From: Modestobacter altitudinis
GTDB taxonomy: Bacteria; Actinomycetota; Actinomycetes; Mycobacteriales; Geodermatophilaceae
Reading direction: 5' to 3'
NCBI RefSeq assembly: GCF_005930475.1
Contig: NZ_SJEW01000034.1
Location: 1-50,713, forward strand
DNA: 50,713 bases
The notes under the pieces were generated by a model. It ran no database searches. It worked only from the letters and a program-made list of their open reading frames with translations, and had not been told where the DNA came from. A program made the translations under genes and the position numbers. Positions 1-50,713 of this stretch are shown here, in pieces. Every line of letters starts with the position of its first letter. Within the stretch, counting starts at the first letter, position 1.

Positions 1-18
1 GGACGGGATGGGGGCAGC

Positions 19-774
<756 letters not shown>

Positions 775-939
775 TCAGGGCGGCGGCAGCACGCACCCGC
801 GCAGCCGCCCGCCGCTCCAGCGCAGCGGAGGCTCGCCCAGCGCGGCCCGGGCCTCGCGGCCGGACGCCCCGGAGCTGGTCAGGTACCGGTCCCAGAGCTG
901 CTCCTGCGTGCGGAGCAGCCGGGAGAGTCTGTGGGCCAT
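775..939 (-). CDS. Small hypothetical protein (54 aa)
   Basis: Short minus-strand frame starting at an ATG at 939 and giving MAHRLSRLLRTQEQLWDRYL and onwards, ending in a proline-rich tail. The N-terminal third looks like a natural amphipathic helix (RLSRLLRTQEQLWDRYL). Its stop codon lies back to back with that of the amidase, a pattern seen at other convergent gene pairs in this window, and it fills the otherwise empty gap downstream of hppD on the same strand (76 bp after the hppD stop). No strong ribosome-binding site is seen (GGGGGC just before ATG). No function can be assigned; it may be chance. Confidence 0.45.
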   Translation of the reverse strand: MAHRLSRLLRTQEQLWDRYLTSSGASGREARAALGEPPLRWSGGRLRGCVLPPP

Positions 940-1015
940 GCCCCCGAGCGTGGCGCTCCGGTCGGCCGGCGTCCATGACCGCGGCGGCGTCCTGCGCGTC
1001 GTTCCTGCCAGATCG

Positions 1016-2350
<1,335 letters not shown>

Positions 2351-2383
2351 TCAGTTGTGACCGCGATCACCCAGGAGGCTCCG

Positions 2384-2896
2384 ATGTCGACCGACGGGGC
2401 CCGGCTGGACACCCTGGACCTGGCGCTGCTCCGGGCGCTGACCGAGCACCCGAGGGCCGGGGCGCTGGAGCTGTCCCGCCGGCTCGGGGTGGCCCGCGGC
2501 ACCGTGCAGGCCCGGCTGCAGCGGCTGGAGGACACCGGCGTCGTCACCGGGTACGGCCCGGACGTCGACCTGACCGCCGCCGGCTTCGGCGTCCAGGCCT
2601 TCGTCACCCTGGAGATCGCCCAGGGCGCCCTGGGGGACCTGACCGCGGAGCTGGCGGCGATGCCCGGCGTGCTGGAGGCGCACGCGACGACCGGGTCGGG
2701 TGACGTGCTGTGCCGGGTGGCGGCCCGCTCGCACGGCGACCTGCAGCAGACCCTGCTGCAGCTGGGCCGCTCCGCGTCGGTGGTGCGGTCCACGAGCGTG
2801 GTCGCGTTGTCCGAGCTCGTGCCGCTGCGCACGCTGCCTCTGCTGACCTCGGAGGGCGGGCCCCCGGCCCGAGCGCCGGGGCACCGCGGCGGCTGA
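2384..2896 (+). CDS. Lrp/AsnC family transcriptional regulator
   Basis: 170 residues with an N-terminal winged helix-turn-helix ([20 protein letters not shown], then [20 protein letters not shown]) and a C-terminal RAM/AsnC ligand-binding domain (about residues 70-150). The ATG at 2384 has AGGAGG five bases upstream (2373-2378); an in-frame GTG at 2356 is possible but unsupported by a ribosome-binding site. Divergent placement beside hppD suggests it senses an aromatic amino acid or derivative and controls tyrosine catabolism, as neighbouring Lrp-type regulators often do. The C-terminal tail after residue 150 is proline/glycine rich and probably disordered. Confidence 0.92.
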
Positions 2897-2904
2897 TCCG
2901 CCGC
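2886..2904 (+). terminator. Short GC hairpin across the Lrp/AsnC stop codon
   Basis: GCGGCGG (2886-2892) and CCGCCGC (2898-2904) form a perfect 7-bp stem with the TGA stop codon in its 5-base loop. There is no U-tract, as is usual in such GC-rich genomes. It could be a weak terminator or simply GC-rich coding sequence. Confidence 0.3.
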
Positions 2905-2994
2905 CGCCCGGCACGGACGGGCAGGAGGCTGGGAGGATGGGGCGATCGGCCCCGGCACGGGGCCGAGGACGTCGAGATGTGCAGGAGAAGCAGG

Positions 2995-4116
2995 ATGCCG
3001 CAGGGCACGGTCAAGTGGTTCAACGCGGAGAAGGGGTTCGGGTTCATCGAGCCCGACGACGGCGGGCAGGACGTGTTCGCGCACTTCTCCGCGATCGCCG
3101 ACGACGGGGGCTACCGCAGCCTCGACGAGGGGCAGCGGGTCGAGTTCACCGCCAGCCCGGGGGACCGGGGCATGCAGGCCGACTCCATCCAGCCGCTCGG
3201 CGGCGGCGGGCGGCCCCCGGCCCGCGAGGAGCGCGGCCACCGGGACGACCCGCGGCAGGTCCGCGCGCCGCGGGCCGGCCGGGGCGGTGGCGGGTCCGAG
3301 GGCACCGTCCGCTGGTTCAACGCCGAGAAGGGCTTCGGGTTCATCGAGCCCGACGACGGCGGGGACGACGTGTTCGTGCACTTCTCCGCGATCGCCGACG
3401 ACGGCGGGTACCGCAGCCTGGACGAGGGGCAGCGGGTCGAGTTCACCGCCAGCCCCGGGCAGCGCGGGCTGCAGGCCGACTCCGTCCAGCCGCTCGGTGG
3501 CGGCGGCCGGCCGCCGGCCCGCGACGACCGCCGGCAGTCCGCACCGCGCGACCGCGGCTCCGACCGCGCACCGCGCGGCGGCGGCGGCTCGCAGGGCACG
3601 GTGCGCTTCTTCAACGCCGAGAAGGGGTTCGGGTTCATCGAGCCCGACGGCGGCGGGGACGACGTGTTCGTGCACTTCTCCGCGATCGTCGACGACGGCG
3701 GCTACCGCAGCCTGGACGAGGGCCAGCGGGTCGAGTACTCCGCCAGCCCGGGCCAGCGCGGCCTGCAGGCCGACTCGGTGCAGCCCCTGGGCAGCGGCGG
3801 CGGCGGCGGCGGTGGCGGCGGCCGGCCGCCGGCCCGGGACGACCGCCGGCAGAGCGCCCCGCGGGACCGGGACCGCGCCCCGCGGGCTCCGCGCGGTGGC
3901 GGCGGCGGTGGCGGGCAGGGCACCGTCCGCTTCTTCAACGCCGAGAAGGGCTTCGGGTTCATCGAGCCCGACGACGGCGGCGACGACGTGTTCGTGCACT
4001 ACTCGGCGATCGCCGACCGGGGTGGCTACCGCAGCCTGGACGAGGGCCAGCGGGTGGAGTACACCGCCAGCCCCGGTCAGAAGGGCCTGCAGGCCGACTC
4101 GGTGGACCCGCTCTGA
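2995..4116 (+). CDS. Four-domain cold-shock protein with Arg/Gly-rich linkers
   Basis: 373 residues starting at ATG 2995 behind AGGAGAAGC. Four full cold-shock domains lie at about residues 1-68, 103-167, 201-265 and 309-373, each with the RNP1 motif KGFGFIEP and the RNP2 motif DVF(A/V)H(F/Y). Bacterial Csp proteins normally have one domain of about 67-70 residues, so this is a fourfold array. The three linkers (34, 33 and 43 residues) are rich in Gly, Arg, Pro and Asp, share the element [17 protein letters not shown], and resemble RGG-type RNA-binding segments. Domains 2-4 are nearly identical in protein and DNA, pointing to recent internal duplication. It likely binds single-stranded nucleic acid multivalently (RNA chaperone); the DUF72 gene follows 12 bp later and may be cotranscribed. 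Confidence 0.93.
3004..4113 (+). repeat. Fourfold tandem coding repeat (cold-shock domain units)
   Basis: Four repeat units with domain cores at 3004-3198, 3301-3495, 3595-3789 and 3919-4113, spaced about 297, 294 and 324 bases. The segment encoding [13 protein letters not shown] is nearly invariant at the DNA level in all units, and the linker segments of units 2 and 3 also match. Such repeats can expand, contract or be collapsed in short-read assemblies. Confidence 0.85.
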
Positions 4117-4128
4117 CCTGAGCGCCGC

Positions 4129-4851
4129 ATGACGGTCCACGTCGGGACGTCGGGCTGGAGCTACGACCACTGGGACGGCGTGCTGTACCCACCGGGCACG
4201 CCGCCCCGGGACCGGCTCGCGCACTACGTGCGGCGCTTCGGCACCGTCGAGCTCAACGCCAGCTTCTACCGCTGGCCGCGGACGGCGACGTTCGCGAGCT
4301 GGCGGCGCCGGTTGCCGCCGGGCTTCCAGCTGTCGGTCAAGGCCCCCCGCGGGCTGACCCACGCCAAGAAGCTGTACGCCCCCGAGGTGTGGGTCGACCG
4401 GCTGGTGGCCTGCTGGCACGAGCTGGGCGACCGGCGGGCCGTGCTGCTGGTCCAGCTGCACCCCGGGCACGCCCGCGACGACGCCCGGCTGGACTGGTTC
4501 CTCGGCCTGCTGCCCGGCTGGATGCGGGTGGCGGTCGAGTTCCGGCACCCCAGCTGGCACGACGAGGCGGTGTACGCGCTGCTCGAGCGGCACGGGGCGG
4601 CGTACACGGTGATGAGCGGCGCCGGCCTGCCGTGCGTGCTGCGGGCCACCGCACCGTTCGTCTACGTGCGGATGCACGGTCCGGACCCCGCGCACCTCTA
4701 CGCCGGGTCCTACTCGACCGACGACCTGCGCTGGTGGGCCGACCGGGTGCGGGAGTGGTCGGCGTCCGGGCGCGACGTGTTCGTCTACTTCAACAACGAC
4801 GGGCACGGCCACGCCGTCCGCAACGCCGAGGAGCTGCGCGGCCTGCTCTAG
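4129..4851 (+). CDS. DUF72 domain protein (YecE family)
   Basis: 240 residues, typical for DUF72/YecE TIM-barrel proteins of unknown function. Hallmarks are HVGTSGWSYDHW at the N-terminus, VELNASFYRWP, FQLSVKAPRGLTH, VAVEFRHPSWH and the C-terminal VYFNNDGHGHAVRNA. It begins 12 bp after the cold-shock gene stop and probably shares its transcript. It ends just before a strong hairpin separating it from the opposing hutI. Family membership is secure; the biochemical role is not known. Confidence 0.93.
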   Translation: MTVHVGTSGWSYDHWDGVLYPPGTPPRDRLAHYVRRFGTVELNASFYRWPRTATFASWRRRLPPGFQLSVKAPRGLTHAKKLYAPEVWVDRLVACWHELGDRRAVLLVQLHPGHARDDARLDWFLGLLPGWMRVAVEFRHPSWHDEAVYALLERHGAAYTVMSGAGLPCVLRATAPFVYVRMHGPDPAHLYAGSYSTDDLRWWADRVREWSASGRDVFVYFNNDGHGHAVRNAEELRGLL

Positions 4852-4863
4852 TCCTCCTCCCGC

Positions 4864-4905
4864 GCTTTCGCGCGCGAGACCCCGCGCACTCTCGCGCGCG
4901 AAAGC
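4864..4905. terminator. Perfect 16-bp inverted repeat between convergent DUF72 gene and hutI (bidirectional terminator)
   Basis: GCTTTCGCGCGCGAGA (4864-4879) and its exact reverse complement at 4890-4905 are separated by a 10-base loop. It sits in the 84-bp gap between convergent genes. A third, degenerate copy of the arm (CTTCTCGCGCAAGACC) follows at about 4913-4928, so the gap seems built from repeats of one motif. Bidirectional termination is inferred from position and stability. Confidence 0.75.
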
Positions 4906-4935
4906 CCCGCGCCTTCTCGCGCAAGACCGTGGGGG

Positions 4936-6084
4936 TCAGAGGTCGAGGGTGCGGACCAGCGGGACGCCGGGGCGGTAGGCCAGGTGCAGCCAGGACGGCG
5001 CGTCGACGACGGCGAGGTCGGCCCGGGCCCCGACGGCCAGGTGCCCGACGTCGGTCCGCCGCAGCGCCGCGGCACCGCCCGCGGTCGCCGACCACAACGC
5101 CTCGGCCGGGGTCATCGCCATCTCCCGCACCGCGAGCGCCAGGCAGAACGCCATCGACGAGGTGAAGCAGCTGCCCGGGTTGCAGTCGGTCGCCAGCGCC
5201 ACGGTCACCCCGGCGGCCAGCAGCCGGCGCGCGTCGGGATAGGGCGAGCGGGTGGAGAACTCGACCCCGGGCAGCAGGGTGGCCACCGTCGTCCCGCCGG
5301 CCAGCGCGTCGACGTCGGCGGCGGTCAGGTGGGTGCAGTGGTCGGCGCTGGCCGCGCCGAGCTCCACCGCCAGCTGCACCCCGGGGCCGGCCGACAACTG
5401 GTTGGCGTGCACCCGCAGCTCCAGCCCGGCCGCGCGGCCGGCGGTGAGCACCGCCCGGGCCTCCTCGCCGTCGAAGGCGTGCGGCGACGCCGGCTCGCAG
5501 AAGACGTCGACCCACCGGGCGTACGGCGCGCAGGCGGCCAGCATCGGGCCGGTGGCCAGCGCCAGGTACTCGGCCCGGTCGGCCCCGGGCGGGACGACGT
5601 GCGCGCCGAGGAAGGTCGCCTCCGGGGTGACCTCCGCGGCCAGCCGCAGGCTGCGGACCTCGTCGGCGACGGTGAGCCCGTAGCCGCTCTTCACCTCCAC
5701 GGTCGTCGTCCCCTGCGCGCGCATCTCCGCGACCAGCGCGGCCAGCCGGGCGCGCAGCTGCGCGTCCGAGGCCGCCCGGGTCGCGGCGACGGTCGAGGCG
5801 ATGCCGCCGCCGTCGTACCGGGCACCGGTCATCCGGGCCTCGAACTCCGCGGCCCGGTCCCCGGCGAAGACCAGGTGCGCATGGCTGTCGACGAACCCGG
5901 GCACGACCGCCCGGCCGCCGACGTCGACCCGCCGGTCGGCGTCCGGGGCCACCGATGCCGGACCCACCCACGCCACGACGCCGTCCTCGACGACCAGCGC
6001 GGCGTCCGGCAGCACGCCGAGACCGGGGCCGACGGTGTCGTCGTTGGTGACCAGCTCGCCGATCCCGGTGACCAGCGTGCTCAC
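4936..6084 (-). CDS. hutI: Imidazolonepropionase
   Basis: 382-residue amidohydrolase-superfamily enzyme that opens 4-imidazolone-5-propionate to N-formimidoyl-L-glutamate, the third step of histidine degradation. Metal-binding [12 protein letters not shown] near the N-terminus, KSGYGLT, the Zn-ligand region HVVPPGAD and the late [14 protein letters not shown] motif are all HutI signatures. The GTG start at 6084 overlaps the hutF stop (GTGA), so the two are translationally coupled. It is the last gene of the minus-strand hut cluster and ends before the hairpin at 4864-4905. Confidence 0.95.
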
Positions 6085-7382
6085 CGCAGGTCCCCGATCG
6101 CCGCGGCCAGCAACGCGCCGACGTCGCCGAGCACGTGCCGACCGTCCTCGACCACGACCCGGCCCTCGACCACGACGGTGGTCACGTCCGCGGCGGCGGC
6201 GACCAGCGGCAGCTCGCCCGGCGCGCAGCCCGCCGTGCGCACCGAGTCCCGCCGGACCGCGACCAGGTCGGCCCGCTGCCCGACGGCGAGCCGCCCGGCG
6301 TCCGGCCAGCCCAGCGCGCGGTGCCCGGCGGCGGTCAGCGCGGTCACCAGCTCGGCGGGGGTGAACCGGCCGCGCTCGCCGCTGACCAGGCGCGCGGTGG
6401 CCTCCAGCGCCTGCGCCTCGCCGAGCAGGTCCCCGCGGACGTGCTGGTCGCTGCCCAGGCACAGCGGCACCCCGGCGTCGGCCAGCCGGCGGAACGGGCC
6501 GATCCCGTCGGCCAGGTCGGCCTCGGTGCTCGGGCAGGCGCAGACCCCGGTGCCGGTGGCGGCCAGCGTGGCGACGTCGTCGTCGGTCAGGTGCACGGCG
6601 TGCACGGCCGTGGTGTCCGGGCCCAGCACGCCGTGCTCGGCGAGCAGCGCCGTCGGGGTGCAGCCGGTGGCGGCCAGCGTGGCGGTGTTCTCGGCCGGCT
6701 GCTCGGAGACGTGCACGTGCAGCGGGCGGCCCGCTGCGGCGGCGGCCACGGTGGCCAGCTGGTCGGCAGGGACGGCGCGCACCGAGTGCACCGCCGCACC
6801 GATCCGCAGCCCGTCCCGTTCCGGCAGCCCGGCGACCCGGGCGGCCCAGGCGTCGGCGTCGCCGTCGGAGAAGCGCTGCTGCACGTCGTCCAGCGGGGCG
6901 CCGTCCGGCCCGCCGCTGAGGTAGCAGGTGTCCAGCAGGGTGAGCCGCACTCCGGCGTCTGCCGCGGCCTGGACAAGGGCCTCGGACATCGCGTTCGGGT
7001 CGGCGTAGCGCCCGCCGCCGGCCGGGTGGTGCAGGTAGGAGAACTCCCCGACGCAGGTCACCCCGGCCAGCGCGAGCTCGGCGTACGTCGCCCGGGCCAG
7101 CGCGAGGTACGTGTCGGGGTCGAGGCGAGCAGCGACGGCGTACATCTGCCGGCGCCAGGTCCAGAAGGTGCCGCCGTCGTCGTGCGTGCGGCCGCGGAGC
7201 GCGCGGTGGAAGGCGTGCGAGTGCGCGTCGGCCAGCCCCGGCAGCACCAGCCCGGTCAGCCGCCGGTCCCCAGGGCGGGGGTCGCCGACCTCGACGGCGG
7301 TGATCCGGCCGCCGTCCTCGGTGACCCGGACGCCGTCGGTCGGGGAGTCCAGCCAGGCCGACTCGCACCACCACGTGGTCAT
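6081..7382 (-). CDS. hutF: Formimidoylglutamate deiminase
   Basis: 433-residue amidohydrolase that deaminates N-formimidoyl-L-glutamate to N-formyl-L-glutamate and ammonia. Metal-binding [14 protein letters not shown], the family-typical [19 protein letters not shown] and CLGSDQHV segments support HutF rather than HutI. The ATG at 7382 overlaps the stop of the preceding amidohydrolase (ATGA), and its own stop overlaps the hutI start. Presence of HutF defines the five-step variant of the pathway through formylglutamate, which needs a final deformylase; see the M20 enzyme at 7379-8581. Confidence 0.94.
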
Positions 7383-8581
7383 CTCAGCTCCTGCACGACG
7401 CGGGCCAGCGCGGCCACCCCGGCCAGGCAGTCGGCCTCCTCGGCGTGCTCGGCGGGGGAGTGCGAGACCCCGGTCGGGTTGCGGACGAACAGCATCGCGG
7501 TCGGCACCCCGGCCGCGGCCAGGATCGCGGCGTCGTGGCCGGCCCCGGTGGGCAGCACCGGCGCCGGGACGCCGTCCGTGCCCAGCGCCGTGGCCAGCCG
7601 GTCCCGCAGCCCGGCGTCGAAGACCGTCGGCCCGGTCCACGACTCCTCGACCGGCTCGGCACCGGCCGCGTCTCCCACCGCGGCGACCACCGCCCGGACG
7701 TCGGCCTCGCGAGCGCCGCGGGCGTCCAGCCAGGCGGTCACCGACGACGGGATGGCGTTGACGCCGTTGGGCGTGACCGCGAGCTTGCCGATCGTGGCCA
7801 CCGTGCCGGCCTGCTCCGCGGCGGACCGCGCGGTGAGCACCGCAGCGGCCAGCGCCAGCATCGGGTCGTCGCGGTCGGTCAGCCGGGTGGTGCCGGCGTG
7901 GTCGGCCCGCCCGCGCAGGTCCAGCCGCCAGCGCCCGTGCGGCCAGATCGACGTGGCCACCCCGACCGGCGCCCCGACGTCGACCAGCGCCCGGCCCTGC
8001 TCGACGTGCAGCTCGACGAAGGTGCTGATCCGGCGCAGCGTCTCCTCGTCCCGGCCCACTGCCGCGACGTCCAGCGACCCCCGCATCGCCTCGGCCATCG
8101 TCGTCCCCTCGGCGTCCCGGAGGCCCCGGGCCCGGTCGGCGTCCAGCGCGCCGGTGAGCAGCTTCGACCCGGCGCAGGCGACGCCGAACCGGGCACCCTC
8201 CTCGTCGGCGAAGCAGGCGATGCCGAGCGGTCGGGGAGGGGCGTGCCCGGACGCGCGCAGCAGGTCCAGCGCCGCGAACGCCGAGACCACGCCCAGCGGG
8301 CCGTCGAACGCGCCGCCGTCCGGGACGGAGTCCAGGTGGCTGCCGAGCACCAGGCCGGGACCGTGCGCGTCCGGGTCGGCCGTCCAGGCCCACAGGTTGC
8401 CGGCCCGGTCGCCGACGACGTCCATCCCGCGGGCCTGCGCCTGAGCGGCGAACCACTCGCGCAGGGCGGCGTCGGTGCGGGTCCAGGCGAACCGCCGGTA
8501 GCCCCCCGAGGAGGCCCGCCCGATCTCCCAGAGCTCGGCCCACATCGACCGGAAGCCCTCGGGGGCCATGTCGGCCAACAT
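7379..8581 (-). CDS. M20-family amidohydrolase (allantoate amidohydrolase / N-carbamoyl amino acid hydrolase type) in hut cluster
   Basis: 400 residues with M20 dinuclear-metal motifs: [36 protein letters not shown] and a C-terminal TGAGHDAAI. The sequence family is allantoate amidohydrolase/hyuC-like. It starts (ATG 8581) 5 bp after the hutU stop and overlaps hutF, so it is embedded in the histidine operon. No HutG-type formylglutamate deformylase occurs in the window, so I infer that this enzyme removes the formyl group from N-formylglutamate. Related actinobacterial hut clusters also carry such an M20 gene between hutU and hutF. A start at ATG 8569 (MAPEGF) is an alternative. Confidence 0.9.
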
Positions 8582-8586
8582 GGCCG

Positions 8587-10245
8587 TCAGGGGGTCTCGG
8601 TCATCGGGACGCGGATGCCGTGGGTGGCGGCGACCTCGGCGGCGCGGTCGTAGCCGGCGTCGACGTGCCGGATCACGCCGGTGCCCGGGTCGTTGCTGAG
8701 CACCCGGGCCAGCTTCTGCGCGGCCAGCGGGGTGCCGTCGGCGACGCTCACCTGGCCGGCGTGGATCGACCGGCCGATGCCGACGCCGCCGCCGTGGTGG
8801 ATCGACACCCACGTCGCCCCGGAGGCGGTGTTGACCAGCGCGTTGAGCAGCGGCCAGTCGGCGATCGCGTCGGAGCCGTCGGCCATCGCCTCGGTCTCCC
8901 GGTAGGGCGAGGCCACCGAGCCGGTGTCCAGGTGGTCGCGGCCGATGACGACCGGCGCGGACAGCTCGCCGGAGGCCACCATCTCGTTGAACCGCAGCCC
9001 CGCGACGTCCCGCTCGCCCTGGCCCAGCCAGCAGATCCGCGCCGGCAGCCCCTGGAACGCGACCTTCTCCTGCGCCGCCCGGATCCAGCGCTGCAGCCGG
9101 TCGTTGTCCGGGAACAGCTCGAGCACCGCCCGGTCGGTGGCGGCGATGTCGGCGGGGTCGCCGGACAGCGCCGCCCACCGGAACGGGCCCTTGCCCTCGC
9201 AGAACAGCGGCCGGATGTAGGCCGGCACGAAGCCGGGGAAGGCGAACGCGCGCTGGTAGCCGCCCTGCCGGGCCTCGTCCCGGATGGAGTTGCCGTAGTC
9301 GAACACCTCGGCGCCGCCGTCGGAGAAGCCGACCATCGCCTCGACGTGCTTCGCCATCGACGCCCGCGCGCGGTCGGTGAACTCCTCGGGCTTGGCGGCG
9401 GCGAGGTCGCGCCAGTCGCCGACGTCGACGCCCTCGGGCAGGTAGGAGAGCGGGTCGTGCGCGGAGGTCTGGTCGGTGACGACGTCGACCTCGACGCCCC
9501 GGCGCAGCAGCTCGGGGAAGACGGTGGCGGCGTTGCCGACCAGGCCCACCGACAGCGCCCGGCGGCCGGCCCTGGCGTCCAGGCAGCGGCGGACGGCGTC
9601 GTCCAGGTCGTCGGCCACCTCGTCGAGGTACCGGTGCTCGACCCGGCGCCGCAGCCTCGCGGCGTCCACGTCGACCACCAGGCACACCCCGCCGTTGAGG
9701 GTGACCGCGAGCGGCTGCGCGCCGCCCATCCCGCCGCAGCCGCCGGTGAGGGTGAGCGTGCCGGCCAGCGTGCCGCCGAACCTCTTGTCGGCCACCGCGG
9801 CGAAGGTCTCGTAGGTGCCCTGCAGGATGCCCTGGGTGCCGATGTAGATCCACGACCCGGCGGTCATCTGGCCGTACATGGTCAGCCCGAGCTGCTCCAA
9901 CCGGCGGAACTCCGGCCAGGTGGCCCAGTCCCCGACCAGGTTCGAGTTCGCGATCAGCACCCGCGGCGCCCACTCGTGCGTGCGGAGCACCCCCACCGGG
10001 CGGCCGGACTGCACCAGCATCGTCTCGTCGTCGGCCAGCGTGGTCAGCGTGCGGACCATCGCGTCGAAGCTCCGCCAGTCCCGCGCGGCGCGGCCGGTGC
10101 CGCCGTAGACCACCAGGTCGTCGGGGCGTTCGGCGACCTCGGGGTCGAGGTTGTTCTGCAGCATCCGCAGCGGTGCCTCGGTCTGCCAGCTGCGGGCGGT
10201 GAGCGTCGTCCCGCGGGGGGACCGGACCGGTCGGGCGCCGTCCAT
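8587..10245 (-). CDS. hutU: Urocanate hydratase
   Basis: 552 residues, the standard urocanase length. It hydrates urocanate to imidazolonepropionate with tightly bound NAD+. Signature stretches include [55 protein letters not shown], the active-site area [16 protein letters not shown] and [16 protein letters not shown] 10245 is chosen because GAAGGAG lies about 9 bases upstream and homologues begin near here; the open frame continues upstream without support. Second structural gene of the cluster, 34 bp after hutH. Confidence 0.97.
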
Positions 10246-10279
10246 GGTGAGCTCCTTCAGGGTGGGTGGGTCCTCCGGG

Positions 10280-11818
10280 TCAGGACAGGTCCAGTCCGGT
10301 GGCGGTGAGGACGGCGCCGGACTGCACCAGGCCGACCACCGCCTCGATCTCCGGGGCCAGGTGCCGGTCGGGTCCGGGGCCGGGCACCCCGGCGGCCCGG
10401 ACGGCGTCACGCACCGCGCCGGTGGCCGCGGCCGGGGCGAGCGGCGCGCGCAGGTCCAGCGCCCGGGCGGCGGTGAGCACCTCGATGGCCAGCACCCGGG
10501 TCAGCCCGTCCAGCGCGCGGCGCAGCTTGCGGGCGGCGTGCCAGCCCATCGACACGTGGTCCTCCTGCATCGCCGAGGAGGGGATCGAGTCGACGCTGGC
10601 CGGCACCGCGAGCCGCTTGAGCTCGCTGACGATCCCGGCGGCGGTGTACTGGGCGATCATGTGCCCGGAGTCGACGCCGGCGTCGTGCGCCAGGAAGGGC
10701 GGCAGGCCGTGGCTGCGGGCGGCGTCCAGGAACCGGTCGGTGCGCCGCTCGCTCATGCTGGCCACGTCAGCGACCGCGATGGCCAGGAAGTCCAGCACGT
10801 AGCCGACCGGGGCGCCGTGGAAGTTGCCGTTGGACTCCACCCGCCCGTCGGGGGTGATCACCGGGTTGTCGACGGCGGCGGCGCGCTCCCGGTCGGCGAC
10901 CGAGGCCGCGTGCGCGAGGGTGTCCCGGGCGGCGCCGTGCACCTGCGGGGCGCAGCGCAGCGAGTATGCGTCCTGGACCCGGGTGCACTCCGGCCCGCGG
11001 TGGCTGGCCAGCACCCCGCTGCCGGCCAGCAGTGCGCGCAGGTTGGCCGCTGAGGCGGCCTGCCCGGGGTGCGGCCGCAGTGCCTGCAGGTCGGCGGCGA
11101 AGACGGCGTCGGTGCCCAGCAGCGCCTCGACGCTCATCGCGGCGGCGACGTCGGCGGTGGTGAGCAGCCGGCGCAGGTCCGCCACCGCCAGCAGCAGCAT
11201 GCCGAGCATCCCGTCGGTGCCGTTGACCAGCGCCAGTCCCTCCTTCTCGGCCAGCTGCACCGGCGCGATGCCGGCGGCCGCGAGCGCGTCGGCGGCCGGG
11301 CGGAGCATGCCGGCGGCGTCGCGCACGGTGCCCTCGCCCATCACCGCCAGCGCCACGGCCGAGAGCGGGGCGAGGTCGCCGGAGCAGCCCAGCGAGCCGT
11401 ACTCGTGCACGACTGGGGTGAGGCCGGCGTCGAGCAGGGCGGCGTACGCGCAGGCGGTCTCCGGGCGCACGCCGGTCCGGCCGGTCGCCAGCGTGGACAA
11501 CCGGAGCAGCACCAGCGCCCGCACCACCTCCCGCTCCACCTCGGGGCCGGAGCCGGCCGCGTGCGAGCGGATGAGGCTGCGCTGCAGCTGCGCGCGCTGC
11601 GCGACCGGGATGTGCCGAGTGGCCAGCGCGCCGAAGCCGGTGGAGATGCCGTAGTGCGGCCGGTCGTCCCCGGCCAGCCTCTCGACGACGTCCCGGCTGG
11701 CGGCGATCGCGGTCAGCGCCTCGTCGGCCAACCGGACCCCCCAGCCGTCCCGGGCCACCCGGACGACGTCGTCGGGGGAGACCGGACCGGTGCCGACGAC
11801 GACCTGCGGGGTGCTCAT
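10280..11818 (-). CDS. hutH: Histidine ammonia-lyase
   Basis: 512 residues; converts L-histidine to trans-urocanate and ammonia. YGISTGFG and the MIO prosthetic-group region [15 protein letters not shown] are visible. The self-cyclising tripeptide is Cys145-Ser146-Gly147, where most family members have Ala-Ser-Gly; a Cys at this position is known from Streptomyces [17 protein letters not shown] near the C-terminus is also typical. ATG 11818 (MSTPQVVV) is preferred; an in-frame GTG at 11833 is possible. A palindrome lies 54-73 bp upstream and an IclR regulator precedes it on the same strand. Confidence 0.96.
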
Positions 11819-11871
11819 GGGCCCATCGCACACGCTCTGGGCACCCGGTCACCAGAGCCCGGGGACCACTG

Positions 11872-11891
11872 GTGTCCGGGATGCCGGACAC
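11872..11891. promoter_or_regulatory. 8-bp inverted repeat upstream of hutH (candidate IclR operator)
   Basis: GTGTCCGG-GATG-CCGGACAC is a perfect 8-bp inverted repeat with a 4-base spacer, placed between the iclR stop and the hutH start. A second, overlapping pair CACCAG (11850-11855) / CTGGTG (11869-11874) lies just downstream. IclR-family proteins bind short palindromes near their targets, so control of hutH by the adjacent regulator is plausible but inferred. Confidence 0.4.
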
Positions 11892-11892
11892 T

Positions 11893-12696
11893 TCAGCCGG
11901 GCGGGTGGCCGTTGATCCGCCGGGTCAGCTCGGTGGCGGCCCGGCCCACCCGGCGGGCCAGCTCGACCCGGCCGGCTCCGTCGACGTCCTCGGTGGGGAA
12001 GGTGACCGCGACGGCGGCCGCGGGCCGGGCGGTGTGGTCGTGCACGGCCGCGGCCACCGAGGCGAAGCCGGGGGTCACCTCGCCGTCCTCGCCGGCGTGC
12101 CCGGTCCGGCGTACCTCGCCCAGCAGCCGGCGCAGCTCGGAGAGCCGCCGCGGCCCGGAGCCGTGCCGGTCGACGAACGCGGTCGGGTCCGGGAACAGTG
12201 CCCGGACCTGGGCCGCCGGCAGGTCTGCCAGCAGCGCGCGGCCGCTCGCGGTGAGCTGGGCGGGCAACCGGACGCCCACGTCGGTGACCAGCGGCGGGCG
12301 GCCCGGAGCACGCTGCTCGACGACGTAGAGCACCTCCCGGCCGTGCAGCACGGCCAGGTGCGCGGAGTGGCCGACCGCGTCGACCAGCCGGGCCAGCACC
12401 GGGCGCGCCAGCCGGGCCAGCGGCTCCTGCCGGGAGTAGGCGCTGCCGATCTCGAACGCGCTCACCCCCAGCCCGTAGCGCCGTTCCTCGGGCAGGTGGA
12501 CGACGAACCCGGCGTCGACCAGCTCGGCGAGCAGCGCGTAGGTCGTGGACCGGGGGAGGCCGAGGTCGCGGGCCAGGGCGGCGGCCGGCACCGCGCCGGG
12601 CTGCCGGGCCAGCGCCTGCAGCAGGGCCAGCACCTGGGAGGCGGCGGGCACCCGGGCGCGCTGGGGTCCGCGCTGGTCGCGCACCGGCTCCGGCAC
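11893..12696 (-). CDS. IclR family transcriptional regulator (probable hut regulator)
   Basis: About 267 residues. N-terminal winged HTH (QVLALLQALARQ... ALARDLGLPRSTTYALLAEL) followed by the IclR effector domain with YVVEQRAPGRPPLVTDVGVR and a late FASVAAAVHDHTARPAAAVAV. Start taken at GTG 12696 (VPEPVRDQRG); GTG 12684 is an alternative, and neither has a strong ribosome-binding site. It lies 74 bp upstream of hutH on the same strand and is divergent from the VOC gene. Regulation of the hut operon is inferred from position only; the ligand might be histidine, urocanate or formimidoylglutamate. Confidence 0.88.
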   Translation of the reverse strand: MPEPVRDQRGPQRARVPAASQVLALLQALARQPGAVPAAALARDLGLPRSTTYALLAELVDAGFVVHLPEERRYGLGVSAFEIGSAYSRQEPLARLARPVLARLVDAVGHSAHLAVLHGREVLYVVEQRAPGRPPLVTDVGVRLPAQLTASGRALLADLPAAQVRALFPDPTAFVDRHGSGPRRLSELRRLLGEVRRTGHAGEDGEVTPGFASVAAAVHDHTARPAAAVAVTFPTEDVDGAGRVELARRVGRAATELTRRINGHPPG

Positions 12697-12771
12697 GGCG
12701 GGCAGCCTAGTGTCCGTACCCCGCGGACCCGGCCGAGCTGGTGCCGGCCGCACGGTGCAGAGGAGCACGCG

Positions 12772-13164
12772 GTGGAGATGAAGCTGGAACTGGTGCCGGT
12801 CCCGGTCACCGACGTCGACCGGTCCAAGGCCTTCTACGCCGAGCAGCTGGGCTTCGTCGTCGACGTCGACGTCCGCCCGGCCGACGGGGTGCGGGTGGTC
12901 CAGCTGACCCCGCCGGGCTCGGCCTGCTCGATCGGCCTGGGCACCGGCCTCGGCGCCTACGAGGCGCCGCCCGGGTCGGTCCGCGGCCTGCACCTGGTGG
13001 TGGACGACATCGCGGCGGCCCGGGCCGAGCTGGTCGGCCGCGGCGTGGACGTCGGCGCGGTCACCGACGTCGGCGGCGGGGTGCTGTACGCCGCGATCGA
13101 GGACCCGGACGGCAACACGCTGACCCTGCAGCAGATGCCGTGGCGGACCGGCGCGGCCTTCTGA
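12772..13164 (+). CDS. VOC (glyoxalase/bleomycin resistance) superfamily protein
   Basis: 130 residues forming a single VOC unit: LVPVPVTDVDRSKAFYAEQL opening, a central glycine-rich strand region and the ending IEDPDGNTLTLQQ. Such small proteins are metal-dependent isomerases, dioxygenases or resistance proteins; the substrate here cannot be predicted. GTG 12772 is preferred because AGGAG (12761-12765) is 6 bases upstream; ATG 12778 would be too far from it. It is divergent from the IclR gene. Its stop and the stop of the opposing sigma-like gene lie inside the perfect palindrome CTGAGCGCTCAG (13161-13172). Confidence 0.9.
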   Translation: MEMKLELVPVPVTDVDRSKAFYAEQLGFVVDVDVRPADGVRVVQLTPPGSACSIGLGTGLGAYEAPPGSVRGLHLVVDDIAAARAELVGRGVDVGAVTDVGGGVLYAAIEDPDGNTLTLQQMPWRTGAAF

Positions 13165-13168
13165 GCGC

Positions 13169-15034
13169 TCAGCGCGCCGGCCCGGGCCCGAAGTCACCGA
13201 ACGGCGCGGTGGGCACCGGGGCGATCGGCGTCTCGGCCAGCGACCGGCCCGCCGCGTCCAGCGTGCGCACCGACCGGGCGCCGTCGGTCATCGGGGCCAC
13301 GGTGCTGCCACCGGTCAGCGGGAGCGGCCCGAGCACCTGGCCGCGGCTGCCCAGCAGCTGCGCCGAGGCGGCGGTCGGGGGAGCGGTGACCACCAGCCAG
13401 CGGCCGTCGTCGGTCTGGCCGAGGCCGGGGAGGGCGACGTCGCAGATCCGGGCGACCGTCAGGGTGGCGACGTCCGTCGTCCCAGGCGGGGTCTGCACGC
13501 CGCAGGAGACCGCGCCGCTGTTCACCCCGGCCCAGGTGGTCACCACCAGCGCCCCGCCCGGGCTGTACGCCACCATCACGACCACCCGGCCGGTGCCCCG
13601 GCTCAGCGGCACCTCGGCCGACCACAGCAGGGCGGGCTGCAACCGGGCCGGCTCGACCCCCAGCGGGACGGCGACGTCGAGGAGGGCGGCGTCCACGAGG
13701 TGCCCGGCGGCGGGCGGCGCGCCCGGGCGGAGCGGGGACAGCCCGCCCACCGGCGCGGGCTGGCGCGTGCCGGCGCCCAGCCAGTCCGCGGCCGAGCGGT
13801 AGACCTCGCGGCCGTCGCGCTCGACCCGGACGCTGACCGCCGAGCCGACCGTGGTGGTGCGGGCCGGGACGACGGCCACGCCGGTGGCGGCGTCGAGAGC
13901 GGTGTAGGTGCGGCCGACGGTGCCGCGCGGTCCGGTCATCAGCCGGTCGGACACCGCGACCGCGTCGCCCGGCGCGGCGACGACGACCAGCGTCGCGTCC
14001 CCGGGGCCGCCGAGCAGCAGGGCCAGCGGGCGGTCCCGGCCGAGCTGGGTGGGCAGGTGCGGCACCAGGTCCGCGGCGGCGGCGCCGGTGGGTCCGGTCA
14101 GCCACACGCCGCGGAAGTCCTCCAGGACGGTGCCGACCACGAGCGCGACCCGGCCGTGCGGGGTGTCGGCGGCGAACACCACCTCCCGGTCCGCGGGCGG
14201 CGGGGCCTCCTGCGCGCCCCAGCCCACCGAGCGCACGGCGTCGAGGAACGCCGCGTCGTCGGCGAGCGAGCCCCGGGTCGGGCCGGTCAGCACCGGCACG
14301 CTGGGCACGGCCCGCGTCGTCGGCGCGGCCGGCGCGGGAGACGGCGCGGTCGCCGTGATCGCCGGGGGATCGGGCGCCCAGCGGGCCAGCGGGACGGCGA
14401 TGCCGGCCACCGCCAGCGCCGCGAGGGCGGTGCCGGCCAGCCGCCGCCGGACCCCGGCCCGGCGGGCCCGCACGTCGTCGTCGGCGGCGGCGGGGTCCAG
14501 CCGCCACGACCCGGGCGGGTCCGCGAGCCGGGTGAGCTGGTCGGCCAGCCGCCGCTCGACCGGGACGTCGGCCGCGGCCCGCTCGAAGGCGCTGGGAGCC
14601 AGCGCCGGGCTCAGCTGCGCCAGCCCGCGGGCGGCCTGGGCGGCCACCTCCGTCTCCGGGCAGCGCAGCAGGCCAGCGATCCGGGTGTCCGGGAGCCGGT
14701 CGTGCCAGCGCAGCACCACGGCGGCGCGAGTGCGCGCGGGCAGCTCGCGCAGTGCCCGGGCGAGGTCGGGGCCCTGGTCCGGCGCTGCCGCCGGGCGGAA
14801 CGGGTCGGGCAGCGCCTCGATGACCTGCTCGGCGCGGCCGAGCCGGGCCCACCGGCCGGTGGCCCCGCGCACCACGGCGGCCAGGACGGCGTCCGGGTCC
14901 CCGGAGCGGCGGCGGGTCCGGGTGAGCGCGCGTTGGACCAGCTCCTCGGCGGTGGTCCGGTCGCCGGTGAGCAGCAGTGCGGTCCGCAGCAGCGCCGGTC
15001 GCACGTCGGCGACGGAGCGGGGAACGTCGTCCAC
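13169..15034 (-). CDS. Sigma-70-like (SigE-family) protein fused to a membrane anchor and extracytoplasmic domain
   Basis: 621 residues. Residues about 10-60 resemble sigma region 2 of the short actinobacterial SigE-type factors (LLRTALLLTGDRTTAEELVQ), and residues about 90-140 resemble region 4 (LRELPARTRAAVVLRWHDRL, then an HTH-like segment). After a charged stretch, residues about 200-219 form one hydrophobic segment (LAGTALAALAVAGIAVPLA), followed by a Pro/Thr/Ala-rich spacer and about 380 residues predicted outside the cell. Start GTG 15034 has AGGAGG close upstream. The region 2 core is somewhat degenerate, so whether it still binds RNA polymerase is open. Such a single-chain arrangement would tether a transcription factor to the membrane. 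Function of the outer domain unknown. Confidence 0.82.
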   Translation of the reverse strand: MDDVPRSVADVRPALLRTALLLTGDRTTAEELVQRALTRTRRRSGDPDAVLAAVVRGATGRWARLGRAEQVIEALPDPFRPAAAPDQGPDLARALRELPARTRAAVVLRWHDRLPDTRIAGLLRCPETEVAAQAARGLAQLSPALAPSAFERAAADVPVERRLADQLTRLADPPGSWRLDPAAADDDVRARRAGVRRRLAGTALAALAVAGIAVPLARWAPDPPAITATAPSPAPAAPTTRAVPSVPVLTGPTRGSLADDAAFLDAVRSVGWGAQEAPPPADREVVFAADTPHGRVALVVGTVLEDFRGVWLTGPTGAAAADLVPHLPTQLGRDRPLALLLGGPGDATLVVVAAPGDAVAVSDRLMTGPRGTVGRTYTALDAATGVAVVPARTTTVGSAVSVRVERDGREVYRSAADWLGAGTRQPAPVGGLSPLRPGAPPAAGHLVDAALLDVAVPLGVEPARLQPALLWSAEVPLSRGTGRVVVMVAYSPGGALVVTTWAGVNSGAVSCGVQTPPGTTDVATLTVARICDVALPGLGQTDDGRWLVVTAPPTAASAQLLGSRGQVLGPLPLTGGSTVAPMTDGARSVRTLDAAGRSLAETPIAPVPTAPFGDFGPGPAR

Positions 15035-15118
15035 CCGTCCTCCTCGCCTCGGTGGTGGGGTGTTCGGACCCGGGACGGCAGCCGGTTCGCCCCCCATGGT
15101 CCGTCATGTCCGGGGTCC

Positions 15119-15147
15119 TTGACCGGTCGGGCGTGTAACGGTGTAAT
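15119..15147 (+). promoter_or_regulatory. Sigma-A-type promoter of the ABM-globin gene
   Basis: TTGACC (15119-15124), a 17-base spacer and TGTAAT (15142-15147) match the housekeeping consensus well, which stands out in this GC-rich background. The predicted transcript start is about 20 bp before the ATG at 15173, leaving room for the AGGAG at 15163-15167. Confidence 0.65.
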
Positions 15148-15172
15148 CGAAGGGCCGACGGCAGGAGCCGAC

Positions 15173-15934
15173 ATGATCGTCGAGTACATCCGGTACCGGG
15201 CCCCCGAGGAGCGCCGCGCAGCGTTCCTCACCGACTACGCACGCGCGGCCGGCGTGCTGGCCCGGGCGCCGCAGTGCGTCGACTACGAGCTCAGCCAGAG
15301 CGTCGACGAACCCGCCTGCTGGGTCCTGCGGATCAGCTGGACCTCGGCGGCGGACCACCTCCAGGGCTTCCGCGGCGGGGACCTGTTCGGGGAGTTCCTC
15401 GCCGCCGTCCGGCCCTACGTCGGGGACATCGAGGAGATGCGGCACTACGCACCCACGGCGGTGCACGGCCCGGGCGCCGCGGTGCCGACGCTGTACGACT
15501 GGGCCGGCGGGACGGCGGCGCTGGAACGGCTGACCCAGGTCTTCTACGGGCACGTCCTCGCCGACGACCTCGTCGGCCCGCTGTTCGCGCAGATGGACGA
15601 CGAGCACCCCCGGCACGTGGCGATGTGGCTGGCCGAGGTGTTCGGCGGCCCGGACCGCTACACCCGCGAGCGCGGTGGGTACCCGGCGATGCTCGGCCAC
15701 CACCTGGGCAAGGCGATCACTGAGCCGCAGCGCCGGCGCTGGGTCGCCCTGCTGCTGGACTCCCTGGACGAGGCCGGGCTGCCCGCCGACCCGGAGTTCC
15801 GGGCGGCGTTCGTCGGCTACGTGGAGTGGGGCACCCTGCTGGCGCTGACCAACTCCCAGCCCGGCGCCGAGGTGGTGCGGGACGCGCCGGTGCCGCACTG
15901 GGGCTGGGGCGTCGCGCCCCCGTGGACCGGCTGA
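15173..15934 (+). CDS. Antibiotic biosynthesis monooxygenase (ABM) - group II truncated hemoglobin fusion
   Basis: 253 residues. Residues 1 to about 95 form an ABM/dimeric alpha-beta-barrel domain (MIVEYIRYRAPEERRAAFL, DYELSQSVDEPACWVLRISW). Residues about 105-240 form a truncated hemoglobin with the group II features TLYDWAGGTAALERLTQVFY, MWLAEVFGGPDRYT and the following GHHLGKAITEPQRRRW (proximal His region). The fusion has been described before, in Streptomyces avermitilis; its proposed roles are oxidation of quinol-like or aromatic compounds coupled to O2/NO chemistry. A strong promoter and ribosome-binding site precede it. It stops 3 bp before the opposing oleD stop. Confidence 0.93.
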   Translation: MIVEYIRYRAPEERRAAFLTDYARAAGVLARAPQCVDYELSQSVDEPACWVLRISWTSAADHLQGFRGGDLFGEFLAAVRPYVGDIEEMRHYAPTAVHGPGAAVPTLYDWAGGTAALERLTQVFYGHVLADDLVGPLFAQMDDEHPRHVAMWLAEVFGGPDRYTRERGGYPAMLGHHLGKAITEPQRRRWVALLLDSLDEAGLPADPEFRAAFVGYVEWGTLLALTNSQPGAEVVRDAPVPHWGWGVAPPWTG

Positions 15935-15937
15935 GGG

Positions 15938-16891
15938 TCAGTACGTCGCGGCCAGCCGGGCGAAGCCCTCGTCCAGGGTGACCCGGGGCGTCCAGCGGAG
16001 TACCGAGCGGGTGCGGCGCTGGTCGAACCAGTGCGCGGTGGACAGCTGCTCGGCGAGGAAGCGGGTCAGCGGCGGGGTGTCCCGCCGCTGCGTCGCCGCC
16101 CAGACCCCCTCGACCGCGGCCCCGGCGGCCCAGGCGACCGGGACGGGCACCCGGCGGCGCGGCGCGGGGACCCCGGCGGCCCGGCACAGCCGGGCGATGA
16201 CCTCGGCCACCGGCCGCGGTTCTCCGTTGGAGACGACCAGCGCCTCACCGTGCGCCGGTGCGTCGACGGCGGCGACCAGGGCGTCGACGGCGTTGTCCAC
16301 GTAGGTCGTGTCGATCAGCGCCGCGCCGGAGCCGATCACCGGCAGCCGGCCGGCGCGGGCCCGCTCCACGACCCGCTCGACGAGCTGGGTGTCACCCGGT
16401 CCCCAGACCAGGTGCGGCCGGACCACCAGCACCGCGAGGGCGGCGGAGTCCGCCGCCAGCGCCGCGGTCTCGGCGACCGCCTTGGAGCGGGAGTAGTGCC
16501 CGCGCGCCCGCTCCGGGTCGGCGGGCCCGGCGCCCACGCCCACCAGCGCCGACCCGCCGTGCGCCACCGAGGGCGAGGAGACGTGCACCAGCCGGCGGAC
16601 CCCGGCCCGCCGGCAGGCGGCGACCACGGTGCGGGTGCCCTCGATGTTGGCGCGCGCGTACTCGGCCCAGCGGCCGGTCACGTCGACCTTGGCGGCCAGG
16701 TGCAGGACGGCGTCCTGCCCGGCGGCCGCGGCCCCGACCACCGCCGGGTCGGCCACGTCGCCGAGCACCTCGCGGCAGGCCAGCCCGGCGGGCCGCCGCT
16801 GCAGCACGGTGACCTCGTCACCCCGGTCGGCGAGCGCCGTCGCGGTGGCCCGGCCCAGCATGCCGCTGGCGCCGGTGACCAGCACCCTCAC
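15938..16891 (-). CDS. oleD: NAD(P)-dependent beta-keto acid reductase of olefin biosynthesis
   Basis: 317-residue extended short-chain dehydrogenase. N-terminal Rossmann motif VLVTGASGMLGRATATAL, LHLAAKVD, and the catalytic YSRSK (Tyr-x-x-x-Lys) are present, with a C-terminal domain resembling 3-beta-hydroxysteroid dehydrogenase/OleD proteins. In the ole pathway it reduces the 2-alkyl-3-ketoacid made by OleA to the beta-hydroxy acid. GTG 16891 overlaps the oleBC stop (GTGA), so it is coupled to that gene; this context, more than sequence alone, identifies it as OleD. Confidence 0.9.
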   Translation of the reverse strand: MRVLVTGASGMLGRATATALADRGDEVTVLQRRPAGLACREVLGDVADPAVVGAAAAGQDAVLHLAAKVDVTGRWAEYARANIEGTRTVVAACRRAGVRRLVHVSSPSVAHGGSALVGVGAGPADPERARGHYSRSKAVAETAALAADSAALAVLVVRPHLVWGPGDTQLVERVVERARAGRLPVIGSGAALIDTTYVDNAVDALVAAVDAPAHGEALVVSNGEPRPVAEVIARLCRAAGVPAPRRRVPVPVAWAAGAAVEGVWAATQRRDTPPLTRFLAEQLSTAHWFDQRRTRSVLRWTPRVTLDEGFARLAATY

Positions 16892-19407
16892 CGGCGGGCG
16901 CCGGCCAGCACCCGGGCCGTCTGGTCGGCCACCGCGCGCCGGTCGACCTTGGACTGGTGCCGGATGTCCACCGGCAGCCGGCGGGTGACCAGCACCGCCG
17001 CCACCTCGGTCCCGGCGGCCAGCCGCACCGCGTCGGCCAGCTCCGGGCCGGCCAGGCCGAGCCGCCGGGGACCACCCGCCGCCGGGACGACGACCGCCAC
17101 GACCACCTGTGCACCGGCCGGTCCGACGCCGACCACGGCCGCGGCGGAGACGGCGTCCAGCGCCTCGATCCGCTGCTCGACGCCCACCGGGGTGACCACG
17201 CCCGCGGCGGTGGTGACCACGTGCGGCAACCGGCCCTCGATCCAGAGCCGGCCGGCGTCGTCGAGGTGCCCGACGTCGCCGGTGCGGTGCCAGCCAGGGT
17301 CCCGCGAGGCGGCGCGCTCGGTGATCCACAACGCGTCGTAGCGGTCCTTGACGTGCGGGGCGCGCACGCACACCTCACCGGTCGTGCCCGGGTCGGCGGT
17401 CAGCGCGCCGTCGGCGGCCCCGAGCGCGGTCAGCGGGCTGACCCGGACCTCGACCCCGGTCAGCGGCCGGCCGACGCACACGCCGTCGCCCGGTCCGGCG
17501 GCCGCGATCTCCGCCGCGGTCACGTCGGTGACCGGCAGCGCCTCGGTCATCCCGTACGGGGTGTGCGCCTCGGCGGCCGGCAGCACCGCCCGCAGCGCGG
17601 TGAGCAACGGCAGCGGCACCGGGGCGCCGGCCGACATGAGCAGCCGCACCCGGCCCAGCGCCGTCCGCTGCGCGGTGGTCAGCTCCGCGGCGGTGTCGAC
17701 CACCCGGCGGAGCGCGGCCGGTGAGGCGAAGACGACCGTGCCGCCGACGGCGGCCGCGGCGTCGGCCAGTCTCGCGGCGGTCAGCGACGCGGGCGCGGTC
17801 ACGTCGATGTCGGGCACCGCGGAGCCGATGCCCAGCGCCGGCCCGAGGATGGCGAACGGCGCGAAGGCGGCGACCAGCCGGTCCTCCGACGTGAGCCGGT
17901 AGGTGCTGCGCACCAGCTCCAGTTGGGCCAGCGCCTGCCGCTGGGTGTAGACGACGCCCTTGGCCGGCCCGGTCGCCCCGGAGGTGAACAGCACGGCGCA
18001 GTCGGCGTCGGTCGGGGAGTCCGGCGGCGCGGGCGCGTGGGCACCACGGGCCTCCAGCCCCTGGAGGGTGTGCCGCGCGCCCGGCACCCGGCCGGCGGCG
18101 ATGCGGGTGCCGGGCAGCCGCATGACCCGGGCCGCGGCCAGCCCCTGCGCGCTGCCGATGACGGCGTCGACACCGGCGCTGCGCAGCGCACGGCGCATGC
18201 CGGCCAGCCCCAGCCCCTTGTCCGCGACGACGATCACCGCACCGGCCCGCCAGACGGCGTAGACGCACGCGGTGAGGTCGGCCGAGGGCTCGACGAGCAG
18301 CGCGACCCGGTGCCCGGGGCGGACGCCGGCGTCGGCCAGCCCGGCGGCCAGGTGCTCGACCCGGTGGTGCAGCTGCGCCCAGCTGACCGTGCCGCCACCG
18401 ACCTCGACCACGGCGGGGGAGTCGTCGCCGGCCCGCTCGGTCAGTGCCGACCAGGGGTGCCCGGGGAGCGCAGCCGCCGGAGGCGGGGCGCTGCGGTCGC
18501 TGTCGAGGTCGGTGACCCACTGGGCGATCGCGTCCGCGTACTGCGGCGCGTCCTCCGGCAGGAGGTGCGAGGCGCCCTCGAAGCGGTGCAGCTGCGCCTG
18601 CGGCAGCCGCTCCCGCAGGTCGGCCAGGTAGCGCTCGCCGAAGACCGGGTCGCGCGGCCCCCACATCAGCAGCGCCGGCACGTCGAGGTCGCGGATGCCC
18701 TCGGCGACCTGCTCCTGCGCCGACCGCGACGGGTGGCGGGGGGAGAACGGGATGTCGGCCACGAAGTCGCCGACCGAGCGTCGCCGGGCCGGGGTGCCGT
18801 AGGGGGCGGCGAAGGCGTCCCGTACGGCGGCGGGCAGCGGCGGCCAGGACAGCGCCGTGGTCGCGCGGACGAAGACCGGGGTGCCGACGGTGACGGCGGC
18901 ACGCACGCCCGGGGCGTGCGCCAGCCGGATCAGGGCGGGACCGAGGTCGCCCTCGGGCATGGCGACGGCGGTGTTGCCCAGCACGACGCCGCGCAGCTGC
19001 GCGCGGTGCTGCAGCGCCCAGCCCAGGGAGATCACGCCGCCCCAGTCGTGGCCGACGGTGACCACCGGTCCGGTGACGCCGAGGGCCGCGGTGAGGTCGC
19101 CGAGGTCGGCGACCCGCTGGGCCAGCGGGCGCAGGCCGGTCAGCCGCTCGGAGAAGCCCATGCCGAGCTGGTCGGGGGCGATCACCCGCCAGCCGGGGGG
19201 TGCTGCGGCCAGCAACCGGCGCCACAGGTAGGACCAGGTGGGGTTGCCGTGCACGCACAGCAGCGTGCCGACCGGTTCAGGCACCCCGTTGTCGAGCAGG
19301 TGCCACTCGTGCTTGCTGCCGGTGGCGTCGGCGACGGTGAGGTGCCGCGACCAGGCGGGGTCGAGCCCGGGCAGACCCGGCGGGACGGAGGGGGGTGCGG
19401 TCACCAT
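16888..19407 (-). CDS. oleBC: OleBC fusion: beta-lactone decarboxylase + beta-lactone synthetase
   Basis: 839 residues. Residues 1 to about 290 are an alpha/beta-hydrolase of the haloalkane-dehalogenase type with oxyanion segment CVHGNPTWSYLW and nucleophile Asp121 in VTVGHDWGG (OleB). Residues about 310-839 are an acyl-CoA-synthetase-like domain with VLFTSGATGPAKGVVY, YGMTEALPVTD and HRTGDVGHLDDAGRLWIEGR (OleC). OleC closes the beta-hydroxy acid to a cis-beta-lactone with ATP and OleB releases CO2 to yield the cis-olefin. Gram-positive bacteria such as Micrococcus luteus carry this natural fusion. ATG 19407 overlaps the oleA stop (ATGGTGA); GTG 19404 is an equally possible start. Confidence 0.94.
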   Translation of the reverse strand: MVTAPPSVPPGLPGLDPAWSRHLTVADATGSKHEWHLLDNGVPEPVGTLLCVHGNPTWSYLWRRLLAAAPPGWRVIAPDQLGMGFSERLTGLRPLAQRVADLGDLTAALGVTGPVVTVGHDWGGVISLGWALQHRAQLRGVVLGNTAVAMPEGDLGPALIRLAHAPGVRAAVTVGTPVFVRATTALSWPPLPAAVRDAFAAPYGTPARRRSVGDFVADIPFSPRHPSRSAQEQVAEGIRDLDVPALLMWGPRDPVFGERYLADLRERLPQAQLHRFEGASHLLPEDAPQYADAIAQWVTDLDSDRSAPPPAAALPGHPWSALTERAGDDSPAVVEVGGGTVSWAQLHHRVEHLAAGLADAGVRPGHRVALLVEPSADLTACVYAVWRAGAVIVVADKGLGLAGMRRALRSAGVDAVIGSAQGLAAARVMRLPGTRIAAGRVPGARHTLQGLEARGAHAPAPPDSPTDADCAVLFTSGATGPAKGVVYTQRQALAQLELVRSTYRLTSEDRLVAAFAPFAILGPALGIGSAVPDIDVTAPASLTAARLADAAAAVGGTVVFASPAALRRVVDTAAELTTAQRTALGRVRLLMSAGAPVPLPLLTALRAVLPAAEAHTPYGMTEALPVTDVTAAEIAAAGPGDGVCVGRPLTGVEVRVSPLTALGAADGALTADPGTTGEVCVRAPHVKDRYDALWITERAASRDPGWHRTGDVGHLDDAGRLWIEGRLPHVVTTAAGVVTPVGVEQRIEALDAVSAAAVVGVGPAGAQVVVAVVVPAAGGPRRLGLAGPELADAVRLAAGTEVAAVLVTRRLPVDIRHQSKVDRRAVADQTARVLAGARR

Positions 19408-20426
19408 TCGATCTCGAGGCACGCGGTGTTCAGGCCCGAGCCGACGCCCATGAGCAGCACCCGGTCGCCGTCGTCCAGCGCGTCGGACTCGGTCGCCAGG
19501 GTGAACGGCACCGATGCCGGACCAAGGTTGCCCCGGGTCGGGAAGGTCTTGGGCACCTGCGACTCGTCGATGCCGAACTTCTCGCACATCGCCGCGGTGT
19601 GCACCTTCGAGACCTGGTGCATGACGTAGCGCGACATGCCGCCGTGCCAGTCGAACTCCTCGCCGGCCTCGGTCCACATGTCGACGCCGAGCGCGATCCC
19701 GGCGTCCAGCAGGCCCTTGAGGTCGGTCCGCATCATGTCGTTGTCGCCGACGCACAGCTCGTGGTGCTCGGTGCCGGCGCGGCTGACCGAGCCGACCATG
19801 CGGTGGCCCTCGGGGTGCTGGTCGGTGCGGCCGAGCACCATGGCGACCGCGCCGCAGCCGAGGGTCAGCGTGGCGAACTGGGAGAGCACGTCCCGCGCCA
19901 CCGTCTCGGGGCGGTTGAGCCGGTCGATGGTGCGCTCCTGGACCGCCCGGGCGTCCTCACCGTTGACGATCAGCGCGTGGTCGACCAGGCCGGAGTCGAT
20001 CATCGCCCCGGCCAGCTCCATGCCGTTCATGAAGCCCAGGCAGGCGTTGGTGACGTCGAAGTTCTGCGCCGAGCGGGGCAGGCCGAGCGCGTCGTGCACG
20101 GCGACGGCGGTGGAGGGCTCGAGGTACTTCCGGCTCACCGACGTGTTGATCATGACGCCGATGCCCGCCGGGTCGACGCCGCTCTCGCTGATCGCCTTGG
20201 CGCCGGCCATCGCCGCGCCGTCGACGAAGGTGACGCCGTCGGCCCACCAGCGGCGCTCGCGGATGCCGCAGAGCCGCTCGAGCAGGCCGGGGCGCAGCCC
20301 GACCCGGCGGTAGGTGTCGACCAGCTGGTCGTCCAGGTCGTCGGAGGTGACCACCTGGGACGCGTCGGCCGTCTGCACGGTCAAGACGCTGGTGTTGCGG
20401 AAACGGTGCGTGGCATTGCCACTCAT
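19401..20426 (-). CDS. oleA: OleA, thiolase-superfamily acyl-CoA condensing enzyme
   Basis: 341 residues of the KAS III fold. The catalytic triad is visible: Cys129 (DVTNACLGFMNG), His270 (YVMHQVSKVH) and Asn300 (TRGNLGPASVP). In the ole pathway it performs non-decarboxylative Claisen condensation of two fatty acyl-CoAs into a 2-alkyl-3-ketoacid. The genes oleA-oleBC-oleD run head to tail with overlapping codons, giving a complete head-to-head olefin operon. The 117 bp before the start show no convincing promoter. Possible products are very-long-chain branched alkenes, as in Micrococcus; this is inferred. Confidence 0.93.
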   Translation of the reverse strand: MSGNATHRFRNTSVLTVQTADASQVVTSDDLDDQLVDTYRRVGLRPGLLERLCGIRERRWWADGVTFVDGAAMAGAKAISESGVDPAGIGVMINTSVSRKYLEPSTAVAVHDALGLPRSAQNFDVTNACLGFMNGMELAGAMIDSGLVDHALIVNGEDARAVQERTIDRLNRPETVARDVLSQFATLTLGCGAVAMVLGRTDQHPEGHRMVGSVSRAGTEHHELCVGDNDMMRTDLKGLLDAGIALGVDMWTEAGEEFDWHGGMSRYVMHQVSKVHTAAMCEKFGIDESQVPKTFPTRGNLGPASVPFTLATESDALDDGDRVLLMGVGSGLNTACLEIEW

Positions 20427-20543
20427 GGGCGGGTCCAGTCGTCGAGAGGGCCGACTCTTCCACGTACGCCGCCCTGTTCCGTCAGTCAGTACCCGGCTCG
20501 GCCACCGGTATGCCGCACGCCGTCCACCTGCGTGTTGGTTCGG

Positions 20544-20630
20544 TCACGTCGTCCGGACGGCGAGGCCGCCGAAGAGCAGACCGGTCAGCGCCGATGCGCC
20601 GAGGACGAGAGCGGGACGGGGACGGCGCAC
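20544..20630 (-). CDS. Candidate 28-residue hydrophobic small protein
   Basis: A minus-strand frame starts at GTG 20630 with AGGAGG about 7 bases upstream and encodes VRRPRPALVLGASALTGLLF and onwards: a positively charged N-terminus followed by one hydrophobic stretch, ending RTT. It lies in the 367-bp region between oleA and the divergent molybdo-enzyme operon, otherwise empty. The excellent ribosome-binding site and membrane-peptide character argue for translation, but such a short frame may be chance. Confidence 0.4.
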   Translation of the reverse strand: MRRPRPALVLGASALTGLLFGGLAVRTT

Positions 20631-20793
20631 AGCGGGCCTCCTGAGGGGGCCGCACAGCTGACGCCCGGACGTTCCCGGCGCGGGACGTCCGGCGGGCGAC
20701 CGCTGCGTGCACGACCCGCGACCGGACCGTGAACGCCGCGCACCTCCCCGGCGATCCGTTTGCCGCCACCGGCCCGGCGGGCACCGGGAGGCC

Positions 20794-21300
20794 ATGGACG
20801 CCGAGATCTCCCTGCGGGTCGACGGGGAGAGCCACCGGCTCACCGTGGACACCCGCACCACGCTGCTGGACGCCCTCCGCGAACGGCTGGGGAACACCAG
20901 CCCGAAGAAGGGCTGCGACCACGGGCAGTGCGGGGCGTGCACCGTCCTGCTGGACGGGCAGCGGTCGCTGATCTGCCTGGCGCTCGCGGTCGCCCACGAC
21001 GGGGCGGAGATCACCACCGCCGACGGGCTGGCCCCGGCCGGCGAGCTGCACCCGGTGCAGCAGGCGTTCCTGGAGCAGGACGCGTTCCAGTGCGGCTACT
21101 GCACCCCTGGTCAGGTGTGCTCGGCCGTGGGCGTTCTGGACGAGGTCGCCCGGGGCTGGCCCAGCCACGTCACCGAGGACCTCACCGGCGACGTCGAGCT
21201 CTCCGACGCCGAGGTGTCCGAGCGGATGAGCGGCAACCTCTGCCGCTGCGCCGCCTACGAGAACATCACGCCCGCCGTCCAGCAGGCCGGCGCGCGATGA
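20794..21300 (+). CDS. [2Fe-2S] subunit of molybdenum aldehyde/xanthine oxidoreductase (PaoA-like)
   Basis: 168 residues. Two [2Fe-2S] clusters are predicted: plant-ferredoxin type C41, C46, C49, C61 (GCDHGQCGACT) and the helical type C100, C103, C150, C152 (QCGYCTPGQ and NLCRCAAYEN). It passes electrons between the Mo and FAD subunits. Unlike E. coli PaoA, no Tat signal peptide is seen, so the complex should be cytoplasmic. ATG 20794 follows GGGAGG. It overlaps the FAD subunit gene by 4 bp. Gene order Fe-S, FAD, Mo is that of paoABC/yagTSR. Confidence 0.94.
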   Translation: MDAEISLRVDGESHRLTVDTRTTLLDALRERLGNTSPKKGCDHGQCGACTVLLDGQRSLICLALAVAHDGAEITTADGLAPAGELHPVQQAFLEQDAFQCGYCTPGQVCSAVGVLDEVARGWPSHVTEDLTGDVELSDAEVSERMSGNLCRCAAYENITPAVQQAGAR

Positions 21301-22313
21301 AGCCGTTCGCCTACGCGCACCCCGGTGACGTCGCCGAGGCCGTCCGCGACGTCGCCGCCGAGCCGAACGCCGTGTTCCTGGCCGGTGGCACCAACCTCGT
21401 CGACCACCTCAAGCTCGGCATCGCCACCCCCGACCTGGTCGTCGACGTCCGGACCCTCACCTCCCGGGAGGTCACCGACCTCCCGGACGGCGGGCTGCGG
21501 CTGGGTGCCGCCTCCACCAACAGCGAGGTCGCTGCCGACCGCCGGGTGCGCGAGCGCTACCCCGTGCTGGCGCAAGCGCTGCTGGCCGGCGCCACCGGCC
21601 AGCTGCGCAACATGGCCACCACCGGCGGCAACCCGCTGCAGCGCACCCGCTGCGTGTACTTCGGCGACGTCACCACCCCGTGCAACAAGCGCGAGCCGGG
21701 CAGCGGCTGCTCCGCCGTCGGCGGCTACACCCGGTACCTCGCGGTGCTCGGCGTCCCGGCCGCGCTGCCCGACCCGACCGCCCCGGAGACCTGCATCGCC
21801 ACCCACCCCTCCGACATGGCGGTGGCGCTGGCCGCGCTCGACGCGCAGGTGCAGGTGCTCGGGCCCGCCGGCACCCGCACCATCCCCTTCGGTGAGCTGC
21901 ACCGGCTGGTCGGCGACGACCCGTCGACGGACACCACCCTCGAGCACGGCGAGCTGATCACCTCGATCGACCTCCCGCCGCTGCCGGCCGGCACCCGGTC
22001 GAGCTACCGCAAGGTCCGCGACCGCGCCTCCTACGCCTACGCGCTGGTGAGCGTGGCCGCGGTGGTCAGCGGGGACGACGTGCGCATCGCCCTCGGCGGC
22101 GTGGCGCACAAGCCCTGGCGGGCCACCCGGGCGGAGGAGCTGCTGCGCGGTCGCCCGCTCACCGACCACGCCGTCCGCGCCGCGATGGACGCCGAGCTGG
22201 CCGGCGCCCAGCCGCAGCCCGGCGTCGGCGGCGGCAACGGCTTCAAGATCCCGCTGGCCGCCCGCACCGTGGTCGCCACCCTGCGCGAGCTCACCTCGGA
22301 GGCCACCCGATGA
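21297..22313 (+). CDS. FAD-binding subunit of molybdenum aldehyde/xanthine oxidoreductase (PaoB-like)
   Basis: 338 residues of the CO-dehydrogenase-medium/FAD_binding_5 family. FLAGGTNLVDHLK and the TGQLRNMATTGGNPLQRTRC segment bind FAD. The insert with C119, C129 and C138 (plus C166 in ETCIATHPSD) is the Cys-rich loop that carries an extra [4Fe-4S] cluster in PaoB, so this places the enzyme in the PaoABC branch rather than with classical xanthine dehydrogenase. Start ATG overlaps the previous stop (ATGA), and its own stop overlaps the next start likewise. Confidence 0.94.
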   Translation: MKPFAYAHPGDVAEAVRDVAAEPNAVFLAGGTNLVDHLKLGIATPDLVVDVRTLTSREVTDLPDGGLRLGAASTNSEVAADRRVRERYPVLAQALLAGATGQLRNMATTGGNPLQRTRCVYFGDVTTPCNKREPGSGCSAVGGYTRYLAVLGVPAALPDPTAPETCIATHPSDMAVALAALDAQVQVLGPAGTRTIPFGELHRLVGDDPSTDTTLEHGELITSIDLPPLPAGTRSSYRKVRDRASYAYALVSVAAVVSGDDVRIALGGVAHKPWRATRAEELLRGRPLTDHAVRAAMDAELAGAQPQPGVGGGNGFKIPLAARTVVATLRELTSEATR

Positions 22314-24403
22314 CCGATCTCCTCGAGCCACGGGCGATCGGGCAGTCGCTGGTCCGCCGGGACGGTGAGCAGAAGGTGCGCGGCACCGCCACCTACGCCT
22401 TCGAGACACCGGTCGAGCACCCCGCGTACGCGCACCCGGTGCAGGCCACCATCGCGCGGGGCCGGGTGACCGCGATGGACACCGCCGCGGCCCAGGCGCT
22501 GGACGGGGTGCTCGCGGTGCTGACCCCGTTCACCGCCGAGCGGCTGGCGTCGGTCGAGGACGCCGAGTACGCCGTCCTGCAGTCGCCCGACGTCGCCTTC
22601 CGCGGGCAGCTGATCGGCGTGGTGGTCGCGGAGACCTCCGAGGTCGCCCGGCAGGCCGCCGACGCGATCGCGGTGACCTACGCCGAGCAGCCGCACGACA
22701 GCGAGCTGCGCACCGACCGGCCCGACCTCTACGCGCCGGAGCAGGTCAACGCCGGGCACCCCACCGACGTCGTCGACGGTGACGTCGAGGCGGCGATGCG
22801 GTCGGCCGAGGTCACCGTCGACCACACCTACCAGACGCAGATGCTGCACAACAACCCGATCGAGCCGCACGCCACCGTGGCGCTGTGGGAGCCGGGCGCC
22901 GACGTGCCGCTGACGCTGTGGGACTCCACCCAGGGCGTGCACCCCGACCGCGCCGCGGTGAGCGAGGTGTTCGGCCTGGACGAGGAGCAGGTGCGGGTGG
23001 TCTGCCCCTACGTCGGCGGCGGCTTCGGGTCCAAGGGCAACCCGCACGCCAACGTCATGCTCACCACCATGGCCGCCCGGGCGCTGCCCGGCCGCCCGGT
23101 GAAGCTGGCCCTCACCCGGCAGCAGATGTTCTTCCTGACCGGCTACCGGACGCCGACCATCCAGCGGATGCAGTTGGCCGCCGACCACCGCGGCCGGCTG
23201 CAGGCGATCGCGATCGACGTGGTCGAGCAGACCTCGAAGGTCAAGGAGTTCGCGGAGCAGACCGGGGTGCCGACCCGGATGATGTACGCCTCCCCGAACC
23301 GGCGCAGCACCCACCGGCTGGCGCCGCTGGACGTGCCGATCCCCTCCTGGATGCGGGCGCCGGGGGAGTGCCCGGGCATGTTCGGCCCGGAGGTCGCCCT
23401 CGACGAGCTCGCCGTGGAGCTGGGCATCGACCCGGTGCGGCTGCGGATCGTCAACGAGCCAGAGGTCGACCCGGACACCGGGAAGCCCTGGTCGAGCCGG
23501 CACCTGGTCGAGTGCCTGCGCGACGGGGCGCACCGCTTCGACTGGGACTCCCGCGGCCCGGGCCGGCGCCGCGAGGGCGACTGGTTCGTCGGCTGCGGCG
23601 TCGCCTCGTCGGTCTACCCGACCATGCGCCAGGCGACGTCCACGGCGACCGTGCGCCACTCGAACGGCCGCTACACCGTGGAGATCGGTGCCGCCGACCT
23701 CGGCACCGGCGCCTGGACGATCCTGCCGCAGATCGCCGCCGACGCCCTGGACGCGGACGTCGCCGACGTCGAGGTCCGGATCGGTGACACCCGGTACCCG
23801 ACCGCCTCGGTGGCCGGCGGCTCGTCGGGCACCAACACCTGGGGCTCGGCGATCGTGCAGGCCGCCCGGGAGTTCCGCGGCAAGTACGGCGCCGACCCGC
23901 GCGACGGTGACGAGGCCTCCGGCGACGTCGACCAGGCCTCACCGAACGAGGACCACGCCGCCTACGCGTTCGGCGCCCAGTTCGCCGAGGTGCGGGTGCA
24001 CGCCGACACCGGCGAGATCCGGCTGCCCCGGCTGCTCGGGGTCTTCGCCTGCGGGCGGATCATCAACCCGCGGACGGCGCGGTCGCAGCTGATCGGCGGG
24101 ATGACCATGGGGATGTCCATGGCGCTGCACGAGAACAGCGTCTTCGACACCCGGATCGGTCAGGTCGCCAACCACGACCTCGCCGAGTACCACATCTCGG
24201 TCAACGCCGACGTGCAGCAGATCGAGGCGCACTGGCTCGACGAGCACGACCCGTACGTGAACGTGATGGGCGCCAAGGGCATCGGCGAGATCGGCATCAC
24301 CGGCACCGCCGCGGCCGTCGTCAACGCCGTCCACCACGCCACCGGCGTCCGGGTCCGGTCGCTGCCGGTCACCCTGGACAAGCTGCTGCCCGGGCTGCCC
24401 TGA
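22310..24403 (+). CDS. Molybdopterin-binding catalytic subunit of aldehyde/xanthine oxidoreductase (PaoC-like)
   Basis: 697 residues, somewhat shorter than PaoC (about 730). N-terminal aldehyde-oxidase hammerhead domain (GTATYAFETPVEHPAYAHPV), Mo-cofactor loop PYVGGGFGSKG, and the catalytic glutamate E660 in GAKGIGEIGITG. It should oxidise aldehydes or N-heterocycles with water as oxygen donor. The substrate is unknown. No XdhC/PaoD-type insertion chaperone is next to it, although one is usually needed for sulfuration of this cofactor. A hairpin follows the gene at 24421-24448. Confidence 0.94.
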   Translation: MTDLLEPRAIGQSLVRRDGEQKVRGTATYAFETPVEHPAYAHPVQATIARGRVTAMDTAAAQALDGVLAVLTPFTAERLASVEDAEYAVLQSPDVAFRGQLIGVVVAETSEVARQAADAIAVTYAEQPHDSELRTDRPDLYAPEQVNAGHPTDVVDGDVEAAMRSAEVTVDHTYQTQMLHNNPIEPHATVALWEPGADVPLTLWDSTQGVHPDRAAVSEVFGLDEEQVRVVCPYVGGGFGSKGNPHANVMLTTMAARALPGRPVKLALTRQQMFFLTGYRTPTIQRMQLAADHRGRLQAIAIDVVEQTSKVKEFAEQTGVPTRMMYASPNRRSTHRLAPLDVPIPSWMRAPGECPGMFGPEVALDELAVELGIDPVRLRIVNEPEVDPDTGKPWSSRHLVECLRDGAHRFDWDSRGPGRRREGDWFVGCGVASSVYPTMRQATSTATVRHSNGRYTVEIGAADLGTGAWTILPQIAADALDADVADVEVRIGDTRYPTASVAGGSSGTNTWGSAIVQAAREFRGKYGADPRDGDEASGDVDQASPNEDHAAYAFGAQFAEVRVHADTGEIRLPRLLGVFACGRIINPRTARSQLIGGMTMGMSMALHENSVFDTRIGQVANHDLAEYHISVNADVQQIEAHWLDEHDPYVNVMGAKGIGEIGITGTAAAVVNAVHHATGVRVRSLPVTLDKLLPGLP

Positions 24404-24420
24404 GCCCGGGGTCGCGGACG

Positions 24421-24448
24421 CCGGTCGACGCCGGTCGCGTTCGACCGG
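24421..24448 (+). terminator. Possible terminator hairpin after the molybdo-enzyme operon
   Basis: CCGGTCGA (24421-24428) and TCGACCGG (24441-24448) form a perfect 8-bp stem with a 12-base loop, 18 bp after the last stop codon. It overlaps the direct repeat GACGCCGGTC. No U-tract. Confidence 0.4.
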
Positions 24449-24534
24449 GCTGACGCGACGGCGGCCCTTCCTCCCGGACCCGGCGCTGCCCTACGGTGCT
24501 GGCCCGGACCTCCCTGCAGCCACGAGGACCTGTC

Positions 24535-25104
24535 ATGACCGTCATCGTCCCGGCGCCCCCGCTCCACCCGGGCACCGACGGAGCCCTCCCCGCCGCGCGC
24601 CCGGGACCGCCCGGTCGGCGGGGAGCGCGGCAGCGCCGGCGGGCCGCCGCGCGCGCCGGCCGGGCGGCGGCCCGCCGGGCGGAGCTGCACGGCATCCGCG
24701 AGGTGCTGGTCGAGGCGCGTGCCGTGCTCGGGCGGGGCTGGGTGCAGGGGACATGGACCACCGCTCCGCCGCTGGCCGCGGTCGCCGGACCTGGGCCCGA
24801 GCGCGCCGGTGCGCAGGCGGCGGTCTGTCTCGTGGGTGCGGTGGTCCTGGCCGCCGGTGGGCGGGCTGCCGTCCGCGGGCAGCGAGCCCAGCGCAGCCTC
24901 GACCTGCTGTGGCACACCCTGCACCGGGCGACGGACCCCGGCCCCGTCCGGTGGTGCCCCGCACCCGCCCTCCGGACGCTCCAGGTGCAGGACCTGACCC
25001 GGTGGAACGACACCTCCGGGCGCTCGCTGGAGGAGGTCCGGGCTCTGCTGGACGCAGCGATCGGCCGGGTGACCCGGGAACTGCAGGTCAGCGACGCCCG
25101 CTGA
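24535..25104 (+). CDS. DUF6197-like conserved actinobacterial protein
   Basis: 189 residues. The first 55 are Pro/Arg/Ala rich and probably disordered. The rest follows the layout of DUF6197 proteins: an N-terminal helix ending in GRGWVQGTW, a central cysteine-containing AVCLVGAVVLAAGG, and a C-terminal LTRWNDTSGRSLEEVRALLD. Assignment is by remembered family pattern, not a search. Function unknown. ATG 24535 follows CGAGGACC. It is convergent with the holin-X gene 21 bp downstream. Confidence 0.75.
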   Translation: MTVIVPAPPLHPGTDGALPAARPGPPGRRGARQRRRAAARAGRAAARRAELHGIREVLVEARAVLGRGWVQGTWTTAPPLAAVAGPGPERAGAQAAVCLVGAVVLAAGGRAAVRGQRAQRSLDLLWHTLHRATDPGPVRWCPAPALRTLQVQDLTRWNDTSGRSLEEVRALLDAAIGRVTRELQVSDAR

Positions 25105-25125
25105 GGGGATCCGCTGCCGCGCGGC

Positions 25126-25548
25126 TCAGGGCTGCGGTGGCGTCCCGCCCGCAGGTGGCGTCGTGGCCGTGGCGGCGCGGACGTCCTCGCGCAGGCTCGC
25201 CACGGTCCCGGTCGGCACCAGCGGCGCGGCCTCGCGGAGCTGCTGCACCGCGGTGGCCGCCAGCGCGCCGGCGGCACCTCCGAACATCCCCGTCGCGAGG
25301 AGCGCCGACGTGGTGGGGGAGAACCGCCGCTCGAGCACCCGCAGGACCAGCGCGCCCGACGTCCCGACCGCCAGCGTGCCGAGCACCGCTGCTGCGCCGA
25401 GCAGGCCGCCGGCCCGGCCCACCTGCCTGGCCTTGTCGGCCAGCTCCTGTTGAGCCTGACGCAGCTCCTGGCGCACCAGGGCACCCACGTCGTTGGTCAG
25501 GGACTGGACCAGGTCGGCCGTCGAGCTGCCCGGGGTGCTCGCTGTCAT
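25126..25548 (-). CDS. Phage holin family-like membrane protein (Holin-X / DUF1469 type)
   Basis: 140 residues: an amphipathic N-terminus ([20 protein letters not shown]), a basic linker, then two hydrophobic segments (about 47-70 and 80-102) and a Pro/Thr-rich tail. This is the standard pattern of the chromosomal actinobacterial Holin-X family; despite the name there is no lytic cassette or other phage gene nearby, so a housekeeping envelope role is more likely. The start has AGGAGG-like sequence (GAGGAGGACAC) just upstream. Confidence 0.8.
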
Positions 25549-25590
25549 GTGTCCTCCTCGACGTGGACGTGCCGAGGAACGGCTACCCGG

Positions 25591-26985
25591 TCAGCGCTGG
25601 GCCAACCCGGACGGCGTGCCGCGGGACCAGAGCCGGACCGGCAGCTCGTCGAGCCCGTAGACGAAGGACAGCGGCCGGAAGGCCAGCTGCTCGGGCGGGA
25701 CGGCGAGGGCGAGGTCCGGGAACCGCCGGAGCAGCGCCGGCAGCACGATCCGCAGCTCCATCCGGGCCAGTTCGGCGCCGATGCAGCGGTGGATGCCGTG
25801 CCCGAACGCCAAGTGCCCGCTGGTGGGCCTCCGCGCCGGGTCGAAGGTGTCGGGGTCGGCGCCGGCGGTGGCCGGGTCGCGGTTGGCGCCGCTGAGCGAG
25901 GCGAGGACGACGTCCCCGGCGCGCAGCGGGTGCCCGGCGATCTCCATGTCGTGCTTGGCGAAGCGGGGGAAGGCCAGCTGGACGACCGAGAGGTGGCGCA
26001 GCAGCTCCTCGACGGCGCGGTCGACGTCGGCGCGGGTGCCGGTGCGCATCAGCTCGGCGTGCGCCGGGTCGCGCAGCAGCACCATCGTCGACAGCGAGAT
26101 CATCCCGGCGGTCGTCTCGTAGCCGCCGGTGAAGACGCCGTCGGCGAGCCCGGCCAGGTCGACGTCGGAGATCAGGTCGCCCTCGTCCCGGATGATCTGG
26201 CCGATCAGGCCGGGTCCGGGCTCCTTGCGCTGGCGAGCCACCGCGTCGAAGAGGAACTCCCGCTGCTCGGAGACGGCGCCGAAGGCACCCGCCGCGCCGC
26301 CGGTGGCGTCGAAGCGCTGCACACCCAGCCGGGCGAAGGCCTCGCGGTCGTCGAGGTCGAGCCCCAGCAGCGCGCAGATGGTCTGGAACGGCACCGGGAA
26401 GGAGACCAGCTTGGCGAGGTCGGCGGTCGGGCCGGCGGCGGCCAGCTCGTCGAGCTGCTGCGCCACGATCCCCTCGATCATCGGCTCGAGCCGGGCCAGC
26501 CGGCGCATCGTGAACTCGGGGGTGACGATCTTGCGCAGCCGGGTGTGCACCGGCGGGTCGGTGAAGCCCAGCCCGCCGACGTCCTCCCCGGTGCCCGGGC
26601 CGGTGCCGGGCAGCAGGTGGCGGATGTCGTTGCTGTAGTTCTCCCGGTCGGCGAGCACGGCACGCACCTGCTCGTGACCGGTGACGAGGTAGACCCGGAA
26701 GTCGAACGGGAACTTCAGCCGGTGCACCGGGTCGGTGGCCCGCAGCTGCGCCAGCCGGGGCACCGGATCGGTGCCGATGCGCTGCAGCGGGACCTTCGAG
26801 CGCTCCGGGATGAAGGTCATCGCCGACAGGTCGATGCCCTTGCGCTGGATGCGCCGGGTGATCAGGCGGCCGGCCAGCGCGCGGGCGCGGGCCCGTACCG
26901 CGGGTGCCACCCGATGGCCCTGCCGACGGCCGTGGGCCGAGGGGTCGGTGCGCAGGCGTTGCAACCGGTCCGGGGTGCCGAACAC
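25591..26985 (-). CDS. Cytochrome P450
   Basis: About 464 residues from GTG 26985, or about 439 from GTG 26910. Heme-binding loop HLAFGHGIHRCIGAELARME with the thiolate Cys, I-helix GGYETTAGM (Glu-Thr pair for proton delivery) and K-helix EELLRHLS (ExxR) are all intact. Soluble class I bacterial P450; substrate unknown and no ferredoxin gene is adjacent. GTG 26985 is favoured by GGAAGGGG four bases before it, whereas 26910 lacks a ribosome-binding site. It is divergent from an unknown gene at 27160. Confidence 0.93.
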   Translation of the reverse strand: MFGTPDRLQRLRTDPSAHGRRQGHRVAPAVRARARALAGRLITRRIQRKGIDLSAMTFIPERSKVPLQRIGTDPVPRLAQLRATDPVHRLKFPFDFRVYLVTGHEQVRAVLADRENYSNDIRHLLPGTGPGTGEDVGGLGFTDPPVHTRLRKIVTPEFTMRRLARLEPMIEGIVAQQLDELAAAGPTADLAKLVSFPVPFQTICALLGLDLDDREAFARLGVQRFDATGGAAGAFGAVSEQREFLFDAVARQRKEPGPGLIGQIIRDEGDLISDVDLAGLADGVFTGGYETTAGMISLSTMVLLRDPAHAELMRTGTRADVDRAVEELLRHLSVVQLAFPRFAKHDMEIAGHPLRAGDVVLASLSGANRDPATAGADPDTFDPARRPTSGHLAFGHGIHRCIGAELARMELRIVLPALLRRFPDLALAVPPEQLAFRPLSFVYGLDELPVRLWSRGTPSGLAQR

Positions 26986-27159
26986 GTGGCCCCTTCCGGG
27001 GTGTCGAGGACGATGCTGTCTTCGTACTCCAGCACGACGACCGTGATCAAGGCTGCCACGCCCGCTCCGCGCACCGGCGCACCCCCTGCGCCCCACGTGT
27101 CACCACCCGGGCCACCGCGGCCCGGGTTCGGCGCCGCGGCGACCGGATACAGGGCGTCG

Positions 27160-27765
27160 GTGACGACGCGGCTGACGTTCGACGGCTGGATCCTCGGGCT
27201 CGGCACCGCGTCGGGCACCCGCGTGGTGGTCGGGCACTGGCCGCGTTCCCCCCTCGGCCCGATCTCGGACGTGATGGTGCAGCGGCCCGGCGGTCACCGC
27301 GTGCTGCTGGCGCCCGGCCCGGAGGTCGCCGAGTTCGTCGGCACGACCTACACCTTCGACGAGGTGCGGATCGTGCCGGTGACCGTCGCCCGGCCGGACG
27401 ACCGGACGTGGTCGGTGCAGGCCGGACCGCTGGACCTGCAGGCGCGGACCGGGCCGCGGCCGGTGCTCGGCCGGCTGCTGCACGCGGTGCCGGCCCGGCT
27501 GGCCCGGGCACCGGCCTGGGTCGGCCTGCTGGACCTGCCGGCCCGGCTCACCACCGGGCTGCGCACCCGGGGGTCGGCCGGCAACGGGCGGACGGAGTGG
27601 TACGGCGTGCAGGACCTGCACGCCCTCGCCGGCGTCGCGGCGACCTGGGACGGCCAGCCGCTGGGGGAGCTGACCGCGGTGCGCCCACCGGTCACCTTCG
27701 GCTTCGGCTCGGTGCCGCCGTGGCCGTCGGTGGTGCGGGTGACCACCACCGTCCAGGTGCCCTGA
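27160..27765 (+). CDS. Conserved hypothetical protein (201 aa)
   Basis: Reading from GTG 27160 gives TTRLTFDGWILGLGTASGTR, a mixed beta-rich sequence with conserved-looking aromatic and glycine positions (VVGHWPRSPLG, FVGTTYTFDEV, TEWYGVQDLHALAG, PPVTFGFGSVPPWPS). The composition is natural for a folded protein of about 200 residues, with no signal peptide or clear membrane span. No domain is recognised. No strong ribosome-binding site precedes the GTG, so the start is uncertain; the frame stays open further upstream. It precedes the Zn-dehydrogenase gene by 62 bp. Confidence 0.72.
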   Translation: MTTRLTFDGWILGLGTASGTRVVVGHWPRSPLGPISDVMVQRPGGHRVLLAPGPEVAEFVGTTYTFDEVRIVPVTVARPDDRTWSVQAGPLDLQARTGPRPVLGRLLHAVPARLARAPAWVGLLDLPARLTTGLRTRGSAGNGRTEWYGVQDLHALAGVAATWDGQPLGELTAVRPPVTFGFGSVPPWPSVVRVTTTVQVP

Positions 27766-27827
27766 GGGATTGCCGACGTCGGGACCGGGGCACTGGCCAG
27801 CAGACGAGCTGTCCCCCAGGAGGACCC

Positions 27828-28976
27828 ATGCGCGCGATGACGTACCGCGGCCCGTACAAGCTGCGGGTGGTGGAGAAGGACAAGCCCCGGATCGAGCACC
27901 CCAACGACGCGATCATCCGGGTCCAGCTGGCCGCCGTCTGCGGCTCGGACCTGCACCTGTACCACGGCCTGATGCCGGACACCCGGATCGGTCACACGTT
28001 CGGCCACGAGTTCATCGGCGTCGTCGACGAGATCGGGTCGTCGGTGCAGGACCTGCAGGTCGGCGACCGGGTGATGGTGCCGTTCAACATCTTCTGCGGG
28101 TCCTGCTGGTACTGCTCCCGTGGCCTGTACTCCAACTGTCACAACGTGAACCCCAACGCCACGGCGGTCGGCGGCATCTACGGCTACTCGCACACCACCG
28201 GCGGCTACGACGGCGGTCAGGCCGAGTACGTCCGGGTCCCCTTCGCCGACGTCGGCCCGGTGAAGATCCCGGACTGGATGCACGACGAGGACGCCGTGCT
28301 GCTCACCGACGCCGCCGCGACCGGCTACTTCGGCGCCCAGCTCGGCGACATCGCCGAGGGGGACACCGTCGTCGTCCTCGGCGCCGGGCCGGTCGGGCTG
28401 ATCGCCGCCCAGTCCTCCTGGCTGATGGGCGCCGGCCGGGTGATCGTCGTGGACCACCTGACCGAGCGGTTGGAGAAGGCCCGCACCATGGCGCACGCCG
28501 AGGTGTGGAACTACGACGAGATCGACGACGTGGTGCTCGAGATGAAGCGGCAGACCGACCACCTCGGTGCCGACGTCGTCATCGACGCGGTGGGCGCGGA
28601 GGCCGACGGCAACCTGCTGATGCACGTCACGGGCACCAAGCTGAAGCTGCAGGGCGGCTCGCCGATCGCGCTGAACTGGGCCATCGACGGCGTCCGCAAG
28701 GGCGGCAGCATCTCGGTGGTCGGTGCCTACGGACCGATCCCGAACATGGTCAAGTTCGGCGACGCGCTGAACAAGGGCCTCACGCTGCGGATGAACCAGA
28801 CGCCGGTGAAGCGGCAGTGGCCGCGGATGTTCGAGCACGTGCGCAACGGCCACCTCACGCCGCGGGAGATGGTCACCCACCGGTTCCCGCTGGAGGACAT
28901 CTCGGAGGCCTACCACGTGTTCTCCGCCAAGCTCGACGGCTGCATCAAGCCGCTCATCGTGCCCAGCACGTCCTGA
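27828..28976 (+). CDS. Zinc-dependent alcohol/formaldehyde dehydrogenase-like protein
   Basis: 382-residue medium-chain dehydrogenase. Catalytic zinc ligands C38 (AAVCGSDLH) and H60-E61 (FGHEF), structural zinc ligands C90, C93, C96, C104, and the NAD-binding VVVLGAGPVGLIAAQS are visible. The long insert after the structural-zinc lobe (VGGIYGYSHTTGGYDGGQAEYV) matches the glutathione-independent formaldehyde dehydrogenase-like branch, but substrate is not certain. ATG 27828 has an AGGAGG seven bases upstream (CCCCAGGAGGACCC). The following unknown gene starts 14 bp after its stop, suggesting an operon. Confidence 0.93.
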   Translation: MRAMTYRGPYKLRVVEKDKPRIEHPNDAIIRVQLAAVCGSDLHLYHGLMPDTRIGHTFGHEFIGVVDEIGSSVQDLQVGDRVMVPFNIFCGSCWYCSRGLYSNCHNVNPNATAVGGIYGYSHTTGGYDGGQAEYVRVPFADVGPVKIPDWMHDEDAVLLTDAAATGYFGAQLGDIAEGDTVVVLGAGPVGLIAAQSSWLMGAGRVIVVDHLTERLEKARTMAHAEVWNYDEIDDVVLEMKRQTDHLGADVVIDAVGAEADGNLLMHVTGTKLKLQGGSPIALNWAIDGVRKGGSISVVGAYGPIPNMVKFGDALNKGLTLRMNQTPVKRQWPRMFEHVRNGHLTPREMVTHRFPLEDISEAYHVFSAKLDGCIKPLIVPSTS

Positions 28977-28990
28977 GAGGGGACATCCCG

Positions 28991-29578
28991 ATGGCCGCCG
29001 ACGACATCCCCAGTGCCTACGTCTCCGACAAGCGCACCCCGATGCCCAGCCGGGAGGAGATGCGTGCCCGCATCCCCGGATGGGGCGTGGACCTCGACCC
29101 GGCCGACCGCCCGTCGCACCCCAAGCTGCAGTACGCCCCGGGCACGACCGGTGCGCACTGGCAGTTCCCGGACCGGCAGCCGGGGTCCGAGGGGCGCGAG
29201 CACTCCATCGAGCACGCCTTCGTCACGCCGGTCTTCGGCACCGCGCAGCCGCTGCACGGTCTCTCCGGCGCCATCCGCAGGCTCGCCTACGCCCGGTTCA
29301 GCGAGGCCCGGCTGGCGCACTGGCTGCTGCTCGTCCTCGGTGACCGGGTCGACGCCTGGGGCAGCCACCTGCGCTCGTTCGCCACGCTGCACCCGGACAA
29401 CCCGATCACCGAGACCGGCGTGCGAACGGAGCTGACCGCCGAGGGCACGGCGCGCAGCGGCCGCTCCGATCGGCGGCACCAGCTGCTCGACCCGGTGGTC
29501 GTGGCGGGCCCCTGGGTCCTCGCCGGTGCTGGAATGGTGCTGGGCGTGCGCCGGGTGGTGCGCGCGCTGCGCGGCTGA
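28991..29578 (+). CDS. Hypothetical protein with one C-terminal membrane segment
   Basis: 195 residues from ATG 28991 behind GAGAGGGGA. The N-terminal part is hydrophilic with many Pro and charged residues (KRTPMPSREEMRARIPGWGV); residues about 85-125 carry LARFSEARLAHWLLLVLGDR-like amphipathic helices, and residues about 168-188 form a hydrophobic stretch (VVVAGPWVLAGAGMVLGV) ending in a basic tail, consistent with tail anchoring facing the cytosol. Likely co-transcribed with the Zn-dehydrogenase. No family recognised. Confidence 0.78.
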   Translation: MAADDIPSAYVSDKRTPMPSREEMRARIPGWGVDLDPADRPSHPKLQYAPGTTGAHWQFPDRQPGSEGREHSIEHAFVTPVFGTAQPLHGLSGAIRRLAYARFSEARLAHWLLLVLGDRVDAWGSHLRSFATLHPDNPITETGVRTELTAEGTARSGRSDRRHQLLDPVVVAGPWVLAGAGMVLGVRRVVRALRG

Positions 29579-29623
29579 GCCGGCCGCCCCCGAGCGGGGG
29601 TGCCGGGGAGAGGCGGTGACCCC

Positions 29624-30826
29624 GTGCCCGGTCTGCGCCGCCCGCGGGCAGTGCCGCCCAGCCCCGTCGTCCCCAAGGTCCTGCAGCGGGCACCCACCGA
29701 CTCAGCGGGCTGGCCGCGACAGGAACCGCCGTGGCTGCGCCGCGGCGTGCTGCTGGTGCTCGCCGTCGTCACCGGCTACCAGCTCGCGACGTGGCTCTTC
29801 GGCCACCTCCGGGGCTTCCTCGGCCTGCTCTTCCTGGCCTGGTTGTTCGCCGTCGGCATCGAGCCGATCGTGGAGGCGCTGGTCCGCCGCGGCCTGCGGC
29901 GGGGGGCGGCCACCGGCCTGGTGATGGTCGGCCTGTTCGCCGTGGCGATCGGCTTCGTGACGGTCTTCGGCGCACTGCTGGTCGACCAGCTCAGCCAGCT
30001 GGTGACCGTCCTGCCCGACGCGGTCGCCGACGTGGTGCGCTGGGTGAACCAGACGTTCGGCACGGACTTCCGGGCCGCCGAGGTCGTGGACTCCCTGAAC
30101 CTGACGTCGGAGCGGGTCCAGGGGCTGGTCCAGGACCTCGCGCCCGGGCTGGTCGGGATCCTCTCCTCGCTCGTCGGGTTGCTGTTCCAGGTCCTGACGT
30201 TCCTGCTGTTCGCCTACTACATGTCGGCCGAGGGTCCGCGGATGCGGGCCGTCGTCTCCACCTGGTTCCCGCCGCGGCACCAGCGGGTCATCGCCACGGT
30301 GTGGGAGATCGCGGTGGACAAGACCGGCGGCTACCTGCTGTCCCGGCTGGTGCTGGCGCTGGTGAACGCCGCGGCGACCGGCGTGCTGCTGTGGGGGATC
30401 GGCGTCCCGTACTGGCTGCCGCTGGCCATCTGGACCGGGATCGTGTCGCAGTTCATCCCCACCGTGGGCACCTACCTGGCGATCGCGCTGCCGGCGTTGA
30501 TCGCCCTGTCGGACCAACCGGTCGACGCCGTCTGGGTGGTCCTCTTCGGCACCGTCTACCAGCAGGTCGAGAACTACCTGCTGGCGCCGCGGATCACCGC
30601 GATGACCGTCGCCGTGCACCCGGCGGTGGCCTTCGGCGCGGTCATCGCCGGTGCGGCCCTGTTCGGGCCGATGGGCGCGCTGGTCTCCATCCCGGTGGTC
30701 GCCGCCGTGCAGGCGGTCCTGGAGACCTACGGGCACGGCTACGAGCTGGTGGAGGAGGAACCGGACGTCGACGAGGGCACCGGGCCGACGGGCGAGCCCC
30801 CGCCGGACGCCGCCAACTCGGCCTGA
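29624..30826 (+). CDS. AI-2E family permease
   Basis: 400 residues with about seven to eight hydrophobic segments in the AI-2E (TqsA/UPF0118) arrangement: a pair near residues 35-75, one at 95-115, then a long loop with amphipathic helices, LLFQVLTFLLFAYYMSAEGP, and the C-terminal block ending IAGAALFGPMGALVSIPVVA. The conserved IPTVGTYLAIALPALIAL and VYQQVENYLLAPRI are family hallmarks. Members export autoinducer or act as Na+/H+ antiporters; the role here is undetermined. GTG 29624 follows GGAGAGG. A Pro/Glu-rich cytosolic tail closes the protein. Confidence 0.92.
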   Translation: MPGLRRPRAVPPSPVVPKVLQRAPTDSAGWPRQEPPWLRRGVLLVLAVVTGYQLATWLFGHLRGFLGLLFLAWLFAVGIEPIVEALVRRGLRRGAATGLVMVGLFAVAIGFVTVFGALLVDQLSQLVTVLPDAVADVVRWVNQTFGTDFRAAEVVDSLNLTSERVQGLVQDLAPGLVGILSSLVGLLFQVLTFLLFAYYMSAEGPRMRAVVSTWFPPRHQRVIATVWEIAVDKTGGYLLSRLVLALVNAAATGVLLWGIGVPYWLPLAIWTGIVSQFIPTVGTYLAIALPALIALSDQPVDAVWVVLFGTVYQQVENYLLAPRITAMTVAVHPAVAFGAVIAGAALFGPMGALVSIPVVAAVQAVLETYGHGYELVEEEPDVDEGTGPTGEPPPDAANSA

Positions 30827-30865
30827 GGCAGCGCGCCGGGACGACGCCGGGAGGAGGCTGGCGCG

Positions 30866-31111
30866 ATGGACATCACCACGGTCAACGACCGGCACCTGTA
30901 CTCCGGCACCGTCCGGCTGCGGGACCCCGCGCGGCCCGGGGCCGTGGTCGAGCTCGTCGACCGGGTGGTCCGCTTCGGGCCGCCCGGCTGGCTCACCGTC
31001 GCCGACGGTGCCGACCCGGGCCGGCCCATCGAGCTGTTCCCGACCGCCCAGGTGGTGGCTGTGACGGAACTCGGTGAGGTGCACCAGCCGGACCGGCCCG
31101 TCGACGGATGA
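30866..31111 (+). CDS. Small hypothetical protein (81 aa)
   Basis: Start ATG 30866 follows GGGAGGAGG. The sequence looks like a small beta-strand protein (MDITTVNDRHLYSGTVRLRD, VVELVDRVVRFGPPGWLTVA) without signal or membrane segment. 39 bp after the AI-2E permease gene, so probably in its transcript. The stop codon lies in the loop of a hairpin (31083-31125). No family recognised. Confidence 0.72.
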   Translation: MDITTVNDRHLYSGTVRLRDPARPGAVVELVDRVVRFGPPGWLTVADGADPGRPIELFPTAQVVAVTELGEVHQPDRPVDG

Positions 31112-31125
31112 ACGGGCCGGCTGGT
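31083..31125 (+). terminator. Bulged hairpin at the end of the 30866 gene
   Basis: ACCAGCCGG (31083-31091) and CCCGT (31097-31101), separated by a 5-base bulge, pair with ACGGGCCGGCTGGT (31112-31125): 14 base pairs around a 10-base loop containing the TGA stop. Likely terminates the plus-strand genes upstream. Confidence 0.5.
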
Positions 31126-31196
31126 GGGTAGCGTCCTCCGTGGCGCCGCCCGGCGTTCAGCCCCTCCGCTGGCGGAGGGAGATCGGCGCGTCCTCC

Positions 31197-31373
31197 ATGA
31201 GCACCACGCCTGCACGTCCCCCCGCAGCTCCGGCAGCAGTTCCCGGCGAGCCCGGGTCGGGTCCCCGGCGTCCCACCCCACGGGACGTGCCGAAGCGGAC
31301 GCCGCTGGTGGCGCGCCCGGTCGGCGCGCCCGGCCCGGACACCGACGCCGGCAGCGAGCTGCCGCACTCGTGA
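31197..31373 (+). CDS. Candidate Pro/Ala-rich small protein (58 aa)
   Basis: ATG 31197 opens MSTTPARPPAAPAAVPGEPG and ends TDAGSELPHS. The composition is low complexity and probably disordered. The nearest purine-rich stretch (GGAGGGAGA) is about 16 bases upstream, rather far. It sits in a 281-bp gap between better-supported genes; coding status is uncertain. Confidence 0.4.
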   Translation: MSTTPARPPAAPAAVPGEPGSGPRRPTPRDVPKRTPLVARPVGAPGPDTDAGSELPHS

Positions 31374-31392
31374 CCGCTGAGGAACCCTGCCC

Positions 31393-31710
31393 GTGCTGAC
31401 GGTCCCCGTCCCCCTCCTGGGCGGCACTGCCGACCCCGTGCCGCCGTCGACGGCCGGTCCGGCGCTGCCGGTCGCGCCCGAGCCGCTGACCGACGGCGGC
31501 GGCGACCGCCTCGTGGTGGTCGCGCTCCCCGCCGTCCCGGCCCGCCCGTCCGCCGTCCTGCTGGCCGCGCAGCAGCTCTCCGACGAGGCGGCGCGGCACC
31601 CGCGCCGTCCCCGGGGCCTCGGCCGGGCGGTCGCCGAGCGCCGCCGCCGGCAGCAGCGCGCCCTGGTGGTGCAGCGCCGGGTCGACCGGGTGCAACCACC
31701 CCTCGGCTGA
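31393..31710 (+). CDS. Hypothetical protein (105 aa)
   Basis: GTG 31393, preceded by GAGGAACC, encodes a Pro/Val-rich N-terminus, a hydrophobic patch (DRLVVVALPAVPARPSAVLL) and an Arg-rich C-terminus (RAVAERRRRQQRALVVQRRV). The basic tail could bind nucleic acid, but no domain is recognised. It ends just before a bidirectional hairpin facing the alcohol dehydrogenase gene. Confidence 0.5.
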   Translation: MLTVPVPLLGGTADPVPPSTAGPALPVAPEPLTDGGGDRLVVVALPAVPARPSAVLLAAQQLSDEAARHPRRPRGLGRAVAERRRRQQRALVVQRRVDRVQPPLG

Positions 31711-31723
31711 GCCCGCCGCCGCG

Positions 31724-31756
31724 GTCGGGCGCCCCGCCGGCAGCGGGGCACCCGAC
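31724..31756. terminator. 14-bp hairpin between convergent genes
   Basis: GTCGGGCGCCCCGC (31724-31737) and GCGGGGCACCCGAC (31743-31756) pair over 14 positions with one mismatch around the loop CGGCA. Located between the 31393 gene and the opposing dehydrogenase (stop at 31759); likely bidirectional. Confidence 0.65.
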
Positions 31757-31758
31757 TC

Positions 31759-32787
31759 TCACGGCACGAGGATCGCCCGGGTCCCCGGGAGACGGCCGCC
31801 GTCGAGGTCGTCGAGCGCCTCCAGCGCCGACGTCAGCGGGTACGTCCTCGTGGACAGCGTGACCAGACCGCGGGCCGCCAGCGCCATCAGCTCGCGCAGG
31901 TCGGTGTACGAGCCGACCTTGTTGCCGACGATGCTGATCTCCCGGTTGATGATCTCCAGGGTCGGCACCTCCACCGCACCGCCGTAGCCGATGACGTAGT
32001 AGGACCCGGTGTCCCGGGTCATCGCCACGCCCTGGGCCTCGGTGCCGTGCTCGCCGACGAAGTCGAAGACGACCTCCGCGCCCGTGCCGCCCAGCGCGTC
32101 CAGCACCTCGGCCACCGTGTCGTCCCCGGCCTGGACGGTCCGGTGCGCGCCGAGCTCGGCGGCCTTGGCCAGCGCCTCGGCCGACCGGTCGACGACGGTG
32201 ATCTCGGCCGGGGTCATCGCCAGCAGGCACTGCAGGCCGATGTGCCCGAGGCCGCCCGCGCCGATCACCACCGCCCGGGCGGTGGCGGGCAGCAGCGGCA
32301 CGGCCTTGCGGACGGCGTGCTGGGCGGTGAGCCCGGCGTCGGCCAGCGCGGCGACGTCGACCGGCTGCAGCCCCTCGGCGAGCGTGACCACCGACCGGGC
32401 GTTGGTGCGCAGCAGCTCGGCCATCCCGCCGTCCCGGCTGATGCCGGGGAACTCGCCGTTCTCGCAGTGCACGTCGTCCCCGCGCCGGCAGGGCGGGCAC
32501 AGGCCGCAGGTCACCAGCGGGTGCAGGATGACCTTGTCGCCGACGGCGACGTTGCGCACCGCGTCGCCGACCTCCACGACGGTGCCGGCGTTCTCGTGGC
32601 CGATCACGTAGGGCAGGCCGACGCCGCTGGCCTCGGCCCACTGGCCCTCGATGATGTGCAGGTCGGTCCGGCACACCCCGGCGGCGTCGACGTGCACCAG
32701 GACGTCGAGCGGGCCCTGCAGCGTCGGCTCCGGGATGTCGTCGATCGAGGGGGGCTTGCCGTACTCGTGCACGCGTACTGCCTTCAC
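31759..32787 (-). CDS. NAD-dependent zinc alcohol dehydrogenase (PrmE-like context)
   Basis: 342-residue medium-chain dehydrogenase. Catalytic zinc region AAGVCRTDLH and IGHENAG, structural zinc CGLCPPCRRGDDVHC, and the NAD motif AVVIGAGGLGHIGLQ are complete. The GTG start overlaps the stop of the DUF59 gene (GTGA). In propane and related monooxygenase operons an alcohol dehydrogenase of this type oxidises the product alcohol (2-propanol or similar); here the monooxygenase genes are absent, so the substrate is open. It is the last gene of the operon and ends at the hairpin 31724-31756. Confidence 0.92.
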   Translation of the reverse strand: MKAVRVHEYGKPPSIDDIPEPTLQGPLDVLVHVDAAGVCRTDLHIIEGQWAEASGVGLPYVIGHENAGTVVEVGDAVRNVAVGDKVILHPLVTCGLCPPCRRGDDVHCENGEFPGISRDGGMAELLRTNARSVVTLAEGLQPVDVAALADAGLTAQHAVRKAVPLLPATARAVVIGAGGLGHIGLQCLLAMTPAEITVVDRSAEALAKAAELGAHRTVQAGDDTVAEVLDALGGTGAEVVFDFVGEHGTEAQGVAMTRDTGSYYVIGYGGAVEVPTLEIINREISIVGNKVGSYTDLRELMALAARGLVTLSTRTYPLTSALEALDDLDGGRLPGTRAILVP

Positions 32788-33557
32788 GGCAGGACCTCCA
32801 ACGGGAGTGCGGGATGGTGGGCATCGGCGCGCGGGACCTGGTCGTCCTCGGCGCCGGGGTAGCGGGTGGCCAGCAGCCCGCGGCAGAAGTGCGCGTTGCC
32901 GTCGACCGAGATGCGCACCGACCGGGCCCGGCGCAGCGTCAGCGCCGCGGTCTGCGCGCTCGGCCGGGAGCCGTCCGGTGCCAGCAGCACCGGGGCGGTG
33001 TCCGCCACCGACAGCCCGAGGACGGCGCGGCGCTGCCGCAGCGCCTCGGTGACCGGCCCGGCCGGCAGGTCCCCGAGGGTGACGTCCAGGACCGCGGCCT
33101 CGGTCCGGGACGGGTCCGCGCGCAGCCAGCCGGTGAGCGCCCGCTCCATGGCGGCGGTGTGCGCCTTGCGCTGGAACGTCGCCCGCAGCTCGTCGAGGCT
33201 GTCATCGGCCTCGTGCCCGAACGTGCCGCGGTAGCCGGCGTCGGCCGCCAGACCCCGGTTGATCAGGTCGGAGTCGTGGTGGTCGTCGAGCTCCACCACC
33301 ACCCGCCCGGCGCCGGGCAGCGCCACGACGGCGTCCCGGGCGTCGGACACCATCAGCCAGGCGAAGTTCGGCGCGCAGAACGAGGTCGGCAGCCGCAGGT
33401 GCACCGTCACCCCGGCCGGCTCGACGGCGACCGAGCGGACGAAGCCGAGGTCGGTGATCGGCTCGTCGAGCTCGGGGTCGACGACGCTGTCCAGCGCCCG
33501 CCGGACGTCGGCCTCGGTCGGCGGCTCGGTGAGCGGTCGGGTGAGGATCGCCGTCAT
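32784..33557 (-). CDS. DUF59 (MIP18-family) metal-sulfur cluster assembly-like protein
   Basis: 257 residues. Residues about 18-100 match the DUF59 fold (VRRALDSVVDPELDEPITDL, GFVRSVAV, and a conserved cysteine in TSFCAPNFAWLM). The remaining 150 residues are specific to the long form that travels with an amidohydrolase and alcohol dehydrogenase in diiron monooxygenase clusters. DUF59 proteins take part in Fe-S or metal-centre assembly, so it may help mature a metalloenzyme. Both ends overlap neighbours by 4 bp, showing a tightly coupled three-gene unit. Confidence 0.88.
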   Translation of the reverse strand: MTAILTRPLTEPPTEADVRRALDSVVDPELDEPITDLGFVRSVAVEPAGVTVHLRLPTSFCAPNFAWLMVSDARDAVVALPGAGRVVVELDDHHDSDLINRGLAADAGYRGTFGHEADDSLDELRATFQRKAHTAAMERALTGWLRADPSRTEAAVLDVTLGDLPAGPVTEALRQRRAVLGLSVADTAPVLLAPDGSRPSAQTAALTLRRARSVRISVDGNAHFCRGLLATRYPGAEDDQVPRADAHHPALPLEVLP

Positions 33558-34600
33558 CGGGCCATCGCCAGGTCGGCGCTGCCCGGCTCGCGGGGACCGG
33601 TCGCCGTCTCGTCGGCGTCGGGGAGCTGCAGCCGCTCCGGCACCGGGATGTCGTACAGCTTGGCCGCGTTGAGCCCGAGCACCTTCTTCTTCACCGCCGT
33701 GGTCAGCGGCGCGTACTCGGTCATGTCCTCCGGGATCTGGAAGTCCACGAACGCCTCGACCAGCCACTTCGGCGTCCACAGCGCGTAGTCGCTGGAGAAC
33801 TGGATCCGGTCCTCGCCGAGCCAGTAGACGAGCTCGCCGATGATCTGCGCGAAGTAGCGCGGCCGGGTGTGGATGAACGGCATCGCCACCGCCAGGCCGG
33901 CGTGGACGTTGGGCTCCTGGGTGGCGATCCAGCAGAAGTCCTCCAGCCGGGGCAGGCCGCAGTGCTCGACCACGAAGTTGAGGTCGGTGAAGTCGGTGGC
34001 GGCGTGGTCGACGTCGGCCACGTCGAAGGCGTCGCGGTCCAGCGGGCGGATCGTGGGGCCCTTGTGCACGTGGACGTTCTTGATGCCGAGCTCCCGGCAG
34101 ACCTCGAGGTACTTGTAGGTCCACGGGTCGCTGAGCTTGTAGCCGCGGGAGTCGCCGTGCCACTCGGCGGTGTAGAGCTTCACGCCCTTCAGCCCGAAGC
34201 GCTCGGCGTCGGCACGCAGCTGGTCCAGGCCCGCCTCGCCGTTGCGCGGGTCGAAGTTGTGGTTGTAGGTGAGCTTGTCCGGGTGGGCCTGGGTCAGCGC
34301 CCAGGCCTCCTCGGTCTGGCCGAAGCCGCGGGCGTAGAACTCGCCCAGGGCGGCCGGCTGGAAGATGGCGTGGTCGACGATGCCGTCGACGAAGACGTCG
34401 CGCATCAACCGCTCGCCGCCCTGGTACAGGTACTCCTCGTAGGGCCAGACCTCGGACTCCGGGCTGAGGTTGCGGTGGTAGTCGTAGAAGCAGTCGATGA
34501 ACTGCTTGCCGTGCACGTTCAGCTGGTTCTCCGGGCGCGCGTCCCACAGTGCGATGTGCGCGTCGACCACGAAGTAGTCCTCGCCGTCCTTGCTGTACAT
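33554..34600 (-). CDS. Amidohydrolase-family protein of monooxygenase-accessory type
   Basis: 348 residues from ATG 34600, which has GAGGAGGACC just upstream. TIM-barrel metal-dependent hydrolase (amidohydrolase_2): FVVDAHIALWD at the N-terminus carries a single His, then GLKGVKLYTAEWHGD, NVHVHKGPT, FVVEHCGLPRLEDF and IQFSSDYALWTP. The protein family regularly follows prmABCD/mimABCD-type propane or phenol monooxygenase genes, where its role is unclear (maturation has been proposed by association). Here it is the first gene of the operon, with a 189-bp divergent promoter region shared with an AcoR-like activator. Confidence 0.9.
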   Translation of the reverse strand: MYSKDGEDYFVVDAHIALWDARPENQLNVHGKQFIDCFYDYHRNLSPESEVWPYEEYLYQGGERLMRDVFVDGIVDHAIFQPAALGEFYARGFGQTEEAWALTQAHPDKLTYNHNFDPRNGEAGLDQLRADAERFGLKGVKLYTAEWHGDSRGYKLSDPWTYKYLEVCRELGIKNVHVHKGPTIRPLDRDAFDVADVDHAATDFTDLNFVVEHCGLPRLEDFCWIATQEPNVHAGLAVAMPFIHTRPRYFAQIIGELVYWLGEDRIQFSSDYALWTPKWLVEAFVDFQIPEDMTEYAPLTTAVKKKVLGLNAAKLYDIPVPERLQLPDADETATGPREPGSADLAMAR

Positions 34601-34684
34601 CGGGGTCCTCCTCGAGGGTCCGGCTCGCACCGCTGCGAGCTGGGTCACACCGGACGCTAGGACGCCGGGACCCCGGTGCCCCCG

Positions 34685-34715
34685 GTCCCGCTGTCTCACT
34701 TTGAGACACCGGGAC
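34685..34715. promoter_or_regulatory. Long palindrome between the amidohydrolase operon and the AcoR/MimR-like gene
   Basis: Core TGTCTCA-CTT-TGAGACA (34692-34708) is a perfect palindrome, extended by GTCCCG (34685-34690) and CGGGAC (34710-34715) with one mismatched pair between core and flank. Such TGTCTCA/TGAGACA elements resemble the upstream activator sites of AcoR-family proteins. It lies 85 bp before the operon start and 75 bp before the regulator start. A second small inverted repeat, GCTCGCA-CCGC-TGCGAGC (34623-34640), is in the operon leader. Confidence 0.7.
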
Positions 34716-34789
34716 AGCCGAGCGCTCTCGCGCAGCCAGCCGGCGGCCTAGCATCCACGGCGACGCAACGGCGCGTCAGGAGGTGTCCC

Positions 34790-36268
34790 GTGACCGACCG
34801 TCCCGCCGTCCCCGCGCCGGTGCCCCTGCCGCCGGGTGACCTCTCCCTGCCGCGGGCGCGCCCCCGGGTGCGGGCGTCCTGGGCGCGCAGCCAGCGGTAC
34901 GGCGTCTCACCCGAGGCGGTCGAGGCGGTCTACAGCCCGGCGCTGAGCACCGACTCGCTGTTCTACGAGTGCGGCGCGGAGGTCCTCGGCCGGCTGCACG
35001 GCACGCTCGCCGCCGAACCGGTCGGGCTGATGATCACCGACGCCGAGGGGCTGGTGCTGGCCCGGTGGTCCGGTGACCGGGAGATCAGCCGCTCGCTGGA
35101 CCGGGTTCACCTGGCGCCGGGCTTCTACTTCGGCGAGCGCACCGCCGGCACCAACGGCCTCGGGCTCGCGCTGGCCGACCGGGTGCCGTCGCTGGTGCGG
35201 GCCGGCGAGCACTTCGTCGCACCGCTGCGCCGCTACACCTGCGCCGCGGTGCCGGTGCTCGACCCGCGCACCGGGGACCTGGTCGGCAGCATCAACATGA
35301 CCACCTGGTCCGACGCCTCCTCCGACCTGCTGCTGGCACTGGCCCAGTCGGCGGCGGGCAACACCAGCGCGCTCATGCACGTCCGCTCCGGCGGCCACCC
35401 GGAGCGGCCGATGCCCCGCGGCGAGGTCTTCCACGTCTTCGCCGACCGGCTGCCCGGCGCCGACCCGTGCCCCTCCCGCGCGTGGCGGGACGCCGTGGCC
35501 GCGGCCCGGGACGCGGTCGCGGCCGGCCGGCTGCTGGCGGTCGTGGGGGAGCCCGGTGCCGGCAAGTCCGCGGTGGCCAGCCTCGCCCGGCACGGCGGCC
35601 GGCGGCGCGAGCGGGTGCTGGTCGCCCGTCCGCCGCAGGCCGCCGACGTCGACTCCTGGCTCGCGCTGTGGGCCCCGGAGCTGACCAGCCCCGACACCTG
35701 CGTGGTCGTCTCCGGCGCCGACGTGCTGCCGGCATGGGCGGCCGACGAACTGGCCGCGGTGCTCGGCACGGCGCCGGCCGGCCCGGTGCGGCCCGTGGTG
35801 CTCACCGCCCCGTCGCTGGCCGCCGTCCCGGCGTCGCTGGCGGCGCTGGTCGACTCGGTCGTCGAGGTGCCGGCGCTGCGGCACCGGACCGAGGACGTCG
35901 AGCCGCTGGCCCTGGCCTTCGCCCGCGAGCTCCGACACCGCGACGTGCCGTTCACCCCGCGGGCGCTGCGGGCGCTGGCGGCCCACTCCTGGCCGGAGAA
36001 CGTGCGGGAGCTGCGCGCCGTCGTCCGGGAGGCGGTGGCCCGCACCGACGTCGTCGACGTCCACCACCTGCCGCCCGCGGTGCTCAGCGCCGGGTCGCGG
36101 TCGCTGAGCCGGCTCGAGCAGCTGGAGCGCGACGAGATCCTGCGCTGCCTCACCCGGCCGGGGACCACCGCGACCCAGGCGGCCACCGAGCTGGGGGTCT
36201 CCCGGGCGACGCTGTACCGCAAGATCGCCCAGTACGGCCTGCGGGTGCCCGGCCGCGAGCCCGGCTAG
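34790..36268 (+). CDS. AcoR/MimR-like transcriptional activator (degenerate sigma-54-type)
   Basis: 492 residues from GTG 34790 with AGGAGG (34778-34783) upstream. Layout: N-terminal GAF-like sensor (about 60-190, FYFGERTAGTNGLGLALADR), AAA+ remnant with Walker A GEPGAGKS (253-260) but a shortened body without the GAFTGA loop needed to contact sigma-54, then RHRTEDVEPLALAF and a C-terminal Fis-type HTH (ATQAATELGVSRATLYRKI). Actinobacteria lack sigma-54, which fits the loss. MimR and similar factors activate propane monooxygenase operons, so it probably controls the divergent amidohydrolase-DUF59-ADH unit. Its TAG stop shares CTAG with the opposing epimerase stop. Confidence 0.92.
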   Translation: MTDRPAVPAPVPLPPGDLSLPRARPRVRASWARSQRYGVSPEAVEAVYSPALSTDSLFYECGAEVLGRLHGTLAAEPVGLMITDAEGLVLARWSGDREISRSLDRVHLAPGFYFGERTAGTNGLGLALADRVPSLVRAGEHFVAPLRRYTCAAVPVLDPRTGDLVGSINMTTWSDASSDLLLALAQSAAGNTSALMHVRSGGHPERPMPRGEVFHVFADRLPGADPCPSRAWRDAVAAARDAVAAGRLLAVVGEPGAGKSAVASLARHGGRRRERVLVARPPQAADVDSWLALWAPELTSPDTCVVVSGADVLPAWAADELAAVLGTAPAGPVRPVVLTAPSLAAVPASLAALVDSVVEVPALRHRTEDVEPLALAFARELRHRDVPFTPRALRALAAHSWPENVRELRAVVREAVARTDVVDVHHLPPAVLSAGSRSLSRLEQLERDEILRCLTRPGTTATQAATELGVSRATLYRKIAQYGLRVPGREPG

Positions 36269-37137
36269 GAGACGGGCTGGGCGCCGACCTCGTCCCGCCA
36301 CGAGTGCTGCGGCTCGAAGCCCAGCACCCGGCGGGCCTTGTCGATCGACAGCAGCGTCTCGTTCGGCCCGAGCTCGCGGGTCACCGGGACACCGGGGAAC
36401 TCGGCGGCCAGCAGCTCGGCGTTGGACCGGGACATCACCGTGTCGGCGTTGGCGACGATGAAGACGTCCGCGCCCGGGGCGGTGTGCTCCAGCCCGAGCC
36501 GCACCGCCTGCGCGCCGTCCCGGGCGTCGATGTAGCCCCACAGGTTCCACCGGCGCAGCGCCGGGTCGGCGTCGAAGCCGGGGAACTCGGCGTAGTCCTC
36601 GGGGTACATGACGTTGCTGAACCGCAGCCCGGTCATCGACAGGTCGGGGTGCCACCGGCACAACTGCCGGGCCAGCTCCTCCTCCATCGTCTTGACCAGC
36701 GAGTACGTGGTGGTCGGCGTCGGCGGGTACTCCTCGTCGACCGGCACGTAGGGCGGCGGGGTGTCGAAGGGCAGGCCGAGGACGGTCTCGCTGGAGGCCC
36801 AGACGACCTTCCGGACGCCGGCCCGCAGTGCTGCGCTGTAGACGTTGTAGGACGCGGTCATGTTGTTGGCGAACGTCGCTGCGTTGGGCAGCAGCCCGGG
36901 CGCCGGGACGGCGGCCAGGTGCACCAGGGCGTCCACGCCGGTGTGCCGGTCGTCGATGCCGCTCAGCGCCTCGACGGCCTGCCCGAAGTCGGTCAGGTCG
37001 ACGACGGAGGAGACGACGTCCGTGCGCGGGCTGGGCGTCCGGTCCAGCGCCACCACGTCCCAGCCGTGCGCGAGCAGGTCGCCGACCACCGCCCTGCCGA
37101 GCTTGCCGCTGCTGCCGGTGACCGCCACTCGCGCCAT
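36265..37137 (-). CDS. NAD-dependent epimerase/dehydratase family protein
   Basis: 290-residue extended short-chain dehydrogenase: Rossmann motif VAVTGSSGKLGRAVV, VHLAAVPAP, catalytic Ser-x-Tyr-x-x-x-Lys area (ASSE...YSLVK) and the C-terminal SNVMYPEDY substrate loop. The WGYIDARDGAQAVRLGLEH ending resembles uronate dehydrogenase/sugar epimerase relatives. ATG 37137 is preferred; the frame is open upstream without support. Convergent with the regulator: both TAG stop codons are read from the same CTAG at 36265-36268, leaving no room for an intergenic terminator. Confidence 0.9.
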   Translation of the reverse strand: MARVAVTGSSGKLGRAVVGDLLAHGWDVVALDRTPSPRTDVVSSVVDLTDFGQAVEALSGIDDRHTGVDALVHLAAVPAPGLLPNAATFANNMTASYNVYSAALRAGVRKVVWASSETVLGLPFDTPPPYVPVDEEYPPTPTTTYSLVKTMEEELARQLCRWHPDLSMTGLRFSNVMYPEDYAEFPGFDADPALRRWNLWGYIDARDGAQAVRLGLEHTAPGADVFIVANADTVMSRSNAELLAAEFPGVPVTRELGPNETLLSIDKARRVLGFEPQHSWRDEVGAQPVS

Positions 37138-37223
37138 GTCCGCCCCACTGTCGATGTCCTGCCGTCCGACCGTCGTGCCCGGCACAGCTTCACCCGGTGC
37201 GTCCGGGTGCGCACGCCGGGCGG

Positions 37224-38789
37224 TCAGGGCAGGCGGGCGTGCTGGCCGGGGCCGAAGGGCAGGTCGAGGAAGAACCACACGGCCAGCACGGCGGCCCAGG
37301 CCAGCCAGAAGACGACGGTGAAGGGCAGGAAGCGGGAGATGAGCGTGCCGAAGCCGGCCTGCGGCTCGTAGCGGCGCAGCATGGCCAGCACGATCACCAG
37401 GTAGGGGTTCAGCGGCGTGAGGATCTGGGTCGCCGAGTCACCGATCCGGAACGCCGCCTGGGTGAACCCGGGCTCGTAGCCCAGCAGGGCGAACAGCGGC
37501 ACGAAGACCGCGCCCATGATCGTCCACATCGACGACCCGGAGACGATGAACAGGTTGAGCAGCGAGCAGAGCAGCACGAAGGCGAGCACGGCGGGGAACC
37601 CGGTGAAGCCGAGCGAGGCGAGCGCGTCGGCCCCCGAGACCGCCAGGACCGTGCCCACGCCGGACCAGTTGAACAGCGCGATGAACTGGCCGAGCACGAA
37701 GGCCAGCACGATGAAGGAGGCCATGTCCTTGACCGCCTCGGCCATCGCCACGGGCACGTCGGCGGCCCTGCGGAACGAACCGGTCGCGTAGCCGTACACG
37801 ATCCCGGGGACGGCCAGCAGCGCCGAGACGATGAACACGACCGAGTCCAGCAACGGCGACTCGGGCAGGTAGCCGCCGGTCTCGTTGCGCAGCGGCGCCC
37901 CGGGCAGCACGGTCAGCAGCAGGATCGCGGCGGCGGTGACCAGGAAGGCCAGGCCGGCCAGCCGCATGCCCCGGCGGGCCCGGTCGTCGATGGTCAGGTC
38001 GGTGACGTCCTCCACGGCGCCGATCCCGTCCTCGGCGTCCTCGCTCTGCTCCCTGGGCACCCGCAGCCGCTCCAGCCGCGGCTCCAGCACCCGGGTGATG
38101 AGCAACCCGCAGACCACGGTCAGCACGAGTGAGCTCGCGATGTTGAAGAACCAGTTCGAGACCGGGGTGACCGGCGTGCCGGGGTCGGGCAGCGAGCCGG
38201 TGACCGCGGAGGTGATCCCGGCGAACAGCGCGTCCAGGCTGGTGACCACCAGCGACGTCGAGTAGCCGGCGCCGGCGGCCGCGAAGGCGCCGAGCAGCCC
38301 GGCCACCGGGTGCCGGCCGGCCGCGGCGAAGACCATGGCGGCCAGCGGCGGGAGCACGATCATCACCGAGTCGGCCATGACGCTGCCCACGGTGCCGACC
38401 AGCGCGACCGCGTAGGGCAGCGCCCACGAGGGCCAGCCGGAGAAGCTCCGCTTGATCACCGACGAGAGCAGTCCGCTGCGCTGGGCGATCCCGACGGCCA
38501 GCAGGATCACCACCACGGTGCCCAGCGGCGGGAACCCGACGAAGTTGTCCACCAGCGTGGTGGTGAACCAGCGGATCCCCTCGCCGGTGAAGAACCCGCG
38601 GACGACGGTCGGTTCCCCGGTGCCCTCGACCTGGGCCTGCACCCCCGCCCAGGCCAGTCCGGTGGACACCACGGCGAGCACCGTGAAGAGGCCGACGAAG
38701 AGCAGGAACGGCTCGGGGATCTTGTTGCCGACCCGCTCGATGCCGCCGAGCAGCCGGTCGGTGCGGGTGGTGGTCACCGGTGTGCTCAT
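37224..38789 (-). CDS. AbgT family transporter
   Basis: 521 residues with about a dozen hydrophobic segments. Opening RLLGGIERVGNKIPEPFLLF, the conserved FPPLGTVVVILLAVGIAQRSGL, GSVMADSVMIVLPPLAAMVF, SGSSMWTIMGAVFVPLFALL and DSATQILTPLNPYLVIVLA are typical of AbgT (p-aminobenzoyl-glutamate uptake; some members export sulfonamides). ATG 38789 has GAGGAG upstream. The AbgB-like M20 amidohydrolase at 40713 could cleave the imported compound, as in E. coli abgABT, though two genes lie between them. Confidence 0.93.
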   Translation of the reverse strand: MSTPVTTTRTDRLLGGIERVGNKIPEPFLLFVGLFTVLAVVSTGLAWAGVQAQVEGTGEPTVVRGFFTGEGIRWFTTTLVDNFVGFPPLGTVVVILLAVGIAQRSGLLSSVIKRSFSGWPSWALPYAVALVGTVGSVMADSVMIVLPPLAAMVFAAAGRHPVAGLLGAFAAAGAGYSTSLVVTSLDALFAGITSAVTGSLPDPGTPVTPVSNWFFNIASSLVLTVVCGLLITRVLEPRLERLRVPREQSEDAEDGIGAVEDVTDLTIDDRARRGMRLAGLAFLVTAAAILLLTVLPGAPLRNETGGYLPESPLLDSVVFIVSALLAVPGIVYGYATGSFRRAADVPVAMAEAVKDMASFIVLAFVLGQFIALFNWSGVGTVLAVSGADALASLGFTGFPAVLAFVLLCSLLNLFIVSGSSMWTIMGAVFVPLFALLGYEPGFTQAAFRIGDSATQILTPLNPYLVIVLAMLRRYEPQAGFGTLISRFLPFTVVFWLAWAAVLAVWFFLDLPFGPGQHARLP

Positions 38790-38890
38790 GGCAGCAGCTC
38801 CTCGACGTGGCAGTCGTCGTCCGCGGTGTGAGCCGTGTCTACCGGGGACGGGCCGACATCGCGCGCGGTGGATGCCACACACTGGGTCGC

Positions 38891-39409
38891 GTGGAGGGCG
38901 GGGGTGCGGCCAAGCCGCTGCGCGACGTCGTCGCGCCCGACCTCGACGTGCTCTTCTGCGGCATCAACCCCTCGCTGATGTCCGCGGAGCGGGGCCACCA
39001 CTTCGCCCGGCCGGGGAACCGGTTCTGGCCGGCGTTGCACCTCGGTGGCCTCACCCCGCGGCAGTTCGCCCCGGACGAGGACGCCACCCTTCCCCGGTAC
39101 GGGCTGGGCATCACCAACGTCGTCGCCCGGCCGACCCGTACCGCCGCCGAGCTGAGCCGCGCGGAGCTGCGGGAGGGGGCGGCCGCGCTGGCCGAGCTGG
39201 TCGCCTGGTACCGGCCACGGGTGCTGGCCGTGCTGGGGGTGACCGCGTGGCGGCTGGCGTTCGACCGGCCGAGGGCCGTGCTCGGCGTCCAGCCCGAACG
39301 CGTGGGCGGGGCGGTGACCTGCGTCGCGCCGAACCCCAGCGGGCTCAACGCCCACCACCAGCTCCCCGACCTGGCCCGGCGCTACGGCGAGCTGCGTCGG
39401 CTCGGCTGA
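38891..39409 (+). CDS. mug: G/U mismatch-specific DNA glycosylase (Mug/TDG family)
   Basis: 172 residues. Active-site segment LFCGINPSLMSAERGHHFA (the GINP motif with catalytic Asn), NRFWPALHLGG, and the C-terminal CVAPNPSGLNAHH (the NPSGLN intercalation loop) match bacterial Mug. It excises uracil or thymine opposite G in double-stranded DNA. GTG 38891 (VEGGGAAKPL) is chosen by family length; there is no ribosome-binding site, so translation may be leaderless. Its last 28 bp overlap the end of the opposing zwf-like gene. Confidence 0.93.
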   Translation: MEGGGAAKPLRDVVAPDLDVLFCGINPSLMSAERGHHFARPGNRFWPALHLGGLTPRQFAPDEDATLPRYGLGITNVVARPTRTAAELSRAELREGAAALAELVAWYRPRVLAVLGVTAWRLAFDRPRAVLGVQPERVGGAVTCVAPNPSGLNAHHQLPDLARRYGELRRLG

Positions 39410-40716
39410 GCGCTCGGTGCAAGCGGGGGAGGCCCGGCCGACCCGGCGGCGTACTCCTGCAGCGGCACCGTCCCGGCCGCCCAGGCCGCCAGCGCGGGGT
39501 CCACGACCCGCCAGGCCTGCTCCGCCTCCCCGGCGCTGACCGACGTCGCGCTGCCGCCGGCGAGCACGTCGCCCAGCACGCGGCAGTACGCGGTGAGCTC
39601 GCCGGGCGCCTGGGTGGCACCCGGCCGGGGCCCGTGCTGCGCAGGCTCCAGCGAGATCTCCAGCGGCTCGCGGCCGGCGTCCCGGAAGTGCACCGCCACG
39701 ACCTTCCGGGAGGTCCCCACGGCCTTGCCGGTGCGCAGCAGGAACCGCGTCCCGGCCCAGCGCGGGGTGTCGATCCCGAACACCAGCTCGGCGTGGGTCT
39801 CGGTGCCCCGTGCGGGGTCCACACCGTCCTCGGCGGCGTAGTCGGGAACGGTGTCGCCGGTGGCCAGCACGCCGGCGGTGTACCGGGCACGGCGGGTGCA
39901 GGCGGCCGGGTCGGAGGAGGACAGCTGCAGCGCCCGCAGCAGGGTCAGCTTCGCCGCGTGCAGTCCTGCCTCGCCCGGGCTCGGCGGCGGTTCCAGGGTG
40001 AGCAGGACGAGGACCTGGAGCAGGTGGTTCTGCAGCACGTCCCGGACCGCGCCGGTCCGGTCGTAGAAGTCCGCCCGGCCCTCCAGGCCGAGTGTCTCCT
40101 CCCAGACGACGTGCACCTCGGCGATCTCCTCGCCGTGCCACCCCGGCCCCAGCTCGCCGTCGGGTGCCCGCAGGGTGAGCAGCCCGGTGACGACCGGCAT
40201 GCCGAGGAAGTGGTCGACGCGGGTCACCGCCGCCTCGTCGCCACCGCTCACCTCCGCCAGCAGCCGGTTGAGCGCGACGGCAGTGGTCAGGTCGGCGCCG
40301 AAGGGCTTCTCGACGGCGATCCGGCTCCCCGGCGGCAGGCCGGCCGAGCCCAGCGCGCGCAGGGTGGCGGGGAACAAGGCCGGGGGCAGCGCCAGGTAGG
40401 CCGCGACCGGGCCGCCGCCGGCGAAGGCCCCGACCGCAGCGGCGACGGTCACGGGGTCGTCCGCGTCGAACCGGCGGTACCGCAGCCGGCGCAGCGTCGC
40501 CTCGCGCGCCGCCGTCGGGAGGTCCCCGGCGGAGGACTCCCAGCGGGCGGCGACGTGGTCCCGGAAGGCCTGGTCGTCCCAGTCCTGCACCCCGGCGGCC
40601 ACCACCTGCAGGTCGTCGGGGAGCTCTCCGGCGGCCGTCAGCCAGCCCAGCGCGGGCAGCAGGAAGCGGCCGGCCAGGTCGCCGGTGGCGCCGAGCAGCA
40701 GCAGTCTGCTGATCAC
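39382..40716 (-). CDS. Divergent glucose-6-phosphate dehydrogenase paralogue
   Basis: 444 residues against about 480-510 for standard G6PDH. NADP-binding LLLGATGDLAGRFLLPAL lacks the usual Lys after GDL(A/T). EKPFGADL is intact and the catalytic His is kept in VRDVLQNHLLQVL. However the substrate motif normally DHYLGK reads DHFLGM, losing the phosphate-contacting Lys. A different sugar substrate or altered specificity is therefore likely. GTG 40716 overlaps the M20 gene stop (GTGA). The C-terminus ends in a Pro/Ser-rich tail overlapping mug. Confidence 0.86.
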   Translation of the reverse strand: MISRLLLLGATGDLAGRFLLPALGWLTAAGELPDDLQVVAAGVQDWDDQAFRDHVAARWESSAGDLPTAAREATLRRLRYRRFDADDPVTVAAAVGAFAGGGPVAAYLALPPALFPATLRALGSAGLPPGSRIAVEKPFGADLTTAVALNRLLAEVSGGDEAAVTRVDHFLGMPVVTGLLTLRAPDGELGPGWHGEEIAEVHVVWEETLGLEGRADFYDRTGAVRDVLQNHLLQVLVLLTLEPPPSPGEAGLHAAKLTLLRALQLSSSDPAACTRRARYTAGVLATGDTVPDYAAEDGVDPARGTETHAELVFGIDTPRWAGTRFLLRTGKAVGTSRKVVAVHFRDAGREPLEISLEPAQHGPRPGATQAPGELTAYCRVLGDVLAGGSATSVSAGEAEQAWRVVDPALAAWAAGTVPLQEYAAGSAGPPPLAPSAQPSRRSSP

Positions 40717-42059
40717 GGGCGGTCGAGGACGGCGTCGAGGTCGAGCACCCCGCCGGCCGCCTCGAACTCCGCCCGGGCGGCCGCCAGCACCGCCGGGTCG
40801 GCGAGCACGTCCAGCGCGGTCAGCGCGAGGCCGACCGCGCCGTCCAGCACCGCCCGGTCCCCGGCCGGGGAGGCGGCGGCTGCGGCGAAGTCGGTGGTGT
40901 GCATGGAGGTGTCCGGGCCGGCGATCGCGATCATCGGGTGGATCGAGGGCACCCGCACGCTGACGTTGCCCAGGTCCGTCGACCCGGCCAGCGACGCCGG
41001 TGTGACCCCCGGCGGCAGCGCGGTGCGACCTCGGCGGGCCTGGTGCCGGGTCCAGCGCGCGGCGAGCTCGAGGTTGGCGCGGATGGGCAGGTAGGCCGGC
41101 ATCTCGTCCCAGTGCAGCTCGTACCCGCAGCCGGTCATCGCGGCCGCGGCCACCGCGATCGCCTCCATCCGGCGGCTGAGGTCGGCCAGCGTCTCCGGCG
41201 TCGCCGAGCGCACGTAGTACAGCGCGCTCGCGGTCTCCGGGACGACGTTGGGCCGCTGCCCGCCGTCGGTGATCACCCCGTGCACCCGGTCGGTGTCCGG
41301 CACGTGCTGGCGCAGCATCGCCACCCCCTGGTACCCGGCGACCACGGCGTCGAGGGCGTTGCGGCCCATGAACGGCTGCGCGGAGGCGTGCGCGGCGATG
41401 CCGGTGTAGGTCACCCGCAGCTGGCGGCGGCCCAGGAAGGGCTGCACGGCGGCGTCGTAGGAGAAGGGGTGCAGCATGACCACCGCGTCGACGCCGTCGA
41501 AGGCGCCGTCGCGGGCCATCAGCTCCTTGCCGCCGCCGCCCTCCTCGGCCGGGGTGCCCAGCAGCAGGGCCGTCCCGGGGACGCTGCCGTCGGCCAGCAC
41601 GGCGGCCAGGCCGAGGAACGCCCCGACGGCGGCCGAGCAGATGACGTTGTGCCCGCAGCCGTGGCCGATGCCCGGCAGCGCGTCGTACTCGGCGAGCACC
41701 GCCACGGTCGGGCTCCCGCTGCCGGCGCTCGCCCGCAGCGCGGTGTCCAGGCCGTGCACGCCGACCTCGGCGTCGATGCCGTGCCGGGCCAGCAGGTCGG
41801 CCACCGCCCGCACCGACCGGTGCTCGGCGTAGCCCTCCTCGGGGTGGGCGTGCAGGTCGGCGCTGAGCGCGAGCAGGTCGGGTCCGGCCGCCTCGACGGC
41901 CTGCTCGGCGCGGTCCAGCAGCGCGGCCGGGGCGCCGGTGTGCGGGGAGGAGAGCGGCTCGGCGGTCACCGCCGCCCGTTCGGTCGCCGCCCGCAGCTGG
42001 TCGAGGTGGTGCCGGTCGGCGGGCAGGGGGGTCCGGGTGTCGCCGGCGTCCGCGGTCAC
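40713..42059 (-). CDS. M20 family amidohydrolase (AbgB-like, aminobenzoyl-glutamate hydrolase type)
   Basis: 448 residues from GTG 42059 (no good ribosome-binding site; start uncertain). M20 metal-site motifs: ALSADLHAHPEEGYAEH, EYDALPGIGHGCGHN, LGTPAEEGGGGK, VMLHPFSY and GRRQLRVTYTGIAAHASAQP from the dimerisation domain. A C-terminal GPDTSMHTTDF supplies the last ligand. This pattern is that of the M20D AbgB/aminoacylase-like group, hydrolysing amide bonds of N-acyl amino acids. The AbgT transporter 1.9 kb away on the same strand supports an aminobenzoyl-glutamate-type substrate. It is coupled to the zwf-like gene by overlap. Confidence 0.9.
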   Translation of the reverse strand: MTADAGDTRTPLPADRHHLDQLRAATERAAVTAEPLSSPHTGAPAALLDRAEQAVEAAGPDLLALSADLHAHPEEGYAEHRSVRAVADLLARHGIDAEVGVHGLDTALRASAGSGSPTVAVLAEYDALPGIGHGCGHNVICSAAVGAFLGLAAVLADGSVPGTALLLGTPAEEGGGGKELMARDGAFDGVDAVVMLHPFSYDAAVQPFLGRRQLRVTYTGIAAHASAQPFMGRNALDAVVAGYQGVAMLRQHVPDTDRVHGVITDGGQRPNVVPETASALYYVRSATPETLADLSRRMEAIAVAAAAMTGCGYELHWDEMPAYLPIRANLELAARWTRHQARRGRTALPPGVTPASLAGSTDLGNVSVRVPSIHPMIAIAGPDTSMHTTDFAAAAASPAGDRAVLDGAVGLALTALDVLADPAVLAAARAEFEAAGGVLDLDAVLDRP

Positions 42060-42165
42060 GACCCCGTGTCTACCGGGGGTCCGCGCCGGGCGCAGCAGGA
42101 CGTCCACGGCGGCGGCTGGTGCGGGAGGCTGGCGGCCGGCACCCGCCCGCGATCGAGGAGGACCG

Positions 42166-43065
42166 ATGACGGCTGCGCCGCAGCCCGGCTTCGAGGGGTT
42201 CGAGCTCTCCCGGGTCGACGTCGGGGAGGTGACGCTGCGGGTCCGCACCGGGGGCTCGGGTCCACCCCTCCTGCTGCTGCACGGCTACCCCCAGACGCAC
42301 CTGATGTGGGCCGGCGTCGCAGCCGACCTGGCGCGCGCGTTCACCGTCGTGGCGCCAGACCTGCGCGGCTACGGCGAGAGCTCGCCGCCGGCGACGGTGC
42401 CCACCCACGAGACGTTCGGCAAGCGGGCGATGGCCGCCGACGGCGTCGCGCTGATGCGCCGGCTCGGCTTCGACCGGTTCGACGTGGCCGGCCACGACCG
42501 CGGTGGCCGGGTGGCCTACCGGATGGCGCTGGACACCCCGGACGTCGTCCGCCGGCTGACCGTGCTGGACGTGGTGCCCACCGCGGAGGTGTGGGCCCGC
42601 GCCGACGCGCGCTTCGCCCTCGGCTACTGGCACTGGGGCTTCCTGGCCCAGCCCGAGCCGATCGCCGAGACGATCATCGGCCGGGACCCGGAGCACTTCT
42701 TCCTCGACGCCCAGTTCGGCGGGGTGCTCCGGGGCTTCCGGCCCGAGGCGGTCGCCGACTACACCCGGGCCCTGCACGACCCGGCGGTGGTGCACGCCAT
42801 CTGCGAGGACTACCGCGCCGGAGCGGGGTGCGACCGGCAGCTCGACGAGGACGACCGGGCCGCGGGGCGCCGGATCACCAGCCCGCTGCAGGTGCTGTGG
42901 GCCGGACGGGGGGCGCTCCCTGCCTGGTACGACCCGCTGGAGGTCTGGCGGGCGTGGGGCACCGACGTCACCGGGCAGGCCGTCGACAGCGGGCACTTCA
43001 TGGTCGAGGAGGCGCCCGCCGCCACGCTCGCGGCGCTGCAGGCCTTCCACTCGGCGGGCTCCTGA
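42166..43065 (+). CDS. Alpha/beta hydrolase, haloacetate dehalogenase-like
   Basis: 299 residues. Nucleophile Asp111 in VAGHDRGGRVAYR with the two following arginines that bind carboxylate, Asp135 as acid, the halide/fluoride pocket pair His156-Trp157 in GYWHWGFLAQP, Tyr216 and catalytic His277 (DSGHFMVEE). This set matches fluoroacetate dehalogenase rather than epoxide hydrolase. Such enzymes hydrolyse alpha-haloacids to hydroxyacids. ATG 42166 follows GAGGAGG. Activity on fluoro- or chloroacetate is a prediction from residues. Monocistronic by appearance. Confidence 0.87.
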   Translation: MTAAPQPGFEGFELSRVDVGEVTLRVRTGGSGPPLLLLHGYPQTHLMWAGVAADLARAFTVVAPDLRGYGESSPPATVPTHETFGKRAMAADGVALMRRLGFDRFDVAGHDRGGRVAYRMALDTPDVVRRLTVLDVVPTAEVWARADARFALGYWHWGFLAQPEPIAETIIGRDPEHFFLDAQFGGVLRGFRPEAVADYTRALHDPAVVHAICEDYRAGAGCDRQLDEDDRAAGRRITSPLQVLWAGRGALPAWYDPLEVWRAWGTDVTGQAVDSGHFMVEEAPAATLAALQAFHSAGS

Positions 43066-43116
43066 GGACCGGCGTTAGGGTCCGACGGTGATCAACCGCA
43101 GGGGACGGGGCGCGGG

Positions 43117-43503
43117 ATGAACCTCGAGAAGGTGGTCTTCGGGTTCTTCGTGACGCTCGCCGCCACGCTGAACTTCGGCTTCTTCATCGGTGACATCTCC
43201 GACCCGCAGCTGCACAACGAGTACGAGCTGTTCGCCGCGGTGGTGGTCAACCTGATCGCGACGGTGCTCAAGTTCGGTGACCGCACCCAGATCGGCGCGG
43301 TGCACCTGGCCACCAGCCTGGTCGCCGACCTGCAGCTCATCGCGGCCACGGTGTTCTGGGTGTTCGCCGCGCACGTGTCCAGCGCGGGGCTCACCGCCGG
43401 GGCGACCGCGAGCATCGTCTCGCTGTCCGGCGGCGCGCTGCTGGCCAACGTCGTGTCGCTGGTGCTGCTGGTCATCGAGACCAGCTCGTTCCGTCGTTCC
43501 TGA
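43117..43503 (+). CDS. DUF6394 membrane protein
   Basis: 128 residues with four hydrophobic segments (about 4-24, 38-52, 68-90, 100-122) and very few charges. VVFGFFVTLAATLNFGFFIG, YELFAAVVVNLIATVLKFGD and SGGALLANVVSLVLLVIE are recognisable DUF6394 blocks. ATG 43117 follows AGGGGACGGGG. It sits 12 bp before the potassium channel gene and is almost surely cotranscribed; it could be an accessory subunit or sensor of the channel. Function not established. Confidence 0.85.
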   Translation: MNLEKVVFGFFVTLAATLNFGFFIGDISDPQLHNEYELFAAVVVNLIATVLKFGDRTQIGAVHLATSLVADLQLIAATVFWVFAAHVSSAGLTAGATASIVSLSGGALLANVVSLVLLVIETSSFRRS

Positions 43504-43515
43504 GGACGGACCGCG

Positions 43516-45327
43516 GTGACCAGCACCCCCGGCAGCGGGCGCCGGCCGGCCATGGGGGAGCGGCAGCTGCCCGGGAAGCGGCCGGTGCCGGCCGGGCTGG
43601 TCTCGGGGGTGCAGGCCTCCGCGCCGATCTTCCTGGTGCTGCGGCGGATGCGGGCGCCGCTGATCACGCTGGTCCTCATCTTCGCGGTGAGCGTGCTGGG
43701 CCTGAGCCTGATCACCGGGGTCGACGACGCCGGCCGGCCGTACCGGCTGAGCATCTTCGACTCGTTCTACGTGATGAGCTACACCGCGACGACGATCGGC
43801 TTCGGCGAGCTGCCGTTCCCGTTCACCGCCGCGCAGCGGCTGTGGGTGACCGGCACGATCTACCTGTCGGTCATCGGCTGGGCCTACGCGATCAGCGCGC
43901 TGCTCTCCCTGCTGCAGGACCGGGCGTTCCGGGCGGCGCTGGCGCTGCAGCACTTCAGCCGCAAGGTCTCCCGGTTGCGCGAGCCGTTCCTGCTGATCGT
44001 GGGCTACGGGCAGACCGGTGAGCTGCTCGGCCGCTCCTTCGACGAGCTGGGCCGCCGGTTCACCGTCGTCGACGTCTCCGACGCCCGGATCGACGCCCTC
44101 GAGCTGGACACGCTCCGCGCCGACGTGCCCGGCCTGGCCGGCGACGCGCGCAACCCGCACGACCTGCAGGTGGCCGGGCTGACCCACCCGTGCTGCGAGG
44201 CCGTGCTCGCGCTGACCGACGACGACGAGGCCAACCTCGCCGTCACGATGACCGCCGCCCTGCTGCGGCCGGAGCTCACCGTCGTCACCCGCACCACCTC
44301 GGCCGTGGTGGCCGAGCGGATGAGCGCCTTCGGCAGCCCGACGGTGATCAACCCCTTCGACCGGTTCGGCGACCACCTGCGGCTGGCGCTGCACTCCCCG
44401 GCCGCCTACCAGCTGATGACCTGGCTGGAGAGCGGGCCCGGGGCGCAGCTGCCGCCGCGCCGCTCCGCGCCGGCACCGGGCCGGTGGGTGGTCTGCGGGT
44501 ACGGCCGTTTCGGCCGGCACTTCGCCGCCGACCTGCGCGCCGAGGGGCTGGAGGTCACGGTCATCGAGCCCCGGCCGGGGGAGGACCCGGCGCCTGACCC
44601 GCTGCTGCACCTCCTCGTGGGCGACGAGTCCGACCCGGCGGTGATGGCCGCCTCGGACCTCCCCGGGGCCGTGGGCTTCGTGGCCGGCACGGACAACGAC
44701 ACCACCAACCTCTCGCTGGTGGCCGCGGCCCGCCGGGTGAACCCGGACCTGTTCGTCGCCGCCCGGCAGAACCAGCCGACCAGTGCGGCGCTGTTCGCCG
44801 CCATGGACGTCGACGCCCTGCTGGTGCCCACCGAGGTGATCGCGCACGAGGTCTACGCCCGGCTGAGCACGCCGCTGCTCTGGCGCTTCGTCCGCGAGCT
44901 CACCGGCCGGGACGACGAGTGGGCGGCCGCCCTGATCGACCTGCTGCGCGACGAGTGCGGCGACCGGCTCGGCGCGCTGTTCAAGGTGCGGCTCAACAGC
45001 ACCGAGGCGCCGTCCCTGGGCCCGTGGCTCGCCGAGGGCTCCCTCGTGCTGGGCGACCTGCTGCGCAGTCCCGACGACCGGGACCAGCGGCTGCCGGCGG
45101 TGCCGCTGCTCCTGCTCCGCGACGGGGAGAGCGTGCTGGCTCCCGACGACGCGTTCGTGCTGCGCGCCGACGACGAGCTGCTGCTCGCCGGGCGCCCGGT
45201 CTCCCGCCGCGCGCTGGAGAAGACGTTGATGGTCGACGCCGTCCCCGCCTACCTGGTCACCGGCCGCCGGGTGCCGTCGGGCTGGCTCTGGCGCCGGCTC
45301 ACCGGGTACCGGGAGACGGCGGGCTGA
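43516..45327 (+). CDS. Potassium channel with two RCK (TrkA-N/TrkA-C) modules
   Basis: 603 residues. Two membrane helices (about 48-68 and 108-132) flank the pore with selectivity filter TTIGFGELP, a variant of TxGYG. The cytosolic part has RCK1 starting at about 155 (LLIVGYGQTGELLGRSFDEL) and RCK2 at about 325 (WVVCGYGRFGRHFAADL), each with a Rossmann nucleotide-binding motif, and a C-terminal TrkA-C-like unit. Such proteins gate K+ flux in response to nucleotides or ions. GTG 43516 follows GAGGACGG-like sequence. Single-chain double RCK plus linkage to DUF6394 is the notable feature. Confidence 0.92.
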   Translation: MTSTPGSGRRPAMGERQLPGKRPVPAGLVSGVQASAPIFLVLRRMRAPLITLVLIFAVSVLGLSLITGVDDAGRPYRLSIFDSFYVMSYTATTIGFGELPFPFTAAQRLWVTGTIYLSVIGWAYAISALLSLLQDRAFRAALALQHFSRKVSRLREPFLLIVGYGQTGELLGRSFDELGRRFTVVDVSDARIDALELDTLRADVPGLAGDARNPHDLQVAGLTHPCCEAVLALTDDDEANLAVTMTAALLRPELTVVTRTTSAVVAERMSAFGSPTVINPFDRFGDHLRLALHSPAAYQLMTWLESGPGAQLPPRRSAPAPGRWVVCGYGRFGRHFAADLRAEGLEVTVIEPRPGEDPAPDPLLHLLVGDESDPAVMAASDLPGAVGFVAGTDNDTTNLSLVAAARRVNPDLFVAARQNQPTSAALFAAMDVDALLVPTEVIAHEVYARLSTPLLWRFVRELTGRDDEWAAALIDLLRDECGDRLGALFKVRLNSTEAPSLGPWLAEGSLVLGDLLRSPDDRDQRLPAVPLLLLRDGESVLAPDDAFVLRADDELLLAGRPVSRRALEKTLMVDAVPAYLVTGRRVPSGWLWRRLTGYRETAG

Positions 45328-45461
45328 GCGCGCCGGTTCCGTCAGGTCACGTTTCGCTCACGGCGCTCCGACGACTGGTTGGCCCGGCCACCGCCCGGCC
45401 CCCACCATGGCGGGGACGCCACGGACGGCGCCACCCGGCAGGACCGGATGCGGGAGGACCC

Positions 45462-46394
45462 ATGCCCCAGACCGCTGGACCCCAGACCCCTGAGACGCCG
45501 ACGACCCAGCCGCTGACCACCCTGCCGGCGGCCGGCCCGGGTGCCGCCTCCGAGGCCCCCTCCGCCGTCCCGGAACCGCGCAGACCGAACCTCAAGGGCG
45601 ACCTGGACAGTGTGCTGGAGTTCCTGCCCAGCTTCCGCGGCGCCGTCCGCGGCTACGAGCGCTCCCAGGTGGACAGCTACGTCACCTGGGCCGAACGGGA
45701 GCTCCGGGCGGCCCGCCGGTCGGCGGACGAGATGGCGGCCCGCTTCGCGGCCGTCTCGGCGGAGCTGGACCGGGTCCGGGAGGAGCTGTCCCGCTCCGCG
45801 GCGAGCCGGGAGGCCCGCCAGGTCTCCGACCGGGTGGCGCACATCCTGGAGCTCGCCGCCGAGGAGGCCGCGGAGACCCGGGCCGCCGGCGCGGCCGAGG
45901 CCGACGGGCTGGTGACCGCCGCCCGGACGTGGTCGGCGGCGATGATGCAGCACGCGCGGGAGGCCGAGGACGCGGCGGCGACCGAGCGCGAGTCCGCGAC
46001 CGCGACCCGGGTGCAGGCCGCGGACGCGCTGGCGGCCGCTCGGGCCGAGGCCGGGGAGCTGCGGGCTGCCGCCGCGCGCGAGCAGCAGCGGCTGGCGGCG
46101 GAGGCGGCGCAGGAGCGCCGCCGGCTCGAGGAGGAGGCCGCCGCGGCTCGGGCGGCGGCCGAGGAGAAGGCCCGCCGGCAGCAGGAGCAGGAGATGGCGG
46201 CGGCAGCCGAGGTGGTCGCCGCGGCCCGGCGGGAGATCGAGCAGCTGCACGGCCAGCGGGACCGGGCCACCGAGTCCCTCCGGCTGCTCACCGGACGGAT
46301 CGGCGACGCGCTGGAGACCCTGGCGGCGAGCATGCCGGCAGACCCGCCCAACGTGGTGGCGCCCCAGCCGCGGGACCGCACCCCGGCCGGCTGA
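45462..46394 (+). CDS. DivIVA-like coiled-coil protein
   Basis: 310 residues from ATG 45462 behind GGGAGGA. A Pro/Thr-rich disordered N-terminus (1-45), a DivIVA-type entry motif (about 55-75, FRGAVRGYERSQVDSYVTWA), then a long Ala/Glu/Arg coiled coil to about residue 285 and a Pro-rich end. Proteins of this kind organise polar growth or division in Actinobacteria (Scy, FilP or Wag31 relatives). It is convergent with a second DivIVA-like gene, separated by a hairpin. Confidence 0.85.
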   Translation: MPQTAGPQTPETPTTQPLTTLPAAGPGAASEAPSAVPEPRRPNLKGDLDSVLEFLPSFRGAVRGYERSQVDSYVTWAERELRAARRSADEMAARFAAVSAELDRVREELSRSAASREARQVSDRVAHILELAAEEAAETRAAGAAEADGLVTAARTWSAAMMQHAREAEDAAATERESATATRVQAADALAAARAEAGELRAAAAREQQRLAAEAAQERRRLEEEAAAARAAAEEKARRQQEQEMAAAAEVVAAARREIEQLHGQRDRATESLRLLTGRIGDALETLAASMPADPPNVVAPQPRDRTPAG

Positions 46395-46401
46395 CCGCCC
46401 C

Positions 46402-46441
46402 GGTCACCCGGTCGGCCGGTCAGTACGGCGACCGGGTGGCC
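46402..46441. terminator. Hairpin between convergent DivIVA-like genes
   Basis: GGTCACCCGGTCG (46402-46414) pairs with CGACCGGGTGGCC (46429-46441) over 13 positions with one mismatch; 14-base loop. It overlaps the last codons of the minus-strand gene. Probable bidirectional terminator. Confidence 0.5.
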
Positions 46442-47115
46442 GGCACCGCTGCGACGGCGGCGTCCAGGGCCGTGGCACCGTGCGGCTCCCGGTCGGCGAC
46501 CAGCGCCGGGGGGACGACCGCGGGGTGCGCCCGGCCCCACTCGATCTCCACGTCGGCCAGCAACGCCTCCAGGTAGGAGCGCAGCTGGACCCGGGTGGCC
46601 TGGCCGAACGCCTTGAGGTAGGCGATCTGGTCCTGCAGCTCCTGGGTGCCCGGGGCGTCACCGGCGCCACCACCGCCCGAGGCCACGATGGCCGCGCGCG
46701 CCTCGGCCGCCGCCTGCACGATCGCCCCGGCCCGCTCCCGGGCCTCGGTCAGCTGCTCCTCGTACTGGGCGCGGGCCTCGCTGGTCATCTGCCGGCTGAA
46801 GTCCTCGGCCTCGGCCACGTACTGGTCGGCGGTCAGCTGGGCGGTGGCCAGGATGCCGACGGCCTGGTCGCTGGGGGAGGGGCGGGCGGCGACGGCGTCC
46901 AGTTGCCGGCGGAGTGCCTGCACCTGCTCCCGCAGCTGCGCGTTCTCCTCGGAGAGCCGGGCCAGCTCATCGGCGGCCCGGGCGACGAAGGAGTCGACCT
47001 CCCGGTCGGTGTAGCCGGGGTGCAGCATGCTCGCCGGGGTGAAGTGCACGGCGCGGAGGTCATCGGCCGTGGGCGGCCCGACCTCGTGCCCGTGGCCCGT
47101 GGTGCTGGTGGTCAT
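46420..47115 (-). CDS. DivIVA domain-containing protein
   Basis: 231 residues. DivIVA N-terminal motif at about 22-60 (FTPASMLHPGYTDREVDSFV, DELARLSEENAQLREQVQAL), then two coiled-coil stretches, a Gly-rich break (SGGGGAGDAPG) and a C-terminal helical region with LKAFGQATRVQLRSYLEALL, typical of actinobacterial DivIVA paralogues. The ATG overlaps the flavohemoglobin-like gene stop (ATGA), so this cytoskeletal-type protein is translationally coupled to a globin operon, an odd partnership. Confidence 0.88.
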   Translation of the reverse strand: MTTSTTGHGHEVGPPTADDLRAVHFTPASMLHPGYTDREVDSFVARAADELARLSEENAQLREQVQALRRQLDAVAARPSPSDQAVGILATAQLTADQYVAEAEDFSRQMTSEARAQYEEQLTEARERAGAIVQAAAEARAAIVASGGGGAGDAPGTQELQDQIAYLKAFGQATRVQLRSYLEALLADVEIEWGRAHPAVVPPALVADREPHGATALDAAVAAVPATRSPY

Positions 47116-48251
47116 TCGGTCACCTTCCCGTCAACGGTCGGGCTCGGTCGGCTGGGGGCGAACACCTCGGTGCGGATGCGTGCCATCGGCACGCCGTGCT
47201 GGTGGAGCCGGACGACGGTGTCCTCGACCGTCGCCGGGTTGCCCGCGACGTAGGCGTCCCGGCTGGTCCAGGGACCGTGCCGGAGGACGACGTCGGCGAT
47301 GTCACCGTGCTCCACGGCCGAGCCCTTCTCCTGGGAGACGGCACAGGTGACCGTCAGCCACGGGTGCTCCTGCTCGAGCCGGCGCAGGTCGGCCCGGTCG
47401 TAGAAGCCGTCCTCGGTGCGCGCCCCGACGAACAGGTCGACCCGCCGCGGTGGGCCCTGCCGGGCCACCTGGTCGACCAGCGCCTTCATCGGCGCCAGGC
47501 CGGTACCGCCGGCGACGAGCAGCAGGTCCCGGTCGGAGCCGGTGTCCAGCGCGAGGTGGCCCACCGGCGGGCCCAGCCGGACCACGTCGCCCACCCGGGC
47601 CAGCCGGACCAGCGCGCTGCTGACCGGTCCGCCGTCGCGGGCCCTGACGTGCAGGTCGAGGGCGTTGTCCGGCCGCGGGGCGTTGGCCGGGGAGTACCAG
47701 CGCCACAGCCGCGGGCGCAGCTCGCTCTCCACCGAGACCGCCTGACCAGGGAGGTAGGGCAGCGGCGCCGTCGTCCGCACGGTCAGCACGGCGACGTCGA
47801 CGGTGCGCCGGTCGTGGGCGACCACCTCGCCGTCCCACCACGCCGGGGAAGCCGCGTCGGCGTCGGCCGCGCCGATCATCACGTCGGCGATGACGCCGTA
47901 GGCCTCGGTCCAGGACGCGGCGAGCGCGTCGTCCCAGTCGTAGTCGAAGTGCTCCAGGGTCGCGAGCAGGCTCGCCCCGACCGCCGGGTAGTGCGCGGCG
48001 AGGGCGCCGAACTTGCGGTGGTCCCGGCCCAGCTGCTGCAGGACGGGCACGAGGGCGTCCAGGTCGTCGACCCGCGCCATGACCTCGCCCAGCGCGGCGA
48101 ACAGGCGGTCCCGCTGGTGGGCCATCGAGACCGGGAACATGTCCCGGGTCTCCGGGTGGGTCAGGAACAGGTGCGCGTAGAACCACGACGGCACCTGGTC
48201 GCCGTGGGTGGCCGCCTTGCCGAAGCTGGCGCGCATCGCGGGGATGTCCAC
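47112..48251 (-). CDS. Flavohemoglobin-like protein (globin + FAD/NAD reductase)
   Basis: 379 residues from GTG 48251 with AGGAGGAG upstream. Residues about 5-135 are a globin domain (SWFYAHLFLTHPETRDMFPV; proximal-His region LGRDHRKFGALAAHYPAVG). Residues about 150-370 are a ferredoxin-reductase-like module with FAD motif LWRWYSPANAP and NAD motif LLVAGGTGLAPMKAL. In flavohemoglobins this architecture oxidises NO to nitrate with NAD(P)H. RWYSPA instead of RxYSLS resembles the actinobacterial subfamily, so activity may differ. It follows a group I truncated hemoglobin by 28 bp. Confidence 0.92.
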   Translation of the reverse strand: MDIPAMRASFGKAATHGDQVPSWFYAHLFLTHPETRDMFPVSMAHQRDRLFAALGEVMARVDDLDALVPVLQQLGRDHRKFGALAAHYPAVGASLLATLEHFDYDWDDALAASWTEAYGVIADVMIGAADADAASPAWWDGEVVAHDRRTVDVAVLTVRTTAPLPYLPGQAVSVESELRPRLWRWYSPANAPRPDNALDLHVRARDGGPVSSALVRLARVGDVVRLGPPVGHLALDTGSDRDLLLVAGGTGLAPMKALVDQVARQGPPRRVDLFVGARTEDGFYDRADLRRLEQEHPWLTVTCAVSQEKGSAVEHGDIADVVLRHGPWTSRDAYVAGNPATVEDTVVRLHQHGVPMARIRTEVFAPSRPSPTVDGKVTE

Positions 48252-48279
48252 GCGTCGACTCCTCCTCGCAGCCCGGCGG

Positions 48280-48648
48280 TCAGCCGACCCGCTCGGCGGC
48301 GGTGACGATGTCGTCGCGGTGCGCGGTGAGCGCTTCCCCCACCGCACCGATGTCCTCGCCGGAGACGCCCAGTGCGGTGAGCGTGCCGACCAGGTGGCCG
48401 ACGACCCGGTCGAAGTCCTCCGGCGTGATGCCCAGGCCGGCGTGGCCGGCCGCGAGGTCCCGGCCGGAGTACTCGACCGGACCCCCGGTGACCTGGGAGA
48501 GCAGCGCGGTCTGGTGGCGGCGCAGCCGGGGCAGGTCGATGCCCTCGAAGTACGGCGCCAGCTGCGGGTCGGCGACGACCCGGACGTAGAAGTCGTCGAC
48601 CGCGGTGCCGATCCCGGCCTCCTGGCCGAGACGTTCGAACAGCGACAT
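48280..48648 (-). CDS. glbN: Group I truncated hemoglobin
   Basis: 122 residues, the trHbN length. MSLFERLGQEAGIGTAVDDF at the N-terminus, LPRLRRHQTALLSQVTGGPV in the E helix region and GHAGLGITPEDFDRVVGHLV carrying the proximal His (H in GHAGL) are diagnostic. trHbN proteins dioxygenate NO. ATG 48648 has GGAAGGA six bases upstream; the frame extends to 48792 without support. First gene of the glbN-flavohemoglobin-divIVA operon. Its 174-bp upstream region holds no clear consensus promoter that I can identify. Confidence 0.92.
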   Translation of the reverse strand: MSLFERLGQEAGIGTAVDDFYVRVVADPQLAPYFEGIDLPRLRRHQTALLSQVTGGPVEYSGRDLAAGHAGLGITPEDFDRVVGHLVGTLTALGVSGEDIGAVGEALTAHRDDIVTAAERVG

Positions 48649-48822
48649 GCGAGGTCCTTCCGTTCCACCCCCGTGGACGGGCAGTGCGACTGGTCCCACG
48701 GAGTGCAGGCCGGAGCCGGCCCCGTGGTCCTCGCGCTCGACCGTATCCGTACGTCCACCAGTCGGCATGACGGGGGGTGACCGGTTGCACACGACCAGTC
48801 CGCGGACGGACCGGATCAGCCG

Positions 48823-50713
48823 TCAGGCCGTCGGCCTGCCCGCCCCCGCCGGAGCACCGGCCCGGGCGACCTCGCGGACGACGTCGCCGGACACCGTCTC
48901 GCGCTCCAGCAGCTGCTGGGTCAGCGCGTCCAGCGCGCCGCGGTGCCGGGTCAGCAGGGCGACGGCGTGCTCCTCGGCCTCACGCAGCAGCCGGGCCACC
49001 TCGGTGTCGATCACCCGCTGGGTCTCCTCGCTGTAGACCCGGTTCGCCGACGCGCCGCCCCCGAGGTACTGCGGGGAGTCGTTGCCGTAGCCCACCGGCC
49101 CGAGCGCGGCGGAGAGCCCGAACTCGCGGACCATCCGGGTGGCCAGGTCGGTGGCGCCGGCCAGGTCGTTGGACGCGCCGGTCGAGCCCTGGCCGAACAC
49201 GACCAGCTCGGCGGCCCGGCCACCCAGCCGCACCGCGAGGCTCGTGGTCAGGTGCTCGGCCGAGTACAGGTGGCGCTCCTCCTCGGGCACCTGCTCGGTG
49301 ACCCCGAGCGCCATGCCGCTGGGCAGGATGGTGACCCGGTCGACCGGGTCGGCCGCCGGGGAGAGCGCGGCGACCAGGGCGTGGCCGGACTCGTGCACGG
49401 CCACGTTGCGCTTCTCCGACTCGAGCAGGAAGTTCGAGCCCTGCCGCTGGCCGAGCAGGATCCGGTCGCGGGCCTGGGCGAGGTCGGCGGCGGTGATCTC
49501 GCTGCGGTCGTCGCGGACGGCGACGATCGCCGCCTCGTTCATCAGGTTGGCCAGGTCCGCGCCGGAGAACCCCGGGGTGGCCCGGGCGGTCGCCTGCAGG
49601 TCGACGTCGGCCGTGAGGTGCTTGCCCGCGGCGTGCACGGCCAGGATGGCGGCGCGCTCGGGCTGCGTGGGCAGCGGTACGACGACCTGCCGGTCGAAGC
49701 GCCCGGGGCGCAGCAGCGCCGGGTCCAGCGTCTCGGGCCGGTTGGTCGCGGCCATCACCACGACACCGGTGGCCGGGTCGAAGCCGTCCATCTCGGCGAG
49801 CAGCTGGTTCAGCGTCTGCTCGCGCTCGTCGTTGACCGACAGCCCGGCCCCGCGGCGCTGGCCGATCGCGTCGATCTCGTCGATGAAGATGATCGACGGG
49901 GCCCGCTTGCGGGCCTCGGCGAACAGGTCGCGCACCCGTGAGGCGCCGACCCCGACGTACAGCTCGACGAACCCCGAGCCGGTGATGGAGAAGAACGGCA
50001 CCGATGCCTCGCCGGCGACCGCGCGGGCCAGCAGCGTCTTCCCGGTGCCGGGCGGGCCGGCCATCAGCACGCCGCGCGGGGCGATCGCCCCGGCGGCGGC
50101 GTACTTCTCGTTGGACCGGAGGAAGTCCACGACCTCGGTGACGTCGCGCTTGACGCCCTCGTAGCCGGCGACGTCGGCGAACGTGGTGGTCGGCCGGTCG
50201 GCGTCGATGACCTTCGCCTTGGACCGGCCCACGCCCATCGCACCCAGCCCGCCGCCCAGCGCCCCCTTGCGGGCCTGCCGCCCGATGTAGACGAAGTAGC
50301 CGACGAACAGCAGGATCGGCAGGAAGGACAGCAGCGTGCCCAGCAGCGACCCGGTCGCGCCGGTCGCGGAGAAGTGCGGCACGACGTCGGGGTCCCTGAC
50401 CTGGGTCAGGAACGTCTCGTCGACGCCCTGGACGCCGGTCGGGTAGTGCGAGGTGAACTCGTCCCCGCCGCGGTAGTCCGACCGGTAGGCGCCGCTGATC
50501 GCCCCGTCGGCGGTCAGCGTCAGCGACTCCACGTGCCGGGCCGCGACCTGCTGCGACAGCTGGCCGTAGTCGACCTGCTCCGGCGCGGCGCCCATCCGCG
50601 GGAGGAGCAGCAGCAGCGCGGTGATGCCCACCCCGATCGGGATCAGCCAGCGGCGCCAGCCAGGCGGGGGCGGCGGCGCCGGGGCGGCCGGACGGTCCTG
50701 GGGCGGGCCGGAG
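48823..50713 (-). CDS. ftsH: ATP-dependent zinc metalloprotease FtsH (N-terminus beyond window)
   Basis: The frame continues past the right edge, so the start is missing. From the visible part: a Pro-rich cytosolic segment, transmembrane helix 1 ([17 protein letters not shown]), an outside domain of about 90 residues, helix 2 ([18 protein letters not shown]), AAA+ ATPase with Walker A GPPGTGKT, Walker [13 protein letters not shown] and second region of homology [19 protein letters not shown], then the zinc site HESGH. It degrades membrane and soluble proteins. A GTG at 50631 is a possible internal start, but it would cut off half of helix 1, so a start beyond the edge is more likely. Confidence 0.95.

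Follow-up and report, generated by a model that had tools for sequence, protein, structure and literature searches.

A four-cold-shock-domain protein of Modestobacter altitudinis and its three- to five-domain relatives: a probable multivalent nucleic-acid chaperone

Introduction

Bacterial cold shock proteins (Csps) consist of a single cold shock domain (CSD), according to a passage of a 2021 review (PMC7825780), which is consistent with the preliminary description of the DNA studied here, where they were called nearly always single-domain. What is to be made, then, of a bacterial open reading frame (ORF) in which four CSDs follow one another? Such an ORF, running from ATG to TGA, is present in the soil-type bacterium Modestobacter altitudinis, on a contig of 50,713 bases; this whole contig, one of the 161 in the draft genome, is referred to below as the window. 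The size of the encoded four-CSD protein does not fit that of a classical bacterial Csp (one CSD, about 70 amino acids [aa], a rule taken from the same passage of PMC7825780).

Results and discussion

Four complete domains in one chain

The protein contains four PF00313 stretches (E 2e-107; 351.5 bits against a gathering cutoff of 27), and coordinates, translation and Pfam agree that four complete CSDs, each with RNP1 and RNP2, lie in one chain, as had been noted from the sequence (Table 1). All four are 65 aa long and have RNP1 as KGFGFI and RNP2 as VF[VA]H[FY]. The NCBIfam model NF038236 (Retron Se72-type CSD effector) matched at 139 bits against a cutoff of 82, several general Csp models outscoring it. 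A CSD search of the source genome gave six matches, namely, these four and two single-domain Csps.

The domains had been described as near-identical. They are clearly similar, but the wording is too strong: pairs of CSDs share 53 to 60 of 65 aa (82 to 92%) and 161 to 177 of 195 nucleotides (nt), and each pair has 9 to 12 synonymous codon differences. Units 2 to 4 share 58 to 60 of 65 aa and 172 to 177 of 195 nt among themselves, and unit 1 shares 53 to 59 of 65 aa with them.

Table 1. Positions in the window of the tetra-CSD gene, its parts, its leader and other features mentioned in the text
Feature	Position	Strand	Remarks
Putative nitrilase/amidase-like gene (by reading)	19..774		
Candidate leader hairpin TCGGCCCCG-GCA-CGGGGCCGA	2946..2966	+	28 nt upstream of start, before Shine-Dalgarno
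AGATGTGCAGGAG	2975..2987	+	Kept in 16/17 aligned genus leaders
AGGAG within AGATGTGCAGGAG	2983..2987		Likely Shine-Dalgarno
Tetra-CSD protein gene, complete	2995..4116	+	373 aa plus stop; Pfam
Tandem array (TRF)	3001..4100		Period 297, 3.6 copies, score 1238, well above chance
CSD 1, aa 4-68	3004..3198	+	K-W at start
Linker 1, 34 aa	3199..3300	+	Predicted disordered; pLDDT <50 at aa 70-99
CSD 2, aa 103-167	3301..3495	+	R at position 4 in 15/15 species, W at position 5 in 12/15
Linker 2, 33 aa	3496..3594	+	Predicted disordered; pLDDT <50 at aa 169-197
CSD 3, aa 201-265	3595..3789	+	F replaces W in 13/15 species
Linker 3, 43 aa	3790..3918	+	Gly run; predicted disordered; pLDDT <50 at aa 267-304
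CSD 4, aa 309-373	3919..4113	+	C-terminal end of protein; F replaces W in 12/15 species
Short GC-rich tandem repeat	4859..4928		Unit about 24 bases; just 3' of the DUF72 gene

Fold, key residues and selection

An AF2 model, for which the input alignment was shallow (15 sequences), predicts four five-stranded barrels joined by linkers with pLDDT values below 50 (mean pLDDT 64.7; pTM 0.29). In Foldseek comparisons, single domains aligned with CspE and CspA with TM scores by target of 0.94 and 0.91, rmsd values of 1.0 and 0.9, and identities of 53 and 61%, respectively. The top match of the whole array was to multi-CSD Unr fragments (E 2.4e-09), but with an rmsd of 12.9.

Single-strand stacking positions were mapped with the residue numbering and residue roles that we take to hold for CspB. 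The equivalents of F15, F17, D25, F27 and H29 are invariant in all four domains of 15 species of the genus, and in the same species either F or Y occupies those of F30 and F38. The W8 equivalent is W or F: domain 1 has W throughout, domain 2 has W in most species, and domains 3 and 4 have F in most. The V28 equivalent, within RNP2, is Ala in domain 1 of 14 of the 15 species. The dN/dS ratio per domain is 0.13 to 0.26 across these species, and the domains are under purifying selection. An alignment of the window protein with 14 orthologues shows frames that stay open through linkers of varying length. Judged from these residues, there are subtle position-specific differences, and yet all four domains look able to bind.

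One open chain, four intact CSDs and flexible linkers make a multivalent single-strand nucleic-acid binder the natural reading and support the earlier suggestion to that effect. We consider it probable (about 0.7) that the tetra-CSD protein is a conserved multivalent chaperone binding single-stranded RNA or DNA, with CspA-like OB barrels on flexible tethers.

Distribution in the genus, the family and beyond

Fifteen of the 23 genomes of the genus that were searched encode four CSDs in one frame. The gene has three CSDs in another genome (G004), is frame-broken in G003, has one CSD followed by a stop in G013, and is incomplete in four genomes where it meets a contig end or an N gap (G001, G010, G011 and G020); no such gene was found in G012, a 67% complete genome. 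The G013 gene (L127) has the orthologous start and may be either a single-CSD version or a truncation.

Within the Geodermatophilaceae, a gene with three, four or five CSDs occurs in at least 52 of 96 genomes and in 6 of 12 genera, in one intact frame in at least 47 of those genomes; in five (G001, G003, G020, G042 and G062), an assembly break or a frame break disrupts it. Among the matches listed, the genomes with the gene comprise 18 of the window genus, 20 of Geodermatophilus (g5; three CSDs), 9 of Klenkia (g4; five CSDs), 3 of genus g2 (four CSDs), and 1 each of g3 (three CSDs) and g9 (four CSDs). For the other 44 genomes, from six genera, the best E value was no better than 2.1e-26, so that absence is judged by search score only; their matches, among those listed, are about one CSD long, and one genome (G037) gave no match. 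Since some copies are broken or short and 44 of the 96 genomes show no poly-CSD gene at the search depth used, the gene is not required family-wide. Two of the frame-broken genes (L118 in G003 and L182 in G042) are in one-contig genomes and could reflect either sequencing error in a GC-rich repeat or real decay. At five loci (L116, L125, L126, L134 and L190), a contig end or N gap falls within the gene, as though the repeat breaks short-read assemblies.

Outside the family, the counts are lower bounds because only best-matching loci were examined. An order survey of 91 genomes (10 of them Geodermatophilaceae) revealed tetra-CSD frames with Ala/Pro linkers in at least 6 genomes of other families, and a class survey of 89 genomes revealed three or four CSDs in one frame in at least 6 genomes of other families, one of which (G201) is of the Ala type. 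Of 51 best-matching loci, 6 encode three or more CSDs and 45 encode one. One genome (G256) has an Arg/Asp-linked three-CSD protein together with an apparently Ala-type one, judged by its sequence start, and in G108 a CSD and an Arg/Asp linker are followed by the contig end. The Ala/Pro-linked proteins, which have divergent domains, form a second tetra-CSD kind in other actinobacterial families (L211, L212, L214, L215, L216, L217 and L237).

The search for actinobacterial proteins with three or more CSDs, which had been proposed as a check, thus found them both in the Geodermatophilaceae and in other families. Because three-, four- and five-CSD proteins occur in a large part of the family as well as outside it, the layout is a lineage trait. 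As relatives carry three to five copies, it looks like an old, maintained design.

Age of the array

The preliminary description had attributed the array to recent internal duplication, and the domain relationships contradict this. Among the 60 domains of the 15 congeneric species with four CSDs, 50 have their nearest relative at the same position and 5 have it in a neighbor within the same gene; together, these numbers fit an old array in which gene conversion has acted occasionally. A tree of 119 rows (65 columns, most forks weak) requires 36 changes of the 24 genus-position labels, against a minimum of 23 and a mean of 90.8 for shuffled labels. Judged by this positional clustering, the array predates the species sampled in the genus.

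Another tree, of 111 rows, has unsettled bootstrap support, and its cross-family placements are weak apart from two. In these, the short-type Geodermatophilus and g3 proteins group with f43 proteins, their domain 3 lying with its counterpart in two of these (99/88) and their domain 2 with its counterpart in another (100/81). The two placements suggest that an older three-CSD ancestor may have been common to the short-type and f43 proteins. Window-genus domains were not separated by position in the 111-row tree, in which the genus was represented by G002, G004, G007 and G022, two of them divergent.

Could the repeat number be an assembly artefact, or the array a recent tandem expansion without function? 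The source assembly is a draft, the contigs of G001, G010, G011 and G062 stop inside the gene, an N gap lies inside the G020 copy, and the five domains nearest to a same-gene neighbor are what gene conversion would leave. Yet the same four-unit frame appears in distinct assemblies, including those of one contig (G009) and of two contigs each (G007 and G022), which contradicts assembly as the source of the repeat number, and both positional orthology and the dN/dS range contradict artefact and recent expansion alike. We regard either origin as very improbable.

Linkers and charge pattern

Linker composition was counted in the window gene and in 48 fetched genes with starts and ends that a filter accepted as clean; one gene cut by its contig (G001) was excluded from the charge count. 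Genus linkers consist of 26.9% Gly, 25.3% Arg and 10.7% Asp, and they contain 453 Arg and no Lys, whereas 18 window ORFs selected by GC frame have a K/(K+R) of 0.132. Arg-acid dipeptides in linkers are far above the numbers in shuffled sequences, both in the genus (237 versus 145) and in Geodermatophilus (g5; 365 versus 195). RGG is mildly above shuffles in the genus linkers (41 versus 30.6) and reaches 87 versus 42.9 in Geodermatophilus (g5), and the window protein has four RGG motifs, one of them within CSD 4. The linkers had been called RGG-like; the mild RGG excess partly agrees with this, but the dominance of Arg-acid dipeptides in the shuffle control weakens the RGG-box label, and the linkers are better described as an Arg/Asp mixed-charge type with Gly than as classic RGG.

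The CSDs of these poly-CSD proteins have group mean charges of −5.2 to −6.7 (177 domains), compared with −3.1 for 136 distinct single Csps, a non-random set from loci fetched by similarity to the window protein; related sequences in this comparison are non-independent, and its p value deserves little weight. The linkers have group mean charges of +1.7 to +5.0, with individual Klenkia linkers as low as −4. Acidic barrels hence alternate with basic, almost lysine-free tethers. The Ala-type tetra-CSD proteins are without this charge pattern (CSDs, −3.4; linkers, −0.7), and the charge blocks are therefore dispensable for the poly-CSD layout. Such unusually acidic barrels could weaken nucleic-acid binding, a point against the chaperone reading.

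The charge pattern raises the alternative that the main job of the protein is not RNA unwinding but the scaffolding, through its multivalent CSDs and its linkers of charge-blocked Arg and Asp, of RNA-rich droplets serving storage or protection during stress. The alternation of acidic CSDs with basic linkers, the exclusion of lysine, the enrichment of Arg-acid dipeptides, the Gly runs and predicted disorder of the linkers, and the retention of the layout while copy number ranges from three to five would all suit a condensate scaffold. These are sequence features only, however, and the linkers of the poly-CSD set are short (14 to 84 aa) and poor in aromatics (0 to 2.3%), and the Ala-linker proteins show four CSDs in a chain without the pattern. 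As a main job, condensation seems possible but on the unlikely side. It extends the chaperone reading rather than replacing it; the two can coexist, and condensation stays a live proposal beside the chaperone.

Leader and gene neighborhood

Upstream of the gene, a candidate hairpin precedes the likely Shine-Dalgarno sequence (Table 1). Of 21 genus leaders, 14 have a stem of at least 7 pairs ending 20 to 33 nt before the start, as do 8 of 10 long-type Geodermatophilus leaders; such stems are rarer elsewhere (3/10 short-type, 0/7 Klenkia and 0/3 g2 leaders); dinucleotide shuffles of the leaders average 3.2 to 4.6 pairs. Stems at a similar place differ in sequence between subclades, and an arm-swap comparison, biased because each stem was picked for its own pairing, shows only such differences between groups. 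The stem counts suggest that a leader hairpin may be conserved, a suggestion to be taken with caution in such GC-rich DNA. Folded as a whole, the leader does no better than shuffles (z −0.93). No promoter or terminator consensus was found at positions 2800 to 4200, in a search limited to the promoter types that the consensus describes, and Rfam gave no window match at gathering score.

The immediate neighbors are HPPD, Lrp/AsnC and DUF72 genes, the DUF72 gene starting 12 bases past the stop of the CSD gene, and just beyond it lies the short GC-rich repeat listed in Table 1. HPPD, AsnC and DUF72 also flank the gene at four other genus loci (G002, G003, G008 and G022), and ten further genus loci have the nitrilase/amidase-like gene in their flanks. 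For other genera, the flanks examined, which reached about 5 kb at most, contained none of these four neighbors, and we rejected them as functional neighbors of the window gene.

Another neighbor bears on a third possibility, that the array of CSDs serves as a coat for single-stranded DNA or aids a repair helicase in the Geodermatophilaceae. A gene for a large Lhr-type helicase adjoins the short-type three-CSD gene at 11 of 11 loci (L174, L176, L183, L187, L191, L195, L197, L198, L200, L201 and L205), and an Fpg/Nei-like glycosylase gene is nearby at 10 of the 11. However, a search of flanks of about 1 to 2 kb at 21 window-genus loci gave no Lhr match, nor was one found at five f37/f43 loci, and Lhr-type helicases may also work on RNA. 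A DNA-repair role is less likely than either chaperone activity or condensation, and we think it improbable.

Proposed function and significance

Under the preferred reading, that of a multivalent chaperone, each barrel would bind a short unstructured stretch, weakly. The tethers would let the four barrels of one chain grip one long RNA or single-stranded DNA, or bridge several, and engagement of several barrels would give high avidity and would unfold or package transcripts. The charge blocks would probably favor association with RNA and with other copies of the protein. A role under stress (cold, drying or DNA damage) is plausible in the Geodermatophilaceae.

The natural three-, four- and five-domain versions are a ready series for asking whether multivalency adds avidity, unfolding or condensation to an RNA chaperone, and the linker charge pattern leads to a specific, testable prediction. 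It is further suggested that tandem copies of a conserved domain may persist for long periods, with position-specific residues and occasional homogenization. As a wider and rather speculative proposal, which we consider unlikely as a whole, these proteins would form an unrecognized actinobacterial poly-CSD class of three to five domains that reached RNA multivalency independently of animal UNR, with their acidic barrels and their Arg/Asp tethers free of lysine acting as charge-block scaffolds that condense with RNA under drying, cold or radiation, and with a leader hairpin that may let the protein tune its mRNA.

Comparison with known systems

Each domain of the tetra-CSD protein has the same fold, RNP1 and RNP2 motifs and stacking residues as the single-domain Csps (Escherichia coli CspA and CspE and Bacillus subtilis CspB; PF00313). 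Unlike them, the protein has four domains per chain, linkers rich in Arg, Asp and Gly, and about twice the negative charge per domain. The Ala-linker tetra-CSD proteins (f10, f15 and f36) likewise carry four CSDs in a single open frame (343 to 466 aa) but differ in their divergent domains and in their Ala/Pro linkers without a charge pattern; in the 111-row tree, their domains cluster by their own position, with support for domains 1 and 2 of 100/99 or more where listed.

Tandem CSDs are also found in UNR/CSDE1, an animal RNA-binding protein, and the likeness is one of general design only. The match to UNR is weak (E 6e-4, over part of one CSD, versus 7e-22 for CspA), the best matches are bacterial Csps, and the sequence search found no homology to UNR/CSDE1 beyond the CSD itself. 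The linkers of the tetra-CSD protein, unlike those of UNR, are predicted to be disordered. Convergence between the two is likely.

The excerpts of open-licence PMC literature that were consulted describe no bacterial protein with three or more CSDs. The closest bacterial case described in those excerpts is CspD of Caulobacter crescentus, a two-CSD protein (PMC4830024). Likened by description, it too has more than one CSD per chain, but it has two, compared with the three to five of the proteins reported here.
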